Shown here one piece after another: positions 1 to 64,000 of a stretch of DNA of 64,000 bases. Source of the DNA: Frateuria terrea (GTDB lineage Bacteria; Pseudomonadota; Gammaproteobacteria; Xanthomonadales; Rhodanobacteraceae); contig NZ_FOXL01000006.1 of the NCBI RefSeq assembly GCF_900115705.1, positions 248,001 through 312,000 on the forward strand, in the 5' to 3' direction. How positions within the stretch are numbered: the stretch's first letter is position 1; each line of letters begins with the position of its first letter. The position numbers and the translations under genes are program-made. Below the pieces are notes generated by a model. It searched no databases, had not been told where the DNA came from, and worked only from the letters and a program-made list of their open reading frames with translations.

Positions 1-638
1 GGCAGGTGATCGCCGCCGGGCCAGTCGGCCCGCCAGGCGCCGACGCGGCCCTGGGCATCCAGCCCGCGGTACTGGAAGCTGCCTTCGCGCACGTCCTCCA
101 ACAGCACTTGCGGTGGACCGGCCGGCAGCGGCTCGCCGCTGGGCGGCAGCAAGGCGAAGCGCACCTGCAGCCGTTGCCCGCCCTTGCCGTTGTCCACCAG
201 TTCGAGCGTCTGCGCCTGCGGCCCGAGCCTGCCGAGGTAGCCGGGCAAGGGCGCGACGAAGCTCATCGAGCGTGCATCGCCCTTGAAGAAGATCGGCTCG
301 TCGTTGTCCGGATTCTTGGCCAGTTGCTGGGTCATCGCCTGCGCCAGTTCGCTGCGCACGAACTGCTGCGCCGAGCGCACCGCGTCGAGCCGCTCCACCG
401 CCGCCGTACCGGCGCGCACGCTGTGCGAAGCGGTGCGGATACCCGAGTAAACGCCGACCAGCAGCAGCGCCAGCAGGGCGAGCGCGGCGAGCACCTCGAG
501 CAGCGTGAAACCATGGACGTGCCGCGCGTGGCGAGAGCGAGCGGGTTCGACGCAAGGCATCGCCTGCATGCCACGGCCCCGCGCAAGCGCATGGCCTGCT
601 ACCCGCCGGGTCTCGATTCCCGCTTCGCCGCCTCCCAT
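1..638 (-). CDS. gspJ: Type II secretion minor pseudopilin GspJ (partial, runs off the left edge)
   Basis: The reading frame stays open to base 1 and encodes a prepilin with the peptidase/methylation signature G-FTLLEVLAAL followed by a hydrophobic helix. In the T2SS pseudopilus GspJ forms the tip complex with GspI and GspK in the inner membrane and periplasm. Two starts are possible: ATG at 638, three bases after the gspI stop, or ATG at 569, which gives a more usual 20-residue leader. The C-terminus is missing. Position after gspI supports GspJ over other pseudopilins. Confidence 0.85.
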   Translation of the reverse strand, partial: MGGGEAGIETRRVAGHALARGRGMQAMPCVEPARSRHARHVHGFTLLEVLAALALLALLLVGVYSGIRTASHSVRAGTAAVERLDAVRSAQQFVRSELAQAMTQQLAKNPDNDEPIFFKGDARSMSFVAPLPGYLGRLGPQAQTLELVDNGKGGQRLQVRFALLPPSGEPLPAGPPQVLLEDVREGSFQYRGLDAQGRVGAWRADWPGGDHL

Positions 639-640
639 CC

Positions 641-1084
641 TCACGACCCTAACCCCTGCGGTTGCGGGCCACCGACCCGCAACGTGCTGAAGCGCGCGTG
701 GTAATCGTGTCCCGCACCCTTCCAAAGCACATCCAGGTCGAGCCGATAGAGCTTCAGTGGCGAGACCGGCACGCCCGGCTGCGGACCGGCCGCCGCCGCC
801 GTGGCCGGCGGCTGGAACGGCTGCACGTCCAGTTGCCAGCTGTAGCGCTGGTCAAAGCGTCCGCTGCTGCGACCGGTACGGATCGGCTCCAGCACGAAGG
901 CGCTGTCGAGCAGGCTGCGTGCCCACATCGCCGCCTGGGTGCGTTCGGCCGAACGCGCAGTGAGGTCGAGCGAGCTCCCGGCCACGCGCATCAGCGAGGC
1001 GAAGGTGATCGCCAGCAGCAATACGGCCGCGATCACTTCGAGCAGGGTGAAACCTTGCCCGCGGATGCGCCCGGAAGGTTTCAT
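641..1084 (-). CDS. gspI: Type II secretion minor pseudopilin GspI
   Basis: Encodes 147 aa starting MKPSGRIRGQ-GFTLLEVIAAVLLLAITFASL, a short basic leader then the type IV prepilin cleavage site and hydrophobic spine. GspI is the core of the pseudopilus tip complex. The ATG at 1084 overlaps the gspH stop (ATGA), so translation is coupled. An open frame extends upstream to 1807, but that part antisense-reads or shadows gspG/H and is not part of this gene. Confidence 0.88.
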   Translation of the reverse strand: MKPSGRIRGQGFTLLEVIAAVLLLAITFASLMRVAGSSLDLTARSAERTQAAMWARSLLDSAFVLEPIRTGRSSGRFDQRYSWQLDVQPFQPPATAAAAGPQPGVPVSPLKLYRLDLDVLWKGAGHDYHARFSTLRVGGPQPQGLGS

Positions 1085-1611
1085 GAGGTCACCACGCTTA
1101 CCGCGCCGGTGAGCCAAGCGACGTTGACCTGCCAGCGGCGCTCCCCGCGCTGGAGCACGATATGACCGCCGGTGGAGCTGCCGTCGGGGAAGAAGCGGAT
1201 GCGGCCGGTATGGTTGTCCTTCTGGTCTTCGCGCGCGCTGGTGATGGACAGGCGCATGCCCTTGGGCAAGGCGATTTCCTTGCCACCGGCGGCCTGGTAA
1301 CTGGCGGCTTTGGTGTCCAGGTCGAAGGTCTGCTCTTTGCCCCTGACGATCGCCTGGGCGCGGGTGGCGCGTAGCGCCGCAGCCAGTTCCACGCTCGCCG
1401 CGCGCACCCGCGCGCTGGCCAGCCCCTGGCTCACCGACACCGCCACCGCGGCCGCGGCGATGCCGATCAGCAGGATCACGGCAAGCATTTCGAGCAGGGT
1501 AAAACCACGGGCGCTCCCGGCCGACCGGTATCGGGAGCCAGGCGCAAAAGCAGGCCGGCGCGTGTGCGCCGTGCCGGTTGCCGCCTGCCGAAGGCCGGTC
1601 GCCGGTGTCAT
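1081..1611 (-). CDS. gspH: Type II secretion minor pseudopilin GspH
   Basis: 176 aa with GFTLLEMLAVILLIGIAAAAVAV near residue 36, the prepilin cleavage motif and transmembrane helix. GspH sits at the pseudopilus tip as a minor subunit. ATG at 1611 overlaps the gspG TGA (ATGA). The leader before the cleavage site is long (about 35 residues), so an internal start closer to the motif cannot be ruled out. Order G-H-I-J is the standard T2SS order. Confidence 0.86.
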   Translation of the reverse strand: MTPATGLRQAATGTAHTRRPAFAPGSRYRSAGSARGFTLLEMLAVILLIGIAAAAVAVSVSQGLASARVRAASVELAAALRATRAQAIVRGKEQTFDLDTKAASYQAAGGKEIALPKGMRLSITSAREDQKDNHTGRIRFFPDGSSTGGHIVLQRGERRWQVNVAWLTGAVSVVTS

Positions 1612-2045
1612 TGCCAGTTTCCGAGGTCCTTGCTGTAGCCGTCGCCGCCCGGCTTGCCGTCCTGCCCGTAGAACACCAGGTCATAGCTGCCATGCTCGCC
1701 CGGCGCCTTGTAGCCGAACGCATGGCCGAACGGATCGACCAGGTCCGAAGGCTTGGCATACGGGCCCTGCCAGTTCGGCGCGTTCGGCGGCTTCTTGACC
1801 AGCGCATCGAGGCTGGCCGGCGGCGAGCCGTTGTCGAGCGAGTAGTTCTCGATCTTCTGGCCCAGCGTCATCAACTGCGCCTTGCCCGCGCCGTACTTGC
1901 CCTTGTCGACGCTGCTGCCGACCTGGCGCACGACGATCGCGCCGATGATGCCGATCAGCACGATGACCGCGAGCATTTCGAGCAAGGTGAAGCCGCGGGC
2001 GCGGCGGGCGCGCATCGGGCGGTTTCGAGGGTATTTGGGATTCAT
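1608..2045 (-). CDS. gspG: Type II secretion major pseudopilin GspG
   Basis: 145 aa: leader MNPKYPRNRPMRARRAR, cleavage site G-FTLLEMLAVIVLIGIIGA, then the GspG fold ending in the calcium-loop segment (DPFGHAFGYK, DGKPGGDGYSKDLGNW) diagnostic of the major pseudopilin. It polymerises into the piston-like pseudopilus. ATG at 2045 is preferred over a GTG at 2057 because GGAGAG lies at ideal distance upstream and falls inside the longer version. Confidence 0.93.
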   Translation of the reverse strand: MNPKYPRNRPMRARRARGFTLLEMLAVIVLIGIIGAIVVRQVGSSVDKGKYGAGKAQLMTLGQKIENYSLDNGSPPASLDALVKKPPNAPNWQGPYAKPSDLVDPFGHAFGYKAPGEHGSYDLVFYGQDGKPGGDGYSKDLGNWQ

Positions 2046-2058
2046 CGCACTCTCCACA

Positions 2059-3276
2059 TCATTGAATGTTTGCCGTGAGGCTCAGCAGCGGCAGCAGGAT
2101 CGCCGCCATGATGATCGCCACCAGCACCGTCATCACGATCGTCAGCGCCGGCACCAGCGCGGCCAGCAGGCGGTCGATCGCGCGCTTGGATTCGACGTCG
2201 AAGGTGTCGGCGACCTTCAGCAGCATGCTGTCCAGCTGTCCGGCCTCCTCGCCCACCTGCACCATTTGCAGGGACAGCCGCGGGAAGCGTTGTGAACGCG
2301 CCAGCGCGGCGCTCAAGCCCCCGCCGCCCTTGACCTGCTCGGCGGCCTGGGCAAGCGCATCGTCCAGCGCGGTGTTGCCGGTGACCTGGCGCGCGATGCC
2401 CAGCGCGGCTAGCAGCGGCACGCCGTTCTTCAGGAGCGTGCCCAGGGTACGGGCGATGCGTGCAGTCTCCACCTTCAGCAACAGCGGCCCGATCACGCGC
2501 ACGGTCAGCAGCTTCGCGTGCCAGGCCAGGCGCTGCGCCGGGTCACGCAGGCGCGCGCGCCATACCGCGACGCCTCCTGCCAGCACGATCAGCAGCAACC
2601 ACCACCACCCTTGCAGCACCTGCCCGATGAACAGCACGACCCGGGTGATCCACGGGATCGGCACCTGCATGTCCTGGAAGATCGGCACGAACTGCGGCAC
2701 CACGTAGGCCAGCAGCAGCACCAGCGAGCCGAGCACGCCGACCATCAGGAAGGCCGGGTAGATCAGCGCATTGACGATGCTGCCGCGCAGCAGCTGCGCG
2801 CGCTCGAGATAATCGGCCAGGCGGCGCAGGGTGTCTTCCAGCGAGCCGCCGGCCTCGCCCGCGCGCACCAGCGAGATGTACAGCCGCGGGAACACGCCGT
2901 GCTCCTCGTCCAGCGCCTGCGACAGCGTGGTGCCGCCGCGCACGCGGTCGCGCACGCGCTCGACCAGCCGCTTGGCGCGCTCGGCCTCGGGCAGCTCCAT
3001 CAGGATGCCCAGTGCGCGGTCCAGCGGCTGGCCGGCGCCGAGCAGCGTGGCCAGCTGGTGGGTGAATTGCGCCAGCTGGTCACCGGTGAAGGGGCCGCGC
3101 TTGAACAGCGCCGCGAACGCCGAGCCTTCGCTCAATGCATCGGCGGGGCGAGCCTCCAGTGGTGTATGGCCCTGGTCCTGCAGGCGGCCGATCGCCTCCT
3201 CCAGGCTAGGGGCCTCGACCTGGCCCTGCAGCATCTCGCCGGCAGCGCTGATGGCGCGGTAGCGGAACTGCGCCAT
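2059..3276 (-). CDS. gspF: Type II secretion inner-membrane platform protein GspF
   Basis: 405 aa beginning MAQFRYRAISAAGEMLQG with two T2SSF domains and three hydrophobic segments, including one at the extreme C-terminus (LVPALTIVMTVLVAIIMAAILLPLLSL). It is the multi-pass platform that couples the GspE ATPase to pseudopilus assembly. The ATG at 3276 matches family length; an open frame continues upstream through a REP-like repeat and is not coding. It lies 13 bp before gspG. Confidence 0.94.
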   Translation of the reverse strand: MAQFRYRAISAAGEMLQGQVEAPSLEEAIGRLQDQGHTPLEARPADALSEGSAFAALFKRGPFTGDQLAQFTHQLATLLGAGQPLDRALGILMELPEAERAKRLVERVRDRVRGGTTLSQALDEEHGVFPRLYISLVRAGEAGGSLEDTLRRLADYLERAQLLRGSIVNALIYPAFLMVGVLGSLVLLLAYVVPQFVPIFQDMQVPIPWITRVVLFIGQVLQGWWWLLLIVLAGGVAVWRARLRDPAQRLAWHAKLLTVRVIGPLLLKVETARIARTLGTLLKNGVPLLAALGIARQVTGNTALDDALAQAAEQVKGGGGLSAALARSQRFPRLSLQMVQVGEEAGQLDSMLLKVADTFDVESKRAIDRLLAALVPALTIVMTVLVAIIMAAILLPLLSLTANIQ

Positions 3277-3296
3277 GTCAAAGGCTCCGCGCGCGC

Positions 3297-3445
3297 GGCT
3301 CCCTCTCCCCGGACGGGAGAGGGTTGGGGCGAGGGGCAAAGGCTAGCGCGAAGGTGTGGGCAAGGCCGCGCGTGCTCGGGCTCTTCAAAACAGGAGCCCC
3401 GATCGCTCCGAGAGCGTTCCAACCCTCCCCCCGGAGGGGAGAAGG
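3297..3445. repeat. REP-like palindromic repeat pair between gspE and gspF
   Basis: CTCCCTCTCCCCGGACGGGAGAGGGTTGGGG at 3298-3328 is an imperfect hairpin of the kind CCCTCTCCCC-N-GGGAGAGGG; a second weaker copy (CCCTCCCCCCGGAGGGGAG) lies at 3423-3441 in the same gene gap. Related units occur at 19763-19791 and 51385-51405. The hairpins may damp transcription or stabilise the upstream gspE message inside the operon. Confidence 0.7.
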
Positions 3446-3455
3446 AGCCAAAAGC

Positions 3456-5186
3456 TCAGCCCTCCTGCGTGACACGTAGCACCTCCTCGAGGGTGGTGAC
3501 GCCGGCGACCGCCTTGGCGATGCCGTCCTCGTACATCGTGCGCATGCCTTCGGCGCGCGCGACGCGCTCGATCTCACTGGCATCGGCGCGCTGCATGACC
3601 AGCCGGCGCAAAGGTTCGCTCATCACCAGGAATTCGACGATCGCGCGGCGGCCGCGGTAGCCGGTGGGGTTGGCCGTGCTGCTGCCGGGCTTCCACAGGC
3701 GGATCGGGCGCTCGTGGGTGTACTTTTCCAGCTCGAACTCGGCAATCACCTCGGGCGAGGCTTCGTAGGGAATCGCCGTTTCGGGGTCGAGCCTGCGCAC
3801 CAGGCGCTGCGCAAGGATCGCGTTCACGGTCGAGCCGAGCAAATAATCCTCGACGCCCATGTCAAGAAGACGGGTGACACCGCCGGCAGCCGAGTTGGTA
3901 TGCAGCGTGGAGAGCACCAGATGGCCGGTGAGCGCGGACTGGATCGCGATGCGGCAGGTCTCCAGGTCGCGCATTTCGCCGATCATGATCACGTCCGGAT
4001 CCTGGCGCATGATCGAGCGCAGCGCGTTGGCGAAGTCGAGCCCGATCTGCGGCTTGACCTGGATCTGGTTGATGCCCTCGAGCTGGTATTCGACCGGGTC
4101 CTCGACGGTGATGATCTTCACATCCGGCGTGTTGATGCGCGAGAGCGCCGTGTACAGCGTGGTGGTCTTTCCCGAACCGGTCGGGCCGGTCACCAGCAGG
4201 ATGCCGTTGGGGCGCTCGAGCACGTCGACGAAGCGCCGCTCGAACTCGCGTGTAAAGCCCAGCGATTCGAAGTCGAACACCACCGATTCACGGTCCAGGA
4301 TACGCATCACCACCGACTCGCCATAGGCGGTCGGCACGGTCGACACACGCAGGTCCAGCTCCTTGCCCTGCACGCGCAACTGGATGCGCCCGTCCTGCGG
4401 CAGCCGGCGCTCGGCGATGTTGAGCTTGGCCATGATCTTGACGCGGCTGATCACGGCCGCGGTGGAGGACGACGGCGGTGCCTCGACCTCGTGCAGCACG
4501 CCGTCGATGCGGTAGCGCACCTTCAACCGGTTCTCGAATGGCTCGATGTGCACGTCGGACGCGCGCTGCTCGACCGCGCGCTGAAGGATCAGGTTGACCA
4601 GGCGGATCACCGGCGCCTCGGAAGCCAGGTCGCGCAGGTGCTCGACGTCGTCCTCCTCGCTGGCTTCGCCGCCAAGGTTCTCAACGATGGTGCCCATCGC
4701 CGAACGGCCGGTACCGTAGTAGCGCTCGATCAGGTCGTCGATTTCCGAACGCAGGCCGATGCGCAGTGCGACCGGCCGGCCAGCCGCCAACTCGACAGCC
4801 TGCAGCGGATAGGGATCGGCAGGATCGGCCACCACCAGTGCCAGGTCGTCCTCGCCCTCGCGCACCGGTACCACGTGCTGCTGCTTGAGGAAGCGCAGTG
4901 AAAGTTCGGGTTCGGTTGGCGGCATCTCTGGCGCATCGCGCGCGGCCATCAGCGGCACGCCGAGCAGCTCGGACCAGGCTTCGGCCAGGTCGCGCTCGGA
5001 CACCAGCCCGAGCCGCGCCAGCAGCGCGGTCAGGGTGCCTTCGGGCGCCTCCTCGTGCAGCCGGCGCGCACGATGGAGATCGCTGTCCTTGAGGTTGCCG
5101 CGCGATACCAGGAGTGCGCAGACAGCCGCTTCGCGGTCGTCCACGGAGAGCGCCCAGGTAGCCGCCGGCGTTGGAACTGCCGACAT
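3456..5186 (-). CDS. gspE: Type II secretion system ATPase GspE
   Basis: 576 aa: N-terminal GspE/PilB domain, then the ATPase core with Walker A GPTGSGKTT (about residues 334-342), Asp box (ITVEDPVEYQ), Walker B (DPDVIMIGEMRD) and His box (LSTLHTNSAAG). It hydrolyses ATP at the cytoplasmic face to drive pseudopilus growth. ATG at 5186 has GGGAGA upstream and is preferred to one at 5207. Odd point: the CxxC...CxxC zinc motif usually found before TGYRGR is absent; there are no cysteines in that C-terminal stretch. Confidence 0.94.
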   Translation of the reverse strand: MSAVPTPAATWALSVDDREAAVCALLVSRGNLKDSDLHRARRLHEEAPEGTLTALLARLGLVSERDLAEAWSELLGVPLMAARDAPEMPPTEPELSLRFLKQQHVVPVREGEDDLALVVADPADPYPLQAVELAAGRPVALRIGLRSEIDDLIERYYGTGRSAMGTIVENLGGEASEEDDVEHLRDLASEAPVIRLVNLILQRAVEQRASDVHIEPFENRLKVRYRIDGVLHEVEAPPSSSTAAVISRVKIMAKLNIAERRLPQDGRIQLRVQGKELDLRVSTVPTAYGESVVMRILDRESVVFDFESLGFTREFERRFVDVLERPNGILLVTGPTGSGKTTTLYTALSRINTPDVKIITVEDPVEYQLEGINQIQVKPQIGLDFANALRSIMRQDPDVIMIGEMRDLETCRIAIQSALTGHLVLSTLHTNSAAGGVTRLLDMGVEDYLLGSTVNAILAQRLVRRLDPETAIPYEASPEVIAEFELEKYTHERPIRLWKPGSSTANPTGYRGRRAIVEFLVMSEPLRRLVMQRADASEIERVARAEGMRTMYEDGIAKAVAGVTTLEEVLRVTQEG

Positions 5187-5343
5187 GCAGTGTCTCCCGC
5201 CAGTCACGTCAACCCGCCAACACCCCCTGCGTCGACGAGAAAACCCATTGGTAGCACATCCCCCGGCCCGGGCGCGAGCGCGGCGGAGGATGCCGTGGAA
5301 CTTCCGACTAACATCACGCCGGCAAGTTCAGCACGACGTGAAA

Positions 5344-5371
5344 CGGCCGGCGCCTGCATCCGCGCCGGCCG
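5344..5371 (-). terminator. Hairpin downstream of the YadA-anchor gene
   Basis: Perfect 10-bp stem CGGCCGGCGC / GCGCCGGCCG with an 8-base loop, about 55 bases after the stop of the minus-strand gene ending at 5427. Only a short TTT follows, so termination strength is unclear. It also separates that gene from gspE. Confidence 0.45.
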
Positions 5372-5426
5372 CCGTGGTAACCGGCCCGTACCGGTCACCC
5401 GTCCGCCGCTTACCGGCCGGCGCCGT

Positions 5427-5879
5427 TTACCAGCCGACGCCCAGGCCCACGCCGCCGGAGCTTTCTTTGCCGCTGAGCGCCGCGCCGAAGGTCAGGCTGG
5501 CATGCGGGGACAGCTGGCGCGAGTAGCCCACCGCCAGCGCGGCATGGTCGCGGTAGCCACCCAGGCCCACGCCCAGCCGGTTGGGACTGTCGATGCCCTG
5601 GGTGCTGAACGCCATCTGCGACATCGCCGAACCCATCGCGCCGACCAGGTCGAGGCGGGTGTTGACCGTGCGGAAGCGATCGTCCATCTCGCGCCGCAGG
5701 CTGAACAGGTCCAGCGACACTTTGGCCAGCTTCTGGTCGGCGTACGACTGCGCACGGGCCCGCGTCTGCCGGTCGCCGGGATCGGCGTAGGCGTTGGCGG
5801 TGGCCAGCGCCTGGTCGACCTGCCCGGTGTCGGCCGCGTCGGTGGCGGTGACGACCGCCCGTGCTCCGGAAAACGGCAT
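5427..5879 (-). CDS. YadA-type membrane anchor protein, possibly N-terminally degraded
   Basis: 150 aa. An Ala/Asp/Gln-rich coiled-coil-like part is followed by a YadA_anchor domain (LVGAMGSAMSQMAF..., GVGLGGYRDHAALAVGYS..., ending SSGGVGLGVGW with terminal aromatic), which normally forms a 12-strand trimeric beta-barrel in the outer membrane. No signal peptide is visible in this frame from either ATG 5879 or ATG 6023, nor in the other two frames just upstream. It lies immediately downstream of the subtilase gene, same strand. It may be a remnant of a larger trimeric autotransporter or have lost its export signal. Confidence 0.65.
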   Translation of the reverse strand: MPFSGARAVVTATDAADTGQVDQALATANAYADPGDRQTRARAQSYADQKLAKVSLDLFSLRREMDDRFRTVNTRLDLVGAMGSAMSQMAFSTQGIDSPNRLGVGLGGYRDHAALAVGYSRQLSPHASLTFGAALSGKESSGGVGLGVGW

Positions 5880-5952
5880 GGCAGCGCGTGGCGCGCAGGA
5901 GACCGTCCGTGCGGGCCGGCGGCATGCAGTCGCCGGCCCAGGGGGCGTACGC

Positions 5953-7917
5953 TCAGCGCAGAAGGGTGTAGCTGCCCTGCACGCTGACGCCGCGGTAGGC
6001 GGTCTTCCCGACCACGGCGACATACCAGCTGCCTGCGGCCGGATGGTTCAGCACCACCGATTCGGTGGTGCCGGGATGGTCGGACCGGCAGTGGTAGTCC
6101 TCGGGCGTGGCGGGCGCGCCATGCCTGAGGTACAGGGTGACATCGCCGCTGCCGCCACTCGTGTGCACGCTCAGCCTGCCGGCACCCGCGGGCACGTCGA
6201 TGCGATACACCACCTGGCTGCCCTTGGCGCCGGATTGGCCGGTGCGCGCCACACCGTTGTCCAGCGGCGTCGCCTGGCTGACCGACGGCGCCTTGGCGAT
6301 CGCCAGGCTCACCGCCGCGTAGCTGTCCAGGATGCCCGCGCCGATGAGGCGATCAGGCTTGACCTTGGGCGTGGCGGCGGTGCGCTTGAGGATGTCCAGC
6401 ACCTGCGCGGGCGACAGCAGCTTGAGCCCGCGCGCCAGGCGCGCGGCCTGCATCAGCGCGACGGTGCCGCTGACGTGCGGGGTCGCCTGCGAGGTGCCCG
6501 CGTAGCCGGCGTAGCTCGACGCGTTGGCCACCGGCCTGGTGGTTCCGCTGTTGAGCGCCTGCCAGATGAAGCCATCCGACACCTGCTTGCCGCTGTTCTT
6601 GTCGCCCGCGTAGATGCCTCCGCCGGGCGCGGCCAGGTCGATTCCTCGCCCGTAGTTGGAGTAGTACGCGCGCCGGCTGGTGATGCCGGTGGCGGCCACG
6701 GTGACCGCTCCCGGGCAGCTGGCCGGCGAGTAGTTGGCGACGTCGTCGCCATCGTTGCCAGCCGCCACCACGACGGTCGCGCCGCGCCGGTTGGCGAGCG
6801 CGATGGCCTGGCCCATGGGGTCGTCCGCGGTGCATTGGCCGTAGCCGCCCAGGCTCAGGTTGATCACCCTGGCCGGGTGGGTGTTGTCCGGCACGCCCGC
6901 GACGTGGCCGCCGGCGGCCCAGATGATCGCGTCACTGATGTCGCTGTCGTAGCCGCCGCAATGGCCGAGCACGCGGATCGGCAGCACGCGCGCGCGATAG
7001 GCGATGCCGGCCAGGCCGATGCCGTTGTTGGTGCGTTCGGCGCCGACCGTGCTGGCCACGTGGGTGCCGTGCCAGGAGCTGGGCTGTGGCGGGTCGAACT
7101 CGTCCGTGCACATGGATTTCCACGGCTCGCTGGTGGTCCAGTCGCCGGCATCCCAGCCGCCCGGCTTGCGTCCGTCCTGTTTGCGGCCGGACAACAGGTG
7201 GTCGGTGATGAAGTCGTAGCCGGCGCCGGCCAGTTGGGTGTTCACGTCCACGTGCGTGGTGATGCCGGTATCCAGCACGGCGATCACGATACCCTGGCCG
7301 TTGGCGCCGTTGGCCAGGCTCCATGCGGCATTGACCCGCGAGCCGCCGTAGTCGCGGTCGCCGAACGCGGTGGCACTGCCACTGGGCGCCTTCAGGTCCC
7401 ACTGGTAATCGCGGTACTGCGGATCGCTCGGCTGCAGCGTGGCCGGGCGCAGGTTGGCCGGCGCGGCGATGTCGCTCACCGGATGGCGCAGCACATCGGG
7501 AGCCACGTGCAGCACCGCCGGGTTGCTGGCGATCTGCGACATCAGCGCCGCGGCCTCGTTGCGGTCGAGCTTGCGCGAGGTACGCAGCAGGTCGGCGCCG
7601 ATCGCCAGCCGCCGGCCGTAGGCTGCCTGTACCGGCGCCTGCATCCGGCCCTGCGCGCCGAGCGTGGCGCGCATCAGCCCGGCGCGGTTGAGCGCCACGC
7701 CCATGCTCTGCTGCATCAGCGCCGGGTTGGCCTGTTCGGCGCTACCGGGCCGCCAGGTCACGATGAAGCGGTCGTAATGGCCGTTGGCCTTCAGCGAGCT
7801 GAGGTTGTAGTGGGTGGCGCCGAGTCCGCCGTTGGTGCTGGCGGCATGCGCCGCCATCGAGCAGGCGAAGGCCAGGGAGGCGCCGAGCAGCGCCCCGATC
7901 CGCATACGATTTGCCAT
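5953..7917 (-). CDS. Secreted subtilisin-like serine protease (S8) with C-terminal PPC domain
   Basis: 654 aa: signal peptide (MANRMRIGALLGASLAFACSM...AHA), inhibitor-like propeptide, then an S8 domain with Asp216 (VLDTG), His283 (HGTHV), oxyanion Asn388 (AAGN) and Ser476 (GTSQATPH). Residues about 570-654 are a PPC (pre-peptidase C-terminal) domain often removed on secretion. It is a likely T2SS-exported extracellular protease. ATG at 7917 is chosen for the signal peptide and the GGGGAA site upstream; the frame remains open to 8283 without coding support. Confidence 0.93.
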   Translation of the reverse strand: MANRMRIGALLGASLAFACSMAAHAASTNGGLGATHYNLSSLKANGHYDRFIVTWRPGSAEQANPALMQQSMGVALNRAGLMRATLGAQGRMQAPVQAAYGRRLAIGADLLRTSRKLDRNEAAALMSQIASNPAVLHVAPDVLRHPVSDIAAPANLRPATLQPSDPQYRDYQWDLKAPSGSATAFGDRDYGGSRVNAAWSLANGANGQGIVIAVLDTGITTHVDVNTQLAGAGYDFITDHLLSGRKQDGRKPGGWDAGDWTTSEPWKSMCTDEFDPPQPSSWHGTHVASTVGAERTNNGIGLAGIAYRARVLPIRVLGHCGGYDSDISDAIIWAAGGHVAGVPDNTHPARVINLSLGGYGQCTADDPMGQAIALANRRGATVVVAAGNDGDDVANYSPASCPGAVTVAATGITSRRAYYSNYGRGIDLAAPGGGIYAGDKNSGKQVSDGFIWQALNSGTTRPVANASSYAGYAGTSQATPHVSGTVALMQAARLARGLKLLSPAQVLDILKRTAATPKVKPDRLIGAGILDSYAAVSLAIAKAPSVSQATPLDNGVARTGQSGAKGSQVVYRIDVPAGAGRLSVHTSGGSGDVTLYLRHGAPATPEDYHCRSDHPGTTESVVLNHPAAGSWYVAVVGKTAYRGVSVQGSYTLLR

Positions 7918-8188
7918 GTAGTGATTCCCCGATCTTGAGCGCCCGCCGCTTTGCACGACGGGCAGTACTGCACGGGTGCCTGAGACCCCGCTTCCTTTGA
8001 CCGTGGCTGCCGTGAACGCTCCCTGCCGGCTGTCGCGTGACTGCATCACCAACGCCCACCGCTTCCCTGCCACTGTCGGCCTGCACGCTAGGTAGTGAAC
8101 CGTCACTTCGGCGTGACAGCGGGCGCGACGGTGCGCGCCTTGCCAAACGGGCATGCTTTGCAACAATGCGCGCTTTTGCGGGCAAGCC

Positions 8189-8974
8189 ATGCAACTGGTC
8201 GACATCGGCGCCAACCTCACCCACGAGTCCTTCCGCCACGACCTCGCCGACGTGCTCGCGCGGGCGGCATCGCACGGCATCACGCGGATGGTCGTGACCG
8301 GCGCATCGCGCGAAGGCAGCGAACAGGCGCTGGCGCTGGCGCACGAGCACCCGGGCGTGCTGTGGTCGACCGCCGGCGTGCATCCGCACCACGCGATCGA
8401 CTACGACGAGACCACCGACGCGCGCCTGCGCGAACTGGCCCGGCTGCCGCAAGTGCGCGCCGTCGGCGAGACGGGGCTGGATTACCACCGCAACTACTCG
8501 CCGCGCGACGTGCAGCTGCGCGTGTTCGAGCAGCAGCTGGCCATCGCCGCGGAACTGGGCAAGCCGCTATTCCTGCACCAGCGCGATGCGCACGCCGATT
8601 TCCTCACCCTGCTCAAGCGCTACCGCGACCGCGTGCCGGCGGCGGTGGTGCACTGCTTCACCGATACCCGTGAAGCGCTGCACGACTACCTCGCGCTGGA
8701 CTGCCACATCGGCATCACCGGCTGGATCTGCGACGAGCGCCGCGGTACCCACCTGCGCCAGTTCGTGCGCGAGATTCCCGCCGACCGCCTGATGCTGGAG
8801 ACCGACGCGCCCTACCTGCTGCCGCGCACCGTGCGCCCGCAGCCGAGCCACCGGCGCAACGAGCCGATGTACCTGAAGCACATCTGCGAAGAGGTCGCGC
8901 GCGATCGCGGCGAGCCGGTGGAAGTGACCGCGGCGGACAGCGCCGCGGCGGCGACGGCGTTCTTCGGCCTCTAA
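8189..8974 (+). CDS. TatD family metal-dependent hydrolase/DNase
   Basis: 261 aa amidohydrolase-type barrel beginning MQLVDIGANLTH, with metal-ligand segments GVHPHHA, GETGLDYHRN, HQRDAH, VHCFT and the C-terminal LETDAPYLLPR. TatD enzymes are cytoplasmic 3'-5' exonucleases/DNases linked to DNA repair. ATG at 8189 fits the family N-terminus better than ATG at 8153. The 271 bases to the divergent protease gene hold only promoter-type sequence; no other gene was seen there. Confidence 0.9.
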   Translation: MQLVDIGANLTHESFRHDLADVLARAASHGITRMVVTGASREGSEQALALAHEHPGVLWSTAGVHPHHAIDYDETTDARLRELARLPQVRAVGETGLDYHRNYSPRDVQLRVFEQQLAIAAELGKPLFLHQRDAHADFLTLLKRYRDRVPAAVVHCFTDTREALHDYLALDCHIGITGWICDERRGTHLRQFVREIPADRLMLETDAPYLLPRTVRPQPSHRRNEPMYLKHICEEVARDRGEPVEVTAADSAAAATAFFGL

Positions 8975-9035
8975 CGCGCCGTGCTCCCGCTGCCTTGTCC
9001 GGAGCAGGAGCCGTTAGTGGCAGGCGCGACCCGTC

Positions 9036-9785
9036 TCAGGCGATGCGCCCGACACGGGTGAAGAAGGGCCAGCGCACGGTGCGCGCCTGGTCCGGATCGC
9101 CCCAGGCTGCCGCCAGCAGCGGCATCGCTGCCTGCACCGGGTCGGCGCCCGTGCGTTTCATGTACCGCTGCGTGGCCGACCAGGAGCGCAGGTAGGCAAC
9201 GAACTGCGCCAGGTTCCATCGCGCATGCATGGCGAAGCTGGGCGTCGGCACGGGCTCGAATGGAAAGGGCAGCTCGCGGTAGCCGCTGTCCACCAGCGCA
9301 CGTTCGGACGGCCAGTCGCCACCGAGCGTGTCGGCATAGAGCGTCCGCTCCACTGCGTCCACCACGCGGTCCACGCTGCAGTTGCCGTAGGCCGACACCG
9401 CCAGCAACGCGCGCGGCCGGGCGACGCGGCGAACTTCGGCGTGGAAGGCATCCAGGTCGAACCAGTGCAGCGCCTGCGAGACGCAGACCAGGCTCGCGCT
9501 CGCCTCGGCAAGGCTGCTGCGTTCGGCTGGCTCCACGCGGTAGTCGATCGCCGGATGCGCGATTGCCTGCGTGATCTGCGTCATGCTGGGATCGGTCGCC
9601 ACCACCCGATCGAAATGCGCCGCGAGGCCGATGCTCGCCTGGCCATTGCCGCAACCGGCGTCCCAGGCCAACGCGAGGTCCGGCGCCTGGCCCGCGAGCC
9701 AGGCGAACCAGTCGGCCGGCGGCAACGGACGCGCATCGCGGTAGAGCGTGGCGTGGTTGGAGAAATGGTCCTTGAAGGAAGGCAT
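9036..9785 (-). CDS. Class I SAM-dependent methyltransferase
   Basis: 249 aa Rossmann methyltransferase. Motif I is AWDAGCGNGQASIGLA with the acidic end at VVATDPS; motif IV region is VCVSQALHWFD. The domain resembles Methyltransf_11 proteins of the trans-aconitate/UbiE type, often acting on small molecules. The substrate cannot be told from sequence or neighbours. Confidence 0.82.
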   Translation of the reverse strand: MPSFKDHFSNHATLYRDARPLPPADWFAWLAGQAPDLALAWDAGCGNGQASIGLAAHFDRVVATDPSMTQITQAIAHPAIDYRVEPAERSSLAEASASLVCVSQALHWFDLDAFHAEVRRVARPRALLAVSAYGNCSVDRVVDAVERTLYADTLGGDWPSERALVDSGYRELPFPFEPVPTPSFAMHARWNLAQFVAYLRSWSATQRYMKRTGADPVQAAMPLLAAAWGDPDQARTVRWPFFTRVGRIA

Positions 9786-9837
9786 GGGCGCGAGCCAGTG
9801 GCCATTCGGGGAGCTTCAGCCTACCGGCTCCAGTATG

Positions 9838-9866
9838 CGTGATGGGCCGAGGCCCACCCTACAGGA
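9838..9866. repeat. REP-like hairpin (TGGGCC-GA-GGCCCA)
   Basis: GTGATGGGCCGAGGCCCACCCTAC contains a 6-bp perfect stem with a two-base loop, directly at the 3' end of rluE (minus) and upstream of the methyltransferase gene (minus). The pattern resembles dispersed palindromes of Xanthomonadales; only this copy was recognised here. Confidence 0.5.
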
Positions 9867-10392
9867 GGCGGCGGGTCTCGCCCGGTAGCAGGCCATCCAA
9901 CGCGTAGTCGCCGATGCGCATACGGATCAGCCGCAGAGTGGGAAAGCCGACGGCCGCGGTCATGCGCCGGACCTGGCGGTTGCGCCCCTCGCGCAGGGTG
10001 ATCGCGAGCCAGCTGGTCGGGATCGCCTTGCGGAAGCGCACCGGCGGTTCGCGCGGCCACAGCCAGTCCGGCTCGGCCGCGTGTTCGGCGCCGGCCGGCA
10101 GCGTCGGTCCGTCGCTGAGCGTGACACCCCGGCGCAACGTTGCCACCGCTTCGTCGGTGACCGCGCCGTCCACCTGCACCAGGTAGGCCTTGGACTGCTT
10201 GTGCCGCGGGTCGGTCAGCCGGTGCGCAAGGCGACCATCGTCGGTAAGCAGCAGCAGGCCTTCGCTGTCGTAGTCCAGCCGTCCAGCCGGATAGACGTCC
10301 TTCTCGTGCACGTACCTGGCCAGCGTCGGGCGGCTGCCGTCGCCGGAGAACTGGCACAGCACACCGTAGGGCTTGTTGAGCGCGATCAGCAT
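9859..10392 (-). CDS. rluE: 23S rRNA pseudouridine synthase, RluE type
   Basis: 177 aa RsuA/RluB/E/F-family enzyme without an S4 domain, as in RluE. The catalytic loop is [18 protein letters not shown] (Asp in RLDYDSEG), and the family motif [11 protein letters not shown] is present. RluE converts U2457 of 23S rRNA to pseudouridine. The gene follows the methyltransferase-like gene at 10400 by 7 bp, so the two are probably co-transcribed. Confidence 0.88.
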
Positions 10393-10399
10393 CCTGCCG

Positions 10400-11278
10400 T
10401 CATGGCGCGGAGGCCGTGCGCGCCGGCGCCTCCGGTTTGAGGAAGCGGAGCGTCATGCGGTCGGACTCGCCGATCGCCTGGTATCTGGCCTTGTCCACGT
10501 CACCCAGCGCAAAGGTGGGCGGCAGCGTCCACACGCCCTTGGGGTGATCGTGGTCGTCCTTCGGGTTGGCGTTGATCTCGCTACGGCCATCGAGCACGAA
10601 GCCGGCGTCGGTGGCGAGCTTCACCACGTAGCCGACCGGCAGGTAGCCGCTGCCCTTGACCTGGTCAAGCGTGGCGCCGGGGTCGGCGCGATGGTCGGTG
10701 ACGCCCAGCACGCCGCCGGGCTTGAGCACGGCGAAGAAGGCCTTGAACATGGCCGGCGCGCTGCCGTCCATCGCCCAGTTGTGCACATTGCGGAAGGTCA
10801 GTACGCGGTCGGCCGAGGCGGGCGGGCCGAACGACGGCGCCTTCGGATCGAAGGTGACGATCGTGGCGCGGTCGAACTGCGCCGGATGCGCCGCAAACAG
10901 CTTGCGCAGCGCACTGTCGTCGCCGCGCGCCTCGTCGTCGGCGGCCGGCTGCTTCTCGGCAGCCACGTAGTGCCCGTTGTCGCGCAGCAGCGGCGCCAGT
11001 ATCTCGGCGTACCAGCCGCCGCCCGGCGTGATCTCGATCACCGTCTGGTCCGGCCGCAACCCGAAGAATTCCAGCGTCTCCTTCGGGTGACGGTAGGTGT
11101 CGCGCACGCGCTGCACGGCCGGGCGCCAGTCGCCGCCGATCACCTGGTCCAGTTGCGCGGCGGTGTAGTCGCTGGCGCTGGTCGGCGGCACCAGCGCGTC
11201 GGTGGGCTGGTCCTGTGCGGCGGCCGTCGTGGCCAGCAGGACGGCGGTGCAGCAGGCGCAAAGCAGCAGGGTCTTCAT
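10400..11278 (-). CDS. Exported class I methyltransferase-like protein
   Basis: 292 aa: signal peptide [22 protein letters not shown], then a Rossmann methyltransferase-type core ([49 protein letters not shown]). The motif-I loop is TPGGGW rather than the usual GxGxG but matches a known family of predicted periplasmic methyltransferases in Proteobacteria. ATG at 11278 has GGAG at ideal spacing; ATG 11290 would include that site. The substrate is unknown, and a SAM enzyme outside the cytoplasm is unexpected. Confidence 0.8.
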
Positions 11279-11313
11279 CGTGATCTCCATGGCCACGCGT
11301 GGGACGGAATGCA

Positions 11314-11976
11314 TCAGCAGGGTCGCGGGCAGACCGACTGCAAACCGTCGATGTGCTCGTGCAGGTCCGGCGCTATACCCTGCCACATCGGGTCGAGGAT
11401 GAAGTCGATGCCCTCGTGGCGGGCCAGCTTGGCCGCCGGAATGAAATCCGCATCGCCGGCCACCAGGACGATCTGGTCGACCAGCTTCTTGTAGGCCAGC
11501 GCGGCGATGTCGATGCCGATCTTCATGTCCACCTGGGTCTGGCGCATGTCCGGCTCGAAATGTTCGTCGCCCAGATCGGCCCACGCCAGGCTGCCTTCGC
11601 GCAGTTGCTGATAGGCGTGGAACTTGAGTTTCCACTCGCCGCGCTCGGCCAGCCTGCCGAGCCGGAGCGCCATCTTGCGCTGGCGCCGCAGCTGATCATG
11701 CAGGTCGCGGCGGAACGCCGCCGCGCCGGTGCGCGAGAAGTCCACCGCCTCGCCGCTGAGCGGGCGCACCAACACCTTCTCCAGCGGCGGGCAGTCGTAG
11801 AAGAAGATGCGGTACAGCGCCTCGCGCGGGCGGTCCAGTGCCTTCAGATGCTCCAGCGCCATGCCGAACACGGTCTTGGCCACGGTGCGCGCATCGCTGG
11901 CATCGCGTTCGCCCCACACCCTGCGGTAGCGGGCAAGGAAGAAGGCGCCGTCGACCAGGATGGCGGTGCGTTGCAT
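11314..11976 (-). CDS. NYN domain (LabA/DUF88-like) putative RNase
   Basis: 220 aa with a PIN-like NYN fold: N-terminal AILVDGAFFLAR, a central KIGIDIAALAYKK segment and LVAGDADFIPAA, which carry the conserved acidic residues of NYN nucleases. Such proteins are predicted metal-dependent RNases. The gene stands alone in a minus-strand series; 5' of it lies a long hairpin at 12096-12134. Confidence 0.82.
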   Translation of the reverse strand: MQRTAILVDGAFFLARYRRVWGERDASDARTVAKTVFGMALEHLKALDRPREALYRIFFYDCPPLEKVLVRPLSGEAVDFSRTGAAAFRRDLHDQLRRQRKMALRLGRLAERGEWKLKFHAYQQLREGSLAWADLGDEHFEPDMRQTQVDMKIGIDIAALAYKKLVDQIVLVAGDADFIPAAKLARHEGIDFILDPMWQGIAPDLHEHIDGLQSVCPRPC

Positions 11977-12095
11977 GGGAGCCTCGGGTGCGTGGATGCC
12001 TGGGAAGGCGCGCGCATTCTAGCGGAGGACCGCGGTCCGGGCCTTACTCGTGCGAACGCGGGGGAAGGTGCCGAGCGGCGGGTGGGCAACGTTCG

Positions 12096-12134
12096 GGCGG
12101 AGTACCCGGCGAGCCCTTCGCCGGGTACTCCGCC
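12096..12134. repeat. 17-bp perfect hairpin downstream of frmA
   Basis: GCGGAGTACCCGGCGA and its complement TCGCCGGGTACTCCGC form a long stem around the loop GCCCT. It lies between the stop of the class III alcohol dehydrogenase (12182) and the NYN gene (11976), both minus strand. There is no T-run, so it may be a REP-type element or RNA-stability hairpin rather than an intrinsic terminator. Confidence 0.6.
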
Positions 12135-12181
12135 GCTCCGCCCTCGGTGCACCGCCCCGTCAACGCGGGAAAAATCGACGT

Positions 12182-14303
<2,122 letters not shown>

Positions 14304-14433
14304 GGATGCAGCCTCCGGATCGGATCGCCTTGAATGCTAGTCAAGGCTGGCTTGCGAATATATCGCTTTTTGGCGGATCGGCGGCGGCGTAGCTTGAGCA
14401 CACCCCAAGGCAACACCCCCACCGGAGGTTCCC

Positions 14434-14604
14434 GTGAAACCGCTCTGGAAGCAGTTGCTGTACCTGCATGGCCATGCCCTGCCCACCGACCTGCGCTGGC
14501 GCGAGGATGCGCCGGCCGCGCGCGGCCGCCGCTCGCCCGCGGTTCGGCCGGTGCCACCGATGCTGCGCTGGCGCGACGTGCTGCGCGCGGCCTTGCTCCC
14601 CTGA
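14434..14604 (+). CDS. Small 56-aa protein of unknown function (GTG start)
   Basis: GTG at 14434 is preceded by a perfect GGAGG (14424-14428, spacing 5) and followed by 56 codons: VKPLWKQLLYLHGHALPTD..., rich in Arg, Leu and Pro. A strong terminator follows 10 bases after the stop. A dedicated Shine-Dalgarno site, own terminator and position opposite a LysR gene argue for a real gene. I do not recognise the family. The two copies of LRWR(E/D) (residues 20-24 and 44-48) are a visible internal repeat. Confidence 0.6.
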   Translation: MKPLWKQLLYLHGHALPTDLRWREDAPAARGRRSPAVRPVPPMLRWRDVLRAALLP

Positions 14605-14613
14605 GGTCCGGTC

Positions 14614-14647
14614 GCCCGCCCCTGCCATGCGGGGGCGGGCCTCTTTG
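14614..14647 (+). terminator. Intrinsic terminator after the small ORF
   Basis: Stem GCCCGCCCC (14614-14622) / GGGGCGGGC (14632-14640) followed by CTCTTT. It isolates the 56-aa ORF from the aldo/keto reductase gene at 14746. Confidence 0.75.
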
Positions 14648-14745
14648 GTCTTCCCTCGCGTGGGAGGCGCCGGTGAGCGACCCGCTTGATTCGGACGCTG
14701 CCCGCTTCCATCTAGACGGTTTGCGCGCCCACCCGAGGAATCCCC

Positions 14746-15696
14746 ATGCCACTGCGCCCGCTTGGCCGCTCGCCGCTCGCCGTCGCCCCGTTCGCGCTGG
14801 GCGGCAACGTGTTTGGCTGGAACGTCGATGAAAAGCGCTCGTTCGAGCTGCTCGACGCCTTCGTCGACGCGGGTTTCAACCTGATCGACACGGCGGACGT
14901 CTATTCGGCCTGGGTGCCGGGCAACCGGGGCGGCGAGTCGGAAGCGATCATCGGCAAGTGGCTCAAGGCCAGCGGCAAGCGCGACCGGGTGGTGATCGCC
15001 ACCAAGGTGGCCAAGTGGGCCGAACAGCCGGGCCTGTCGCCGGTCAACATCCAGCAGGCCGTGGAAGGCTCGCTCAGGCGCCTGCAGGTCGACTGCATCG
15101 ACCTCTACCAGGCGCACGAGGACGATGCCTCGGTTCCGCTGTCCGAGACGCTGGGCGCGTTCGGGCGGCTGATCGAGCAGGGCAAGGTGCGCGCGATCGG
15201 CGCCTCCAACTACAGCGCCGACCGCTTCGCCGAGGCCCTCCGGGTATCGGCCGCGCACGGCCTGCCGCGCTACGAGTCGCTGCAGCCGGAGTACAACCTG
15301 GTCCGGCGCGCCGGCTACGAGCGCGAACTGGAGCCGCTGATCCGGCGCGAACAGGTCGGCGTGATCAGCTACTACGCCCTGGCCAGCGGTTTCCTTACCG
15401 GCAAGTACCGCAGCGAAGCGGACCTGGCCAAGAGCCGCGCCCGCGGCGACGGTGTGCGCAAGTACCTCGACCCGCGCGGCCTGGGCATCCTCGATGCGCT
15501 GGACCGCGTCGCGGCAAGCCATCAGGCCACGCCCGTGCAGATCGCGCTGGCCTGGCTGATCGCCCGGCCCGGTCTCACCGCACCCATCGCCAGCGCCACG
15601 AGTATCGAACAGCTGCAGGAGTTGCTGGGCGCGGTGAAGCTGGCGCTTTCGCCGGACGAGATCGCGTTGCTCGACCAGGCCAGCGCCGAGGATTGA
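14746..15696 (+). CDS. Aldo/keto reductase
   Basis: 316 aa TIM-barrel oxidoreductase with the catalytic tetrad regions: Asp/Tyr in NLIDTADVYSAW, Lys in VVIATKV and His in LYQAHEDD. The C-terminal PIASATSIEQLQELL segment is the NADPH-binding part. The closest general type is the YajO/Gfo-like general stress AKR group. GAGGAA precedes ATG 14746. Substrate unknown; LysR at 13389 is a plausible regulator. Confidence 0.9.
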   Translation: MPLRPLGRSPLAVAPFALGGNVFGWNVDEKRSFELLDAFVDAGFNLIDTADVYSAWVPGNRGGESEAIIGKWLKASGKRDRVVIATKVAKWAEQPGLSPVNIQQAVEGSLRRLQVDCIDLYQAHEDDASVPLSETLGAFGRLIEQGKVRAIGASNYSADRFAEALRVSAAHGLPRYESLQPEYNLVRRAGYERELEPLIRREQVGVISYYALASGFLTGKYRSEADLAKSRARGDGVRKYLDPRGLGILDALDRVAASHQATPVQIALAWLIARPGLTAPIASATSIEQLQELLGAVKLALSPDEIALLDQASAED

Positions 15697-15746
15697 CCGC
15701 TGCCGGGAAACCGTGCGGGCGGCATCATCCGGCCGGACGATACGCG

Positions 15747-16787
15747 CTACTTCGATGGGGCGGCCGCATCCTCGTCGACATCGGGTGCCTCGACCGTGTA
15801 CCCGTCGGCCGCGAGTGCCGCCAGATAGCCGTCCGGCCGCAGCGCCTCGTCGATCGACAGCAGCGCGAAGGTATCGCGGTTGGCGGCGAGCGCACGGCGC
15901 GCCTGCGCCAGCCAGGCTTGCCGCACCTTGCCCCGGACGTCTTCCAGTCCCAGCTTGCGGGCGAAACCGGCGCCGGCGACCGCGTCGACGCAGGGGATGT
16001 CGTCCGCGCGACCGGCCAGTTCCCGCAGCGCCTGCAGGTCGCCGGTGGCCCAGGCGTTGGCGCGCGTGCCCATGCGGGCCACGTCGGTCTGCACCCGATC
16101 GAGCATGCTCTCGAAGCACGCGATGTCGTCCAGCCGCTCGCGCTTGAAGTCCTTCACCAGCGCCCTGGGGTCGTCGACCGTCAGCACGTAATTGGTGGGC
16201 GTGCGCGGGATGCCCTTGTCCTTGGCCGCCTTCAGCAGGATCGGCACCACGCCCTTGCGGTCCATGCCGGCGCGCTTGATGGCGGCCTTGTACAGCTCGA
16301 AGCCGGCGAACAGCGGCCGCCACCTTTCCACCTTGCCGTCATGCCCGATGTAGCGTGCCTTGAGCGCCTGCCAGCGCGCATAGTCGGCCGGGGGCACGAC
16401 CTCCGCTAGCCTGGCGTGATCGGGGTTGTTGCGGATGCCGATCAGGCGCGGCAACAGGGCGAGCGTGCCGAAGAAGCCCAGCTTCGCGTGGAGCTTGATG
16501 CCCGGCTCGAGCAGCAGCTCCTGCGATTGGCCCAGCCGCTGCAGCACGTCGCGCGATTGCCACCGCATGTCGCGCGGCAGCGGATCGAGCGTACCGAGCA
16601 CCCACAGCACGTGCCCCTCGGGCGAGATCACCTTCCACAGGCCGGGGCCGGGTTGCTCGCCGCTGACCATGACCGGCGCCAGGGTGGTCACCGAGGCGGG
16701 CGGCACGGGCAGGGCCTGCCCGCTGGCGGCGGAGGGTCCTGGGGCGGCGAGCAGCGAACACAGAAGGATCGGCAAGATGCGCATCAT
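15747..16787 (-). CDS. TraB/GumN family exported protein
   Basis: 346 aa: signal peptide MMRILPILLCSLLAAPGPSAAS, then a TraB/GumN (PF01963-type) fold with LWKVISPEGHVLWVLGTLDPLPRDM and conserved family blocks (ELLLEPG). In Xanthomonas a member lies near gum genes but its function is not settled; family folds suggest a metal-dependent hydrolase. Usual motif GTxH is replaced here by GTLD, so a key metal ligand may be lost. Convergent terminator to icd follows upstream. Confidence 0.82.
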   Translation of the reverse strand: MMRILPILLCSLLAAPGPSAASGQALPVPPASVTTLAPVMVSGEQPGPGLWKVISPEGHVLWVLGTLDPLPRDMRWQSRDVLQRLGQSQELLLEPGIKLHAKLGFFGTLALLPRLIGIRNNPDHARLAEVVPPADYARWQALKARYIGHDGKVERWRPLFAGFELYKAAIKRAGMDRKGVVPILLKAAKDKGIPRTPTNYVLTVDDPRALVKDFKRERLDDIACFESMLDRVQTDVARMGTRANAWATGDLQALRELAGRADDIPCVDAVAGAGFARKLGLEDVRGKVRQAWLAQARRALAANRDTFALLSIDEALRPDGYLAALAADGYTVEAPDVDEDAAAPSK

Positions 16788-16840
16788 TGAGGGTCCATCC
16801 CTGGCACGCCGAGCATCTTACAAACCACCCCGGACATGAA

Positions 16841-16866
16841 AAAAGGGCGCCCATGGCGCCCTTTTC
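16841..16866 (-). terminator. Intrinsic terminator of icd
   Basis: Perfect 11-bp stem AAAAGGGCGCC (16841-16851) / GGCGCCCTTTT (16855-16865) with a 3-base loop. It lies 5 bases past the icd stop. Read on the minus strand it ends in a run of six T. Confidence 0.9.
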
Positions 16867-16870
16867 CTCT

Positions 16871-19102
<2,232 letters not shown>

Positions 19103-19290
19103 TTAGGCAACCTCTCGCGGGCAGGGGAGCGGCGCACGTCACGTTCGCCGCGGACAAGAGCGTTATTTTCGCGCGATCGGGCGATGCTGGCTATCGACCG
19201 GACATACGCGGGCGCATGCCTGGACGCGCGCCACGCGCCGTGTCCTGCATGCGCCGCGCCGGCAGATGCCCCGACCAGGCGAACCTGCGC

Positions 19291-19695
19291 TCAGCCGCCG
19301 CTGATCGGGAAGGTCTGCGTGCCGCCGGAAGCGGCTGGCGCCGGCTGCCTGGCCGGCGTGGCGGTGGAAGACGGACGCGCGCTGCCGCACTGATAGGCGC
19401 CCCACGCCTGCGAGCCGTCGGTCGGCTCGCCCAGGGGCTTGACCGTATCGGCGTTCATCTTGGCCGCCTCGTTGCGCGCCATCACCTCGAGTTCGTCGCG
19501 CACCTTGATGTCGTTGCGGTCGACCGGGCCGACGTGGTCCATCACCGAGACGGTGACCTTGCCCAGGTCGCGGCATTGCGACACGTCGCCGCTCCAGGCA
19601 GTGCGCACCTGCTTGCCCGCATCGTCGAGCGTGATGCCCCAGGTGCAGGCGCCGAGCAGCAGGATGGGAACGAGCAGCAGCGGGGTCTTGCGCAT
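19291..19695 (-). CDS. DUF4156-like lipoprotein
   Basis: 134 aa: signal peptide MRKTPLLLVPILLLGAC with a lipobox (LLGAC), then a domain with paired cysteines (SQCRDLGKVTVSVMDHV, GAYQCG) like DUF4156. Probably outer-membrane anchored, function unknown. ATG 19695 fits the lipoprotein signal; ATG 19731 would add an implausible basic leader. Confidence 0.75.
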   Translation of the reverse strand: MRKTPLLLVPILLLGACTWGITLDDAGKQVRTAWSGDVSQCRDLGKVTVSVMDHVGPVDRNDIKVRDELEVMARNEAAKMNADTVKPLGEPTDGSQAWGAYQCGSARPSSTATPARQPAPAASGGTQTFPISGG

Positions 19696-19762
19696 GGACG
19701 GGCTCCGGCGGGGCGATCGGGAAGAGGCCATCGTACCTTGGCCGGTCGCCGCCGGGCTGAAT

Positions 19763-19791
19763 CCTCTCCCCCGGCCGCGCCGGGGGAGAGG
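19763..19791. repeat. REP-like palindrome, same family as 3298 and 51385
   Basis: CCTCTCCCCCGG-CCGCG-CCGGGGGAGAGG is a perfect 12-bp stem. It lies between two minus-strand genes, 7 bp after the M16 protease stop. Confidence 0.7.
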
Positions 19792-19797
19792 CGGCTT

Positions 19798-22659
19798 TCA
19801 CTCCACCGGCTTGCCGTCGGCGTCGAGCACCTGCACCTTGCCCAGCTTGAGCGCGCGCACCGGCGCCTCGATCTTCTTCAGGTCACCCACGATCACCCAG
19901 GTCAGATGGTCGGGGTGGATCACCTCCTGCGCTGCCGCCTGCACCTGCGGATCCTTCAGCGCCTCGATGCGTGCCTTCTCGGTCTGCACCCAGTCGTCCG
20001 GGCGGTCGTACAGGGCGATGTCCTCGATCGCGCCCATCACCGCCGAGGTGGTCTGGTATTCGCCCGGCAGGCTGCGCACGTCGCCTTCCTTGATCTTGGC
20101 GATTTCCTGGTGGGTCAGCGGCTGCTTGCCGACCACGCCGCGCGCTTCGGCCAGGATCTGCCCGGCCGACGGCGCGGTCTTGTCGGTCTGCACCGGCGCG
20201 TACATCAGGAACGGGCGCTGGCCCAGCGCATCGGGCATGAAGCTGTAGGCGCCATAGGCCCAGTGCTTGTCCTCGCGCAGGTTCATGTTCAGGCGCGAGG
20301 TGAAGGTGCCGCCGAAGGCGCCGTTCATGGTCTCGATGTCGAGGTTGTTCGGCGTCTTGGTCGAGGGCGCCAGGCTGCCGGCCAGGATCAGGCTTTGCTG
20401 TGCGCCGGGACGGTCGATCAGGAAGACCCGCGAGGCAGCGGGCGCGGCCACCTTCGCCAGGTTCTTCGCCGGCACCTTGCCGGCGCCCGGCTTCCAGTCG
20501 CCGAACACCTTGTTCAACTGCGGGATGACCTTGCCCAGCGTGGTGTCGCCGGCGACCAGCACCTTTACGTTGTCCGGGCGGATGAAGTCGCCCATGAAGC
20601 GGCGCATGTCGTCCACGTCGAGCGAGGTGATCGATTGCACCGTTCCGGAGCCGGTGAACGGAATCGCGTAGGCATGGCCTTGGCCGTAGAGCAGCGGCGG
20701 CAACGTGCGCAGCGCGATGCCGATCGGCTGGCTCTTCTCCTGCGCGATGCGCGCCAGCCACTGGCCGCGCAGGCGCGCCACGTCGTCCCTGCGGAAGGCC
20801 GGGTTGCGCACGATGTCGGCGAACAGGGTGAGCGAGGGCGCGAGCTTGTCGTTGAGCGCGTTGAGCGAGGCGTTGCAGAAATCCAGCCCGCAGCCGCTGC
20901 CGATGATCGCACCCAGGCGCTGCTCGCGCTTGGCGATCTCGACCGAATCCAGGTCCTTCGTGCCTTCGTCCAGCATCGCCATGGTGAAGCTCGAAGTGCC
21001 GAGCTTGCGGCCCTGATCGGCGGCATAGCCGGCGTCGAACAGCAACTGCACCTGCACCGCCGGCACTTCGTGGCGCTCGGCCAGGGTCACCTCGATGCCG
21101 TTGGCGAGCTTGCCGTGCTGCAGGGTCGGGAAGGTCAGGCCGGGGAAGCGGGTCACCTCCGGCACGCCCTTGCTGCGGTCCACCGCGCTGGGTGTGGTGC
21201 GGTAGTTGCCCCTGGCGGCGAGCTTGGGCTCGGGTTTGCCTGGCAGCGCGGGACGGCCGCCATACGTGGCGAAGTCGGTCTCCTCGACCTTGCCCGGGCT
21301 GACCGTGAGCGTGTAGTCACCCCTGGATATCCACTTGTCCGCGGAGGCCTTGACGCTGGCCGGAGTGGCCGCCATCAGCGCGTGGAAGTCCTTCAGGTAA
21401 GCGGCCGGATCGTTCTGGTAGAGCTGGCCTTCGGCGAGGATCGAGGCCTGCGTGTTGACCCGTTCCAGGCCACGCACGAAGGCGGCACGGATGCCGGTCT
21501 TGACGCGCTCGAGCTCGTCGGCGGTGGGCCCGTCCTTGAGGAACTTCGCCCACTCGTCGGCGACGGCTGCCTCGACCTTGGCCGGGTCGGCGCCCTTTTT
21601 CACGTCCACCTGCAGCTCGAACAGGCTGGCCAGCGCGTGCTGCTCGATGTCGACCGAGACGTCGTCGGCGAGCTTGTCCTTGTAGACCAGCCGCTGGTAC
21701 AGGCGCGAGGTCTTGCCGCCGCCGAGCACCGCCGCAGCCAGCTGCAGCTGGTTGAGTTCCAGGTCGGTGCGCGAGGGCACGTTCCACTCGCGGTAGATGC
21801 GCGTCTGCGCCACGTTGTCGGTCATCGTGCCGCGGGTGGACCGGGTGCGCGGGGTGATCCACACCTGCGGGCGCGGTACGGCGGGACCGGCGCCGATGTC
21901 GCCGAAGTACTTGAGCATCTTCTCCTTCGCCTGCGCCGGCGTGATGTCGCCGGCGAGCACGACCACCGTGTTGGCGGTGCCGTAGTAGTCCTTGAACCAC
22001 TGCTTGACGTCGCCCAACGAGGCCGCGTTCAGGTCGGCCATCGAGCCGATGGTGTCGTGATGGTAGGGATGGTTGGCCGGGAAGGCCTCGGCCTGGATCA
22101 GCTCGCCGACGCGGCCGTAGGGCTGGTTCTCGTCCTGGCGCTTCTCGTTCTGCACCACGCCGCGCTGCTCGTCCAGCTCCTTCTGGCCGATCGCGCCGAG
22201 CAGATGGCCCATGCGGTCCGATTCCATCCACAGCGCCATGTCCAGCGCGGTGGTCGGCACTGTCTCGAAGTAGTTGGTGCGGTCCAGCCAGGTGGTGCCG
22301 TTCTGGTCGGTGGCGCCGGCCAGCTCGAACGGCTTGAAGTATTCGTCCTTGTGGTTCTCCGAGCCCTGGAACATCAGGTGCTCGAACAGGTGCGCGAAGC
22401 CGGTCTTGCCCTTCGGCTCATAGGAGGAGCCCACGTGGTACCACACGCTCACCGCCACCACCGGCGCCTTGTGATCCTCGTGCACGACCACGGTCAGCCC
22501 GTTGGGCAGGGTGAAGCGGTCGTACTTCAGCTCGGGGATCTTCGACGCCTGTGCCGCGGGGGCGTCGGCGGCCTGCGCCACCGGCAGCAGGGCCGGCACG
22601 ACGAACAGGCTGGCGGCAATCAACGCCAGCGCGGTCTTGGGTGGGAAACGCTTTGCCAC
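19798..22659 (-). CDS. Secreted M16 family zinc metalloprotease (two-module)
   Basis: 953 aa: signal peptide MAKRFPPKTALALIAASLFVVPALLPVAQA, an active M16 module with inverted zinc motif H90-L-F-E93-H94 (GFAHLFEHLMF), its M16_C half, and a second M16 pair without the motif from about residue 480. Pitrilysin-like enzymes degrade short peptides in the periplasm. The start is GTG at 22659 with GGGAGG upstream, just before the signal peptide; the frame is open to 22815. Confidence 0.93.
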   Translation of the reverse strand: MAKRFPPKTALALIAASLFVVPALLPVAQAADAPAAQASKIPELKYDRFTLPNGLTVVVHEDHKAPVVAVSVWYHVGSSYEPKGKTGFAHLFEHLMFQGSENHKDEYFKPFELAGATDQNGTTWLDRTNYFETVPTTALDMALWMESDRMGHLLGAIGQKELDEQRGVVQNEKRQDENQPYGRVGELIQAEAFPANHPYHHDTIGSMADLNAASLGDVKQWFKDYYGTANTVVVLAGDITPAQAKEKMLKYFGDIGAGPAVPRPQVWITPRTRSTRGTMTDNVAQTRIYREWNVPSRTDLELNQLQLAAAVLGGGKTSRLYQRLVYKDKLADDVSVDIEQHALASLFELQVDVKKGADPAKVEAAVADEWAKFLKDGPTADELERVKTGIRAAFVRGLERVNTQASILAEGQLYQNDPAAYLKDFHALMAATPASVKASADKWISRGDYTLTVSPGKVEETDFATYGGRPALPGKPEPKLAARGNYRTTPSAVDRSKGVPEVTRFPGLTFPTLQHGKLANGIEVTLAERHEVPAVQVQLLFDAGYAADQGRKLGTSSFTMAMLDEGTKDLDSVEIAKREQRLGAIIGSGCGLDFCNASLNALNDKLAPSLTLFADIVRNPAFRRDDVARLRGQWLARIAQEKSQPIGIALRTLPPLLYGQGHAYAIPFTGSGTVQSITSLDVDDMRRFMGDFIRPDNVKVLVAGDTTLGKVIPQLNKVFGDWKPGAGKVPAKNLAKVAAPAASRVFLIDRPGAQQSLILAGSLAPSTKTPNNLDIETMNGAFGGTFTSRLNMNLREDKHWAYGAYSFMPDALGQRPFLMYAPVQTDKTAPSAGQILAEARGVVGKQPLTHQEIAKIKEGDVRSLPGEYQTTSAVMGAIEDIALYDRPDDWVQTEKARIEALKDPQVQAAAQEVIHPDHLTWVIVGDLKKIEAPVRALKLGKVQVLDADGKPVE

Positions 22660-22741
22660 GGTGCAACCTCCCGTCTCACGAATGAACGCTGAGGCTATCG
22701 GTGCGGGGCAAGCAGGCACAAGCGACAAAGGATACGTGGTT

Positions 22742-22792
22742 GTCCGGGACGGTGTCCGCCCGCGGACCGCACACTGTCCGCGGACAATCCAT
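22742..22792. promoter_or_regulatory. TGTCCG half-site cluster with perfect palindrome, candidate enhancer
   Basis: TGTCCGCGGACA at 22778-22789 is a perfect 12-bp palindrome, with further TGTCCG / CGGAC half-sites at about 22742-22776. The cluster lies 65-110 bp upstream of a sigma-54 promoter match at 22854, a normal distance for an enhancer-binding protein. Confidence 0.5.
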
Positions 22793-22853
22793 GCGGATCG
22801 CGGTGCGGCTGACAAACGTCACAGGATCAAGGGGTTCGCCGGCACTGCATGGC

Positions 22854-22869
22854 TGGCACGAGGCTTGCC
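22854..22869 (+). promoter_or_regulatory. Sigma-54 (RpoN) promoter
   Basis: TGGCACG-AGGC-TTGCC matches the -24/-12 consensus TGGCACG-N4-TTGC exactly, including the GG/GC spacing. It should start transcription near 22881, giving a leader of about 35 bases to the ATG at 22916. Confidence 0.75.
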
Positions 22870-22915
22870 ACAGTACTCGCACAGGACACCACCCCATCGC
22901 CCAAGGAACCCAACC

Positions 22916-23122
22916 ATGAAACTCGAGAACCTGTTGCTGCGCAGCCTGTTTGCCGCCTGCCTGCTGGTGTGCGGCTGGATCATGGCCTCGATGCTGTTTA
23001 CGCCCGGCCCGGTGCAACTGGCCGGCAGCGGCGCCGACGGCAAGATTGGCGTACTGATGGCCGTGCCCGGCACCTGCATGCTGCCGCCCGACGGCGTGGT
23101 CTGCCCGCGGCTGGCCAGCTGA
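22916..23122 (+). CDS. Small single-pass membrane or exported protein, unknown function
   Basis: 68 aa: MKLENLLLRSLFAACLLVCGWIMASMLF, one hydrophobic helix or uncleaved signal, then a short tail with two cysteines (GTCMLPPDGVVCPRL) that could form a disulfide in the periplasm. AAGGAA precedes the ATG. It is preceded by a sigma-54 promoter match and palindromic sites. Not recognised as a known family. Confidence 0.65.
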   Translation: MKLENLLLRSLFAACLLVCGWIMASMLFTPGPVQLAGSGADGKIGVLMAVPGTCMLPPDGVVCPRLAS

Positions 23123-23158
23123 GCACACGACGGACTGGGCCCATCCGCGCCGCGCGCG

Positions 23159-23164
23159 GATAAT
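23159..23164 (+). promoter_or_regulatory. -10 element GATAAT for a leaderless trmL start
   Basis: GATAAT lies exactly 6 bases before the trmL ATG at 23171, so transcription should start at or next to the A of ATG. No Shine-Dalgarno is present and no good -35 was seen. Confidence 0.55.
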
Positions 23165-23170
23165 GGTTGG

Positions 23171-23635
23171 ATGTTGCATGTCATCCTCTACCGCCCCGAG
23201 ATCCCGCCGAACACCGGCAACGCCATTCGGCTGTGCGCCAACACGGGTGCCTCGCTGCACCTGATCCGCCCGCTCGGCTTCGAACTGGACGATGCGCGCC
23301 TGCGCCGCGCCGGCCTGGACTACCACGAGTACGCCCGCGTTGCGGTGCATGAGGACCTCGACGCCTGCCTGCTCGCGCTGGGCGAGCCACGCGTGTTCGC
23401 GTTTTCCACACGCGGCCGCGTCGCCCACGTGGACGCCCGCTACGCCGAAGGCGACGCGCTGCTGTTCGGTTGCGAAACCGCGGGGCTGCCGGAGGAGGTA
23501 TTCGGGGCGATACCGCCCGAACAGCGTCTGCGCCTGCCGATGCGACCGCAGAGCCGCAGCCTCAACCTCTCCAACACCGTGGCGGTGGCGGTTTACGAGG
23601 CGTGGCGCCAACTGGGTTTCACGGGCGCCGCCTAG
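23171..23635 (+). CDS. trmL: tRNA (cytidine(34)-2'-O)-methyltransferase TrmL
   Basis: 154 aa SPOUT enzyme starting [26 protein letters not shown], with the knot motifs [14 protein letters not shown] and the C-terminal [24 protein letters not shown]. It methylates the wobble nucleotide of leucine tRNAs. Length is that of E. coli TrmL. It appears to have a leaderless start. Confidence 0.95.
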
Positions 23636-23692
23636 CGCGCGCCCCCGCGGCGGGCGCGCCTTCCAAGGCGCCGCCGCGACAGCCCTGCCCGC

Positions 23693-23698
23693 TACAAT
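23693..23698 (+). promoter_or_regulatory. -10 element TACAAT for a leaderless ubiJ start
   Basis: TACAAT ends 6 bases before ATG 23705, the same geometry as at trmL, with no Shine-Dalgarno between. Confidence 0.6.
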
Positions 23699-23704
23699 CG
23701 CGGG

Positions 23705-24352
23705 ATGAACGCCCCTCTCCCGAACGCCTGGCTCCCGCAGCCGCTGCGCAAACTCGCCGGCCGTGCGCTGGAAACCGCGCTCAACCACACGCTGTCGCTC
23801 GACCCGGACACCCGGCAGAAGCTCGGTGCACTGGAAGGCCGCAGTATCCAGTTGCACCTGCGCGGACCGGAACTGGCGCTCGGCGTGACGGTGCACAACG
23901 AGCGCCTGAAGGTCGGGCCGCCCCAGGGGCTGAGCCAGCTGCGCGTGGCCGCCAGTCCCGGCAGCCTGCTTGCCATGGCGTTGCGCCGCGGCGACGAGGG
24001 CGTTTCGCCCGGCAAGGTGGAGATTGCCGGCGATGCGGACCTCGCGCGCCGGCTGGAGAAACTGGCCAGCGGCTTCCAGCCGGACTTTGAGGAAGCCTTC
24101 GCGCGCAGCTTCGGCGACGTACTCGGCGTGCCGATGGCGCAAGCCATCGCCAGGGGGCTGCGCCATGCGCGGCAGGGCGCCGGGCAGTTCACCGAGGACG
24201 GTGCCGACTGGCTGCGCGACGAAGCGCGGCTGACCCCGGCGATGGGCGAGGTGGACGACTTTCTCGATGGAGTGGACGCGCTGCGCGAACGCACCGAACG
24301 CCTGGAAGCCCGGCTGGCACGCCTGCGCCAGCGCATGGGGCCACGCGCATGA
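23705..24352 (+). CDS. ubiJ: Ubiquinone biosynthesis accessory factor UbiJ (SCP2 domain)
   Basis: 215 aa with an N-terminal SCP2 lipid-binding domain (about 15-120) and a C-terminal coiled-coil-like helix ([21 protein letters not shown]). UbiJ binds ubiquinone intermediates and scaffolds the cytoplasmic Ubi complex. It overlaps ubiB by ATGA, as expected for this partner pair. Confidence 0.88.
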
Positions 24353-25995
24353 CGCCGTTGAAGGTGGCACCCGGCGTGCTGCGGGTCGCCTCGGTGCTGC
24401 TGGCCTGGCGGCTGGACGAACTGGTCGACGCGGCGCACCTGTACCGACCGCTCAAGCTGCTGCGCCCACTGCTGGCGCGTCCACGCCCGGGGGCCCGCGC
24501 GCTGCCGAGGGGTGCGCGCCTGCGCCTGGCCCTGACCGAACTCGGGCCGATCTTCGTCAAGGCCGGTCAAGTGCTGTCGACGCGCCGCGACCTGGTACCG
24601 GCCGATATCGCCGACGAGCTGGCACAGTTGCAGGACCAGGTGCCGCCCTTCCCCGGCAGCGAGGCGCGCACCATCGTCGAGCGCGAGCTGAAGGCGCCCA
24701 TCGGACGGCTATACGCCCACTTCGACGAAAGCCCGCTCGCCTCCGCCTCGATCGCACAGGTGCACGCCGCCACTCTGCACGACGGCCGAGCGGTGGTGGT
24801 CAAGGTGCTGCGCCCGGGCATCGAACAGAAGATCGCCCGCGACGTTGCACTGATGCGTTCGCTGGGCGAGCTGGCGCAGCGCTGGCATCCCAACGCGGAC
24901 AAGATCCGTCCGCTCGACGTGGTGGCCGAAGTCGAGAAGATGCTCGAGAACGAGCTGGACCTGCAGCGCGAAGGCGCCAGCGCCAGCCTGCTCAAGCGCA
25001 ACTTCGAAAGCGGCGTCGACCTCTACGTACCGGCGGTGTACTGGGATTTCACCGCCGCGCGCGTGCTCACGCTCGAGCGCGTGCACGGCGTGAGCGCCGA
25101 CGACGTTGCCGCCATCGATGCCGCCGGGATCGACCGCAGGGCGCTGGCGGCCAAGGGTGTGCGGGTGTTCTACGAGCAGGTGTTCCGCGACAACTTCTTC
25201 CACGCCGATGCGCATCCCGGCAACATCTGGGTGGACCTGGAACGCCGCACCGAGCCGCGCTTCGTGGCGCTGGACTTCGGCATCATGGGTTCGTTGCCCG
25301 AGGCCGACCAGTACTGGCTGGCGCAGAATTTCATCGCGTTGTTCGAGCGCGACTACGCGCGCATCGCGCAGTTGCACGTGGCCGCCGGCTGGATGCCGGC
25401 CACGGTGCGGCTGGACGAACTGGAGGCGGCGATCCGCACGGTGTGCGAGCCGTACTTCACCCGACCGCTGTCGCAGATCTCGCTGGCCGAGGTGGTGGTC
25501 AAGCTGTTCCAGACTGCGCGGCGCTTTGAGCTCACCCTGCAGCCGCAGCTGATCCTGCTGCAGAAGACCCTGCTCAACATCGAGGGCGTGGGGCGCATGC
25601 TCGACCCGGATATTGACATCTGGGCGGTGGCGTACCCGGTACTCAAGCGCATACTGCGCGAGCGCTACAGCGTGCGACGCACCTTGCGGGCGGTGCGCCA
25701 GCGGCTGCCCGAATGGCTGCACGCGGCACCGCAACTGCCCGAGCTGGTGCGCGACGCGCTGCGCCAGGTGGCCAGCGGTGAGCGTCGGCAGCTGGTCGAC
25801 TCGGCGGAACTTGCCCTGCGCGCGGAACTCGCGCTGCGCCGGCGGCGCGCGTTGCTGGGCGGCTTATTCGGCGCCGCGCTGCTTGGTTGCGCCACCTTGC
25901 TGTGGATCGCCGGTGGGCCGGATGGTTCGGACTGGGTCGCCGCGGGCTGCCTGGTGGCGAGCCTGCTCGCTTTCCTCGCCAGCGCCCGCCGCTGA
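24349..25995 (+). CDS. ubiB: Ubiquinone biosynthesis ATPase/kinase-like UbiB
   Basis: 548 aa ABC1/ADCK family. It shows the KxGQ motif ([14 protein letters not shown]), the A-rich loop ([11 protein letters not shown]), the ion-binding lysine in [10 protein letters not shown] and the DFG-like DFGIMGSL with HADAHPGN. Two C-terminal transmembrane helices follow (about 500-545). UbiB supports coenzyme Q assembly at the membrane. Translationally coupled to ubiJ. Confidence 0.95.
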
Positions 25996-26046
25996 TCCGG
26001 CGACGGCCTCGCGAGAGTCCGCTCGCTGGCCCCGCGGGAACCTCCC

Positions 26047-26763
26047 ATGCTCGACATTCTCCACCAGGACGACGCCCTGCTCGCGGTCAACAAACCCGCG
26101 GGCCTGCCCGTGCACCGCTCGAAGCTGATCGGTCCGGCTGACGCGTTCCTGATCGACCTGCTGCGCGAGCAGGTCGGCGGCGAGTTGTTCCTCGCGCATC
26201 GGCTGGACCGCGCCACCAGCGGGGTGCTGCTGGTCGCCCGCTCGGCCGCCGTGGCCGCCGCGCTGGGCGGGCAGTTCATGGAACGCGAGGTGCACAAGCA
26301 GTACCTGGCGGTGGTGCGCGGCTGGCCCGAACCGCCCGAAGGCCTGGTCGATTACCCGCTACCCGGCTCGCGCGGGACCGGCCCGCGACGGGAGGCGCGC
26401 ACGCGCTACCAACGCCTGGCCACGGTCGAGGTGCCCATCGCACTGGGCCGCTATCCGCAGCAGCGTTACGCGCTGGTGCTGGCCGAGCCGGAAACCGGGC
26501 GTTTCCGGCAGATCCGCAAGCACATGGCGCACATCCACCACCCGGTGATCGGCGACTGCCAGCACGGCCGCGGCGACCACAACCGCCTCTACAAGCAGCA
26601 TTTCGGCTGCCACCGGATGCTGCTGCATGCCTGGCGTTTGCGCATCACCGATCCGGTCAGCGGGGAACGGCTGGCCATCGAGGCGCCGCTGGACCCGGAC
26701 TATGCCGCGCTGCTGGCCCGTTTCGGCTGGGCGCTCGCGCAACCGCAGGCCACCCGTCCGTAG
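26047..26763 (+). CDS. truC: tRNA pseudouridine(65) synthase TruC
   Basis: 238 aa RluA-family enzyme: VNKPAGLPVHRSK at the start, catalytic loop HRLDRATSGVLLVARS and the KII motif GRFRQIRKHMAHIHHPVIGD. The lack of an S4 domain and the short length fit TruC, which modifies U65 of isoleucine and aspartate tRNAs. RluA-type alternatives are less likely. Confidence 0.88.
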   Translation: MLDILHQDDALLAVNKPAGLPVHRSKLIGPADAFLIDLLREQVGGELFLAHRLDRATSGVLLVARSAAVAAALGGQFMEREVHKQYLAVVRGWPEPPEGLVDYPLPGSRGTGPRREARTRYQRLATVEVPIALGRYPQQRYALVLAEPETGRFRQIRKHMAHIHHPVIGDCQHGRGDHNRLYKQHFGCHRMLLHAWRLRITDPVSGERLAIEAPLDPDYAALLARFGWALAQPQATRP

Positions 26764-26825
26764 GCATTGCAAGGAAGCCCGACGGGGCCGCTTCGTTCAT
26801 CGGCTTGCCCTAAACTTGGCGGACC

Positions 26826-27248
26826 ATGCTGCAGATCAGCCGCACACTTGCCCTTCCCGACGCCGAGCTGACCGAGCGCTTCCTGCGTGCGGACGGCCCG
26901 GGCGGTCAGCACGTCAACCGCACCGAAAGCGCGGTAGAACTGCGTTTCGACGTCGCCGCTTCACCCTCGTTGCCCGACGCGGTGCGCTCGCGCCTGCTCT
27001 CGCGCCGCGACCGACGGATGACCGACGAGGGCGTGCTGGTGATCCAGGCGCGGCGCTTCCGCGAGCAGGCGCGCAACCGCGACGATGCCCGCGAGCGGCT
27101 GGCCGAGATCGTGCGCGGTGCGCTGCTGGCGCCGAAGAAGCGCGTGGCGACGCGCCCCACGCGCGCCTCGAAGGAACGCCGCCTGGCCGGCAAGCAGCAG
27201 CGCGGCCGCATCAAGCAGTCCCGCTCGCGCGACTGGAGCGGCGAATGA
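26826..27248 (+). CDS. arfB: Ribosome rescue peptidyl-tRNA hydrolase ArfB
   Basis: 140 aa with the release-factor GGQ motif (RADGPGGQHVNRTESAVELRF) and a basic C-terminal tail (KKRVATRP...RRLAGKQQRGRIKQSRSRDW) that enters the empty mRNA channel. It rescues stalled ribosomes. A TAAACT box lies 9 bases before ATG, so the leader must be very short. It overlaps the next gene by ATGA. Confidence 0.94.
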   Translation: MLQISRTLALPDAELTERFLRADGPGGQHVNRTESAVELRFDVAASPSLPDAVRSRLLSRRDRRMTDEGVLVIQARRFREQARNRDDARERLAEIVRGALLAPKKRVATRPTRASKERRLAGKQQRGRIKQSRSRDWSGE

Positions 27249-27838
27249 GCGACGCCATCCTGCCGCCGGTGCCGCCGCAGGCACCGCGGCTCGGCAACCG
27301 CTTCTGGCCGTGGCTGATGCGGGGCCTGCTGCGCCTGTCCGGCTGGCGCCTGCTCGGCGAACTGCCCGACGTGCCCAAGCTGATCATCATCGGCGCGCCC
27401 CATTCGTCCTACTGGGACGGCGTGTGGGGCCTGATGATGAAGATCGCACTCGGGCTGGACATCAAGATCATGATCAAGCGTGAGGTACTGGACAGCCCGC
27501 TCGGTCTGATCCTCAAGCCGATCGGCATGATCGGCATCAACCGCAAGGCCGCGCTCAACGTGGTCGGCCAGATGGTGCGCCGCTTCGCCGACCACCCGCG
27601 CATGTGGCTGGGCATCACGCCCGAAGGCACGCGCAAGCACGTGCAACACTGGAAAAGCGGTTTCCTGCGCATCGCGCGCGAGGCCGACGTGCCGATCCTG
27701 CCGGTCTTCCTCGACTATCCGACCAAGACCTTCACCCTCGGCACGCCGTTGCATGCGACCGACGATCCTGATGCCGACATGGCGCGCATCCGCGCGCTGT
27801 TCAGCGGCTACCGCGGCAAGCATCGCAACACCGAGTAG
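27245..27838 (+). CDS. 1-acyl-sn-glycerol-3-phosphate acyltransferase-like protein
   Basis: 197 aa PlsC-type domain with a modified NHX4D block (GAPHSSYWDGVWG, i.e. HX4D) and the EGT block (ITPEGTRKHVQHWKSGF). Members of this short group are found beside translation genes in several gammaproteobacteria. Substrate uncertain. ATG 27245 overlaps the arfB stop; the earlier open frame is a shadow. Confidence 0.85.
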   Translation: MSDAILPPVPPQAPRLGNRFWPWLMRGLLRLSGWRLLGELPDVPKLIIIGAPHSSYWDGVWGLMMKIALGLDIKIMIKREVLDSPLGLILKPIGMIGINRKAALNVVGQMVRRFADHPRMWLGITPEGTRKHVQHWKSGFLRIAREADVPILPVFLDYPTKTFTLGTPLHATDDPDADMARIRALFSGYRGKHRNTE

Positions 27839-27865
27839 TTCACCTCCACGCTGGATCCTTATCCG

Positions 27866-28501
27866 ATGATCGCCTTGGGTATCGCGCATTTCGGCGCCTT
27901 CCTGCTCGCCTGCCTGACGCTCAACCTCACGCCCGGGCTGGACACCTTCTACATTCTCGCCCGCAGCGGGCGCGAGGGCCGCGCAGTGGGGTTCGCCGCG
28001 GCGCTGGGCATCAATGCCGGCTGCGTGGTGCACACGGCAGCCGCCGCGCTGGGCGTTTCGGCGATCCTGATGACCTCGGCGCTGGCATTCACGCTGCTCA
28101 AGTACCTGGGCGCGGCCTACCTGGTGTGGATCGGCCTGCGCATGCTGCTGTCGCGCGCGACCGCGCGCAGGCCGACCACAATGCGCGGCCAGGGGATGGG
28201 CGCGGCGTTCCGGCAGGGCATGCTGACCAACGTGCTCAACCCCAAGGTGGCATTGTTCTACCTGGCGTTCCTGCCGCAGTTCGTCGTGCCGCAGGCGGGC
28301 CACCCGCAGTGGGCGTTGCTCGTGCTGGGCGTGAGCTTCATCGGCACGGGGCTCAGCTGGTCGCTGGTCCTCGCCTTGCTCGGCGGGCACATCTATCGGC
28401 TGCTCCTGACGCGGCCCAGCCTGGGCCGCTGGATGGACCGCTTCTGCGGCACGGTGCTGCTCGGCTTCGGTCTGCGGCTGGCGATCCAGCGCCAGGGGTG
28501 A
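27866..28501 (+). CDS. LysE family translocator (RhtB-like)
   Basis: 211 aa with about six hydrophobic segments and the family start FLLACLTLNLTPGLDTFYILARSGREGRAVGFAAALGINAG. LysE/RhtB proteins export amino acids or derivatives across the inner membrane. The substrate is not predictable. It is convergent with the LysR gene at 28512. Confidence 0.9.
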   Translation: MIALGIAHFGAFLLACLTLNLTPGLDTFYILARSGREGRAVGFAAALGINAGCVVHTAAAALGVSAILMTSALAFTLLKYLGAAYLVWIGLRMLLSRATARRPTTMRGQGMGAAFRQGMLTNVLNPKVALFYLAFLPQFVVPQAGHPQWALLVLGVSFIGTGLSWSLVLALLGGHIYRLLLTRPSLGRWMDRFCGTVLLGFGLRLAIQRQG

Positions 28502-28511
28502 CCGTTGCCTG

Positions 28512-29534
28512 TTAGCGCCCCGAATGGCCCGGCTCGTCGTGCTCGCGGTGGGCGAGCAAGCCGGGTTTGACCAGGTCGACGAACGCCCGCGCCTCCGGGC
28601 TCAGGAACTTGCCCTTGCGCATCACCACGCCATAGCTGCGCTGGGGAAAGAAGCGCTTCATGTTGCGCACGGCCAGCCGTCCGCGGTCGGCCTCGGTGAT
28701 GCAAATGCCGGTGACGATCGAGATGCCGAGCCCTGAGGCCACGTACTCCTTGATCACTTCCCACCCGCCGACCTCGATCGCCACCTGGTAGGGCACCTGG
28801 CGCTGCTGGAATACCAGGTCGACCAACCGATAGGTGGACAGCCGTTGCGGCGGCAGGATCAGGCCGTAGGGCGAAAGATCCTCCAACGCCACGTCCGTCT
28901 TGCGTGCCAGCGGATGGTCCGGCGGCGTGATCAGCATCGGATCGTAGTGGCGCAGCGGCGCCCAGGCGATGTCATTGGGCACTTCCAGCATCGAGCCGAC
29001 CGCGAAGTCGGCCTCGTCGGCGCGCAGCAACGCCAGGCCGTCGCGGCCGGTGACGTTGGCCAGCTGCAGGTGCACCGCCGGAAACGCCTCGCGATAGCGG
29101 CGCACCAGCTCGGGCAGCAGGTACTGGATGGTCGAGGCCCCGGCGGCAATGGTCAGTCGGCCGGCCGTGAGGCCTTTGACACGCGCCTGGAAGTCACGGT
29201 CCAGGTTGTCCCAGCCCTCGATCAGCGGGCGGGCCAGTTCGTACAGCGACTCGCCGGCGTCGGTCAGGTTGATGCGTCGGCGCCGCCGCTCCAGCAGCGG
29301 CACACCGAGTTCACGCTCCAGGGCCTGCAATTGCAGGGTGACGGTCGGCTGGGAGAGGAACAGCGCCTCGGCCGCGCGGGTGAGCGTACCCAGCTTGACG
29401 ATGCTCACGAAGGCACGCAGCTGTTTGTGGCGGTTGCCCTTGTAGTAATAGCGCTCGGTCGGCTCCCCGGGTTCCCGGCTCTCGACGACCGCTTTGCGGG
29501 CCTTTGTGCGACGCACCTGACTGGATCGGTTCAC
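28512..29534 (-). CDS. LysR family regulator beside the glyoxylate shunt
   Basis: 340 aa with an HTH (LRAFVSIVKLGTLTRAAEALFLSQPTVTLQLQALERELG) and a CysB-type effector domain. It is divergent from aceB, so control of aceBA is likely. The chosen start is GTG 29534, with GGGAGG nine bases upstream; the frame is open to 29636 but that part lies in the AT-rich regulatory region. The segment before the HTH is longer (about 34 residues) than in most LysR proteins. Confidence 0.86.
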   Translation of the reverse strand: MNRSSQVRRTKARKAVVESREPGEPTERYYYKGNRHKQLRAFVSIVKLGTLTRAAEALFLSQPTVTLQLQALERELGVPLLERRRRRINLTDAGESLYELARPLIEGWDNLDRDFQARVKGLTAGRLTIAAGASTIQYLLPELVRRYREAFPAVHLQLANVTGRDGLALLRADEADFAVGSMLEVPNDIAWAPLRHYDPMLITPPDHPLARKTDVALEDLSPYGLILPPQRLSTYRLVDLVFQQRQVPYQVAIEVGGWEVIKEYVASGLGISIVTGICITEADRGRLAVRNMKRFFPQRSYGVVMRKGKFLSPEARAFVDLVKPGLLAHREHDEPGHSGR

Positions 29535-29586
29535 TGCCGTTGGCCTCCCGTTCGGCCGCTCTACCGCTCTTTTAAAAGCTACTTTG

Positions 29587-29632
29587 ATTTTCTCAATAAG
29601 AAAGATTGAAACATTTGCTTTGTCAAAGGCAA
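29587..29632. promoter_or_regulatory. AT-rich operator region between lysR and aceB
   Basis: Three nested inverted repeats lie in 46 bases: TTTCT-N5-AGAAA (29589-29603), CAAT-N7-ATTG (29594-29608) and TTGCTTTG-T-CAAAGGCAA (29615-29632). They stand out against the GC-rich genome and fit a LysR (T-N11-A type) binding region for aceB control. Confidence 0.55.
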
Positions 29633-29677
29633 GCATGCCGGCCTAGCGTGAATGCATCCCTCCAAGGAGCTGCACGC

Positions 29678-31297
29678 ATGGCCGTCCCGCAGGAACGACT
29701 CGATCCCAGCCCGCTGACCGTCCACGGCAACACCGCCGCCTACGGCAGCCTGCTCACCCCCGATGCCCTGGCCTTCCTGGCAGAGCTGCACCGCCGTTTC
29801 GACGGCCGCCGGCGCGCACTGCTCGCGGCCCGCGCTGAGCGCCAAGCTGCATGGGACGCGGGCGCCCTGCCCGATTTCCGTGCCGATACGCGCGCCATCC
29901 GCGAAAACGCCTGGCAAGTGGCACCCGTTCCAGCCGCGCTGCGCGACCGGCGCGTCGAAATCACCGGTCCGGTCGAGCGCAAGATGATCATCAACGCGCT
30001 CAATTCCGGCGCGAAGGTGTTCATGGCTGATTTCGAGGATTCCTCCACGCCGACGCTGGCCAACCAGCTCGATGGCCAGCGCAACCTGATCGACGCGGTC
30101 GCCGGCACCATCGCCTACCGCTCGCCCGACGGACGCAACTACAAGCTCGCTGCCAACCCGGCAGTGCTGGTGGTGCGTCCGCGCGGTTGGCACCTGCCAG
30201 AGCGCCACTTTGAGGTCGACGGCGAGCCGATGGCCGGCGCGCTGGTGGACTTCGGCCTGTTCGTGTTCCACAACGCCAACGCGCTGCAGGCACGCGATCG
30301 CGGTCCCTACTTCTACCTGCCCAAGCTCGAAGCCATGGAAGAGGCCACGTTGTGGAACGATGTGATGGCCCATGCCGAGGCCGAGCTCGGTCTCCCCCGC
30401 GGCTGCATGAAGGCCACGGTGCTGATCGAAACGCTGCCGGCCGCCTTTCAGATGGACGAGATCCTGCACGCGCTGCGCGAGCGTGTCGTCGGCCTCAACT
30501 GCGGCCGCTGGGACTACATCTTCTCGTACCTGAAGACCCTGCGCTGCCACCGCGACCGCCTGTTGCCCGAGCGCGGCCAGGTGCAGATGACCGTGCCGTT
30601 CCTGAAAGCCTACTCGGAACTATTGATCAAGACCTGCCACCGTCGTGGCGCCTTCGCCATGGGAGGCATGGCCGCGCAGATTCCGATCAAGGGCGACGAG
30701 GCCGCCAACCAGGCGGCGCTGGATAAGGTACGCGCCGACAAGCTGCGCGAGGTGCAAGCCGGTCACGACGGCACCTGGGTCGCCCATCCCGCGCTGGTGC
30801 CGATTGCAATGGAGATCTTCGACCGCCACATGCCCGGCCCCAACCAGCTCGACGTCATGCGCGGGGACGTCACGGTGTCCCGTTGCCAGCTGCTGGCGGC
30901 GCCCTGCGGCACGATTACCCGCGCCGGTTTCGACAACAACGTCGAGGTGGCGTTGCGTTACACCGCCGCGTGGCTGGACGGCCTGGGCTGCGTACCGATC
31001 CACCATCTGATGGAAGACGCGGCCACGGCGGAGATCGCCCGGGCGCAGCTGTGGCAGTGGCTGCACTACGCGGGCGACACGGTTTCGGACTGCGTGCCGC
31101 TGGAGTTCCCCGACGGCGCACCGATCGACATGGCGCTGTTCGACCAGGCGCTCGCCGCGCATACCCATCGCCTGCGCGAAAGCACGCATCCGGGTGCCCA
31201 TCGGGCCGACGATGCCGCCCGGCTGCTCGCACAACTGACCCACGCCGACCAGCTCGGCTCCTTCCTCACCTTGCCCGCCTACGCCCAACTCGCCTGA
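29678..31297 (+). CDS. aceB: Malate synthase A
   Basis: 539 aa. Family blocks seen: [21 protein letters not shown], the glyoxylate-site arginine/glutamate region [37 protein letters not shown] and GMAAQIPIK. It condenses glyoxylate with acetyl-CoA to malate. ATG 29678 has AAGGAG at spacing 8; the frame upstream to 29606 lies in the operator. Followed by aceA. Confidence 0.97.
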
Positions 31298-31310
31298 CGC
31301 CCCCTCGTGG

Positions 31311-31355
31311 GAGCGCCCCTGTGCGACGGCCGCTCGGGCGTGCACAGGTGCGCTC
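31311..31355. repeat. REP-like inverted repeat between aceB and aceA
   Basis: GAGCGCCCCTGTGC (31311-31324) and GCACAGGTGCGCTC (31342-31355) pair over 14 positions with one mismatch around a 17-base loop. A relative lies at 39521-39562. It may set the aceB:aceA message ratio. Confidence 0.65.
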
Positions 31356-31383
31356 TTGCGGCCCCTCACGGAGCTCGAGACCC

Positions 31384-32679
31384 ATGAAATCCAATCTGCC
31401 GACCGCTGAACAGATCACTCTGGACTGGACCAACAACCCGCGCTGGGCGGGCGTACGCCGCAACTACAGCGCCGAGGACGTGGCGCGTCTGCGCGGCACC
31501 GTGCCGATCGAGTATTCGCTAGCCCGCCATGGCGCCGAGAAGCTGTGGCATCTGCTGCACAAGGAAGACTTCGTCAACGCGCTGGGCGCGCTGACCGGCA
31601 ACCAGGCCATGCAACAGGTCAAGGCCGGTCTCAAGGCGATCTATCTGTCCGGCTGGCAGGTCGCCGCCGACGCCAACGTCGCCGGCGAGATGTACCCGGA
31701 CCAGTCGCTCTATCCGGCCAACTCGGTGCCGCTGGTGGTCAAGCGCATCAACAACGCGCTGCTGCGCGCCGACCAGTTGCACCATGCCGAAGGGAGCGAC
31801 GAGATCGACTGGCTGGCGCCGATCGTGGCGGACGCCGAAGCCGGCTTCGGCGGCGTGCTCAACGCCTTCGAGCTGATGAAGGCGATGATCGAGGCGGGCG
31901 CCGCGGGCGTCCACTTCGAGGACCAGCTCGCCGCCGTGAAGAAATGCGGGCACATGGGCGGCAAGGTACTGGTACCGACCCGCGAGGCGGTCGACAAGCT
32001 GACCGCCGCGCGCCTGGCCGCCGATGTCTGCGGCGTACCTACGCTGCTGGTGGCCCGCACCGACGCCGACGCAGCCGACCTGCTCACTTCCGACGTCGAT
32101 GACAACGACCAGCCGTTCATCACCGGCGAACGCACCGTGGAGGGCTTCTTCCGCGTCCGGCCTGGCCTGGACCAGGCGATCAGCCGCGGCCTGGCCTATG
32201 CGCCCTACGCCGACCTGGTCTGGTGCGAGACCAGCAAGCCCAACCTGGACGACGCACGCCGTTTCGCCGAGGCGATCCGCAACGAGTATCCGGACAAGTT
32301 GCTCGCCTACAACTGCTCGCCCAGCTTCAACTGGAAGAAGAACCTGGACGACGCCACCATCGCCAAATTCCAGCGCGAACTGGGCGCCATGGGGTACAAG
32401 TTCCAGTTCATCACCCTGGCTGGCTTCCACAGCCTCAATTACGGCATGTTCGAACTCGCCCACGGCTACGCGCGCCGGCAGATGAGCGCCTTCGTGGACC
32501 TGCAGGAAAGGGAGTTCGCCGCCGCCGAGCGTGGCTTCACCGCGGTCAAGCACCAGCGCGAGGTCGGCACCGGCTATTTCGACCAGGTCACCCAGGCGAT
32601 CCAGCAGGGGCAGTCCTCGACGGTGGCACTCAAGGGTTCGACCGAGGAAGCGCAGTTCCAGCGCGCCTCGGCAGCCTGA
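31384..32679 (+). CDS. aceA: Isocitrate lyase
   Basis: 431 aa with the signature KKCGHMGGK (catalytic Cys) and metal-site segments [11 protein letters not shown] and [12 protein letters not shown]. It splits isocitrate into succinate and glyoxylate, feeding aceB next door. Length matches the short bacterial form. No aceK kinase is nearby, and icd is of the monomeric kind, so shunt flux is probably set by transcription. Confidence 0.97.
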
Positions 32680-32695
32680 GACGGCGCGCACGGCT

Positions 32696-32730
32696 CCCGC
32701 TCCCCATTTCGATGATGCCGGGGGAGCGGG
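32696..32730 (+). terminator. Hairpin after aceA
   Basis: CCCGCTCCCC (32696-32705) pairs with GGGGAGCGGG (32721-32730), starting 17 bases after the aceA stop. There is no clear T-run. Confidence 0.5.
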
Positions 32731-32789
32731 TCGGAGGAGGCCCGGGTGTGCGGGGACTTCGAAAGCCCGCAAGCAGGCCGCAGGAGCGG

Positions 32790-34327
32790 TCAGGGGGCAG
32801 TGGGCGGCGTCAATGCGATGACCGCCCAACCCGCCTTCGGCTCGAGCAGCCGTTTGGTCGACGCCACCCGCAGGTTCCCTTTCTCGTCGACCACGAAAAG
32901 CAGCACCGTCTGGCTGCCGTTGCGCTCGGTGAAATCGCTCCAGCCGAAAGTCTGGGAAAGGCGGGTGGACTTGATTCGCCACCCCGCCGTCAGCAACTCG
33001 CCAAAGCGCGCGTGCGTCATCTCTTCGCCGAACAGCGGCGGTGCCAGCAGGTTGCCCGCGATGGCAGCGCGATCGGTCGCCTCGTGCGGCGCCAGATTAC
33101 GCAGGCGGTACACCTTTTCTCGCCCGAACTCGCGTCGGTAGTGCACGCACGCCAGCGAATTGCGCTCGCGGTGCGTGGACATGGCGAGCAAGCGCGCCAG
33201 CGGTCGTGCGGTCGCGCTCTGCAGCACTACCGTGCCGATGATCAGGATGAACACCAGCGGCACCATCGCTTCCGCGCCGGCCACGCCCAGTTCCTGGAGT
33301 CGCAGCGCGAACAGCGCCGACACGGAAGCGGCCACGATGCCTCGCGGAGCCACCCAGGCGATCAGTGCGCGCTCGCGCCAGGACAACGAACTGCCCATGC
33401 TGGCAAGGGCCACCGTCAGGGGCGCACCAGGAATTGTGCGACCAGGAACACCGCGAGACCCGCCCACAGCATGCCGTCCGGCAACGGCCACCGCAGCCGC
33501 GCGGCGAGCAGTATGAACAGGCTCGATACCAGTAGCGTGGTGAGGTTTTCCTTGAAGTCGAGGATGTCGTCGATGTGCACGTTGCGGATGTTGCCGAGCG
33601 CGATGCCCATGATCGTCACGGCCAGCAGGCCCGACTCGCGGGTGATCGCATTGGAAAGACTGAAAGCGAGCAGCACGGTCGCCAGCACGCCGAAGTTCTG
33701 CAGGTACTCGGGGATCAGCTGTCGCTTGAGCAGCCCCGCCAGTACCCAGGCGGCCAGCGCACCGGTCAGCACACCGCAGTCGATGGTGGCCAGAAACACG
33801 CCGGCCGTATGACCCTCCTGGTGCGAAACGATCGCCTCGTAGATGAGCACCGCGAACAGCGCGCCGAGTGGGTCGATCACGATCGCCTCCCAGCGCAGCG
33901 TGTTGGCGATGCGCGCGTTCGGGCGCAGTGTGCGCAGCATCGGTGCGATCATCGTCGGCCCCGTCACGCATGTCAGAGCGCCGAAAAGCAGGGCCACGTC
34001 CCAACTCAACTCTGCGATCAACCGCGCGGTCAGTGCAGGCAGCAACAGGGCAGCGATCGCACCGTAACTGACCAGCCCGCGTACCGCCCGGCCGATGCCC
34101 GGCAACTCGTGGAAACGCAGCGTCATGCTGCCTTCGAACAAGATCAGCGCGACCGCCAGCGAGACCAGCGGAAACAGCAGGTCGCCCAGCATCGCGTCGG
34201 GGCGGAACACGCCGGTTAACGGCCCCAGCACGATGGCCGCGAGCAGCAGAAACAGGATCGCCGGCAGCTTCACCCGCCAGGCCAGCCATTGCGAGAGAAA
34301 GCCGATGCCCAGCATGCATGCCAGCAT
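32790..34327 (-). pseudogene. CPA1-type cation:proton antiporter with TrkA-C-like tail, frameshifted
   Basis: The N-terminal part (ATG about 34327 to stop at 33416) is a multi-helix Na+/H+ exchanger domain (GPTMIAPMLRTLRPNARIANTLRWEAIVIDPLGALFAV) that stops right after AQFLVRP. Homologous sequence resumes in the next frame (LTVALASMGSSLSWRERALIAWVAPRGIVAASVSAL) and runs to 32790 with an RCK-C-like domain. One missing base in the GGGG run at 33419-33422 explains this. Either a true inactivating frameshift or a sequencing error. The start is uncertain; no good RBS is visible. Confidence 0.85.
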
Positions 34328-34672
34328 CACGCCGGGTTGTAGCGTTATCGCCGTCCTTCGCGTCCGGGGCGGTCGATTCTGCCTGAGCGACCCGGTCGAT
34401 TCGAAGGCACGGCTGACGACTCCTCTTCCGCGGGGCAACCGGGCGAGAGATCGGGCCTTGCGGGATGGACAAGCGGCCTGGCGACTGAGCTCGTGCGGCG
34501 GCCGGGGGAGGCGGCAGGACGAGCGACCGGGGCTTGCGAAGGCCAAGCCACCCTGGCGCTGCCCGCTGGGGAATGGGCAAGGCCGGGGTACGGGAAGGGA
34601 AGAGGCCAGCCCCGGTATCGGGCGGGGGGAGGGAGGGGGACCGATACCGGGGCGGCGGGCCGGATGCATTTA
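34328..34672. other. Gene gap with long hairpin, no supported gene
   Basis: About 345 bases before the antiporter gene. It contains a perfect 13-bp stem GCCCCGGTATCGG (34609-34621) / CCGATACCGGGGC (34641-34653) with a G-rich loop, downstream of a strong minus-strand promoter. An open frame joins the antiporter frame from ATG 34669, but its Pro/Arg/Ser-rich composition looks like an accident of high GC. Confidence 0.5.
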
Positions 34673-34689
34673 AGTACCGGCGAGTGCAG

Positions 34690-34717
34690 ATATTAAACCA
34701 GACAAGCCCGAAGTCAA
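34690..34717 (-). promoter_or_regulatory. Sigma-70 promoter upstream of the antiporter region
   Basis: On the minus strand TTGACT (34717-34712), a 16-base spacer and TAATAT (34695-34690) make a near-consensus promoter in an AT-rich patch. Predicted start near 34683, leaving a leader of about 350 bases before the antiporter ATG. Confidence 0.65.
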
Positions 34718-34737
34718 TACCCGCCAGTTCAGAAAGC

Positions 34738-36240
34738 TCAGAAACGGCGGTATTGCAGGGCTTCGGCCAGATGTGCGCGATCGAGCACCGCCGCGCCACC
34801 GTCGAGGTCGGCGATCGATCGCGCCACGCGCAGGATGCGGTGATAGGCCCTTGCCGACAGGCCCAGACGCTCGAGCGCAGCCTCGAACCAATGGCGCTCG
34901 GCCGTGCCCAGGGCGCAATCGCGCTCAAGCTCGCGCGTATTGATTTCCGCATTGGCCCTACCCGCCCGGGCCAACGCCCGTTCGCGCGCCTGGACCACTC
35001 GTGCGCGCACGGTGGCCGAGTCCTCGTCGTATGCGCTGCGTGGTGCACCCAGTTCTGCCAGCGGCACGCGCGGTACCTCGACGCACAGATCGATGCGGTC
35101 CAGCAGCGGGCCGGATATCCGCCCACGGTAGCGCTGGATCTGGTCGGGCGTGCAGCGACAACGGTCACGGGCATCGCCGGCATAGCCGCACGGGCAGGGG
35201 TTCATCGCCGCAACCAGTTGGAATTGGGCTGGAAAGGTAGACTGCCGTGCCGCGCGCGAGACCAGGATGTGGCCTGATTCGAGCGGCTCACGCAGCACCT
35301 CGAGCACGTGTCGGCTGAACTCTGGCAGCTCGTCGAGAAACAAAACGCCGTTGTGCGCGAGCGAGATTTCGCCAGGCCGCGGATGGGAGCCACCACCCAC
35401 CAGCGCCACCGCCGAAGCGGTGTGATGCGGTGCGCGGAACGGACGCTGACGCCAGCGCGAGGGCTCTACGCGTTGGCCTGCGACGGACAACACGGCGCAG
35501 GTTTCAAGCGCTTCGGTTTCGCCCAGCGGCGGCAGGATACCGGGTAGTCGCTCGGCCAGCATCGTCTTGCCCGTGCCAGGCGGACCGATCAACAGCAGGT
35601 GATGCCCGCCGGCTGCAGCGATCTCCAGCGCACGGCGAGCCTGCAGCTGGCCACGCACATCGACCAGGTCGGGCACGCCAGGATCCACCGCCTGTCCTTC
35701 GTCGGCCTGACCTGGCAACGCAAGCTCCCCTGCGTTGCGCAGCCAGCTGCAGACGTCGGCCAGGGTGTCGGCCACCAACACGTCGGCTTCGGGCACCAGG
35801 GCGGCTTCGGCGGCGTTGGCACGCGGCACCACCACGCGCCGGCCGCGTGCGCGTGCGCGCAACAAGGCCGGCAGCACGCCGGAGACGCCGCGCAGGTCAC
35901 CCGACAGGGCCAGTTCACCGAGGAATTCGCATTCGTCCAGTTTCTCGCGTGGCACCTGCCCACCCGCAGCCAGGATGCCCAGCGCAATGGCCAGGTCGAA
36001 GCGGCCGCCGTCTTTGGGCAGTTCGGCCGGCGCGAGGTTCACGGTGACCTTTCGGTTGGGATATTCAAACGCGGCGTTCTGGATCGCGACGCGCACGCGG
36101 TCGCGCGCCTCGCGCACGGCCGCCTCGGGCAAGCCAACGATATGCGTACCAGGCAGACCGCCGGAAAGGTGCACTTCGACCATCACCTGTGGCGCGGAGA
36201 CGCCTTCCTGGGCACGGCTCAGCGTGACGGCGAGGCTCAC
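34738..36240 (-). CDS. comM: ComM/YifB family Mg-chelatase-like AAA+ ATPase
   Basis: 500 aa starting (GTG) SLAVTLSRAQEGVSAPQVMVEVHLSGGLPG: N-terminal Lon-like ChlI fold, Walker A GPPGTGKTMLAERLP, Walker B GVLFLDELPEF, a CPCGYxG...C zinc-type segment and a C-terminal Mg_chelatase_C helix bundle. ComM is a hexameric helicase that extends heteroduplex during natural transformation. GTG 36240 matches the family N-terminus; the frame is open to 36306. Confidence 0.92.
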   Translation of the reverse strand: MSLAVTLSRAQEGVSAPQVMVEVHLSGGLPGTHIVGLPEAAVREARDRVRVAIQNAAFEYPNRKVTVNLAPAELPKDGGRFDLAIALGILAAGGQVPREKLDECEFLGELALSGDLRGVSGVLPALLRARARGRRVVVPRANAAEAALVPEADVLVADTLADVCSWLRNAGELALPGQADEGQAVDPGVPDLVDVRGQLQARRALEIAAAGGHHLLLIGPPGTGKTMLAERLPGILPPLGETEALETCAVLSVAGQRVEPSRWRQRPFRAPHHTASAVALVGGGSHPRPGEISLAHNGVLFLDELPEFSRHVLEVLREPLESGHILVSRAARQSTFPAQFQLVAAMNPCPCGYAGDARDRCRCTPDQIQRYRGRISGPLLDRIDLCVEVPRVPLAELGAPRSAYDEDSATVRARVVQARERALARAGRANAEINTRELERDCALGTAERHWFEAALERLGLSARAYHRILRVARSIADLDGGAAVLDRAHLAEALQYRRF

Positions 36241-36373
36241 GGCAGCATCCGCGGCAGCCAAAGCGCGGTCGTCCCTGACCGCAACGGCTGGAGAAACACG
36301 GTGCACCGGCTCTGCCCGTAAAGGGCAGACCAGACGGCCGATGGCATGACCGTGCCGCCAAGTCGGCCATACG

Positions 36374-36415
36374 CGATGGAGTCGCCGGAATGCATGGTGG
36401 AACGCGACTCCATCG
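36374..36415. repeat. 12-bp inverted repeat between ubiK and comM
   Basis: CGATGGAGTCGC (36374-36385) and GCGACTCCATCG (36404-36415) are perfect complements around an 18-base loop, about 135 bases upstream of comM. Confidence 0.6.
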
Positions 36416-36425
36416 ACGAACAGGC

Positions 36426-36479
36426 AAAAATAACCGCCCCCGATCGCTTCTCGGGGTGAGGGTGACGGATCGGGGGCGG
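36426..36479 (-). terminator. Intrinsic terminator of ubiK
   Basis: CCGCCCCCGATC (36434-36445) pairs with GATCGGGGGCGG (36468-36479); on the minus strand the stem is followed by TTATTTTTGCC. It starts 18 bases after the ubiK stop. Confidence 0.85.
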
Positions 36480-36496
36480 CTCCCGGGAGCTGGCAG

Positions 36497-36751
36497 CTAG
36501 AGTCCGCGGGCCGCGTCGGCCTCCAGTTCGGCGACGCGCCTTTCCAGTTCGTCGACCTTGGCGCGAGTGCGCGCCAACAGTTGGCTCTGGACTTCGAACT
36601 CCTCGCGGGTGACCAGCTCGAGGCGACGCAATCCTTGCATCAGGACATCGTGGAAGTTGGTTCGCAAATCCTGCTGCGCCTGTGCCAACCCTGGCGGTAC
36701 CAGCGACACAAGTCGCAGGGCAATTCGGTCGATTTCCTGCCGATCCATCAT
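36497..36751 (-). CDS. ubiK: Ubiquinone biosynthesis accessory factor UbiK
   Basis: 84 aa BMFP-domain protein: amphipathic N-terminal helix (QEIDRIALRLVSLVPPG) and a C-terminal trimeric coiled coil (LLARTRAKVDELERRVAELEADAARGL). UbiK binds UbiJ (encoded at 23705) in the ubiquinone complex. ATG 36751 is the first of two Met codons after a GAGG site; longer versions overlap the divergent promoter region. Confidence 0.9.
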   Translation of the reverse strand: MMDRQEIDRIALRLVSLVPPGLAQAQQDLRTNFHDVLMQGLRRLELVTREEFEVQSQLLARTRAKVDELERRVAELEADAARGL

Positions 36752-36830
36752 GGACGGCGCCTCGAGCGGGTCGGTAGTAAGTCTAGGTAACGTGAATGCA
36801 GGTGCACCATCGGCCGGCTCCGCCAGAGAA

Positions 36831-37264
<434 letters not shown>

Positions 37265-37286
37265 CTCGGCCCGCGCCTGTGGAGAC

Positions 37287-37811
37287 TCAGCCCCGCGCCT
37301 GCACGAAACGCCGGTGATGCACCAGCAGGCCGGCGTAATAGCTAACGTAGTAACCGATCATCAGGCCCAGCACCAACAGGGTCAGCGGACTGTTGCCCAA
37401 TGGCGGCGCAGTTGAGGCAGTCATTGCGCCGGTCATGCCTGCGTGCGGTACCACGGCCATGAAACGCCAGGCCAGCCGGGCAACCAGCAGAGCCGTCACG
37501 GTGGCGCCGATCCAAGGATTGGGCAGATACAGGTCGCGACCATCGGGGCCCCGCTCGAAGCGGGTCAACCGCAAACCGGCCAGGCCCAGTGCGATGCCGC
37601 CAAGCAGGCCGCCCGCCAGGCCTTCGAGCAGCCGCGGATCACGTATTCCGGCAAGCGAGATCAGGCCCGCCAGCAAGCTCAGAATCGCCACGCGGGCGAT
37701 CATCGCGCCGCGACGCACCGGCTGGCGGCCGAACTGGCGACGCGCGCGGCGCCAGACCATGAAGGCCACCAACGGCGAGACCAGCGTGGGCATGAGCAGA
37801 TTCGGCGCCAT
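37287..37811 (-). CDS. Multi-pass membrane protein (CcdC/DUF1453-like), unknown function
   Basis: 174 aa with four or five hydrophobic segments: MAPNLLMPTLVSPLVAFMVWRRARRQFG at the start, then AILSLLAGLISLAGI, GLLGGIALGLAGL and a C-terminal LLVLGLMIGYYVSYYAGLL. The pattern resembles DUF1453/CcdC-type proteins. ATG 37811 has GGAG at spacing 6 and is preferred to ATG 37829. Confidence 0.65.
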   Translation of the reverse strand: MAPNLLMPTLVSPLVAFMVWRRARRQFGRQPVRRGAMIARVAILSLLAGLISLAGIRDPRLLEGLAGGLLGGIALGLAGLRLTRFERGPDGRDLYLPNPWIGATVTALLVARLAWRFMAVVPHAGMTGAMTASTAPPLGNSPLTLLVLGLMIGYYVSYYAGLLVHHRRFVQARG

Positions 37812-37976
37812 CACGTGCTCCAGGACCATGGATGGCCGAAGCCTAACCGTGCAGGAAGCCGCGCGCGATGGATGGGCGGCAGGCGGCTGGCATGACAAAT
37901 GTCAATGAAGGTCTGGGCCAAGTGCCCTCATCCGCCTTTTCGGCACCGGGATGAGCAACTTTGCGAACTATCTGCG

Positions 37977-38720
37977 TTACTTTGCCCTGCCCTGGTTTGC
38001 CACGGCGGCCATCTTCGCCGCGATCGCCTCGGCGTCGCCCAGGTAGTAGCTGCGCAGCGGCTTCATCGTCTCGTCGAACTCGTACACCAGTGGCACGCCA
38101 TTGGGCACGTTCATTTCGACGATCGCTTCGTCGGAAATATGATCCAGGTACTTGATCAGCGCGCGCAGCGAGTTGCCGTGCGCAGCGACCAGCACACGCT
38201 GGCCCGAAGCCACCGCCGGCGCCAGCACGTCGTGCCAGTAAGGCAGTACGCGGGCGACGGTATCCTTCAGGCACTCGGTATCGGGGATCATCGACGGGTC
38301 GAGCAGCGCGTAGCGCGGGTCGCTCACGGACGGGTTGTCGGCACGTGCTAGCGGCGGCGGCGGGATATCGTAGCTGCGCCGCCAGATCTTGACCTGGTCC
38401 TCGCCGTACTTCGCCGCCGTCTCGGCCTTGTTGAGGCCGGTCAGGCCGCCGTAGTGGCGCTCGTTAAGGCGCCAATCGGTAACCACCGGAATCCACATCA
38501 GATCCATCGCGTCGAGCACGCCCCACAGCGTACGCACCGCACGCTTGAGCACCGAGGTATGCGCCACGTCGAAGGTGTAGCCGGCTTCCACCAGCAGCCG
38601 CCCGGCTTCCTTTGCCTCGGCCATGCCCTGGTCGGTCAGGTCGACGTCGGCCCAGCCGCTGAAGCGGTTGTCGAGGTTCCACTGGGACTGGCCGTGGCGG
38701 ATCAGGACGAGCTTGTGCAT
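37977..38720 (-). CDS. gpmA: 2,3-bisphosphoglycerate-dependent phosphoglycerate mutase
   Basis: 247 aa histidine-phosphatase-fold enzyme. The phospho-His is in [12 protein letters not shown], the substrate loop in [13 protein letters not shown] and the second His in [13 protein letters not shown]. It interconverts 3- and 2-phosphoglycerate in glycolysis. Length matches E. coli GpmA. Confidence 0.96.
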
Positions 38721-38859
38721 GGCGGCAACCTGGCGGCGGAAAACGCGAAATGGTGCGGCGCCCTTGCGACGGCGTCAAATCGCTCCATGCCGAAGGTCAC
38801 GCTAAACCGCGGAGCGCGGTGCTGCATCTGATGTCCTATTCCCACGAAGGAGCACCACC

Positions 38860-39504
38860 ATGCGCCACCTGCTCATCGCCCTCGCACTGGCCCTGCCGCT
38901 GGCGGCGGTCGCCTCGGACAACGACGTCGACAAGATCAACGGCGACATCCGCATCGACGCCGGCCAAAGCGCCGGCGAGCTCAGCACCGTCAATGGCGAC
39001 ATCTCGCTCGCCGACGGCGCCAGCGCGCGCAAGGCCGACACGGTCAACGGCGGAATCACGCTGGGCCAGCGCGCCACCATCGGTTCGGTCAATACCGTCA
39101 ACGGCGGCATCGAGTTGCGTGAGGGCGCCAAGGTCAACGGCGAGATCGAGGCGGTCAACGGGCACATCGAACTGGCCAGGGGCGCCGACGTGAGCGGACA
39201 GGTGTCCAACGTCAACGGTCGCATCGAGCTGGATGCCGCGCACGTGGGCGGCGGCGTGGAAACCGTGGACGGCGACATCGACATCGGCGCCAATTCACGT
39301 GTCGAGGGCGGCATCCTGGTCGACAAGCCCAATGGTGGCTGGTTCCACCACAACCGTACACCGCACATCGTGATCGGCCCGCACGCCGTCGTGCAGGGCA
39401 CCCTGGAGTTCCGCCACGAAGTGGTGTTGCAGGTCAGCGACAGTGCGCAGATCGGCCCGGTGAAGGGCGCCACGCCGGTGAAGTTCAGCGGCGCGCAGCC
39501 GTAA
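38860..39504 (+). CDS. Exported repeat protein, predicted beta-helix (polymer-forming-like)
   Basis: 214 aa: signal peptide MRHLLIALALALPLAAVAS, then seven copies of a (V/I)(N/D)G(D/G/H/R)I motif at residues 26, 44, 62, 80, 99, 118 and 136, every 18-19 residues, so one turn of a beta-solenoid each. The tail (NRTPHIVIGPHAVVQGTL) also has hexapeptide character. It resembles bactofilin-like or DUF4097-type proteins but is exported. AAGGAG precedes the ATG. Function unknown. Confidence 0.75.
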   Translation: MRHLLIALALALPLAAVASDNDVDKINGDIRIDAGQSAGELSTVNGDISLADGASARKADTVNGGITLGQRATIGSVNTVNGGIELREGAKVNGEIEAVNGHIELARGADVSGQVSNVNGRIELDAAHVGGGVETVDGDIDIGANSRVEGGILVDKPNGGWFHHNRTPHIVIGPHAVVQGTLEFRHEVVLQVSDSAQIGPVKGATPVKFSGAQP

Positions 39505-39520
39505 GACTCTTGCAGGAAAT

Positions 39521-39562
39521 GCACCTGTGCGCGACCGGGATGTCCGCGGTCGGCACGGGTGC
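39521..39562. repeat. REP-like inverted repeat, relative of 31311
   Basis: GCACCTGTGC (39521-39530) and GCACGGGTGC (39553-39562), with a second inner stem CGACC/GGTCG, lie between the convergent repeat-protein gene and hemF. The flank GTGCGCTCCTAC is shared with the copy at 31342-31355. Confidence 0.6.
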
Positions 39563-39566
39563 GCTC

Positions 39567-40505
<939 letters not shown>

Positions 40506-40560
40506 TTAGCAAGCGGATCCACGCCGGGGCTGTGGCGTGTCGACGCGGATCCGGGGTGGC

Positions 40561-40974
40561 TCAGCCGGCCGTGGCGGAAATCAGCTCGAGATTGCGCCCG
40601 ATGTCGCCGGAGAGGTACTGCATCCAGCCCATGTAATTGGAATGGATCAGGCGGGTGCCATCGCGCTTGACCTCGTACTTGAGGTTCTTGCTGTCGACGT
40701 AGCGGATCTGCACCTGCCTGGCATCGAAGTCGACGCGGATCTTGGCGACCCATTCGTCGCGACTGAGTTGGGCGCTGATGCTGCTGGTCTGCTGGTCGGT
40801 GACGGTCCAGCCGCGACCGAGCAATGCGCCTTTTACGGCCTTGCCCACCTGCACGCCGTTGAGTCCGGCCGGCACGGCGATCGGTGCCGGGTCGACCAGG
40901 GGCGACTGGCGGAACGCCATGGTCAGCAGCAGGAGCGGGAGCAGCAATACCAGCACAAAGCGTGAATGGAACAT
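40561..40974 (-). CDS. Small exported protein of unknown function
   Basis: 137 aa: signal peptide or anchor MFHSRFVLVLLLPLLLLTMAFRQ, then a domain with VGKAVKGALLGRGWTV and a beta-rich stretch VAKIRVDFDARQVQIRYVDSKNL. This pattern is seen in proteobacterial lipoprotein-like proteins without known role; no lipobox is present. GGGGAA precedes ATG 40974. Adjacent to hemF but not overlapping. Confidence 0.75.
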   Translation of the reverse strand: MFHSRFVLVLLLPLLLLTMAFRQSPLVDPAPIAVPAGLNGVQVGKAVKGALLGRGWTVTDQQTSSISAQLSRDEWVAKIRVDFDARQVQIRYVDSKNLKYEVKRDGTRLIHSNYMGWMQYLSGDIGRNLELISATAG

Positions 40975-41944
40975 CGGACTTCCCCTGTCGTGAGTGGCCG
41001 CGGAGTGCGGCGCGGCGAGTCTGCCGTGCCCGCCGTTGCACGCACAAGGGCGCCTCCGCCGATCCGCGCGGCCATGCGCGCCGTGGCCGATCGGCCGCGC
41101 CCTGCGCATGCCCAGGTCGATCCACATCAGTTAGGTCGCCTCCATCAACCGCAGGGCAGGTAGCGCAGCGTGCAAGGGAAGGTGTCCTCTGCCGCCACCG
41201 GATGGCCGCATCCAGCCGCCGGGCCAGCGCGAGGCAACGTTCCAGTGGCGGCGGCTGGCCGGTAGCGCCATCGGTGGCGGCATCTCGACGCGGTCGCCGC
41301 CCTGCAGCAGGCCGCGCGAGGCGCAGGTTCTCCGGTGCATCGGCCGACTCCTGTTCCAGCTTCGCCCGGAGCTTGGCGACCAGCGCTAACCACTGCAACC
41401 CGGCGAGTCCGGCCCGCGCCTCGCTGCGCGCCGCCGCTGTATCCGCCGAGCAGCAGCACGCCCTGGGCCGCCCCGGCGCCGACCAGCTGCTGCCCGAACA
41501 CCAGCACCACTCATCGTCCCGGGAGCATGGTCGGCGCGCGCCGCGCGATGCGCCACACATGCACGATGTAACCCAGCCAGACCAGGCCTGTGCTCAGCAG
41601 CGCCCCGAGCAGCTGAACGCCGCCACGTGCAGCACGTCGGCATCGCGCAGGTAACACCAGGGACTGCCGGGGAATGAGGACGACGGCGCGGCAGATCGGC
41701 GTGAAGGCAAACCAGCAGCAGCCGCGGCTACCGCATACCGCATACCGCGTATTTCCTTCCACGCAGGCCCTGGGCGACAGGCCTCTTTCGCAAAGAATTC
41801 ACATCTTCGCCACGGCTCGCTTGCGGCCATGGCGTGGGCCAGGACCTCGCCCGCCGCTACCGGGAAAGCGTCTTGCCTGAAGGAGGTAAACGCCGGTCGC
41901 AAGCAAGGCTAGGCAAGCTCGCGGCCCGCCGCTAGGCTGGTTCG
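40975..41944. other. 970-bp gene-poor, apparently decayed region
   Basis: No frame shows a convincing protein. Short fragments on the minus strand look protein-like: GLAGLQWLALVAKLRAKLEQESADAPENL (about 41330-41420) and LLGALLSTGLVWLGYIVHVWRIARR (about 41530-41610), in different frames, which suggests decayed genes. A perfect Shine-Dalgarno AAGGAGGTAAAC at 41878-41889 has no start codon at usable distance. Confidence 0.55.
41933..41938 (+). promoter_or_regulatory. -10-like TAGGCT, leaderless geometry before the ketosynthase gene
   Basis: TAGGCT ends 6 bases before ATG 41945, as at trmL, ubiJ and queF, though the hexamer is weaker. Confidence 0.35.
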
Positions 41945-43150
41945 ATGTTGCAACCCATCACTCCCCTGGCGGTCACCGCCTTCACCGCCACCTCGGCCCT
42001 CGGGCGCGGCCTGGAAGCCCATCGCCTTGCCTTGCAGGACGCCCGCACGGGCCTGCGCGCCAACGATTTCAGCCTGGCCCCGCTGGCGTGCTGGGTCGGC
42101 CGCGTCGACGGCGTCGAACAGGCCGCGCTACCCGCTTCATTGGCTGTCTGGGAATGCCGCAACAACCGGCTTGCCTGGCTGGGCCTGAACCAGGACGGCT
42201 TCCTCGGCGCGGTGCACGCCGCGCGCGAGCGTTATGGCGCCGCCCGCGTGGCACTGCTGGTCGGTACGTCCACCGCCAGCATCGGCACCACCGAGGAGGC
42301 TTACCGCCGGCTCGACCCGGACGGCGGCTTCCCTGCGGACATGCTGCGTCCGCCGATCCATGCGCCGCACTCGCTTGCCGGCTTCCTCGCCGAGGCGCTG
42401 GGACTGGAAGGACCATGCCTGACCATCTCCACCGCCTGTTCCTCCAGCGCAAAGGTCTTTGCCAGCGCCGAACGGATGATCCGGCTGGGCCTGGTCGATG
42501 CCGCGCTGGTCGGCGGCGTGGACACGCTGTGCGAAAGCGTGCTGTTCGGCTTCAACGCACTGGAGCTGGTATCGCGCGCGCCCTGCCGCCCGTTCGATCG
42601 CACGCGTAGCGGCATCTCGATCGGCGAGGCTGCCGGTTTCGCGCTGATCGAGCGCGCCGAAGCCGCGCCGCGCGCGCCGCGCCTGCTCGGCTACGGCGAG
42701 GCGAGCGACGCCCACCACATGTCCACGCCGCACCCGGATGGCCTCGGCGCCGAACTGGCGCTCCGCGATGCGCTGGCGCGCGCAGGGCTGGAACCACGAC
42801 AGGTCGACTACGTCAACCTGCACGGAACCGCGAGCCTCAAGAACGACGAAGTGGAGGCGGCACTGATCGGGCGCGTCTTCCCGTCCGGCACGCGCGCAAG
42901 CAGCACCAAGGGATACACCGGCCACACCCTCGGCGCTGCCGGCATCCTCGAGGCGGTCATCACCTTGCTGGCGATCCGGCACGGGCTGGTGCCTGGCAAC
43001 CTCGGTGGCAATGAACCGGATCCGGCCTGCGGGCCGCAGTTCGCCTGGCGCAACGAGGCGCGGTCAATCGGGGTGGCGCTGAGCAACTCGTTCGGCTTTG
43101 GCGGCAACAACGCCTGCCTGGCCTTTGGCGGCGCGGGGAGTGGCGCATGA
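41945..43150 (+). CDS. Beta-ketoacyl-ACP synthase (aryl-polyene/xanthomonadin type)
   Basis: 401 aa KAS I/II enzyme with the full catalytic triad: Cys165 (ISTACSSSAK), His293 (NLHGTAS) and His327 (GYTGHTLGAAG). It condenses malonyl-ACP with an acyl chain. The following chain-length-factor-like gene, glycosyltransferase and halogenase indicate an aryl-polyene or xanthomonadin-like pathway rather than fatty acid synthesis. The stop overlaps the next ATG (ATGA). Confidence 0.9.
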   Translation: MLQPITPLAVTAFTATSALGRGLEAHRLALQDARTGLRANDFSLAPLACWVGRVDGVEQAALPASLAVWECRNNRLAWLGLNQDGFLGAVHAARERYGAARVALLVGTSTASIGTTEEAYRRLDPDGGFPADMLRPPIHAPHSLAGFLAEALGLEGPCLTISTACSSSAKVFASAERMIRLGLVDAALVGGVDTLCESVLFGFNALELVSRAPCRPFDRTRSGISIGEAAGFALIERAEAAPRAPRLLGYGEASDAHHMSTPHPDGLGAELALRDALARAGLEPRQVDYVNLHGTASLKNDEVEAALIGRVFPSGTRASSTKGYTGHTLGAAGILEAVITLLAIRHGLVPGNLGGNEPDPACGPQFAWRNEARSIGVALSNSFGFGGNNACLAFGGAGSGA

Positions 43151-43941
43151 ACGCGCTTGCCGTGCACGTCGATGGCGTCGGCCTGTGGTCGCCGCAGCTG
43201 GGTAGCTTCGCCGCATTGCGCGCGATATTGGGGGGTACCCCGGTGCCGCCGCCAGCCCGTCCGGCGGCCGCCCTGCTGCCGGCCGGCGAGCGCCGTCGCG
43301 CGCCGGAAAGCGTCTTGCTGGCGGTCGAAGTGGCGAGCCAGGCAGTGACGATGAGTGGTTGCAACCCGGCCGGCCTGCCGTGCGTCTTCGCCTCGTCGCA
43401 CGGCGACCAGGCGATCATGGATTACATGTGCGCGACCCTGGCTGCCACTCCCGCGGAACTCTCGCCCACACGCTTCCACAATTCGGTGCACAACGCGCCG
43501 GCCGGCTACTGGACCATTGCCACCGGCTGCCACGCGTCCTCCAGCGCCGTCTGCGCCCAACGCGCCAGTTTCGGCGCCGGCCTGCTCGAGGCGGCCAGCC
43601 TGGCCCTGGCGGACGCGCGACCGGTGCTGCTGGTTTGCAGCGACACCGCCGGCAGCGGTCCGTTGGCCGAAGTCACCGGCAGTCCCTCGCCCTTCGGCTG
43701 CGCCATGGTGCTCAGCCCGCAGCCTGGCGCGTCCACGCTGGGCCGACTTGCTCTGCACCTTTGCCCCGGTAGCATCGCCGACGCACCGGCCGCATCGGCG
43801 GTGCCGGCCGACTGGGTGGCTGCTAGCCCGTCGGCTTCGGCGCTGCCTTTGCTGGCCCTGCTCGCGCAGGGCGCGGGCCGCTGCCGCGTAATGGCAGCCG
43901 GATCGCTCGGCATGGATATCCACCTGGAGGAATGTGCGTGA
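43147..43941 (+). CDS. Beta-ketoacyl synthase-like chain-length factor
   Basis: 264 aa, equal to an N-terminal thiolase half only: FASSHGDQAIMDYM, NSVHNAPAGYWTIATGCHASSSAVCA and LLVCSDTA. These half-size partners pair with KAS proteins in aryl-polyene clusters and set chain length. Coupled to both neighbours (ATGA before, GTGA after). Confidence 0.82.
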   Translation: MNALAVHVDGVGLWSPQLGSFAALRAILGGTPVPPPARPAAALLPAGERRRAPESVLLAVEVASQAVTMSGCNPAGLPCVFASSHGDQAIMDYMCATLAATPAELSPTRFHNSVHNAPAGYWTIATGCHASSSAVCAQRASFGAGLLEAASLALADARPVLLVCSDTAGSGPLAEVTGSPSPFGCAMVLSPQPGASTLGRLALHLCPGSIADAPAASAVPADWVAASPSASALPLLALLAQGAGRCRVMAAGSLGMDIHLEECA

Positions 43942-44735
43942 AAGCCACCCCACCGCGCTGGTGCGTACTCATCCCCTGCCTCAACGAGGAGGCGGCGATC
44001 CAACAGGTGGTGGAATCGGTGCTGGCGCTGAACGTGCCGGTGATCGTGGTCGATGACGGCTCGGACGACCGCACGCCCGACATCGTCGGCGCCATGCCGG
44101 TGACTTTGCTGCGCCACCCGCAACGCCGCGGCAAGGGCGAGGCCCTGCGGTACGGCTTCCGCGAGGCGCTGAAGCAGGGATTCGACGCCGTGGTGACGAT
44201 GGACGGCGACGGCCAGCATCTGGCCAGTGACGTGCCACGCATCGTCGGCGCCGCCCTGCGCTATCCGGAACACATCGTGATCGGCGCGCGCCTGCTTGAG
44301 CGCGAGCAGCAGCCCAGGGGCCGTCGTCGCGCCAACGCGGTGGCCGATTGGGGCATCTCGTGGGCATGCGGTGTGCCGGTTGTCGATACACAGAGCGGCC
44401 AGCGCTGGTATCCGCGCGCGGCGCTGGAGCTGGTCGACCTGCCGGCCGAGAACTTTGTCTTCGAGGCCGCCATCCTGATCGCCGCCTGCCGCGAGAAGGG
44501 CCTGGGCGTCATCTCGGTACCGATCGCGTCGCGCTACCACGGCGAATTCCGCCTGAGCCACTTCAGCCCCGTGCGCGATGTGGTCCGCATCACCCTCTAC
44601 ACGATCGGCCGCGTGGCCCGCTACGGCGGCGTCCTCGCCAGCTACCGCCGCTCGCACGACGCTCCGCCGCTGATCATCGACGACGCCGGCCTGCTCGCCA
44701 TGGAGGCCGGCGAGCCGGCGCGCGTGACCCGCTGA
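43938..44735 (+). CDS. Family 2 glycosyltransferase
   Basis: 265 aa GT-A enzyme: CVLIPCLNEEAAIQQVV, the UDP-sugar Asp in VIVVDDGSDD and the DxD-type metal motif TMDGDGQH. A similar GT2 belongs to xanthomonadin and aryl-polyene clusters. GTG 43938 is the likely start: GGAGG at 43926-43930 is 7 bases from it but only 1 base from ATG 43932. It overlaps the previous stop (GTGA). Confidence 0.88.
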   Translation: MKATPPRWCVLIPCLNEEAAIQQVVESVLALNVPVIVVDDGSDDRTPDIVGAMPVTLLRHPQRRGKGEALRYGFREALKQGFDAVVTMDGDGQHLASDVPRIVGAALRYPEHIVIGARLLEREQQPRGRRRANAVADWGISWACGVPVVDTQSGQRWYPRAALELVDLPAENFVFEAAILIAACREKGLGVISVPIASRYHGEFRLSHFSPVRDVVRITLYTIGRVARYGGVLASYRRSHDAPPLIIDDAGLLAMEAGEPARVTR

Positions 44736-44819
44736 GGGCCTGCTGCGCCGGCAGCCATCCATAGGTGCAGCCAGACCCCGTCTGCTGCACCATCGCTCCA
44801 TCCAGCCAGGGAGAGCGGT

Positions 44820-46436
44820 ATGGCGGACGCGCACACAACGCATGACGCGGTCATTCTTGGCGGAGGCCTGGCCGGCTTGTGCCTGGCCCTGCAGCTTCGC
44901 CGCGAATTCCCGGAGTTGGACATCGTGGTGCTCGAACGCCACCGCCATCAGTTGCCCCTGGCCGCGCACAAGGTGGGCGAATCGACCGTGGAGATCGCCG
45001 CCCACTACTTCGAAGAAGAGCTGGGGCTGCGCGAGCACCTGCAGCAGGCCCAGTTGCGCAAGTTCGGCCTGCGGATGTTCTTCAGCGAGGGCCAGGACCG
45101 GCTCGACCAGTGCACCGAGCTGGGCGTGAGCCGTGTCCTGCCCACGCCCAGCTACCAGATCGACCGCGGCCTGTTCGAGAACTTCCTCGGCGAGGAGGCA
45201 CGCCGTCGCGGCATCGACTTCCGCGACGGCACGACGGTGCGCGGGTTCGAGCTCGGCCGTGAGGGTGAACTCCATCGCGTCCGCTGCAACGATGACGCGG
45301 GCGAACACAGCCTCGCCTGCCGCTGGCTGCTCGACGCCTCCGGCCGCGCCGGCCTGCTGCGGCGTCGTCTTTCGCTGACCCGCGACAACGGGCACCACGT
45401 GAATGCCGCCTGGTTCCGGCTCGACTCACGCCTGCTGCTGGACGAATGGTGCGCGGACAACGCCGCCTGGCGCGACCGCTGCGAGCCGCCGGAGCGTTGG
45501 CGCTCCACCAACCACCTGTGCGGGGAGGGCTACTGGGCCTGGCTGATCCCGTTGTCGAGCGGGGCGCACTCGGTCGGCATCGTTGCGGACGAGGCGCTGC
45601 ATCCGCTGGAGGGGTTCCAGGACTTCGCCCGCGCACGCGGCTGGCTGGCGCGCTACCAGCCCGCGCTGTCGCGGGCTGTGGAGCGCTGCGCGGACTCGCT
45701 GCTGGACTTCCATTTCCTGCGCGGCTGCTCGTACGGCTGCGCGCAGGTCTTCAGCGCCGATCGCTGGGCGCTGACTGGCGAGGCCGGCCTGTTCCTTGAC
45801 CCGTTCTATTCGCCCGGGGGCGATTTCATTGCGATCGCCAACACCTACATCTGCATGCTGGTCGCGCACGATCGCGCGGGCCGACCGCTGGCGCCCCACG
45901 CGCGGTTCTACCAGCGGCTGTACTTCTCCTTTTACCAGAGCACCCTGGCGCTATACCGCGGGCAGTACGCGCTGTTCGGCAATGCCCTGGTGATGCCCGC
46001 CAAGGTCGCCTGGGACTACACCTACTACTGGGGCGTGCTCTGCCAGTTGTTCTTCCAGAAGCGGCTGGGCGACACGGTGCTGTTCGCCGAACTCGCCCCG
46101 CAGCTGGCGGCCGCGCAGCAGTTGAATGAACGCATGCAGGTGTTCTTTGGCCGTTGGCACGCCGCCTCGCACCGGCGCAACCAGGCGGGTTTGCTGGACC
46201 AGTGCCGTGTGCCCTGGCTGGTGGAAATCAATCGCGGCCTTCGCGACACGCTCGACGATGCCGGCGTACGGGAGAGGCTGAAATCCAACCTGGCGCTGCT
46301 GCATGAAGTGGCCGGCGCGATCGCCGCGATGGCCATGCGCGATGGCGTGCCGGTCGAGGGTCTGCCCATCTGCAACGGCCCGCCGCCAGCGCTGTACGAA
46401 GTGGCTGCGGCCGCGGGCATGGCTCCTGTCACCTGA
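44820..46436 (+). CDS. Flavin-dependent halogenase of the tryptophan halogenase family
   Basis: 538 aa: FAD fold GGGLAG at residues 14-19, VGESTVE after it, and the halogenase hallmark WxWxIP as W239-A-W-L-I-P244. The C-terminal FxDPFYSPGGDFIAIANT block binds FAD. A Lys near residue 81 is a candidate for the chloramine-forming lysine. Xanthomonadins are brominated aryl polyenes and their clusters encode such an enzyme, so it may halogenate the polyene head group. Without biochemical data, an oxidoreductase role stays possible. Confidence 0.88.
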   Translation: MADAHTTHDAVILGGGLAGLCLALQLRREFPELDIVVLERHRHQLPLAAHKVGESTVEIAAHYFEEELGLREHLQQAQLRKFGLRMFFSEGQDRLDQCTELGVSRVLPTPSYQIDRGLFENFLGEEARRRGIDFRDGTTVRGFELGREGELHRVRCNDDAGEHSLACRWLLDASGRAGLLRRRLSLTRDNGHHVNAAWFRLDSRLLLDEWCADNAAWRDRCEPPERWRSTNHLCGEGYWAWLIPLSSGAHSVGIVADEALHPLEGFQDFARARGWLARYQPALSRAVERCADSLLDFHFLRGCSYGCAQVFSADRWALTGEAGLFLDPFYSPGGDFIAIANTYICMLVAHDRAGRPLAPHARFYQRLYFSFYQSTLALYRGQYALFGNALVMPAKVAWDYTYYWGVLCQLFFQKRLGDTVLFAELAPQLAAAQQLNERMQVFFGRWHAASHRRNQAGLLDQCRVPWLVEINRGLRDTLDDAGVRERLKSNLALLHEVAGAIAAMAMRDGVPVEGLPICNGPPPALYEVAAAAGMAPVT

Positions 46437-46526
46437 CCGCTGGCGGCAGCTGGCCTGTGCACGGCAAGGCCAGCATGCGCTGCCCCGGCCAGGCAAGGCC
46501 GGACCGGCTGTAGAGCGCCCCGACCT

Positions 46527-46553
46527 GGGCGCGGCCGATCACTGGCCGCGCCC
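46527..46553. terminator. Bidirectional hairpin between convergent genes
   Basis: Perfect 10-bp stem GGGCGCGGCC / GGCCGCGCCC around GATCACT, placed between the halogenase stop (46436) and the convergent DPP IV stop (46563). Confidence 0.6.
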
Positions 46554-46562
46554 GCAGCGACC

Positions 46563-48887
46563 TCAGTCCTTCGGCATCGTGAACTTGAATTCCTTCGGCG
46601 GCGTGTCGCCGGCGAGGTGGGTCACGAAGTAATCCCAACGACGGCGCATCGCGTAGGTGCCCTTCTCCACACCGTAACCGTGGTGCACGTTGGGAATCAG
46701 CAGGAGGTCGAAGTCCTTGTTGGCCTTGATCAGCGCGTCGGCCACCAGCAGCGTGTTGGACGGCGGCACGTTGTCGTCGATGGTGCCGTGCACCAGCATC
46801 AGCTTGCCCTTGAGATTGGCCGCGTGGTTCTCGTTGGCCTGGTCGTCGTAATTGGTGGTGCCGTCCTTGTGGGTGACCAGCGGGCCCTGGTACTTCTCGG
46901 CCCAGTCGTCCTCGTAGTTACGGTTGTCGTGGTTGCCGCTCTCGGACCAGCCGACCTTGAAGAAGTCCGGATAGCGGAACATCGCGTCCGCCGTGGCGTT
47001 GCCGCCGCCGGAGTGGCCCCAGATGCCAACGCGATGGGTGTCGATCCACGCGTAGCGCTTGCCCAGCTCCTTGATGGCGGCGACCTGGTCGGGCAGCGTG
47101 TTGTCGCCCATGTTGCCGTACCACGCATCGTGGAACGCCTTGGAACGCCACGGCGTGCCCATGCCGTCGATCGCCACCACGATGAAGCCCAGTTCCGCCA
47201 GCGACTGGTTGTCGCCGCGCGAAGGCAGGAAGTTGCGCCCGCGTACCGAGCCGGTCTGCGGGCCCGGGTAGATGTAGTCGACGACCGGGTACTTTTTGTG
47301 CGGATCGAAGTTCGTCGGCTTGAACAGCATGCCGTAAAGGTCAGTCTTGCCGTCGCGTGCCTTCACCGTGATCGGGGTCGGCGGCACCCAGCCGGCCGCA
47401 CGCAGGCGGCTGACGTCGGCCTTGGCGACACTGACGAGCGTGTGGCCGTCGGCGCTGTCGCGCAGCAGGGTGACCGGTGGCGTGGTCGGCGTCGAATAGG
47501 TATCGACGAACGCGTGGCCGTCCGGCGAGAGGGTGATCTCGTGGTTGGCCGCTTCGGGTGTCAGCAGCACCGGCTTGCCGCCGTCCAGGCTGACCTTGAA
47601 GAACTGCTGGTAGTACGGATTCACGCCCGGGGTGCGGCCGACGCCGCGGAACCACACGGTGCGCGTCTTCGGATCGACCTTGAGCACCTCGGTGACGTTG
47701 CCCTCGCCAGTGGTGATGGCGTGCTTGAGCTTGCCCGTCTGGAGGTCGTACAGGTACAGGTTGCCCCAGTTGTTGCGCTCGGAGAACCAGACCGCCTCGT
47801 GGCTGGCGGGCAGGTAGAACCAGTTGACCTGGCCGTTGCCGCTCTCGTAGTAGGTCGGCACGTGTTCCTCGAACACGGTGCGCACCGCGCCGGTCTTCGG
47901 ATCGGCGATGCGGAACCATTCGTCCTTGTGGTAGCGCGAGGTGGAGACGAAGGCCAGCGTCTTGCCGTCGTCCGCCCACTTGACGTCGTCCCAGCCGCCC
48001 TCGGGGCCGCAGCTGACGTCGTCACACAGGGTCGAGCGGTGCTGGTCAGGCGCCATCTTCAGGCGCACGACCTTCTTCGACGGCACGTCGATGACGACGC
48101 GCTCGATCATGGTCACGTTCTTGTCGCCGGCGAGCGGTCCCTTCCAGTGCAGCAGCTCGGAGTGGCCGACCTGCGTCTTGAGCAGGTACATGTCGCCGGT
48201 CTTGCGCTCGTCCTGCTGGAAGGTGGCGATCTGCTTCGAGTCGGGCGACCACACCAGGATCGCGTTGTCGGTGTGCTTCCAGCCGGCGTTGTCGGTGGCG
48301 TAGCCGAAGTTCTCCACGCCATCGGTGGTGAGCTGGGTCTCCTTGCCGGTGGCCACGTCGCGCAGCCACAGGTTCCAGTCGCGGATGAAGGCTTCGCTCT
48401 TCTTGTCCGGCGACAGCACGCCCGGCTCCTTGCCGGTCTTCTTCGCCACGCACTCGCCCTGCGCGGGCTTGAGGTCGCACAGGTAGTGCTTGCCGTCGAG
48501 CTGGACGTCCAGGCGGCCATCGGCGGCGACCACGTATTCGCGGATGCCGAGTTTGTCCGACTTGATGGGCTTGGCCAGCGCTTTGCCCAGGGCGGCGGCG
48601 AGCCGGGGCTGGTCGAACGCGTCGGTGGCCTTGCCGGTGGCCGCGTCCATCACCCGGTAGTGGTCGCCCTTGGCATCGTGGTCGACGTACCAGAAGTGGC
48701 CGTCGTCCAGCCAGGTCACGCGCTGGATCGCGTGGTCGACCAGCGGCGCGGTGTTGGGGCCGAGGAAGCGCTCCGCGCGTGCATAGTCGTCCGTGGTCAG
48801 CGTGTGGCCCTGCGCCAGCGCGCCGGTGGCCACCAGGCCAAGTGCCAGCGCGCCCGCCAGGCGCGAGCTGCCGATCATCGATGCCAT
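46563..48887 (-). CDS. Dipeptidyl peptidase IV-type S9 serine protease, exported
   Basis: 774 aa: signal peptide MASMIGSSRLAGALALGLVATGALAQ, an eight-blade DPPIV_N propeller (about 90-490) and an alpha/beta-hydrolase domain with Ser in GIWGHSGGGNATA, Asp in LVHGTIDDNVPP and His in IPNVHHGYG. It removes N-terminal dipeptides from peptides in the periplasm or outside. The propeller EE-type substrate motif appears as the DER region QQDERKTGD. Confidence 0.94.
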   Translation of the reverse strand: MASMIGSSRLAGALALGLVATGALAQGHTLTTDDYARAERFLGPNTAPLVDHAIQRVTWLDDGHFWYVDHDAKGDHYRVMDAATGKATDAFDQPRLAAALGKALAKPIKSDKLGIREYVVAADGRLDVQLDGKHYLCDLKPAQGECVAKKTGKEPGVLSPDKKSEAFIRDWNLWLRDVATGKETQLTTDGVENFGYATDNAGWKHTDNAILVWSPDSKQIATFQQDERKTGDMYLLKTQVGHSELLHWKGPLAGDKNVTMIERVVIDVPSKKVVRLKMAPDQHRSTLCDDVSCGPEGGWDDVKWADDGKTLAFVSTSRYHKDEWFRIADPKTGAVRTVFEEHVPTYYESGNGQVNWFYLPASHEAVWFSERNNWGNLYLYDLQTGKLKHAITTGEGNVTEVLKVDPKTRTVWFRGVGRTPGVNPYYQQFFKVSLDGGKPVLLTPEAANHEITLSPDGHAFVDTYSTPTTPPVTLLRDSADGHTLVSVAKADVSRLRAAGWVPPTPITVKARDGKTDLYGMLFKPTNFDPHKKYPVVDYIYPGPQTGSVRGRNFLPSRGDNQSLAELGFIVVAIDGMGTPWRSKAFHDAWYGNMGDNTLPDQVAAIKELGKRYAWIDTHRVGIWGHSGGGNATADAMFRYPDFFKVGWSESGNHDNRNYEDDWAEKYQGPLVTHKDGTTNYDDQANENHAANLKGKLMLVHGTIDDNVPPSNTLLVADALIKANKDFDLLLIPNVHHGYGVEKGTYAMRRRWDYFVTHLAGDTPPKEFKFTMPKD

Positions 48888-49028
48888 CGTGTTTCCCCTT
48901 TGTCAGGACCTGCCAAATAGGCCGATCGTAACGTGCCCAAAGTCATGCCACCCATGCCATTAGTCGGGGGCGTTGACGGCGTGGCGCCGGCGCCGGCACG
49001 CTGGGCCTTCCTCGCCCCGGAGCGCGCC

Positions 49029-49772
49029 ATGGCCTTCGTCGTGATCGGCAACTACCTCTCGCCCTTCGTGCGCAAGGTGCTGGCGTGCATGGAGCTGAAG
49101 GGGCTCGGGTACGAGATCGACCCGATCGTGCCGTTCGTCGGCAACGAGGCGTTCGAGCGGCTGAGCCCGCTGCGGCGCATTCCGTTGCTCATCCAGGACG
49201 GGCGCGTGTTCCTCGATTCCTCGGTGATCTGCCAGTACCTGGAAGACATCCATCCGGCGCCGTCGCTCTACCCGGCCGATCCGGCCGACCGCGCGCATGC
49301 CCGCTGGCTGGAGGAGTACGCCGATACCGCGTTGGCGGACGCCCTGATCTGGCGGCTGTTCTACCAGAAGGCGATCCGCCCCTACGTGTTCGGCGAGGAA
49401 CGCGACGAGGCCGTGATCGGCGAAACGCTCGAGCGGCACGTTCCGCGGACGCTGGACTATCTGGAGACCCAGCTGCCCGCCGAGGGCTATCTGTTCGGCG
49501 CGTTGTCGATCGCCGACGTGGCGATCGCCAGCATGTTCCGCACGGCCGCTTTCGTGCGTTTCACCATCGATGCCGCGCGCTGGCCGCGCAGCGCCGCGTT
49601 CGTCGAACGCGTACTGGCGCACGAAGTGTTTCGAAGGCTGGCCGCATGGGAAGACGTGATGCTCCGTCTGCCCGTGTCCGAACAGCGTGCGGCCCTGGCC
49701 GCGGCGGCGGCGCCGCTCACGGCCGGGACGTTCGGGACGGCGCCGCCGCGGCATGGGCTGCCGCGTATGTGA
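49029..49772 (+). CDS. Glutathione S-transferase family protein
   Basis: 247 aa: N-terminal thioredoxin-like domain (VVIGNYLSPFVRKVLACMELKG, RRIPLLIQDGRVFLDSSVICQYLED) and an all-helical C-terminal domain (SIADVAIASMF). ATG 49029 has GGAG at good spacing; the longer open frame from 48933 is unlikely. The last 20 or so residues overlap the 3' end of a truncated LysR gene on the other strand and may not be native. Confidence 0.88.
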   Translation: MAFVVIGNYLSPFVRKVLACMELKGLGYEIDPIVPFVGNEAFERLSPLRRIPLLIQDGRVFLDSSVICQYLEDIHPAPSLYPADPADRAHARWLEEYADTALADALIWRLFYQKAIRPYVFGEERDEAVIGETLERHVPRTLDYLETQLPAEGYLFGALSIADVAIASMFRTAAFVRFTIDAARWPRSAAFVERVLAHEVFRRLAAWEDVMLRLPVSEQRAALAAAAAPLTAGTFGTAPPRHGLPRM

Positions 49773-50253
49773 GGGTGATCCGCACCCGACGGACTGTGCC
49801 GGTTTCGCCCGGATCGCCTACCCGCAGCACGCAGTCCACGCCCTCGCGCAGCAGGTCGACGAAGCGGTCGCCGGTACCCAGGTCCAGCTCGATCTGCGGA
49901 AAGCGCGCCATGAACTCGGGCAGCGCCGGGATCACCATCAGTCTTGCCAGCGCCGACGACAGATCCACCCGCAGCCGACCGCGCGGCACGACCGACGCCT
50001 CGCGGAAGTTGGCTTCCACCTCGTCCACGTCGGCGAGCAGGCGCACGCAGTGCTGGTAGTAGGTCTTGCCCTCGCAGGTCACGCGGACGCGCCGCGTCGT
50101 CCGCTGCAGCAGCTGCGCACCCAGCCTCGACTCGAGCGCCTTGATCGTATGGGTGACGGTGGCGCGCGGCAGGCCCAAGTCGTCGGCCGCGGCGGTGAAG
50201 CTGCCCAGCTCGACGATGCGGGCATACAGGCGCATGGCGTGCAGGCGATCCAT
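49717..50253 (-). pseudogene. LysR family regulator, truncated in the effector domain
   Basis: 178 aa: intact HTH (LYARIVELGSFTAAADDLGLPRATVTHTIKALESRLG) and about half of the effector domain, ending after GVDCVLRVGDPGETGTVRRVR; normal members reach about 300 aa. The 3' end overlaps the GST gene by 56 bases. A deletion that removed the C-terminal part is the simplest reading. It may still bind DNA but should lack effector response. Divergent from the aldo/keto reductase at 50370. Confidence 0.82.
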
Positions 50254-50283
50254 TGTTGATCACGCTTGAAAGGTATTGTTGAT
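50252..50283. promoter_or_regulatory. Direct repeat ATTGTTGAT x2, candidate operator
   Basis: ATTGTTGAT at 50252-50260 and 50275-50283, 23 bases apart (about two helix turns), in the divergent lysR/aldo-keto reductase promoter. The first copy overlaps the lysR start codon, which suggests autorepression. Confidence 0.55.
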
Positions 50284-50369
50284 TATTGAGCATTTATCGG
50301 CAGGCCGCCGGCGCGCACGATGCGCACACCTTCGGCGGCGTAGTTTCGCCACTTCTTGAGGAGTACCCC

Positions 50370-51362
50370 ATGCAAATGCGCACGCTCGGCCGCAACGGCC
50401 CCCAGGTTTCCGCCCTCGGCCTCGGCTGTATGGGCATGAGCGATTTCTACGGCGCGCACGACGACGCCGAGTCGATCGCCACCATCCACCACGCGCTGGA
50501 ACGCGGCGTCACCTTGCTGGACACCGCCGACATGTACGGCCCGCATACCAACGAGCAACTGGTCGGCCGCGCCATCAAGGGCCGGCGCGAGCAAGCCTTC
50601 ATCGCCACCAAGTTCGGCATCGTGCGCGACCCGGCCAACCCGCAGGCACGCGGCGTCAGCGGCCGGCCAGACTACCTGCGCGCCGCGTGCGAGGGCAGCC
50701 TCAAGCGCCTGGGCATCGAAACGATCGACCTTTATTACCAGCACCGCGTCGACCCGAACGTGCCGATCGAGGAAACTGTCGGCGCCATGGCGGAGCTGGT
50801 GCAACAGGGCAAGGTGCGCTACCTCGGCCTGTCCGAAGCTTCGGCTCGAACCCTCGCGCGCGCCTGCGCGGTGCATCCGATCGCCGCACTGCAGAGCGAG
50901 TTCTCGCTTTGGACCCGGGATCCGGAGGAGAACGGCATGCTCACCGCCTGCCGCAAGCTCGGCGTCAGCCTGGTCGCCTACTCGCCGCTTGGGCGCGGCT
51001 TCCTCACCGGGGCGATCCGCTCGCCCGACGACTTCGAGGCTGACGACTTCCGCCGCAACAACCCGCGCTTCCAGGGAGAAAACTTCGCGCGCAACCTGGC
51101 GCTGGTCGATGAGGTGAAGAAGATCGCCGCCGACAAAGGCTGCTCGCCCGCGCAATTGGCGCTGGCCTGGGTACTGGCGCAGGGCGAGGACGTGTTGGCG
51201 ATCCCCGGCACCCGCCACCGATCGCGGCTGGACGAAAACCTGGGCGCGCTGGACCTGCAACTCAGCACGACCGAGCGTGCTGCCATCGACGCGGTGTTCC
51301 CGCCCAACGCCGCCGCAGGCGAACGCTACGCGGGACCCTCGATGCAGATGATCAACGCGTAG
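50370..51362 (+). CDS. Aldo/keto reductase
   Basis: 330 aa AKR of the YajO/pyridoxal-reductase-like group: [17 protein letters not shown], Tyr in [15 protein letters not shown], Lys in FIATKFGIV and His in [15 protein letters not shown]. Uses NADPH to reduce aldehydes. GAGGAG precedes ATG 50370; the frame is open to 50286 in the operator zone. Likely target of the truncated LysR next door. Confidence 0.93.
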
Positions 51363-51384
51363 ACACCGAGGCCGCGCGCTGAAG

Positions 51385-51405
51385 CCCTCTCCCCGGGGGA
51401 GAGGG
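51385..51405. repeat. REP-like palindrome (third copy of the CCCTCTCCCC family)
   Basis: CCCTCTCCCC-G-GGGGAGAGGG, a 10-bp perfect stem, 22 bases after the aldo/keto reductase stop and just before queF. It can also end the reductase transcript. Confidence 0.7.
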
Positions 51406-51415
51406 CGCGAAGGCT

Positions 51416-51421
51416 TACACT
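51416..51421 (+). promoter_or_regulatory. -10 element TACACT for a leaderless queF start
   Basis: TACACT ends 6 bases before ATG 51428 and no Shine-Dalgarno lies between, as at trmL and ubiJ. Confidence 0.5.
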
Positions 51422-51427
51422 TGCCGC

Positions 51428-52252
51428 ATGAGCACCCCCGAACATTCCCCCCTCGGCAAAACCACCGTCTACGCCGGCCGCTACGACCCTGCCCTGCTGT
51501 TTCCCATCCCGCGCGAGCAGAAGCGCGTGGAAATCGGCGTCATGGAACCGCTGCCGTTCCATGGCGTGGACATCTGGAATGCCTACGAACTGTCCTGGCT
51601 CGACGCTCGCGGCAAGCCGCAGGTGGCGCTGGCCGAGTTCCGTGTGCCGGCGCATTCGCCGAACATCATCGAATCCAAATCCTTCAAGCTTTACCTCAAC
51701 GGCTTCTCGCAGGAGCGGATCGCCTCCGATGCACTGCAAGAGGCGCTGGCACGTGACCTCGCCGCCGCCGCCGGCGCCCCGGTAACAGTCACGTTGAGCG
51801 CACCTTCGGCACAGGGCCACGCCATCACGGACCTTCCGGGCGCACTGCTCGACGAACTGCCGCTGGAAGTGGACGACTACGGCCCGCCCAAGGCCGGCTA
51901 CCTGAGCGCCAACCACCATGCCGCGCCGGTGGAGGAAATCCTGCTTTCAAACCTGCTGCGCTCGAACTGCCCGGTGACCGGCCAGCCGGACTGGGGCACC
52001 GTGCAGATCGCCTACCGTGGCGCACCGGTCGACCATGCCGGCCTGTTGCGCTACCTGATTTCCTTCCGCACCCACAACGAATTCCACGAACAATGCGTGG
52101 AGCGCATCTTCGTCGACCTGATGGCACGCTGCGCGCCGGAACGGCTGACCGTGTATGCGCGCTACACCCGCCGCGGCGGCCTGGACATCAACCCGTTCCG
52201 CAGCACGGACCCGGCGGCGGTGCCGGGCAACCCGCGCGGCCCACGCCAATAA
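51428..52252 (+). CDS. queF: NADPH-dependent 7-cyano-7-deazaguanine reductase QueF
   Basis: 274 aa two-domain (E. coli-type) QueF. The QueF motif E(S/L)K is in [14 protein letters not shown], the catalytic Cys in [15 protein letters not shown] and the glutamate in [17 protein letters not shown]. It reduces preQ0 to preQ1 in queuosine synthesis. Confidence 0.96.
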
Positions 52253-52353
52253 CGGGCCCGCAGACGCCCGGTAATCGGCGCTTCAGATCAACACCGCTAG
52301 CCTTTTTCGCCTGGCCGATCCGCGGCCCAAGACGACTGCAAGGGACTTTCGCC

Positions 52354-52947
52354 ATGACGATCCATCCACGCTCCCTCGCCCTGCACGGCATGGCCCTCGC
52401 CGGCCTGTTGCTGCTCGCCGCTTGCGGCAAGCACGAAAACGAGGCCGCCACCACGCCGCCGGCCGCCAGCACCACGCCGGCACCGGCCGTGGCGCATACC
52501 GCACCGGCACCGGCGGCCTCCACGCCTGCCCCGGCCGCCGCGGGCACCGCCGCCATGCCGGCCAGCGCCGGCACCAGCGCGTCGGCCACGCCCACGCCGG
52601 CCAATGTGTTCAAGGTGGACCAGGTGCAGTTGGGCGAAGCGGTGACCGCCGGCTACAAGATCGCCAAGCCGACCACCTCCTTCGACGCCTCGCAGAACAC
52701 CATCTACGCCAGCGTCGCCACCACCGGCACCACCCCCGGCGCGACCCTGAGCGCGCACTTCAGCTACCTGGAGGGCAAGGGCGAGGACGTCACCACGATC
52801 AGCCAGACCATCGCCACCGATGGCCCGGCCACCACCACCTTCAAGCTGCGCAACCCGAACAACTGGCCGGCGGGCAAGTACAAGGTGGAGATCGCCATCG
52901 ACGGCAAGCCGGCGGCCAGCCAGACGTTCGAGGTAAAAGCGGCCTGA
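52354..52947 (+). CDS. Lipoprotein with Ala/Pro/Thr-rich linker, unknown function
   Basis: 197 aa: lipobox LLLAAC at about residue 25, a low-complexity linker (residues 30-87), then a beta-rich domain (VFKVDQVQLGEAV ... KLRNPNNWPAGKYKVEIAIDG) that looks like an Ig-like extracellular module. Not recognised further. The linker would let the domain extend from the outer membrane. Confidence 0.72.
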   Translation: MTIHPRSLALHGMALAGLLLLAACGKHENEAATTPPAASTTPAPAVAHTAPAPAASTPAPAAAGTAAMPASAGTSASATPTPANVFKVDQVQLGEAVTAGYKIAKPTTSFDASQNTIYASVATTGTTPGATLSAHFSYLEGKGEDVTTISQTIATDGPATTTFKLRNPNNWPAGKYKVEIAIDGKPAASQTFEVKAA

Positions 52948-53056
52948 GCTTTCGCGGGGAGCCCCACACCGGAGCCACACGCCGATCTACCCCCACGCGA
53001 GAGCGGCCTTCGCTCAGGCCGTCTTCGCGGAGGCAAGAGCCAGCAAGTCGCTGCCG

Positions 53057-53494
53057 TCAGCGCGCGGCGCGCTTGAGCTGCCGCATCTGGTCGTGGCCGG
53101 ACCGCACGGAGCGGTAGGTGTCGGCGATCAGTGCATGCGTAGGCGGCGAGACGTCCTCGTCGTCCAGCGCGTCCTCGAACTTGTGCTTGATGTGGCCCTC
53201 GCCACGCTCGACCTCGTCGATCACCGCGGTGGCGTCGTTGAGGCTCTTGCGCAGGTTGGTGAACATGCGGTGCGCGGAGGCGAGCACGCTGCCGTCGTCC
53301 TCCGGCGTGCCGCCCAGTTCCTCCACCTGGCGCTGCAATCGCGTCGCCACCAGCCGGCGTTCGCTGGCGCGCTCGCGGAAGGTGACGCTGAAGCGGGGGC
53401 TCTGCGTCTCGCTGGCGGCCTCGGCGTAGCCTTCGGCGCTGTCGATGGTGGTCTCGATCAGGTCGTTGAGCACGCGGATGTCGTGGTTCTGCAT
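53057..53494 (-). CDS. DUF2383 / PA2169-family four-helix-bundle protein
   Basis: 145 aa, all-helical: VLNDLIETTIDSAEGYAEAA, RERASERRLVATRLQRQVEELGG, LRKSLNDATAVIDEVERGEGHIKHKFEDAL. It belongs to the ferritin-like stress-induced group (PA2169/DUF2383) found in many Proteobacteria. Role unknown, probably stress-linked. GAGG precedes ATG 53494. Confidence 0.82.
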   Translation of the reverse strand: MQNHDIRVLNDLIETTIDSAEGYAEAASETQSPRFSVTFRERASERRLVATRLQRQVEELGGTPEDDGSVLASAHRMFTNLRKSLNDATAVIDEVERGEGHIKHKFEDALDDEDVSPPTHALIADTYRSVRSGHDQMRQLKRAAR

Positions 53495-53601
53495 GAGGCG
53501 ATCCTCGTGATGTGCGGACACCATCGTAGGAATTCGCGGCGATGGGTCCGTGAAGCGCCGTCGTCGCGCAGCGGACACGGCGGCCGACGCATGCTCGCCG
53601 C

Positions 53602-54144
53602 ATGCCTGCTCCGCCGGTCTTCAGCATTGGCCATTCCACGCACCCGCTGGAAGCATTCGTCCGCCTGCTCCAGATGCATGCGATCGAATGGGTCGTCGAT
53701 GTGCGCCGCCTGCCCGGATCGCGCCGCTTTCCGCAGTACGACGGTCCCGCGCTGGCAGCCTCGCTCGAGCCGCTGGGCATCGGCTACATCCACCTGCCCG
53801 CGCTCGGCGGCCGGCGCGGGCGCAGCCTGCCGGCGGGTACCTCGCCCAATGGTTTCTGGCAGAACGCGAGCTTCCGCCGCTACGCGGACTACGCGATGGG
53901 CGAGGACTTCCACGGCGGGCTCGTGCAGCTGCTGGAACTTTCCTCACGACGCTGCACGCTGATGTGCGCCGAGGTGCTGTGGTGGCGCTGCCACCGGCGG
54001 ATCATCACCGACTACCTGCTGGCCGACGGCCGCACCGTCTGCCACATCGACGGCAACGGCCGTGCCGAACCGGCCAGCATGACACCCACGGCACGACGCG
54101 AAGGCGATCACCTGATCTACCCGCCGCCGCCCGGCGCCGGTTGA
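53602..54144 (+). CDS. DUF488 domain protein
   Basis: 180 aa with the DUF488 pattern: VFSIGHSTHPLEAFVRLLQMHAIEWVVDVRRLPGSRRFPQ, then LMCAEVLWWRCHRRIITDYLL with the conserved Cys/His cluster near the C-terminus. Function unknown in the family. Its 3' end meets a decayed region. Confidence 0.86.
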   Translation: MPAPPVFSIGHSTHPLEAFVRLLQMHAIEWVVDVRRLPGSRRFPQYDGPALAASLEPLGIGYIHLPALGGRRGRSLPAGTSPNGFWQNASFRRYADYAMGEDFHGGLVQLLELSSRRCTLMCAEVLWWRCHRRIITDYLLADGRTVCHIDGNGRAEPASMTPTARREGDHLIYPPPPGAG

Positions 54145-54600
54145 ACCGCCGCGCCACGGCCGGATCGGGCGTGGCGGGGATGGACTCCAACGGCGCGATG
54201 TAGTCGCCCGGCAGGCCGAGCTTCTCGTTGATCTGCCGGTACGGGAGATCCTCGCCCCGCACCTGCACGCGCCATGAGCAAGCCGCGCCCTGGCCATGAA
54301 GTTGCGCGCCTGCGGGCAGGATTCGCGGCGCCGGGTCGAACGCAGCGCCAGGAGCGACACGCCACACGTCTTCAGCTATCGCAGCGGCCTGGCCATGCCC
54401 TGGTCGAAGGCGAGCGCGGTCTCGGCCGCGATCAACCCGATCCGATGGGCGCCGGCTGAATGGCCCATCGAGATGAAGCGGCCGCAGTCGGCACCTCTGC
54501 GCGCGGGGTGGCTGCAGAGCCGTAGCGTGGGGGCTGGCCAATCGTCCCGGCGGCGGTTTCGTCGCGACGTCGCGTTTACCCACCTCAGCGCCCTGCCCGT
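54145..54600 (-). pseudogene. Decayed gene, possibly alpha/beta hydrolase
   Basis: On the minus strand the fragment RFISMGHSAGAHRIGLIAAETALAF (about 54400-54480) looks like a nucleophile elbow G-H-S-A-G, then a TAG stop. A second fragment (VRGEDLPYRQINEKLGLPGDYIAPLESIP, about 54175-54260) lies in a different frame. No intact gene was found. Identity is tentative. Confidence 0.4.
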
Positions 54601-54743
54601 ACTACCGTTTACTCGCGCCGGGCCCGCACGGCCGCGCCTGTTCCGGTCGGTGGAAAGATTCGAAGGTCATCCGCCGGCGCCTGCCGTACAATCCGCCAAG
54701 CGGCGCCGGCTTGCCGGTGCCCGCCTGGCAGGGGGAACCATCG

Positions 54744-56942
54744 ATGAATACGGGGACTGCGGAGGCGCCGCCGAGTTCGCTGCGCGTCATCGCCCAGCGT
54801 TTGCGCGACGGACGGCTGGCCCGGCTGGTCGCCAGCTACGGCGAATACCACGTGTCGGTGCGCCGCGTCCTGCTGCTGGCGCTGACCATCCTGTGGTGCC
54901 TGTACTGGCAATACCTGGCCGGGCCGTCGCACTCCCGGCAGGTGCTGTCCCACGAAGCCTCGCTGCTGCGCCCGTGGGCCGAGCTGTGCTTCACCCTGAG
55001 CCTGGCCTGGATGGGCGCCGTGCGGCTGCGCGTGGTGCGCACCACTGAAGTGGTCGACGGCACCGGCGCGGCCGTGAACGTGCTGGGCATCGGCGTGCTG
55101 CTGGGCCTGGCCTGGAATCTGTGCATCTCGATGATCACGCTGCTGCCGCTGGCGACGATCATGGTCGGCACGCGCTTCGGCCGCGGCATGTTCTTCGGTT
55201 TCATGGCCGGCTCGTTGCTGGTGCTGGGCCTGGCCGCGCCGCCGCACTACTGGGTCGATCGTCCAGCCTTCATTCCCTTCGCGCTGGTGTTGCTGGTCGG
55301 CCTGCCGCTGAGTGTCTACCGCCTGCTCGGCACGATCTCGGCCATCTCGCAGTCGGCGCTGCGCTCGCGCGATGCGCAGAGCCGCTTCATCGCCACCATG
55401 AGCCACGAGCTGCGCACGCCGCTCAATACCGTGGTGCATGCCGCCTCGCTGATCGACACCGCCGCGCTGGAGGCTTCCGACCGCCAGCTGATGCACGCCC
55501 TGCGTGCCAACGCCACCGCGCTGCTGCAGCGGGTCAACGACGTGCTCGACGTGGCGGCGATCGACGCCGGCCGCCTGCACTTCAGCCGCGAGCCGTTCCT
55601 GGTCGCCAACGTGCTCGGCCAGGTGCGCGACGTGGTCGGCCCGCTGGCACACCAGCGTGGCGTGCGACTGCGCACAGTGCAGGGTCGCGGCCTGGACGAC
55701 GCCATGCTGGGCGATCCCGGCCGCATCGCGCAGGTGCTGATCAACCTGGGCACCAACGCGGTGAAGTTCACGCCGGCGGGTGGCGACGTCGGCATCGAGT
55801 TGCGCCTGGCCGACAACGGCCTGATCCAGCCGCGCCTGCTGTGCACCGTCAGCGACACCGGCGGCGGCGTGCCGGACGAAATGAAGGCGCGGATCTTCGA
55901 ACCGTTCTATCAGACCAGCGACGGCCTGGTGCGCCGCCACGATGGCACCGGCCTGGGCCTGCACATCGTGCGCAGCATCTGCCAGCAGCTGGGCGGCCGC
56001 GTCGCGGTCGGCGACAACCCCGGCGGCGGCAGCATCTTCACTGCCGCGCTGCCGCTGGAGCGCGCCGCGCCCGAGCAGGCGGTGACCGAACCGCTGGACA
56101 CGATCAGCGCGCTGGACGCCCATCGCGCCCGCGTGCCGTCGATCACCTGCCTGGTAGTCGACGACAACCGCTCCAGCCGCGACACCCTCGGCCACCTGCT
56201 CCGTCGCGCCGGCCACCGGGTGCTTTTCGCCGGCAACGGCGGAGAAGGCCTGCAGGCGATGGAAGGCCCGCCCCGCCCGCAGCTGGTCTTGCTGGACATG
56301 CATATGCCCGACCTGTCCGGCCTGGACGTGCTCGCCCGCCATCGCCAGCGCCACCCCAACGACGGCATGACCATCGTGATGCTGAGCGCCGACTCCGATC
56401 CGGACGCGATCGAACAGGCCCGCGCCACCGGCGCCACCGCCTACCTCACCAAGCCGGTCTCGATCGAACGACTGCTCGGGCTGCTGCGGCAGGTCGGCAC
56501 CAGCACGCCGAGCGTCCCGGTCATCGTGCCGCTCTCCGAGGCGCCCGCCCCGGTCGACCCGGCGCCGCGCCAAAGCGAGAGCTCGCTTTCGCTGATCTGC
56601 CGTATCGCCACCCCCGAACAGCGGCGCACCTACCTGCAAAGCTGGCAGACCGAGCTGCAGAACGACAACGAGGAACTCCTCGCCGCCCTGCGCGCACATG
56701 ACCGCACCGCGACCGCGGCGCAGCTGCACCGTCTGCAGAACGCGTTCCTGGTGATGGGGCGTAGCGAAGCGGTCAACTTGTGTGCGCAGTTGCGCGAAGC
56801 CGTCCGCGCGGAGCGCGGCATCGAGCCTGCCCTTGGCGCACTACAGGCCGAACTGCAGGCCACTGCGCTCATGCTGTGCGAGCTGTTGGAGAAGGCGGCA
56901 CCACCCAAAAAGGATGCGGCCGCGGGCCTTCGCCCTGCCTGA
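54744..56942 (+). CDS. RpfC-like hybrid sensor histidine kinase
   Basis: 732 aa: about six membrane segments (45-195), HisKA with His221 (ATMSHELRTPLN), HATPase (INLGTNAVKF, DTGGGV, GTGLGLHIV), a receiver with Asp518 (LLDMHMP), and a C-terminal HPt-like helix bundle with His662 (AAQLHRLQNAFLVMG). Length and domain order equal those of RpfC, the diffusible-signal-factor sensor, but no rpfF or rpfG is adjacent. GGGGGAA precedes ATG 54744. HPt motif is degenerate (usual HxLKG). Confidence 0.88.
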   Translation: MNTGTAEAPPSSLRVIAQRLRDGRLARLVASYGEYHVSVRRVLLLALTILWCLYWQYLAGPSHSRQVLSHEASLLRPWAELCFTLSLAWMGAVRLRVVRTTEVVDGTGAAVNVLGIGVLLGLAWNLCISMITLLPLATIMVGTRFGRGMFFGFMAGSLLVLGLAAPPHYWVDRPAFIPFALVLLVGLPLSVYRLLGTISAISQSALRSRDAQSRFIATMSHELRTPLNTVVHAASLIDTAALEASDRQLMHALRANATALLQRVNDVLDVAAIDAGRLHFSREPFLVANVLGQVRDVVGPLAHQRGVRLRTVQGRGLDDAMLGDPGRIAQVLINLGTNAVKFTPAGGDVGIELRLADNGLIQPRLLCTVSDTGGGVPDEMKARIFEPFYQTSDGLVRRHDGTGLGLHIVRSICQQLGGRVAVGDNPGGGSIFTAALPLERAAPEQAVTEPLDTISALDAHRARVPSITCLVVDDNRSSRDTLGHLLRRAGHRVLFAGNGGEGLQAMEGPPRPQLVLLDMHMPDLSGLDVLARHRQRHPNDGMTIVMLSADSDPDAIEQARATGATAYLTKPVSIERLLGLLRQVGTSTPSVPVIVPLSEAPAPVDPAPRQSESSLSLICRIATPEQRRTYLQSWQTELQNDNEELLAALRAHDRTATAAQLHRLQNAFLVMGRSEAVNLCAQLREAVRAERGIEPALGALQAELQATALMLCELLEKAAPPKKDAAAGLRPA

Positions 56943-57173
56943 CTTTGCTGGTCTCTCCAGCAAATCTGGTGAAGCCGGCTTGAGGAAAATCCTCTCAGGA
57001 ACCCCAGTGAGCGGCTGCATGGAGCAGCTGACCACTAAGCCCGAGTTGCAGATAGCCACCGCAGTGCTGCGCGAGCTGCTGGTCTGAACAAGCCAATGAA
57101 GCAATCAGGGCAAATATGAAGCTCCTAACGGCCGCGGGCAAGCCTACACTCGAAAGTAGGATCCGTGCTTCGC
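56943..57173. other. Gene gap before the R-M operon end, no feature seen
   Basis: About 230 bases with a somewhat lower GC content than neighbours. Only a 22-codon open stretch (from ATG 57019) was seen, with no family resemblance. It may mark one edge of the transferred R-M block. Confidence 0.35.
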
Positions 57174-60100
57174 CTAGGGCAGCCACTTCACGCCACGGCT
57201 AGCGTAGTCAAGGATGACATTCATCACTTGATCGCATTTTTCGTTAAACACGGTCCGGTCGTAGCTCTCGGGCAATCTTGCATCCAGCACGGTAACTACC
57301 GCACTACGCACGACCAGTTGGCTCTGGCGATCCTTGAACCAGTCCTGCACCAGCACCCTGGGGCTCTCGTCCAGCAACCGGTGCAGCAGGTGACGGGCCG
57401 CCAGCTTCACCTTCTGCGTCTCGTCCTTAGTCAGGTCGTCCTTGCATAGCAGGTCGAACAGTTCAAGCTCGTCTTCGGAGAGACCTTCCTCGACATTGCG
57501 GCGGGCCTCGGCCTTCAGTTCGCGGGTAAAGCGAAGCAGCTCTTCGAAGTACTGCTCGTTGGACGAGCCGCCGGCGTTGTAGCGGTCGATGATCGCCTGG
57601 AAACGGTGGGCAAAATCCGTCCGCGTCGCGTTGGCCTTCATCATCTGCGCCAGCTTCTGGCTGATGAAGGCACGCAGGTCGGCGATCTCGATGTTCTTGT
57701 ATTGGGTGGCGGCGTATTCCTCGCGCAACTTGTCGATGTCGATCTTGCTCAGGTCCCAGACCTTGCCCTTCTGCACGATCTGGTAGGCAGGGCTGCCGGG
57801 CTCCGCCTGCCAGCTGCCCGACTGCCGGCTCACCACCACGCTTTGATCCAGCAACTCGCCGATGCGGCGGCTCACCGCGTCGATGTCCGCCTCGCCGACC
57901 AGGCTGTCGATCACGCCACGCAGGTATTGGAATGCGGCGACCTGCCGCGTCACCGGGCGTCCGAGCACCTCGGGCTTGCACGCCTCGTAGAGCGCGCTGA
58001 GGCTGTTCTCGTAGACATTGAATGACCGGCGCCAGTCGTCGCTACCGAGCAGCGTGTCGGCGAAGCGCTTGAACTGGCCCAGCTTGTCGAACACCTCGCC
58101 CAAGCCGAGCACCGCGCCAATCTCCACGCCGCGTTCGGTGCAGAACGTCGTGGCCTGCGCCACCGCGTCGTCCAGCAACTCGAACAGGCGCGCCTTGTCC
58201 TGCACCGGCGGTGTCTCGTCGTCGTCACCCTGGGCATAGTCACGCAGGGCGCGCTTCATATTGCGGAACACGTTGTAGTAATCGACGATTTCGCCGTTGC
58301 GCTTGGGCACGCCTCCGATGGTCCAGCTCGTCACGCGGTTGGCGCGGGCGATGGTCTGCATCAGGGTGTGGTCCTTCATCGGCTTGTCCAGGTACAGCGT
58401 GGACGCCGTCGGCGCATCGAAGCCGGTCAGCCACATGGCGCAGACGAACACCAGCTGCAGCGGGTCGGCCGGGTCCTTGAAGTTGTATTCGATGTCGTGG
58501 CCGTGCGCATCGAGCCGGTTCATGCGCTCCCGATGCGGCTTGATGTCCAGCTTCTGCTCGGCGAATTTCTTCTCCTCGCCCGCCTCCTCGCTGACGATCA
58601 CCGCCATCTCGACCGCGCGCATGTACTCCAGGCGTTTCTTCTTGCGCGCCTTGTCCAGCTCGTCGGAGGCCGCCGCCACCTGCCCGATCAGCGCCTTGAT
58701 CTCGGCCTTCCACAACTGCTGCACCTTGTCGTACATGCGCACGGCGGTGAACTTGTCGACCGAGATGACCATGCCCTTGCCGAGATAACCGCGCGCCGGG
58801 AAGTGGGCCAAGATGTCGCGGGCGATCGCGTCCAGGCGGTCGTCGCGCTTGATCACTTCCATCTCGGTGGAGAAGCGCTTCTCCAGCTTTTCCTGCTGCG
58901 CCTCGTCGAGGTTCTCCTCCTCAAGGATCTCGTAGAACTCCTCGCTCAGATCCTCGTTCTGGATCAACACTTCCGGCACACGCTTCACATAGAACAGCGG
59001 CACCGTGGCGCCATCGTCCATCGACTGCTGGAAGTTGTACTCCGACACGTAGCCGCCGAACCAGGTGGCGGTCTTGCGCTCACGGCCCAGCAGCGGCGTG
59101 CCGGTGAAGGCGAGGTAGTTGGCACGCGGCAGGCCGGCACGCATGTTCTCGGCCAGGTTGGCGTACTGCGTGCGGTGCGCCTCGTCCACGATCACCACGA
59201 TATCGTCGCGATCGGACAGCAGCGGATACGCCGCGCCCCGGGCGAAGCGGAATTTCTGGATCAGCGTGAACACCAGCCGCTTGTTCTGGCCGAGGAATTT
59301 GCGCAGCTCGGCGCTGTTGGCCGGCTGGGCGGATTCGGCCTCGCTCACCGTCTCGGTGGCGAGGAAGTTGCGGTAGATCTGGCCGTCCAGGTCCTCGCGG
59401 TCGGTCACCACCACGAAGGTGAAGTTGCCCGGCACGCGGCGGAAGATCTTCCGCACGTAGAAGATCATCGAGAAGCTCTTGCCCGAGCCCTGGGTGTGCC
59501 AGAACACGCCCAGCTTGCCCTCCAGTTCGCCGCGCCGCTCAAAGCGCTCCAGCGCCCGGTTCACGCCAATGAACTGGTGGTTCTGCGCGATCACTTTCTG
59601 CGTCTGGCGATAGAACAGGATGAAGTTCTCGACGTAGTCCAGCAGGCGCTCGGGCACGAACAGGCCGTCGATAAGCCGCTCCAGGCTGGTGCCGTGCTCG
59701 CGGATCGCCTCGCGGTCGATCTTTTCCTTCTCGTCGTCCGGCCGCAGCCAGGTGAAGAAGTGCTCCCACTCGGCGGTCATGCTGCCCAGCCGCGTCTCCA
59801 GCGCATTGCTCAGCACGCAGAACGCGTTGCAAAGGAACAGCTGCGGAATCTCGGCGCGGTAGGTGACCAGGTTTTCGTTGTAGGCGTTCTTCAACGCCAC
59901 GTTGGAGTTCTTCAGCTCGATGAACACCAGCGGCAGGCCGTTGACGTACAGCAGCACGTCCGGCCGGCGGTAGCCACGCTCGCCGTGGATCCACAACTGC
60001 GCCACGGCGAGGAAGTCGTTGCCCGCCATGTCGGTGAAGTTCATGAGGCGCAGTCGCTCGTGCCGGCGGCGCCCCTGTGCATCGTCGTACTCCACCGCCA

Positions 60101-60404
60101 TGCCGTGGCGCAGCAGGTCGTGGACTTCCTTGTTCGCCATCACTGCGGTCATCGCGCGGCGCGGATCGCACAGGCGCTCCAGCGCCTCGTCGATCACCGC
60201 CTCCGGCACCGTCGGATTCAGGCGGCGAGCGACAGCGCCGAGCCGGTCGCGCAGGATGACCTCCCGCTTGTCGCGGCGGCCGCTGCCGTCGTCGAGATCG
60301 GCCGGGTCCGTGGTGTAGGCGTTCAGCGTCGTCCAGTGCCCCAGCGCCGGCAGCCGCGCCAGCAATGCCCGCTCGATCTGGTCCTCGGTAATCAGGTTGG
60401 GCAT
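57174..60404 (-). CDS. hsdR: Type I restriction endonuclease subunit R
   Basis: 1076 aa: N-terminal nuclease domain with PD (149-150) ... ExK (ELK, 163-165), Walker A in HTQGSGKS (303-310), DEAH box (407-410), later helicase motifs (FTGTPLLG, TGFDAP, QTIARANRV) and a C-terminal HsdR helical part. It translocates and cuts unmethylated DNA as part of R2M2S. AAGGAAAG precedes ATG 60404. Followed upstream by fic, hsdS and hsdM on the same strand. Confidence 0.96.
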   Translation of the reverse strand: MPNLITEDQIERALLARLPALGHWTTLNAYTTDPADLDDGSGRRDKREVILRDRLGAVARRLNPTVPEAVIDEALERLCDPRRAMTAVMANKEVHDLLRHGMAVEYDDAQGRRRHERLRLMNFTDMAGNDFLAVAQLWIHGERGYRRPDVLLYVNGLPLVFIELKNSNVALKNAYNENLVTYRAEIPQLFLCNAFCVLSNALETRLGSMTAEWEHFFTWLRPDDEKEKIDREAIREHGTSLERLIDGLFVPERLLDYVENFILFYRQTQKVIAQNHQFIGVNRALERFERRGELEGKLGVFWHTQGSGKSFSMIFYVRKIFRRVPGNFTFVVVTDREDLDGQIYRNFLATETVSEAESAQPANSAELRKFLGQNKRLVFTLIQKFRFARGAAYPLLSDRDDIVVIVDEAHRTQYANLAENMRAGLPRANYLAFTGTPLLGRERKTATWFGGYVSEYNFQQSMDDGATVPLFYVKRVPEVLIQNEDLSEEFYEILEEENLDEAQQEKLEKRFSTEMEVIKRDDRLDAIARDILAHFPARGYLGKGMVISVDKFTAVRMYDKVQQLWKAEIKALIGQVAAASDELDKARKKKRLEYMRAVEMAVIVSEEAGEEKKFAEQKLDIKPHRERMNRLDAHGHDIEYNFKDPADPLQLVFVCAMWLTGFDAPTASTLYLDKPMKDHTLMQTIARANRVTSWTIGGVPKRNGEIVDYYNVFRNMKRALRDYAQGDDDETPPVQDKARLFELLDDAVAQATTFCTERGVEIGAVLGLGEVFDKLGQFKRFADTLLGSDDWRRSFNVYENSLSALYEACKPEVLGRPVTRQVAAFQYLRGVIDSLVGEADIDAVSRRIGELLDQSVVVSRQSGSWQAEPGSPAYQIVQKGKVWDLSKIDIDKLREEYAATQYKNIEIADLRAFISQKLAQMMKANATRTDFAHRFQAIIDRYNAGGSSNEQYFEELLRFTRELKAEARRNVEEGLSEDELELFDLLCKDDLTKDETQKVKLAARHLLHRLLDESPRVLVQDWFKDRQSQLVVRSAVVTVLDARLPESYDRTVFNEKCDQVMNVILDYASRGVKWLP

Positions 60405-60431
60405 GCGGTGGCTTTCCTTACGCCGCGCGTT

Positions 60432-60459
60432 AGTTAACGGAAATGCGATTACGTTAACT
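60432..60459. promoter_or_regulatory. Palindromic operator candidate between fic and hsdR
   Basis: AGTTAACG (60432-60439) and CGTTAACT (60452-60459) are perfect 8-bp arms around a 12-base spacer; an extra TAACG half-site follows. The region is AT-rich, overlaps the fic stop and lies 28 bases upstream of the hsdR ATG, so it could regulate hsdR or form an attenuating hairpin. Confidence 0.6.
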
Positions 60460-61587
60460 TAAAAAGAGGCTTAGGTAACGCTGGAACTCGTACACCCGGC
60501 CGCGCGCCTGACCCGTCACCTCCACCAGCACGCCCAGCCGTTCGAACTCGGCGATCAACTTGTTGGCGGTCGGCGTGCTCACGCCCAGCGCCTTTTCCAC
60601 GTCGCCGGCCGAGACCACCGGCTGGCGATACAGCAGGTTCAACAGCAACCTGGCGTTGGGTGCGCGCTTGCCCATGCCAAGCAGCGCCGTCTCCACCTCG
60701 GTGCGCAGCGCCAGGATCTGCTGGAACACCTGCCGCCCCTTGGTCGCCGTCTCGGCCACGCCGCGCAGGAAGAAGCGCACCCAATGGATCAGGTCGTTGG
60801 ACACGCGCACCCGGGTCAGCGCGTCGTAGTAGCTGGCGCGGTTGCGCTCGAAGAAGTCCGACAGGTACAGCGAGGGCTTGGCCAGCAGGCCGTGGCTGAT
60901 CAGGTACAGCGGAATCAGCAGGCGGCCGATGCGGCCGTTGCCGTCGCAGAACGGGTGGATGGTCTCGAACTGGTAGTGGCTGATGGCGATGCGCACCAGG
61001 TGCGGCACGGTGATCTGCTCGTTGTGCCAGAAACTCTCCAGATCGCCCATCAGCGCCGGCACCCCGTCCGGGTGCGGCGGCACGAACGCGGCATCGGCCA
61101 GACTGGAGCCGCCGATCCAGTTCTGGCTGCTGCGGAACTCGCCCGGCTGCTTGTGCTCGCCACGCACCCCGCGCATCAGCAGCGCGTGCGCCTGCCGCAG
61201 CAGGCGATTGGACAGCGGCAGGCGATCCAGCGAGGCGATCGCGTCGTTCACCGCCTCGATGTAGTTGTGCACCTCCCGCCAGTCGTCGCGCTTCTCCGGC
61301 TTCACCAACTCTTCGCTGAGCACCGCCTCGCCGATGCCGGTCTGGGTGCCCTCGATGCGGCTGGAGGTCTGCGCCTCCTTCACCACGTGCATGGTGATGA
61401 ACAGGTCGATGTCCGGCACGATCAGCGAGAACGCGTTCAACTCGCCCAGCGCCCGGTTGGCCGACTCCAGCAAGGTGTTGATGCCGGCGTTCTCCCAGCT
61501 CCAGTCGTGGTCCACCGGCACCGGCTCGAAGCTCTTGTACTGGTAGCGGGAGATCCAGCGCCCGGCCTTGAAGGTTTCGAATTTCAT
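60454..61587 (-). CDS. Fic family protein (probable AMP/UMP-transferase)
   Basis: 377 aa. Catalytic Fic motif HPFCDGNGRIGR at residues 211-222 matches HPFx(D/E)GN(G/K)RxxR. An inhibitory motif SxxxEG occurs at residues 75-80 (SSRIEG), N-terminal to the Fic core, i.e. class II self-inhibition. The C-terminus (about 305-377) is a winged helix (VVSAGDVEKALGVSTPTANKLIAEFERLGVL). Fic enzymes add AMP to target proteins. It sits between hsdS and hsdR, so function with or as a guard of the R-M system is plausible. Confidence 0.93.
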   Translation of the reverse strand: MKFETFKAGRWISRYQYKSFEPVPVDHDWSWENAGINTLLESANRALGELNAFSLIVPDIDLFITMHVVKEAQTSSRIEGTQTGIGEAVLSEELVKPEKRDDWREVHNYIEAVNDAIASLDRLPLSNRLLRQAHALLMRGVRGEHKQPGEFRSSQNWIGGSSLADAAFVPPHPDGVPALMGDLESFWHNEQITVPHLVRIAISHYQFETIHPFCDGNGRIGRLLIPLYLISHGLLAKPSLYLSDFFERNRASYYDALTRVRVSNDLIHWVRFFLRGVAETATKGRQVFQQILALRTEVETALLGMGKRAPNARLLLNLLYRQPVVSAGDVEKALGVSTPTANKLIAEFERLGVLVEVTGQARGRVYEFQRYLSLFLS

Positions 61588-61617
61588 GGGGCTGCCCCTT
61601 CCCTCGACATCTCAGCG

Positions 61618-61728
61618 CCGTCATCCCCGCGAAAGCTGGGATCCAGCGTCTTTCCAACATGGCATGCATGCACTGGACGACCGGCATCCGCCGTTGTGAA
61701 GCGCCTCCCGCTTTCGCGGGAATGACGG
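61618..61728. repeat. REP doublet in the hsdS-fic gap
   Basis: Left arm CCGTCATCCCCGCGAAAGCTGGG (61618-61640) and inverted right arm CCCGCTTTCGCGGGAATGACGG (61707-61728) flank 66 bases. The right arm has its own hairpin CCCGC-TTTC-GCGGG. GTCATTCCCGCGAAAGCGGGAATCCA is a common dispersed palindrome in proteobacteria; this looks like a mobile REP pair or decayed MITE. Confidence 0.7.
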
Positions 61729-61753
61729 CAATGGAAATACCTCGCGAAAACCG

Positions 61754-63013
61754 TCATGCCTGCGCCGGCATGCTGGGCGGAAACTGGATGTCGAGCTGGT
61801 CCACGCGCAGTTTGCCGGAGATCAGGCGGGGGAGGAGCAGGTCGCGGGTTTTGGCCAGCACGGCATTCACCCGCTCCAGCTTTTCCATAGACGAAAATAT
61901 GGGTGCCACTCGACGGTCGAACTCGGCAACAAGCGAAGACGGCGGCGTCAGCACTTCGATCCGTTTGAAGGTGCCCTTGGTCAATTCAGGGAAGGTGGCG
62001 CCGCCGCAGAGCGACAGGAAATAGTCTTTGCTCAACTTGAGCCAGTGATAAAGATAGCTGAGCGGATAGCGCTCATTCGGTAGGCAAGCGATGAAACCCT
62101 GATTGGTGCACGCTGGCGTCGTATTGATGCCAATAGCGCCGATGGTCGCGCGGCTCGTCATCATCACCGAATAGGCTGGAAAAAGAGTTGCTGAGCAACT
62201 GGACAGCCCTTCTTCCGTGCACTTCAGGCCCGACTCGCCAAGAAATAGGCCATCGGCAGCCGTGATGTCCGACGGTGTAAACCAATTGATCGTCCCGTCC
62301 TTCCAGTAGCGCGCTGTGTCCTTTGAAGGCGTGGCACCCCCTGTGAACCGGAACGCCTTCGCGACCGGGACACTGGACCAACCTACGGGCTTGCCCTTTT
62401 CAAATTTGGCCTGCCGATATTCCGGAAAGCGGAAGCGAACGAACCATTCGCGGTAGAGCTGCTCGGCCATCCGCTCCAGCAGGGCGATCCGGCGCCGGTT
62501 GTTCTCGATCAGGTCGTCGTAGGCAACGAGGACTGCTGCGATCTCGTCTTGCTCCGCCTTCTCGGGAACGCTGAGAACCAGCTCCTTCGCGACCGTGATG
62601 TTGAAGTGCTGCTGGGCGGCGCCCACAAGATTGCCGGCAACCACGTCTCGACCGAACGTCGAATTGAAAATGGCGCAGAGGAAGTGTGGATTGAGCTCCT
62701 TGCTGGGTCGAACGATCACAAGATCGCTGCAATTCGAGCGCGGTAGCGACTCGGGGACCACGCACGCGACGCCTGGGTAGCCGGTTCGCACGATGGCGAC
62801 ATCGCCCGGCCGCAAAGCCGACTTCCTGATCTTATGGTGGAAAGCCTCATCGATGAACATCAGCTTGTCGAGGCTGATGCGATACGGCCTGACATTGAGG
62901 GAGCGAAGGAACGGTACGCCGGATGGCACATACTGCTGCGCCATCGGACCGACGTAACCCACAGTCACGCGCTCGCACAGGTCCTTCAATTTGACCTTCG
63001 GCCACACGCTCAC
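61754..63013 (-). CDS. hsdS: Type I restriction specificity subunit S
   Basis: 419 aa with two target recognition domains (about 1-150 and 210-360) separated by conserved helices (KAEQDEIAAVLVAYDDLIENNRRRIALLERMAEQLYREWF and the second near SMEKLERVNAVLAKTRDLLLPRLISG). Each TRD reads half of a bipartite site. GTG 63013 overlaps the hsdM TGA (GTGA). The DNA site cannot be inferred by eye. Confidence 0.94.
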   Translation of the reverse strand: MSVWPKVKLKDLCERVTVGYVGPMAQQYVPSGVPFLRSLNVRPYRISLDKLMFIDEAFHHKIRKSALRPGDVAIVRTGYPGVACVVPESLPRSNCSDLVIVRPSKELNPHFLCAIFNSTFGRDVVAGNLVGAAQQHFNITVAKELVLSVPEKAEQDEIAAVLVAYDDLIENNRRRIALLERMAEQLYREWFVRFRFPEYRQAKFEKGKPVGWSSVPVAKAFRFTGGATPSKDTARYWKDGTINWFTPSDITAADGLFLGESGLKCTEEGLSSCSATLFPAYSVMMTSRATIGAIGINTTPACTNQGFIACLPNERYPLSYLYHWLKLSKDYFLSLCGGATFPELTKGTFKRIEVLTPPSSLVAEFDRRVAPIFSSMEKLERVNAVLAKTRDLLLPRLISGKLRVDQLDIQFPPSMPAQA

Positions 63014-64000
63014 GATTCGCCTGCGATCTGCAAAGCGTTGGACTGGATAACAGTCTCCAGGTCTCGGGCGAAAGCGTTGAGATTTGCCAGCTCATCGTTC
63101 ATCGCCAGCAACTCGGCGACAAACTCCTCCTCCGTCTTCCCATCCTCCTCGGTCACCACGCCCACGTAGCGCCCGGGATTGAGCGACCAGTCCTGCTCCT
63201 TCACCTCGGCCAGCGTGGCCAGCTTGCACAGCCCGGTGACATCCTCGTAGGCGGCGCCGGGGAAGCGCTCCTGCAGCCAGCGCACGTGCTCGAACCAGTA
63301 TTCGGCGCGGCGCACTTCGCCGTGCAGGGCTTCCAATGCGGCCTTCAGCGCCTTGGTGTCGCGGTCGATACCGCCGCGCTTGCCCTCGGCCTGCGCCGCC
63401 TCGGTGAGGCGCTTCTCGTGCTGGCGCACGAGGCGGTCCAGCCGCTTGAGGTCGGCATGCAGCGCCTCGAAGAACGGGTCGCAGTGTTCGCGCAGCGCAT
63501 GCTGGGCGGTTGCTGACGGCGATCGAGGCATTGGGATCGGCCTTGGCCTGGTAGGCGGCGAAGCGCTTCTGCAGCGGCTTCAAGGCTGCCCATTCCTCCT
63601 GCATGGTCGACACAGCCTGCCGGCCCTCGGCGTCGTCCAGCACCGCCAGCAGTTGCTCGGCCAGCGGCGCGATGTGGGCATGGCTTTCGGCCAGCGCGGC
63701 GAAGCCGGCGGCGAAGTAGTCGTCCACAGCCTCGATGAATTCGTGGCGGTCGCCCAGGCGCAGCTGGCTGATCAGCGACAGGTTGCGCACCTGCTCGTCG
63801 CTGAACTCGCGATGGGCACGGTCGATCTGGGTGAACACGTTGCGCGCGTCGATGAACAGGATGCGCTCATCCGGCTTGGCCTTGTCGAAGAACCACAGCG
63901 TGGCCGGCAGGGTGACCGTGTAGAACATGTTGGACGGCAGGGTGAGCATGCCGTAGATCAGGTTGGCCTCGATCAGTGCCCGGCGGATGTCCGCCTCGGA
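63010..64000 (-). pseudogene. hsdM: Type I DNA methyltransferase subunit M, partial and frameshifted
   Basis: Sequence from the right edge (ANLIYGMLTLPSNMFYTVTLPATLWFFDKAK...) is the C-terminal part of an N6-adenine methyltransferase M subunit. The frame runs to YQAKADPNASIAVSN near 63510 and then breaks. Homologous sequence continues in the next frame from AQHALREHCDPFFEALHADLKRLDRLV to the stop at 63010. One extra base near 63505-63510 (CAACCGCCC) explains it. The catalytic NPPF/Y part lies beyond the window. Either a genuine inactivation or an assembly error. Confidence 0.85.

What the first reader, a model, noticed from the sequence alone, without database searches (positions are those of the whole stretch)
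57174..64000. Fic enzyme embedded in a type I restriction-modification operon
hsdM-hsdS-fic-hsdR lie on one strand, with fic in the 1.3-kb slot between S and R. The Fic protein has an intact HPFxDGNGRxxR motif and an SxxxEG self-inhibitory motif, so it is a complete switchable AMP-transferase with a DNA-binding-like winged helix at its end. Fic as a built-in partner could act as a safeguard or abortive-infection arm that fires when the restriction system is subverted. Operon placement is seen; the defence role is inferred.
Basis: partly seen in the sequence, partly recalled or inferred. Interest (0 to 1): 0.8.

Follow-up and report, generated by a model that had tools for sequence, protein, structure and literature searches.

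The report
Fic toxin gene inside restriction operon
A gene for a protein-tagging enzyme of a known phage-defence family sits inside a DNA-restriction operon, one example of a recurrent habit in which bacteria tuck back-up defence genes between restriction genes.

Summary

The arrangement recurs. In 80 genomes, 24-25 of 105 SoFic-type genes lie within 6 kb of R-M genes (about 2 expected). In the window's own Fic clade, 28 of 42 scored loci are R-M linked, to type I, III or MmeI-like systems, often with a 4-bp ATGA overlap. The slot before hsdR also holds TIR, PIN, SIR2, RhuM, Schlafen and other genes. So this is one case of the known embedding of effectors in R-M operons. Because closely related Fics pair with unrelated R-M systems, a dedicated Hsd-specific partner is less likely than a modular, self-triggered second-line effector. 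Function is untested.

The parts
57174..60404 (-). hsdR, type I restriction subunit, 1076 aa, open frame
   Evidence: Pfam HSDR_N, SWI2_SNF2, T1RH-like_C; PADLOC REase_I 533.2 bits; NCBIfam TIGR00348 463.4 over cut-off 284.55
60454..61587 (-). fic, SoFic-type class II Fic AMP-transferase, 377 aa, ending 49 bp before the hsdR start
60922..60957 (-). catalytic motif HPFCDGNGRIGR, Fic residues 211-222
   Evidence: motif scan; H211 P212 F213 D215 G216 N217 G218 R219 G221 R222 invariant in a 38-sequence alignment
61348..61365 (-). inhibitory motif SSRIEG, Fic residues 75-80 (pattern [S/T]xxxE[G/N], recalled)
   Evidence: motif scan; S76, I78, E79 invariant, S75 and G80 nearly so
60502..60648 (-). 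C-terminal winged-helix-like domain, Fic residues about 314-362
   Evidence: Pfam HTH_13 27.5 bits vs cut-off 26.1; helices 306-321, 327-334, 338-350 in the model
61588..61753 (-). hsdS-fic gap of 166 bp holding an inverted pair of 21-bp repeats (61619-61639 and 61707-61727)
   Evidence: sequence; 2 matches in the window vs 0.02 expected, up to 3 mismatches; in the whole genome, up to 2 mismatches, these two and one single copy elsewhere
61754..63013 (-). hsdS, type I specificity subunit, 419 aa
   Evidence: Pfam Methylase_S, two stretches; PADLOC Specificity_I 234 bits
63010..64000 (-). hsdM, 3' part, frame-broken at about 63507-63530; the C-terminal piece is the ORF 63010-63531, the 663-aa upstream frame runs from about 65083 outside the window to 63092
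   Evidence: Pfam N6_Mtase; PADLOC MTase_I 553.7 bits; frame change against the HsdM of L006 and L003

Best explanation
The gene is a SoFic-type class II Fic AMP-transferase carried as an embedded accessory defence effector in a type I R-M operon. R-M would be the first line and the Fic enzyme a second, abortive line. At rest its own N-terminal inhibitory helix (SSRIEG) blocks productive ATP use; on phage infection the block is lifted and it puts AMP on an essential host protein, stopping growth. Because closely related Fics sit in unrelated R-M systems, the trigger is probably sensed by Fic itself or is a general sign of infection, not release from a specific Hsd protein; co-transcription and, in many relatives, translational coupling keep it expressed with its R-M host. 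Shown: gene order, motifs, predicted fold, family, recurrence. Inferred: co-transcription, activity, target, trigger, phage defence in this organism.
For: SoFic family and fold. SoFic protects against phage and is toxic (PMC12249575; validation against T5 as cited there and in PMC11514479). R-M neighbours in 24-25 of 105 Fic genes vs about 2 expected. 28 of 42 scored members of the window's clade R-M linked: 16 type I, 9 type III, 3 MmeI-like. ATGA 4-bp overlap with the upstream gene in 15 of 45 R-M-linked vs 2 of 76 unlinked rows. Same Fic clade with HsdR at 66-69% or 21-25% identity. Catalytic motif in 133 of 135 Fics; both exceptions are unlinked. The pre-hsdR slot also holds TIR, PIN, SIR2, RhuM, Schlafen genes.
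Against: No activity, target or phage data for this gene. hsdM next to it is frame-broken, so the host R-M may be dead here. NCBIfam's SoFic equivalog cut-off is not met (151.6 vs 550). In the drawn genomes 80 of 105 SoFic-type genes are not within 6 kb of R-M genes, and in Streptococcus thermophilus SoFic is reported as a lone gene outside defence islands (PMC11514479 passages). Several fic copies in R-M slots are split or fragments, so fic can be lost while R-M genes stay. In the window the overlap with hsdS is absent (166-bp gap).
Confidence: 0.55

Rival explanations
1. PrrC-like guardian: the Hsd complex itself holds Fic inactive, and Fic fires when a phage anti-restriction protein binds or dismantles the complex.
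For: PrrC, embedded in a type IC locus and activated when Stp inhibits EcoprrI, is an established precedent (PMC12707154 passages; PMC3506569 passages). In 13 of 32 type I rows fic lies directly between hsdS and hsdR; ATGA overlap favours matched amounts. A 47-codon AS1-like antitoxin gene does not fit the 49-bp fic-hsdR gap.
Against: Same Fic clade with type III and MmeI-like systems and with HsdR as low as 21% identical; members with no R-M neighbour keep the inhibitory motif too. A specific latch would have to be remade each time.
Confidence: 0.2
2. Pure passenger: a stand-alone SoFic toxin/defence gene that landed in a tolerated slot of horizontally moving R-M cassettes; no functional link.
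For: The slot takes many unrelated genes, including transposases; the R-M label changes often on the Fic tree (28 changes for linked vs unlinked); decayed copies.
Against: The labels 'none', 'type I', 'type III' and 'MmeI-like' each need fewer changes than in any of 500 shuffles (near-copies add to this); ATGA coupling is enriched in R-M-linked copies, also inside the 70%-plus group (12 of 24 vs 1 of 14, p 0.012).
Confidence: 0.17
3. Fic regulates the R-M system: it AMPylates an Hsd subunit, or its winged helix controls the operon, to restrain restriction.
For: Operon position and a C-terminal winged helix. A Fic enzyme with DNA-induced activity is reported (PMC10628234, search listing only).
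Against: Pairs with unrelated R-M enzymes; the SoFic C-terminal domain is reported to act on the enzyme's own toxicity (PMC12249575).
Confidence: 0.06
4. Chance or annotation artefact.
For: None found.
Against: 24-25 of 105 vs about 2 expected; 15 directly upstream of HSDR_N; open frame intact; similar loci in distant groups.
Confidence: 0.02

Closest known systems
SoFic (class II Fic; S. oneidensis SO_4266, E. coli EcSofic)
   Different: Below NCBIfam's SoFic equivalog cut-off. EcSofic is described with a 47-aa downstream antitoxin AS1; here hsdR starts 49 bp after fic. SoFic is described as a single-protein system (PMC12249575); this one is inside an R-M operon.
Genes embedded in defence operons ('guilt-by-embedding', Payne et al. 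2024, preprint; not read, seen as cited in PMC12988326 and PMC11411939)
   Same: A single gene with a known or plausible defence role placed between the genes of a defence system on the same strand; PADLOC's PDC-S04 and PDC-S24 models also hit this Fic domain (71.7 and 67.8 bits)
   Different: The window gene scores as SoFic; whether that preprint lists SoFic in type I operons could not be read here
TgvAB in the V. cholerae VPI-2 type I operon
   Same: Two defence genes embedded in a type I R-M operon and acting by a separate mechanism (PMC11411939 passages)
   Different: TgvAB is a type IV restriction system; this is an AMP-transferase
PrrC-EcoprrI
   Same: Host-toxic effector embedded in a type I locus
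   Different: PrrC is an anticodon nuclease with an ABC NTPase domain, latent in the Hsd complex (PMC3506569 passages); no such domains here
Histophilus somni 2336 HsdR-Abi-HsdS-Fic-HsdM
   Same: Fic annotated inside a type I locus, in a 2011 figure legend (PMC3339403)
   Different: Different gene order; in the passages seen it is not discussed as a system

Membership tests
SoFic / class II Fic | HPFx[D/E]GNGRxxR catalytic motif | tested here: met
   HPFCDGNGRIGR
SoFic / class II Fic | inhibitory [S/T]xxxE[G/N] helix N-terminal to the Fic core | tested here: met
   SSRIEG, residues 75-80; helix 60-78 in the model
SoFic / class II Fic | family model score | tested here: inconclusive
   PADLOC SoFic E 9.1e-118, but NCBIfam NF046030 151.6 bits vs cut-off 550
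SoFic / class II Fic | whole-length fold with C-terminal winged helix | tested here: met
SoFic / class II Fic | AMPylation, toxicity, anti-phage activity, dimerisation | not testable with these tools
   needs bench work
SoFic-AS1 pair | small antitoxin gene just downstream | tested here: inconclusive
Type I R-M operon | hsdR, hsdM and hsdS together | tested here: met
Type I R-M operon | all three subunits with intact frames | tested here: not met
   hsdM frame-broken at 63507-63530; could be an assembly error
R-M-embedded defence gene | gene between R-M genes, same strand, short gaps, recurrent | tested here: met
R-M-embedded defence gene | own anti-viral effect | not testable with these tools
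   needs phage assays
PrrC-type R-M guardian | toxin latched by the Hsd complex and freed by anti-restriction protein | not testable with these tools
   indirect evidence against specific latching: swaps between R-M types
PrrC-type R-M guardian | PrrC/RloC nuclease and ATPase domains | tested here: not met
   Pfam shows Fic_N, Fic and HTH/MarR only

The most novel reading that the evidence does not exclude
The window's Fic clade is a universal plug-in guardian of restriction: one AMP-transferase that senses a sign common to failing type I, type III and MmeI-like restriction (for example DNA ends, nucleotide changes or a phage anti-restriction protein) and shuts the cell down, co-translated with whichever R-M gene lies upstream of it.
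Probability: 0.22. Interest if true: 0.75.

Novelty: new member of a known kind. Interest (0 to 1): 0.4.

Why it matters
SoFic is among the commonest defence genes in a survey of community genomes (PMC10924106 passages), yet its trigger and target are not known (PMC12249575). A Fic clade that travels with three R-M types, often translationally coupled, gives a testable handle on the trigger: if Fic answers to restriction failure, anti-restriction proteins should fire it; if not, R-M is only its vehicle. It also shows the space before hsdR to be a busy slot for effector-like genes, in which Fic was the most frequent find in the 30 loci looked at.

Tried and rejected
Considered and set aside: (1) chance adjacency, by the enrichment; (2) a Fic line co-evolved with one type I system, by the mixed R-M types within one clade and HsdR identities of 21-25% beside Fic identities of 71-77%; (3) loss of the inhibitory motif in R-M-linked copies, which would have pointed to Hsd proteins as antitoxin: the motif is found in every linked copy scanned and in the unlinked ones but for the two whose catalytic motif also failed the pattern; (4) an AS1-like gene after fic: no room. 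The first HMM annotation saw only type I neighbours; Pfam scans then showed type III and MmeI-like ones. The 293-aa gene that overlaps the hsdM start has no hit at E 0.001 in Pfam, PADLOC or NCBIfam.

Limits of the counts; 82 of 398 genomes had a Fic match at 1e-20; 80 were searched because of the handle cap (the two weakest dropped). Of 109 match rows 105 were used: dropped were the rows of those two genomes and two rows that are second pieces of a gene already counted. The R-M hit lists were typed in; second pieces of one gene and most N6_N4_Mtase hits weaker than about 3e-17 were left out, and two lists were cut by the tool, so the expected number (1.76 computed) is slightly low, about 2. 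One weak N6_N4 hit (G002:C70) was kept because it lies near fic; without it the count is 24 of 105, with it 25. The expectation assumes random positions, and many contigs are short, so adjacency is a lower bound. By identity to the window's Fic the linked counts are 3 of 15 (60% or more), 4 of 12 (50-59), 5 of 26 (38-49) and 13 of 52 (28-37): the nearest relatives in this draw are not the most linked; 132 of the 135 Fics (dropped: duplicate L108 and two under 26% identity); the label is an R-M gene on the same strand among the two nearest genes on either side, by home-made HMMs; 7 rows at contig edges are NA; two labels (L020, L038) were set by hand; the tree is a quick one with several long branches. 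Loci were chosen by likeness to the window's Fic. One search tests treat rows as independent, which they are not, and use the first possible start codon. The 30 HSDR_N loci are the best-scoring, not random; 4 gave no usable upstream ORF (in at least one the strand was misjudged by my script), 3 upstream genes were not scanned. Of 1,362 plasmid records with a match I opened four, chosen by hand.
Full report
What is there. The window is G000:C12:248001-312000 of a 3.84-Mb, 16-contig genome. At its right end, on the minus strand, lie hsdM (partly outside), hsdS 61754-63013, fic 60454-61587 and hsdR 57174-60404. Gaps are 166 bp (hsdS-fic) and 49 bp (fic-hsdR); the hsdM C-terminal ORF overlaps hsdS by 4 bp, and a 293-aa gene without hits in Pfam, PADLOC or NCBIfam overlaps the hsdM start by 4 bp. 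This is the only PF02661 (Fic) match at E 0.001 in the genome.

hsdM changes frame at 63507-63530: the HsdM of L006 matches in one frame to its residue 532 and in the next from residue 539. Whether this is a mutation or an assembly error cannot be told here. The hsdS-fic gap holds an inverted pair of 21-bp repeats; at up to 2 mismatches the genome has only one further, single copy, which suggests that the pair came with the cassette. G+C over the operon is 59-67%, against about 70% just downstream but 65-68% upstream, so composition says little.

Does fic sit with R-M elsewhere? A scan of genome contigs with the Fic protein gave 80 loci. With home-made HMMs and Pfam checks the near relatives (70-82% identical, in many groups) sit in three R-M settings: type I (for example L008, L017, L025, L030, L037: hsdS-fic-hsdR), type III (L010, L019, L041, L046: res upstream, mod downstream) and downstream of an MmeI-like gene (L011, L014, L022). 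On a tree of 132 Fic sequences the starred 44-row clade that holds the window's Fic has 16 type I, 9 type III, 3 MmeI-like, 14 unlinked and 2 unscored rows. The three MmeI-like rows form one branch (support 100) and 7 of 9 rows of another subclade are type III, so linkage is inherited for a while; but the type I label needs 22 changes over the whole tree, so it is gained or lost often.

A sample not chosen by neighbours. Of 398 genomes of the window's phylum, 82 have a SoFic-type match at 1e-20. In 80 of these, 25 of 105 Fic matches lie within 6 kb of an HSDR_N, N6_Mtase, Methylase_S or N6_N4_Mtase match (24 without one selectively kept weak hit), against about 2 expected at random positions (limits and the split by identity in Tried and rejected). 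Fifteen lie within 610 bp upstream of HSDR_N on the same strand; they are 30-100% identical to the window's Fic over the matched part, so several Fic lineages use the same slot. The 398 genomes hold 341 HSDR_N matches in 195 genomes, so at least 15 of 341 have such a Fic in front. Against the reading: 80 of 105 Fic genes have no R-M match within 6 kb, and the 60-66% relatives are mostly unlinked.

Coupling. The gene upstream of fic overlaps it by 4 bp (ATGA) in 15 of 45 R-M-linked rows with a measured gap and 2 of 76 unlinked rows (Fisher p 5e-6; among those 70% or more identical 12 of 24 vs 1 of 14, p 0.012; rows not independent). The overlapped gene may be hsdS, a type III res or an MmeI-like gene. 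In the window this overlap is absent: the repeat pair occupies the gap.

What else sits in that slot. In the 30 best-scoring HSDR_N loci, the gene before hsdR is Fic in 5 (L150, L154, L156, L175, and L166 with its frame broken in two), one more has a Fic one gene further up, behind a transposase (L165), and one a weak Fic-like stretch (L159). Other occupants are RhuM (2), TIR, PIN, SIR2, a reverse-transcriptase domain, Schlafen AlbA_2, a YhcG-type nuclease, DUF3226, transposases (2), an HSDR_N-like protein and an alanine racemase; four had no Pfam family over its cut-off; hsdS itself in one. Four loci gave no usable upstream ORF and three upstream genes were not scanned. Four plasmid loci were opened out of 1,362 records with a match: Synechocystis pSYSX has a Fic gene on the strand opposite to, and overlapping, hsdS in a type I locus; Thermus brockianus pTB1 has helicase-Fic-DUF1156; the Rhodoferax and Picosynechococcus ones are not next to annotated R-M genes.

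How it most likely works. The strongest discriminating fact is that Fics of one clade, 71-81% identical to the window's, share operons with HsdR proteins that are 66-69% (L003, L006, L008) or only 21-25% identical (L015, L017, L025, L028, L035, L049) to the window's, and with unrelated R-M types. A PrrC-like latch on a particular Hsd protein is hard to keep under such swapping. I therefore favour an autonomous, auto-inhibited SoFic effector carried by R-M operons as a second, abortive line, with co-expression as the link, at 0.55; a true guardian at 0.2; a mere passenger at 0.17. The step from sequence to phage defence is inference.

Known or new. Effectors in type I loci are known: PrrC (PMC12707154 passages; PMC3506569 passages, which also proposes toxin-R-M coupling in general; the word Fic does not occur in it, Doc is mentioned for another kind of system), TgvAB (PMC11411939 passages) and the 'guilt-by-embedding' survey of Payne et al. 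2024 (not held; seen only as cited). Fic beside type I genes is in print as annotation: Histophilus somni 2336 in a figure legend (PMC3339403) and Corynebacterium diphtheriae VA01 (PMC5379612 passage). My nine literature searches (capped listings, 15 papers opened in part) turned up no paper that treats SoFic in R-M operons as a system; most subscription papers and bioRxiv are not in the library. I file the finding as a new member of a known kind.

Noticed in passing
window 63507-63530: hsdM is frame-broken while hsdS, fic and hsdR are open; the host R-M may be inactive or the assembly wrong.
   Followed up: partly
window 61619-61727: Inverted pair of 21-bp repeats between hsdS and fic, with only one further single copy in the genome; looks like a small repeat element that came with the cassette.
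   Followed up: partly
L002:11080-11961 (would be window 65080-65961, outside the window): 293-aa gene overlapping the hsdM start by 4 bp, no hit in Pfam, PADLOC or NCBIfam; possible further accessory gene of the operon.
   Followed up: partly
L147-L176: The gene just before hsdR is often effector-like (Fic, TIR, PIN, SIR2, RhuM, Schlafen, YhcG, reverse transcriptase): a cargo slot worth a systematic survey.
   Followed up: partly
L007:10352-11404; L150:509-1495; L156:2121-3110: A second Fic family, distant from the window's, also sits next to or in front of hsdR genes.
   Followed up: no
L027:5399-9134: A clade member in a Nitrosomonas MAG lies directly downstream of gyrB; DNA gyrase is a known target of other Fic enzymes (recalled), so the position is curious.
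   Followed up: no
L105 (G101:C87:3211-3408), L103 (G073:C35), L102 (G077:C172), L028, L033: Fic fragments, split copies or internal stops between R-M genes, i.e. fic decays while the R-M genes stay, unless these are assembly errors.
   Followed up: partly
L145 (Thermus brockianus pTB1): Fic between a helicase-related gene and a DUF1156 gene, with DUF499 nearby: another methylase-type system with embedded Fic.
   Followed up: no
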